Source: an uncultured Oscillospiraceae bacterium | GTDB taxonomy: Bacteria; Bacillota; Clostridia; Oscillospirales; Oscillospiraceae | NCBI GenBank assembly: GCA_900752285.1 | Contig: CAADUW010000121.1 | Location: forward strand, 1-7,201 | Length of the DNA: 7,201 bases | Direction: 5' to 3' | Made by a program: the position numbers and the translations under genes | In this document: one piece after another, positions 1-7,201 of the stretch | Layout: every line of letters starts with the position of its first letter | Numbering within the stretch: position 1 is the first letter of the stretch | Notes under the pieces: generated by a model | What the model was told of the DNA's origin: nothing | The model's database searches: none | What the model saw: the letters and a program-made list of their open reading frames with translations, nothing else

Positions 1-53
1 ATATAGATTTTTTGTACGCCGCCGCCCGCCATCGAGCAGAGTTTTACACCTAA
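1..53. mobile_element. Probable outer end of an element inserted in the Maff2 gene
   Basis: These 53 bases sit where the first two-thirds of Maff2 should be, yet encode nothing like it. They begin with an AT-rich stretch, continue through a GCC-rich run, and end at a TAA that closes the Maff2 frame. No open reading frame can be judged at this length. The simplest inference is the terminal non-coding edge of an inserted element, with its recombinase and other genes to the left of the window. An assembly join or a group II intron end are alternatives; I saw no domain V-like hairpin that would support an intron. Confidence 0.4.
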
Positions 54-86
54 TTGGGGATAAAACAGCTCATGGCTGGCGGCGGC
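17..86. repeat. Imperfect inverted repeat at the Maff2 break; candidate attachment-site (att) junction
   Basis: The repeat is centred on AATT at 52-55. The right arm runs AATTGGGGATAAAAC, then GCTC, ATGGC and GGCGGCGGC, and belongs to Maff2. The complement of the left arm, read leftward from base 55, runs AATTAGGTGTAAAAC, then GCTC, ATGGC and GGCGGCGGC with slightly different spacing. The left arm is about three bases longer. The symmetry centre coincides with the point where Maff2 homology stops. Large serine recombinases use att sites made of two imperfectly symmetric half-sites around a short core, with element-side half-sites usually longer. From memory, mobilizable elements in streptococci are reported to insert in maff2 genes of resident conjugative elements. 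I therefore read this as the right-end junction of such an element. The GGC-rich outer segments are low complexity, so part of the match could be chance. Confidence 0.5.
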
Positions 87-137
87 ATCATCCTTTTGGG
101 AACCACGCTGATCCCCCTGCTGTCTGGCTTGTTCTAA
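57..137 (+). pseudogene. Maff2-family small membrane protein, C-terminal remnant (5' part displaced)
   Basis: Reading back from the TAA at 135-137, the frame gives GIKQLMAGGGIILLGTTLIP followed by LLSGLF. From memory this matches the conserved C-terminal half of Maff2, a roughly 70-residue hydrophobic protein encoded just upstream of the TrbL/VirB6 gene in Tn1549-type elements. A complete gene would continue upstream with codons for a first membrane helix. Here the same frame meets a TAA at 51-53, and nothing before it resembles Maff2, so homology ends near base 54-57. Only about 26 codons remain. A short peptide could start at the ATG at 72, but no Shine-Dalgarno sequence precedes it. The ribosome-binding site of the next gene begins right at this stop codon, as expected for an originally coupled pair. 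The family call is fairly secure. The cause of the truncation is inferred to be insertion of another element. Confidence 0.75.
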
Positions 138-146
138 GGAGGGCTT

Positions 147-1013
147 ATGGATTTTCTCACCGACTGGCTCACGAACTGGCTGAAAGAGCTGTTGATCAGC
201 GGTATCATGGGGAACCTCGAAGGGCTTTTTGATACCGTCAATGCCAAAGTCGGAGAGATTGCGGTACAGGTAGGGACTACCCCGGCGGCATGGAACGCCG
301 GGGTTTTCTCCCTCATCCGCCAGCTTTCCGAAACGGTGATCCTGCCGATTGCCGGATTGGTGCTGACCTTTGTTGCCACCTACGAGCTGATACAGATGCT
401 TTTGGAAAAGAACAATATGCACGAGTTTGATGTGGCGAATATCTACAAATGGGTATTCAAAACCGCTTGTGCCATCCTCATTCTTTCCAACACCTTTAAT
501 ATTGTCATGGCGGTGTTCGATGTGTCGCAGAGCGTGATTGCGGATGCGGCGGGGCTCATCCAAGGCTCCACCGACATTACGCCGGATATGCTGACGGAGC
601 TGGAAACCACGCTGGAGGGCATGGACTTGGGGCCGCTCCTTGGCCTGTGGCTCCAGTCCTCTGTGATCGGGCTGACCATGCAGATCATGGGGATCATCAT
701 TTTCGTTCTGGTGTACGGAAGAATGATTGAAATATATTTAATGACCAGTCTGGCCCCTCTCCCCGTTGCCACGCTTTCCAACCGGGAGCTGGGCGGCACA
801 GGGCAGAACTACCTAAAATCCCTGTTCGCCGTGGGCTTTCAAGGGATGCTCATACTGGTCTGTGTTGCGATCTATGCGGTGCTCATCCAAGGCATCGCCA
901 CAGGCGGCGATCCGATTGGAGCGATATGGGGAACCGTGGGCTATACGGTTCTTCTGTGCTTCATGCTGTTTAAGACAGGCGGCATCGCCCAGCGCATCTT
1001 CGGGGCGCATTAA
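147..1013 (+). CDS. TrbL/VirB6-like conjugal transfer membrane protein
   Basis: This 288-residue protein is very hydrophobic and fits the polytopic inner-membrane channel component of Gram-positive T4SS (TrbL/VirB6 class). It has an amphipathic N-terminus (residues 1-40) and likely membrane helices near 64-84, 103-125, 168-192, 226-250 and 258-276. A more polar loop spans about 130-165 (STDITPDMLTELETTLEGMD), probably outside the membrane. The segment MTSLAPLPVATLSNRELGGT (199-218), with its SLAP and small-residue pattern ahead of the last helices, is typical of this family as I know it. The ATG at 147 is preceded by AAGGAGGG at 136-143, right after the Maff2 stop. Its position between Maff2 and the PrgI/VirB4 genes matches Tn1549-type elements. 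It probably forms part of the DNA translocation channel with PrgI and VirB4. No frameshift or truncation is seen. The class assignment is solid; the exact subfamily is not resolved. Confidence 0.88.
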   Translation: MDFLTDWLTNWLKELLISGIMGNLEGLFDTVNAKVGEIAVQVGTTPAAWNAGVFSLIRQLSETVILPIAGLVLTFVATYELIQMLLEKNNMHEFDVANIYKWVFKTACAILILSNTFNIVMAVFDVSQSVIADAAGLIQGSTDITPDMLTELETTLEGMDLGPLLGLWLQSSVIGLTMQIMGIIIFVLVYGRMIEIYLMTSLAPLPVATLSNRELGGTGQNYLKSLFAVGFQGMLILVCVAIYAVLIQGIATGGDPIGAIWGTVGYTVLLCFMLFKTGGIAQRIFGAH

Positions 1014-1021
1014 ACGGACGG

Positions 1022-1046
1022 ACTTCGGGACAATTTGTCCCGAGGC
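1022..1046 (+). repeat. 25-base palindromic repeat, copy 1 (intergenic)
   Basis: Arms ACTTCGGGACA and TGTCCCGAGGC flank the three bases ATT. Bases 1025-1043 form a perfect dyad. As RNA it would fold into a hairpin of about 10 pairs with one G-U pair and a three-base loop. No T-run follows, so it is not an intrinsic terminator. It fills most of the 47-base gap between the TrbL-like gene and spoVG and lies just upstream of the spoVG ribosome-binding site. Confidence 0.85.
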
Positions 1047-1050
1047 CGGG

Positions 1051-1058
1051 AAAGGAGG
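1051..1058 (+). promoter_or_regulatory. Ribosome-binding site of the SpoVG gene, unusually close to the ATG
   Basis: AAAGGAGG ends only two bases before the ATG at 1061, which is tighter than usual. The in-frame TTG at 1067 sits eight bases after it, a better distance. Either codon could be the start, and the choice changes the product by only two residues. Confidence 0.6.
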
Positions 1059-1060
1059 AA

Positions 1061-1615
1061 ATGATTTTGGATAAGGATGTCATATTAACCCCGGAACAGA
1101 TCGCCGCCGAGGAGCGGCGCTGGCTGTTCGATGCGCCGATTGCGGAACTGGCCGAGGTAAAAGGCGTGACGGTGGACGAGGCGGTTAAGCTGCGGACGGA
1201 CGCAATTTTGCAGGAGGCCGCTGTTCCCATCGAAGTCACGGTTCGCCCGATTGAGCCCCAGGGCAAGCTCATCGGCTTTGCCAGCGTCAACTATGGCGGT
1301 GTAGTGATTGACGATTTCAAGGTGGTGGATGGTAAGAACGGGATTTTCCTCGGGGCTCCCAGCAAACCCGATCCCACCAGCAGGACGGGCTACCGCTCCA
1401 CAGTGCGGATCAATGACCGGGCCACCCAGGAGCGGCTCAATGCGGCGGGAGCCCAGGCGTACCATTCAGCGGTGGAAAAGCTCATCGCCCGGGCCGAGGC
1501 AGTCCGCCCCACCCCGATCAAGGAGCAGATGGCACAGGCCGCAAGGGAGGCCGGGAAGGAAAATGCCGCCCGAACCGCCCCGGCAAAGAAGAAGGAGGCC
1601 CGGGATGACAGGTGA
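1061..1615 (+). CDS. SpoVG-domain protein with N- and C-terminal extensions
   Basis: The central part of this 184-residue protein, about residues 57-145, resembles SpoVG, a small nucleic-acid-binding regulator of Firmicutes. The opening strand (EVTVRPIEPQGKLIGFASV) is followed by VVIDDFKVVDGKNGIFLGAP (81-100), with SK next, which matches the SpoVG core of an (I/V)xDGxNGxFxxxPSK pattern. Canonical SpoVG is about 85-100 residues. Here an acidic N-terminal segment of about 55 residues (TPEQIAAEERRWLFDAPIAE) precedes the core. A basic, Ala/Lys-rich tail (151-184) follows it and may add nucleic-acid contacts. The gene overlaps the downstream methyltransferase start by 11 bases, so the two are translationally coupled. 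I infer an accessory regulator or DNA/RNA-binding partner of the transfer operon rather than a sporulation protein. The start is ATG 1061 or TTG 1067. Fold call moderately sure; role unknown. Confidence 0.75.
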   Translation: MILDKDVILTPEQIAAEERRWLFDAPIAELAEVKGVTVDEAVKLRTDAILQEAAVPIEVTVRPIEPQGKLIGFASVNYGGVVIDDFKVVDGKNGIFLGAPSKPDPTSRTGYRSTVRINDRATQERLNAAGAQAYHSAVEKLIARAEAVRPTPIKEQMAQAAREAGKENAARTAPAKKKEARDDR

Positions 1616-2399
1616 TGTGACCTCGAGACAAATTGTCCCGAAGTCTCCAGCCTGCCCGGAGGGGCTGTTTTTGATGGACGGGATTGAAGGGCTGCGCTCT
1701 TTGCCGAAGCACTCGGTTGATATGCTCCTTACCGATCCGCCCTATGGCACTACCCGGAACTTTTGGGATGTGCCGCTCCCGCTCCCGGAGCTGTGGGAGG
1801 CGGTCAAGTGGGCGGTCAAGCCGGATGGCGCAGTGCTGTTTTTCGCACAATGCCCCTATGATAAGGTGCTGGGGGCATCCAACCTCTCTATGCTCCGCTA
1901 TGAATGGGTGTGGTACAAAAGCAGGTGTACTGGCTTTCTCAATGCAAGGCGGGCTCCCTTAAAACGGACGGAAAACATTCTGGTGTTTTATCAAAAATTG
2001 CCCTATTACGATCCGCAGTTTGAACAGGGCAAGCCCTATAAGAAAATTTCCCGGACAGGGGACAACAGCCCCAACTATGGAAAATTCCTGCGTTCCAGCA
2101 GCGGATCAGAGGATGGCCTTCGTTTCCCCGGAAACCTGCTGGCCTTTTCTTCCGTACAGCGTACCGTCCACCCCACGCAGAAACCCGTGGAGCTGTGCGA
2201 GTATCTCATCAGAACCTATACCCGGCCCGGGGAGGTAGTGGCAGACATCTGCGCTGGCTCCGGCACGACTGCTGTGGCTGCTGTCAATACGGGCCGCCGC
2301 TTTGTATGCTTTGAAACCGCCCCGGCCTTTTACGCCCCAGCTACAGAACGCATCCGGCTGGCTACTGAGGCGGTCAAAGCCGGGCAGAAAGGAGTATGA
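1605..2399 (+). CDS. Beta-class DNA methyltransferase (N6-adenine or N4-cytosine), no restriction partner
   Basis: This 264-residue enzyme is predicted to transfer a methyl group from S-adenosylmethionine to a DNA base. The catalytic motif IV DPPYG is at residues 44-48, preceded by SLPKHSVDMLLT. HPTQKP (189-194), the hallmark at the start of the SAM-binding half, is followed by motif I DICAGSGTT (214-222). The order IV then I defines the beta class (N6_N4 family, relatives of M.HinfI/CcrM). The target-recognition part should lie between, around 100-180 (KSRCTGFLNARRAPLKR and on). DPPY motifs favour adenine, but N4-cytosine cannot be excluded. The ATG at 1605 has GGAGG at 1594-1598, six bases away; a longer upstream frame reaching back to about 1308 is only spoVG read out of frame. 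Residues 6-13 (TSRQIVPK) are encoded by a palindromic repeat, so the first ~17 residues are probably dispensable. It overlaps spoVG by 11 bases and the next gene by 4. Likely role: anti-restriction or marking of the element's DNA. Confidence 0.9.
   Translation: MTGDVTSRQIVPKSPACPEGLFLMDGIEGLRSLPKHSVDMLLTDPPYGTTRNFWDVPLPLPELWEAVKWAVKPDGAVLFFAQCPYDKVLGASNLSMLRYEWVWYKSRCTGFLNARRAPLKRTENILVFYQKLPYYDPQFEQGKPYKKISRTGDNSPNYGKFLRSSSGSEDGLRFPGNLLAFSSVQRTVHPTQKPVELCEYLIRTYTRPGEVVADICAGSGTTAVAAVNTGRRFVCFETAPAFYAPATERIRLATEAVKAGQKGV
1620..1644 (-). repeat. 25-base palindromic repeat, copy 2 (inverted, inside the methyltransferase start)
   Basis: On the minus strand this reads ACTTCGGGACA, ATT, TGTCTCGAGGT. 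It has the same three-base centre as copy 1, and its arms differ at two positions. Its arm asymmetry (TT on one side, GG on the other) places it opposite to copies 1, 3 and 4. It lies 15 bases after the methyltransferase start codon and encodes TSRQIVPK there. It could also form a hairpin in the mRNA just past the start codon, which might affect translation. Confidence 0.8.
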
Positions 2400-3100
2400 C
2401 TATCGGAAACTATTCTATCATTTACGCCGATCCCCCTTGGCAGTACCAGCGCAGTAAGGTACAGGGGGCGGCAGAAAACCATTATCCCACAATGGGGATT
2501 GACGAGCTGTGTGCGCTCCCGGTGGCTGATCTGGCCGCCCCGGACAGCGCACTTTTTTTGTGGGCGACTTTCCCCCAGCTCCCGGAGGCCCTGCGGCTCA
2601 TAGAGGCGTGGGGCTTCCGCTATAAGTCTGTGGCCTTTGTCTGGCTGAAAAAGAATAAAAAGGCAGACAGTTGGTTTTATGGTCTTGGCTTCTGGACGAG
2701 GGGAAATGCGGAAATCTGCCTGCTGGCTACCAAGGGCCATCCCAAACGGCAGGCGGCAAATATCCATCAGTTTATCATTTCCCCGATTGAAGCCCACAGC
2801 AAAAAGCCGGACGAGGCCCGGGAAAAGATCGTGGCCCTTATGGGCGACCTGCCCCGGGTGGAGCTCTTTGCCAGACAGTCCCCGCCCGGCTGGGAGGTGT
2901 GGGGAAATGAAGTGAAAAGCACGATCCCGGACTTTGGGCTCATGGGGCCCCCGCAAAATCAGCGATTTTGTGGGGAGAGGAGGAACAACGGAGCGGACGG
3001 ACTTCGGGACAAAGTGTCCCGAGGTAGTCAAGCGGAGTTTGTGACCACGAGTCCCGAGGTTAAAGGGGCCGGAAAGGAGGCTGATCCATGCCCTATGTGA
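2396..3100 (+). CDS. MT-A70 family adenine methyltransferase with an extended, repeat-derived tail
   Basis: This 234-residue protein starts at the ATGA shared with the previous stop. It carries the MT-A70 catalytic motif DPPW at 12-15 (IIYADPPWQYQ), then HYPTM (29-33), LFLWAT (53-58) and GLGFWTRGNAEICLLATKG (96-114), whose G-x-G-x-x-x-R-x-N-x-E pattern is typical. HSKKPDE (134-140) and RVELFARQSPPGWEVWGNE (154-172) close the domain. Members methylate adenine N6; phage and mobile-element versions act on DNA. The enzyme core ends near residue 173, which is where small family members normally stop. Residues about 174-234 are unlike the family. They are translated from two hairpin-forming repeats and a half repeat and end inside the prgI start, so the tail looks like read-through of former intergenic DNA. 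The gene overlaps prgI by 13 bases. With the preceding enzyme it forms an orphan methyltransferase pair, possibly giving two methylation specificities. Confidence 0.88.
   Translation: MTIGNYSIIYADPPWQYQRSKVQGAAENHYPTMGIDELCALPVADLAAPDSALFLWATFPQLPEALRLIEAWGFRYKSVAFVWLKKNKKADSWFYGLGFWTRGNAEICLLATKGHPKRQAANIHQFIISPIEAHSKKPDEAREKIVALMGDLPRVELFARQSPPGWEVWGNEVKSTIPDFGLMGPPQNQRFCGERRNNGADGLRDKVSRGSQAEFVTTSPEVKGAGKEADPCPM
2949..2975 (+). repeat. Strong hairpin with 12-base arms and a 3-base loop
   Basis: CCCCGCAAAATC (2949-2960), loop AGC, then GATTTTGTGGGG (2964-2975). All twelve positions pair as RNA, one of them as G-U. It lies in the atypical tail of the MT-A70 gene and is followed by GAGAGGAGGAA rather than a T-run, so it is not a standard terminator. 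It may be a REP-like element or an mRNA processing or stability hairpin left from an earlier intergenic region. Confidence 0.75.
2994..3025 (+). repeat. 25-base palindromic repeat, copy 3, with a 7-base left flank shared with copy 1
   Basis: The palindrome is at 3001-3025: ACTTCGGGACA, AAG, TGTCCCGAGGT. As RNA all eleven arm positions pair (one G-U). The preceding CGGACGG is also found before copy 1 at 1015-1021, so CGGACGGACTTCGGGACA is an 18-base exact direct repeat 1,979 bases apart. This copy is translated as LRDKVSRG in the MT-A70 tail, a different frame from copies 2 and 4. Confidence 0.85.
3051..3060 (+). repeat. Right-arm half copy of the palindromic repeat
   Basis: GTCCCGAGGT matches the right arm of copy 3 at 10 of 10 bases, with no left arm. 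It is followed by GGCCGG and AAAGGAGG (3067-3080), the prgI ribosome-binding region. Copy 1 is likewise followed by GGCCGG, one extra G and AAAGGAGG (1044-1058) before spoVG, so the two leaders look related. Confidence 0.6.
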
Positions 3101-3483
3101 ATGTACCCAACGACCTGTCAAAAGTAAAAACCAAAATGGCCCTAAACCTTACCAAGCGCCAGCTCATCTGTTTTGGCTGTGCGGCGGCGGTAGGCATCCC
3201 GTCCTATCTGCTGGCCCGGGGCTCTATCGGCAATACCGGGGCCATGTTCCTTATGCTGGCCGTGATGCTCCCGGCGTTTCTTCTGGCCATGTATGAAAAA
3301 GACGGGCTCCCGGCGGAAAAGGTGCTGAAAAACATCATACGGGCCCGGTTTCTGCGGCCCGGAGTCAGGCCCTATCAGACACAAAACATTTACGCCCCCT
3401 TTGCCGGACGGGGCGCTGTGAGAAAGGAGGATGCGATTGCGAAAGGCAAATCCAACCAGCGGAAGAAAAACCGCAAAGGCTAA
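3088..3483 (+). CDS. prgI: PrgI-family T4SS inner-membrane protein
   Basis: This 131-residue protein has the PrgI layout. A short cytoplasmic start (MPYVNVPNDLSKVKTKMALN) and the LTKRQLICF segment lead into two membrane helices at about 25-43 and 48-69. A short conserved cytoplasmic stretch follows (YEKDGLPAEKVLKNIIRARF, 69-88), and the C-terminus is very basic (KGKSNQRKKNRKG). The family, named after PrgI of pCF10, is a VirB3-like partner that tethers VirB4 to the membrane, and its gene almost always sits directly before virB4, as here. AAGGAGG at 3074-3080 lies seven bases before the ATG. The start overlaps the MT-A70 end by 13 bases, and the 3' end overlaps the virB4 start by about 50, so all three are probably translationally coupled. 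No defect is seen. Confidence 0.9.
   Translation: MPYVNVPNDLSKVKTKMALNLTKRQLICFGCAAAVGIPSYLLARGSIGNTGAMFLMLAVMLPAFLLAMYEKDGLPAEKVLKNIIRARFLRPGVRPYQTQNIYAPFAGRGAVRKEDAIAKGKSNQRKKNRKG
3424..3430 (+). promoter_or_regulatory. Ribosome-binding site of virB4, touching the ATG
   Basis: AAGGAGG directly abuts the ATG at 3431 with no spacer, which would be poor for initiation. The in-frame TTG at 3437 lies six bases downstream of it and is the more plausible start. The spoVG gene shows the same ATG-NNN-TTG arrangement. Confidence 0.55.
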
Positions 3484-5800
3484 AAACCGGGCGGCCCTGT
3501 CCGCCCAGCAGACGATCCCCTATGTGGCGATGCACCCGGACGGGGTATGCAAGCTCCCCGGCGGGCTCTACACAAAGACCGTGGAATATGAGGACATCAA
3601 TTATTCCGTGGCATCCACCGAGGATCAGACTGCGATCTTTGGCGGCTGGAGCTCATTCCTCAACTACTTTGACAGCTCCCTGCCGTTCCAGCTTTCCTTT
3701 ATCAACCGCCGCTCCCACTCCCGGAGCCGCTATAAGGTAAACATTCCCCAAGCGGATGATGATTTTAACAGCGTCCGGGAGGAATTTACCGGGATGCTGA
3801 AAAACCAGATCGCCCGGTCTAACAACGGGATTGAACGCTCCAAGTACATTACTTTCGGCATCCCAGCCGGAGGGATCGTGGAGGCCCGGCCCCGTCTGGA
3901 GCGTGTGGAGGCCGATGTGATGGGCAACTTTAAGCGGCTGGGTGTTCCCTGTGAACCGATGGACGGGCGGGCAAGGCTGGCCCTGCTTCACAGCCAGATG
4001 CATCCGGGCAACCGGGAACCGTTCCGCTTTTCATGGAAGGACATCCCGCAGACGGGGCTCGGCACCAAGGACTATATTGCCCCGGACAGCTTTGACTTCC
4101 GGCACTCCCGCCTGTTCCGGGTGGGCCAGTATTGGGGCGCTGTTTCCTACTTGCAGATTTTGGCGTCTGAGCTCTCGGATAAACTGCTGGCAGAAATTCT
4201 GGAGCTGGATGCGGAAATGACCGTAACCCTCCATATCCAGACGGTGGATCAGCTAAAGGCCATCAAAACCATCAAGGGAAAAATCTCCGACATCGGAAAA
4301 ATGAAGGTGGAGGAACAGCGGAAGGCTGTCCGAGCCGGGTACGATCCCGACATTCTCCCGCCCGACCTCATTACCTTTTCCAAGGATGCGGCGGAGCTCC
4401 TTGCCGACCTCCAGTCCCGCAACGAGAGGATGTTCCTTTTGACTTTTACGGTAGTCAATATGGCCCCTACCCGCCAGCGGCTGGAAAACGATGTGTTTAC
4501 CGTGGGCGGCATCGCACAGAAATACAACTGCGCCCTCAAGCGGCTGGACTGGCAACAGGAGCAGGGCTTTGTGTCCTCGCTGGCTCTCGGCTACAACGAA
4601 GTGGAGATCCAGCGTGGTATGACAACCAGCTCCACGGCAATTTTCATCCCCTTTATGACAAGGGAGCTGCGGATGGACGGGCAGGCCCTCTACTATGGCA
4701 TGAACGCCCTTTCCCACAATGTCATTATGGCTGACCGTAAAAAGCTGAAGTCGGCCAACGGAATGTACCTCGGCTCTACGGGCTCGGGAAAATCCTTTGC
4801 GGCAAAGCGGGAACTGCTCAATGTCTTTCTGACCATCCCCCAGGATCGGATTATCATTGTTGATCCGATGGGTGAATATGCCCCGCTGGTTCGCAGGCTG
4901 GGCGGACAGGTGATCGAGATTGCCCCGGACAGCCCCCACCACCTAAACCCGATGGATGTGGAGCTTAACATGGCCGCCGGGGAGAGCCCCCTTTCCATGA
5001 AGGCGGATTTCCTGCTTTCCCTGTGCGAGCTGGTGGTAGGCGGAAAGGAAGGCTTACAGCCCATCGAAAAGACAGTTGTTGACCGCTGTGTGCGGCTGGT
5101 GTACCGGGAACAGGCCCTTGGGCTTGATACGGGAAAAACCCCGCTTTTGCAGGACTTGTACGAGGAGCTCTTGAAACAGCCGGAGCCCGAGGCCCGGCGT
5201 GTGGCAACCGCCCTTGAGCTCTACTGCACCGGCTCCCTCAACCTGTTTAACCATCCCACGAATGTGAAAACCGACAGCCGGGTGGTGTGTATCGTGCTGA
5301 AAAACATGGGAGAAAACCTCCGCAAGATCGCCATGCACATCACAAATGAATTTGTGTCCCAGGCGGTAGATACCAACTTCCGGGAGGGCGTGGCGACATG
5401 GTGCTACTTCGATGAGTTCCATGTCCTGCTCCGTGATCCGCTGACCGCCAGCTATTTTGTGGCGGTGTGGAAAATGCTGAGAAAGAAAGGCTGCGTTCCC
5501 AGCGCCCTCACGCAGAATGTAAAAGACCTTCTGGCCAGCCGGGAGATTGAGAACATTCTGGATAACACCGATTTTATGATTTTGCTCTCGCAAGCTCAGA
5601 GCGACCGGGCGATTTTGGCAAGACAGCTCGGTATTTCCGAGCATCAGCTTTCCTACATTACCCACTCTAATTCCGGCGAGGGCCTGCTGTTTTACGGGAA
5701 TGTGACCATCCCGTTTGTGGATCGGTTCCCGAAGGGGGAAATCTATGACCTCTTAACCACCCGACCGGAGGATATGAAGAATGAAGCGAAAACCGAATAA
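3431..5800 (+). CDS. virB4: VirB4-like T4SS ATPase
   Basis: At 789 residues this has the normal length of the conjugation ATPase that energises substrate transfer through the membrane channel. The N-terminal domain begins after a basic, poorly conserved leader with AQQTIPYVAMHPDGV and continues with YTKTVEYEDINYSV, typical of VirB4 proteins from Tn1549-type elements. The C-terminal RecA-like motor has Walker A GSTGSGKS at 448-455, IIIVDPMGEYAPLVRRLGG soon after, Walker B CYFDEFH at 658-664, TQNVKDLLAS, and the terminal motif LLSQAQSDRAILARQLGIS. All key nucleotide-binding residues are present, so it should be active. It sits at the cytoplasmic face with PrgI and TrbL/VirB6. The start is uncertain: ATG 3431 abuts the Shine-Dalgarno sequence, while TTG 3437 is better spaced; the product differs by two residues. 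The reading frame is intact. The last 20 bases overlap the next gene. Confidence 0.95.
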   Translation: MRLRKANPTSGRKTAKAKNRAALSAQQTIPYVAMHPDGVCKLPGGLYTKTVEYEDINYSVASTEDQTAIFGGWSSFLNYFDSSLPFQLSFINRRSHSRSRYKVNIPQADDDFNSVREEFTGMLKNQIARSNNGIERSKYITFGIPAGGIVEARPRLERVEADVMGNFKRLGVPCEPMDGRARLALLHSQMHPGNREPFRFSWKDIPQTGLGTKDYIAPDSFDFRHSRLFRVGQYWGAVSYLQILASELSDKLLAEILELDAEMTVTLHIQTVDQLKAIKTIKGKISDIGKMKVEEQRKAVRAGYDPDILPPDLITFSKDAAELLADLQSRNERMFLLTFTVVNMAPTRQRLENDVFTVGGIAQKYNCALKRLDWQQEQGFVSSLALGYNEVEIQRGMTTSSTAIFIPFMTRELRMDGQALYYGMNALSHNVIMADRKKLKSANGMYLGSTGSGKSFAAKRELLNVFLTIPQDRIIIVDPMGEYAPLVRRLGGQVIEIAPDSPHHLNPMDVELNMAAGESPLSMKADFLLSLCELVVGGKEGLQPIEKTVVDRCVRLVYREQALGLDTGKTPLLQDLYEELLKQPEPEARRVATALELYCTGSLNLFNHPTNVKTDSRVVCIVLKNMGENLRKIAMHITNEFVSQAVDTNFREGVATWCYFDEFHVLLRDPLTASYFVAVWKMLRKKGCVPSALTQNVKDLLASREIENILDNTDFMILLSQAQSDRAILARQLGISEHQLSYITHSNSGEGLLFYGNVTIPFVDRFPKGEIYDLLTTRPEDMKNEAKTE

Positions 5801-7201
5801 ACCACGCCCGGAGTCCCAAACGCATACGGAACCCGGAGGCGGAGCTGCCGAGCCCGGGGGCTCTGCTTTTGGGGCTGGCTCTGAACAGGAGCCCGGGGCG
5901 GCTGGCACTTCGGGACAAAGTGTCCCAAAGTCAAAATTCCGGCAGAAAAGCCAGCAGGAACAAGCGGCGGCATCCAAGCTCCGCATGGAAAAGCGGGGCG
6001 AAAAACGGGAGGCCGCCCGGGAAAAGCTGGCAAAGCAGAAGCCGCCCAAACAAAAAGGCCCGATCCGTAAGGCGGCGGGGGCCGCCGGATGGGGCGTTCA
6101 CGGCTTTGTGCATGGCAAGCTCTACGAGGTGGAGCAGGAAAATGTAGGAACGGAAGGGGCCCACCGTTCGGAGCTTGCCGGGGAGGTTATCCTGCGGCAT
6201 GGCTCCCGGTTTGTAAAGCGCAAAGTCCGGGAGCATCCGGCAAGGGCGGCCAGCCGGGCCGAGGCCAGGTATCAGAAAGCGGCGGCGGATTATCATTTCC
6301 ACACCGCCGCACAGGAGCACCCGGAGCTTTCCAAAAACTATTTTACCCGGTACTGGCAGAAACAGCGGCTTAGAAGGCAATACCAGAAGCGGGCGAAGGA
6401 GGCCGCAAAACAGAGCGCAAAAGCCGCCGGGAAAACAGCCGCCGCCACGGAAAAGCTGACAGCCCGGGCCGCCGGGTTTGTGAAGCGCCATCCAGTCGGA
6501 TGCCTGCTGGCGCTGGCCTGTGTCCTTGTGATCGTCCTGCTCCAGTCCTGTTCGTCCTCGCTGGTGTCCATCGGCAACGCCGGAGCCGGGGCGCTGGGAG
6601 CCACCACTTACCCCTCTGCGGATGAGGCGATTTTAGGGGCGGAGGCGGCTTATGCCGGGCTGGAGGCAGAACTGCAAACCTACCTTGATACTTACGAAAG
6701 CACCCATGATTATGATGAGTACCACTTCGATCTGGACGAGATCGAACACGATCCCTATGTGCTCATTTCCCTGCTGTCGGCACTCCATGAGGGGGAATGG
6801 ACGCTTTCACAGGTGGAGGGCTCCCTGCAAATGCTCTTTGACCGCCAGTATATTCTGACGGAGCGTGTGGAGGTGGAGACACGCTATGACAGCGACGATG
6901 AACCCTATTCGTGGTACATCTGCTATGTGACGCTGGAAAACAAAAACCTGTCCCACCTGCCTGTTTCCTTGTTGAGCGAAGAACAGATGTCCCGGTATTC
7001 CATCTATATGTCCACCCTCGGCAACCGTCCCGACCTGTTTCCCGACTCTCCCTATGTGGACAAATACATTACCAACCCGCCGGAGGGCTATGAGGTTCCG
7101 GGGGAATATCTGGACGATGAAACATTCGCCGCTATTTTCTCGGAGGCAGAGAAATACATCGGCTATCCCTATGTGTGGGGCGGCTCCAGCCCGTCTACAT
7201 C
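5781..7201 (+). CDS. CD1108-like membrane-anchored NlpC/P60 cell-wall hydrolase (partial, 3' end outside window)
   Basis: The frame is open from ATG 5781 to the window edge (473 complete codons). GGAGG at 5767-5771 lies nine bases upstream, inside the end of virB4. Residues 1-60 are Pro/Gly/Ala-rich and partly encoded by a palindromic repeat. About 60-235 are strongly basic and probably cytoplasmic (EKRGEKREAAREKLAKQKP). One membrane helix spans about 239-256 (VGCLLALACVLVIVLLQSC). The outside part follows, with YPSADEAILGAEAAYAGLEA and an acidic region (HDYDEYHFDLDEIEHDPYV) of the kind seen in CD1108-type proteins. The NlpC/P60 peptidase domain begins at EKYIGYPYVWGGSSPSTS; the catalytic Cys, expected within the next few residues, lies beyond the window. 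The family cuts peptide stems of peptidoglycan to let the transfer channel cross the wall, as VirB1 does in Gram-negatives. A position right after virB4 is typical. The family call is strong; the active site cannot be checked here. Confidence 0.88.
   Translation, partial: MKRKPNKPRPESQTHTEPGGGAAEPGGSAFGAGSEQEPGAAGTSGQSVPKSKFRQKSQQEQAAASKLRMEKRGEKREAAREKLAKQKPPKQKGPIRKAAGAAGWGVHGFVHGKLYEVEQENVGTEGAHRSELAGEVILRHGSRFVKRKVREHPARAASRAEARYQKAAADYHFHTAAQEHPELSKNYFTRYWQKQRLRRQYQKRAKEAAKQSAKAAGKTAAATEKLTARAAGFVKRHPVGCLLALACVLVIVLLQSCSSSLVSIGNAGAGALGATTYPSADEAILGAEAAYAGLEAELQTYLDTYESTHDYDEYHFDLDEIEHDPYVLISLLSALHEGEWTLSQVEGSLQMLFDRQYILTERVEVETRYDSDDEPYSWYICYVTLENKNLSHLPVSLLSEEQMSRYSIYMSTLGNRPDLFPDSPYVDKYITNPPEGYEVPGEYLDDETFAAIFSEAEKYIGYPYVWGGSSPST
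5907..5931 (+). repeat. 25-base palindromic repeat, copy 4 (inside the NlpC/P60 gene)
   Basis: ACTTCGGGACA, AAG, TGTCCCAAAGT. It has the same centre as copy 3 but two right-arm bases differ: one breaks a pair near the stem base and one restores A-T in place of the G-U. It is read in frame as TSGQSVPK within the low-complexity N-terminus, so it causes no frame damage. Confidence 0.8.

Follow-up and report, generated by a model that had tools for sequence, protein, structure and literature searches.

What do four 25-base palindromes do in the transfer region of a conjugative element? The stretch of DNA analysed here (the window; 7,201 nucleotides) is, by profile matches of its gene content, a portion of an ICE transfer operon of the CD1110/Tn1549 type. 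A sequence-only reading had picked out the palindromes and offered three candidates for them: operators for an element-encoded regulator, mRNA hairpins, or a REP/MITE-like mobile palindrome. The window stops short of the position at which its relatives carry parB, and any ParB of its own would lie outside the sequence; the distribution of the palindrome was judged from relatives' genomes.

Four palindromes at gene junctions of the transfer operon

The perfect palindrome reads ACTTCGGGACA-N3-TGTCCCGAAGT, from which sites 1 to 4 differ at 2, 2, 1 and 1 bases, respectively. The coordinates and 25-base lengths reported for the four copies were confirmed (Table 1), as was the inversion of the second copy, whose asymmetry is in reverse orientation. 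All four lie at gene junctions of the ICE, as had been proposed; site 1 falls between the TrbL stop at 1013 and the SpoVG-like start at 1061. When up to three mismatches were allowed, the core pattern matched four times in the window compared to a mean of 0.00 matches in 200 dinucleotide shuffles, so that a similar frequency by chance, named earlier as a refuting outcome, did not occur. The half copy reported at 3051 proved too weak to be counted. Three copies had also been described as translated in differing frames, which is correct for copy 3 only (1/3): sites 2 and 4 are translated in one common frame, as TSRQIVPK and TSGQSVPK, and site 3 in a frame unlike theirs.

Table 1. Predicted ParB sites and genes of the window (coordinates are window positions)
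Feature	Setting	Coordinates	Strand	Sequence or profile match
Site 1, predicted ParB site	Intergenic, TrbL/VirB6-like–SpoVG-like	1022..1046	+	ACTTCGGGACAATTTGTCCCGAGGC; 2 mismatches to palindrome
Site 2, predicted ParB site	Codons 6-14 of N6/N4 methylase; inverted asymmetry	1620..1644	-	ACCTCGAGACAAATTGTCCCGAAGT
Site 3, predicted ParB site	MT-A70 C-terminal tail, 75 nt ahead of PrgI start	3001..3025	+	ACTTCGGGACAAAGTGTCCCGAGGT
Site 4, predicted ParB site	Codons 43-51 of CD1108-family protein	5907..5931	+	ACTTCGGGACAAAGTGTCCCAAAGT
Half-site-like stretch	Past site 3; left out of site count	3050..3060	+	Best 25-mer 3036-3060, 6 mismatches
TrbL/VirB6-like channel gene		147..1013	+	PF19478, E 2e-63
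SpoVG-like gene		1061..1615	+	PF04026, E 2.7e-8
N6/N4 DNA methylase		1605..2399	+	PF01555, E 2.4e-23
MT-A70 family methylase		2396..3100	+	PF05063, E 6.8e-28
PrgI family protein		3088..3483	+	PF12666, E 4.3e-32
VirB4-like transfer ATPase, CD1110 family		3431..5800	+	NF045971, 984 bits (cut-off 325)
CD1108 family protein	Continues past window edge	5781..7199	+	NF045974, E 6.9e-74

Two further features of the window are recorded here. The operon encodes a SpoVG-like protein (1061-1615) adjoining two DNA methylases. At the left edge (1-70) the window diverges from its relatives at about base 56, within a small gene upstream of TrbL. In the G012 element, which is near-identical to the window (98% over 1100 bases), the counterpart of this edge is a large serine recombinase with relaxase-like and replication genes. 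This gene set resembles the mobilizable elements that Maff2-related ICE genes harbour, as far as the available part of that report describes them (PMC5704250).

The copies keep their places in related elements and are absent from flanking DNA

A contig scan with the pattern ACTTCGGGACA-N3-TGTCCCGARGT matched at least 120 stretches. Among the matches listed, hosts whose group is given in the title were nearly all Clostridia or other Firmicutes, with exceptions that include a Chloroflexi MAG (L043) and an Aeriscardovia MAG (L092). Sorting the 120 stretches listed by tblastn gave 32 with only the ICE proteins of this type, 24 with ICE proteins and parB, 5 with parB only, 43 with MobV and/or RepA of another, mobilizable element and no parB in the stretch (21 of which also match the ICE), 4 with both parB and MobV/RepA markers, and 12 without any marker. 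Genome-wide, the matches listed cluster in elements, and other mobile elements hold single copies.

Three whole-looking elements (G001, G018 and G002) carry 12, 14 and 25 sites over 24, 22 and 38 kb, with median site spacings of 1.8, 1.5 and 0.9 kb. With the limits of these elements drawn by gene content and sites, the 34, 15 and 20 kb of flanking DNA scanned held 0 sites. The sites of G002 have a different core, with GGGCCA in both arms. Each of the three thus has multiple candidate operators dispersed over the element, as a KorB-type system does, and the element-restricted distribution that had been suggested as a sign of an operator was observed: copies in mobile elements, none in the flanks of these three.

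We then scored orthologous junctions in relatives, counting the window among the sources, some of which are closely related to each other. A site was present at the site 1 junction in 8 of 17 scorable sources, at the same place in the site 2 junction (+27 or +28 from the start codon) in 15/15, and at the site 4 junction in 21/22. The site 3 junction held a site 26-75 nt before PrgI in 22/22 sources when this wide interval was used; a narrower interval found it in 7/22 because it had been extrapolated from the window's longer MT-A70. For three of the window's four positions combined, 58 of 59 scored junctions carried a copy, and absence of the motif from orthologous junctions, the second outcome named as refuting, did not occur.

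These observations bear on whether the copies could be REP/MITE/RPE-like repeats, small palindromes able to move and multiply within the element. Elements hold the motif many times over, at some places in coding frames; these features, the single copies in other mobile elements, and an array of palindromes in one parB gene (L081, described below) are what such spreading could produce. Genome dispersal independent of one element was not seen in the flanks of the three elements, copies keep their places at the junctions of sites 2, 3 and 4, and where elements have different ParB contact residues, the arms change in concert across all copies. We give the mobile-palindrome candidate almost no credence.

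A motif-independent survey anchored on VirB4 found this gene in 76 of 391 genomes. In the 60 examined of the places listed, this palindrome family was present as repeated copies in 2 (L141 and L142), whose VirB4 proteins are 94% and 72% identical to the window's. A palindrome score at L168 was rejected, as runs of N had given a false signal. A distant VirB4 relative (L199; 35%) has four copies of a different palindrome, ATTCCCAACATTGGGAAT, which may be another ParB-type site family.

ParB genes in genomes that carry these sites

A ParB match at E<=1e-25 was found in 28/29 genomes or records carrying motif loci. A ParB hit at L122 was rejected as false. The ParB gene of the relatives lies ~4 kb upstream of the genes matching the window's, and in G001, G002, G012 (contig C22) and G018 the transfer genes are preceded by a gene for a long ParB, on the same stretch in G018; in G429 ParB is on the same viral record. 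In those elements scanned, a site is located in or directly after the long ParB gene. Within the stretches examined, two motif-bearing sources, G005 and G012 contig C19 (G012b), had no ParB. The ParB has a GHRR motif, a ParB fold match, and an N-domain of the CTP-binding type together with an HTH, and an AlphaFold2 model (pLDDT 83.5) matches the DNA-binding domains of ParB-parS, Noc-NBS and KorB-operator complexes.

Wherever an element showed both its ParB gene and its transfer genes (nine cases: G001, G002, G012 C22, G018, L355, L366, L368, L369 and L372), it held 8-25 sites. At 14-15 of 20 window-type ParB loci there were 0-6 sites; most transfer genes are missing from these stretches (L371 has two of the seven window genes, L364 one, the others none), and sites are therefore few where the transfer region is out of view.

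A palindrome of the same kind is encoded within parB genes

The motif-selected loci included a second kind, in which the palindrome lies within a shorter parB gene, in frame, just before the HTH codons. A parB set independent of the motif was built in two ways. One ParB served as query against 391 genomes of the class, of which 80 matched (90 of the 119 parB matches listed were examined), and a ParB alignment search of IMG/VR added 64 loci. The 142 loci with a tblastn match were reduced to 131 with a recognisable HTH (11 without) and, after 9 duplicates were removed, to 122 distinct genes.

The stretch before the HTH had at least 10 of 12 palindromic pairs in 103 of the 122 genes, compared to 11 of 2177 control windows from the same genes, and the best palindrome centre was in frame 0 in 115/122. 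The arms vary between genes yet stay palindromic. Synonymous codon reshuffling over the whole scanned range left a mean of 6.9 pairs at the best centre, where the real genes have 10.6 (p<0.05 in 107/122 genes), and a more lenient reshuffling with a fixed centre gave 5.3 pairs against 10.8 observed (109/115 genes). As the in-gene palindromes exceed reshuffled codons with amino acids held fixed, selection acts on nucleic acid. Fourteen of the 122 parB genes, the window clade's included, have no good in-gene site.

If RNA were the selected form, the palindromes would be hairpins in the polycistronic mRNA that act in processing, stability or translation control. The near-perfect 11-12 bp stems and the copies at gene junctions are consistent with this, and on the sense strand of the scattered copies G-U outnumbers A-C (59 to 39). 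The balance is opposite in the 108 in-gene sites, where A-C, which cannot pair, outnumbers G-U in sense (39 to 21). At position 7, in the middle of the stem of the scattered copies, sense-strand A-C accounts for 14 of 15 mismatches and G-U for 0. The sites have no Rfam match (the sole match over the window is sub-threshold and away from them), and inspection of the window sequence confirmed that no T-run follows the palindromes; they thus resemble neither rho-independent terminators nor an Rfam family. The arms, moreover, covary with the DNA-reading residues of ParB, as described in the following section. An RNA hairpin role is, we think, very unlikely, and this candidate of the sequence-only reading fared poorly in the in-gene sites, with mixed results in the scattered copies.

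ParB residues and palindrome bases change together

Covariation was analysed across 266 ParB columns, excluding the residues coded by the palindrome itself, in the 108 parB genes whose palindromes have 9 or more pairs, an effective number of 56; residue numbers follow L157. The best-covarying residues for palindrome positions 6, 7, 8, 9, 10 and 11 were 159, 161, 173, 173, 177 and 200, respectively, and the amino acid/base code in these in-gene sites is near-deterministic. At residue 159, R goes with G in 32/34 genes, E with C in 11/11 and K with T in 11/11; at residue 161, R goes with G in 20/21. For residues 172-173, RN goes with CC (18/19), GR with GA (11/12) and YK with GA (5/5); at residue 177, R goes with C (103/103) and K or N with A (5/5); and at residue 200, R goes with C (16/16). 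In a leave-one-out test with the nearest neighbour less than 60% identical, residues 159, 161, 172 and 173 predicted positions 6-9 in 79% of cases, compared to 35% (SD 3%, maximum 42%) when four other variable columns were drawn at random 300 times, without matching for entropy.

Residues 161, 172, 177 and 200 correspond to Caulobacter Q162, R173, N178 and G201 in a profile alignment to Thermus Spo0J combined with motifs given in the accessible text of PMC7383237; the profile search alignment was used since that from a single-sequence PDB search ended ahead of the HTH. According to the same text, all four Caulobacter residues contact DNA, and R at 201 reads cytosine (PMC7383237). Residues 159 and 161 are only 1-3 residues past the palindrome-coded stretch, and the outer palindrome position 2 covaries with the flanking columns 142-147, so part of the 159/161 covariation could reflect local linkage.

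The in-gene code was next used to predict scattered sites in 16 elements, of which 15 were scored and one (L367) was dropped, its ParB being unalignable. In these 15 elements, which are mutually related and three of which hold only two sites, positions 6 and 10 were each predicted correctly in 15/15. Position 8 was correct in all 14 elements whose residue pair is present in the training set, and position 9 in all 10 clear cases (YK), with four VK cases tied between C and T, where C was observed. Position 11 was correct in 8/8 testable elements; M200 of the window clade does not occur in the training set. Position 7 was right in 7 elements, wrong in 7 and untestable in one, V161 predicting C where G was observed. 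Site bases therefore match recognition residues by covariation and by prediction, as expected of a ParB-parS pair, with position 7 failing in 7/14.

Variation among the elements bears on residue 159. The ParB of L372 has L instead of R at this residue, and the sites at its orthologous junctions read TGGACA instead of GGGACA; L159 goes with T at position 6 in 3/3 in-gene cases (L224, L225 and L257). L232 and L292 share the TGGACA site but have K, not L, at 159. Because the bases of the motif change in step with the DNA-reading residues of ParB across elements, we predict that the binding partner of the palindromes is very probably the element's ParB. The operator candidate of the sequence-only reading is strongly supported, and the predicted regulator is identified as a member of the ParB family.

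A proposed role in control of the transfer region

We hold with good confidence that the four palindromes, predicted ParB loading sites of the parS/operator type, serve a ParB that likely acts as a KorB-like regulator of the transfer genes. The ancestral state, still present in many relatives, would be a parB with a single in-gene site, often with parA adjoining; the window's clade probably lost both parA and the site within parB, and acquired sites spread along the transfer region. ParB would load at sites 1-2 kb apart and slide along the element in the manner of a CTP-dependent clamp, and ParB on the element would regulate the transfer genes as KorB of plasmid RK2 does, with silencing the favoured sign. 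We infer from the sequences that ParB physically binds the sites, that it loads as a clamp in a CTP-dependent way, and that it regulates, including the sign of that regulation. It is likely that the clamp controls or packages the element, and most likely that a partition module became a KorB-like regulator.

The same ParB sites might instead serve maintenance, with ParB coating the excised circle for partition or compaction, perhaps with a ParA borrowed from the host or a co-resident element. The sites span the entire element, and 35 of 60 loci unselected by motif have a parA no more than 3 kb from parB, both of which would suit such a role. The corresponding count for loci with window-type ParBs, some of them on short contigs that may explain some of the absences, is 0/23; parA adjoining parB, as in ParABS systems, was thus not found for window-type ParBs, and we judge 12-25 sites to be more than partition needs. 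An N-terminal ParA-contact motif was matched in 17 of the 35 scorable ParBs (of 122) and also in 1/4 window-type ParBs. We regard a maintenance role as possible though doubtful.

By analogy, ParB at these sites could also activate or anti-silence the transfer genes, like BisD of ICEclc and VirB of Shigella. BisD resembles the window-type protein in being a ParB-domain protein of an ICE, with a regulator role that is known for BisD and proposed here, and together with BisC it switches on transfer genes (PMC7423338, available text); BisD and VirB are both named as ParB-type regulators in the accessible part of PMC12704722. BisD differs in being proteobacterial and in acting with BisC, and the part of its description available mentions no scattered palindrome family (PMC7423338). 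Activation appears to us rather unlikely, and a KorB-like regulator with silencing as its favoured sign is the reading that we carry forward.

A broader proposal, which we hold only somewhat more firmly than we doubt it, is that ParBs of a very large family of gut-Firmicute mobile elements carry their DNA target within parB, beside the HTH codons, in a code readable from genomes; that in the window's lineage this partition module would have lost ParA and turned into an element-wide clamp-loading system with a site every 1-2 kb; and that mobilizable elements without ParB may exploit the same sites.

Comparison with known systems

Compared to KorB-OB of RK2, the system predicted for the window belongs to a Gram-positive ICE and has a different, 25-bp site; window-type sites lie at junctions inside a long operon. 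KorB-type regulators repress element promoters with a KorA-like partner. It shares with chromosomal ParB-parS and Noc-NBS the fold, the GHRR motif and the HTH, with residues 161, 172, 177 and 200 at the Caulobacter contacts. R200 here is associated with C, in agreement with R201 of Noc in the available text of PMC7383237. Unlike in ParB-parS and Noc-NBS, the ICE-type site is 25 bp long with highly variable arms, and residues 159 and 173 add specificity. In B. subtilis one parS is located within parB, as stated in the part of PMC4442127 at hand; what is one site there is the rule in a large family here.

In the titles and abstract openings searched, mostly of open-access literature, we found no publication on these sites, on a family-wide occurrence of the ParB site within parB, or on such a code. 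An unexplained repeat becomes a named, predicted protein-DNA system, one that points to a means by which gut conjugative elements of a common lineage may regulate their transfer region. The parB genes also form a natural data set in which many ParB specificities are readable from sequence, most of the variable bases being predictable from a few residues. How ParB specificity evolves, a question so far dissected for the ParB/Noc pair as described in the accessible text of PMC7383237, becomes testable at scale.

Site specificities held in common raise the possibility of competition or exploitation between elements. SGI1, a mobilizable element, carries parS copies for the ParB of another element (PMC10954446, available part). 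It resembles the GGGACA-site loci without parB found here; proteins and hosts differ, and the parallel is at the sequence level only. These loci (L026, L063, L115 and other MobV/RepA loci) have one or two GGGACA sites near repA and no parB in the stretch, and some of the GGGACA sites in this group of mobilizable elements adjoin a TGGACA palindrome. In a Lachnospiraceae parB (L081, 46-1356, - strand) about nine palindromes occur in frame, their arms differing from one another. Two of these copies (TCGACA) fit the gene's own HTH by the code and the others resemble sites of other ParBs (GGGACA and GGGCCA); the array could be a collection of rivals' sites, or of decoys.
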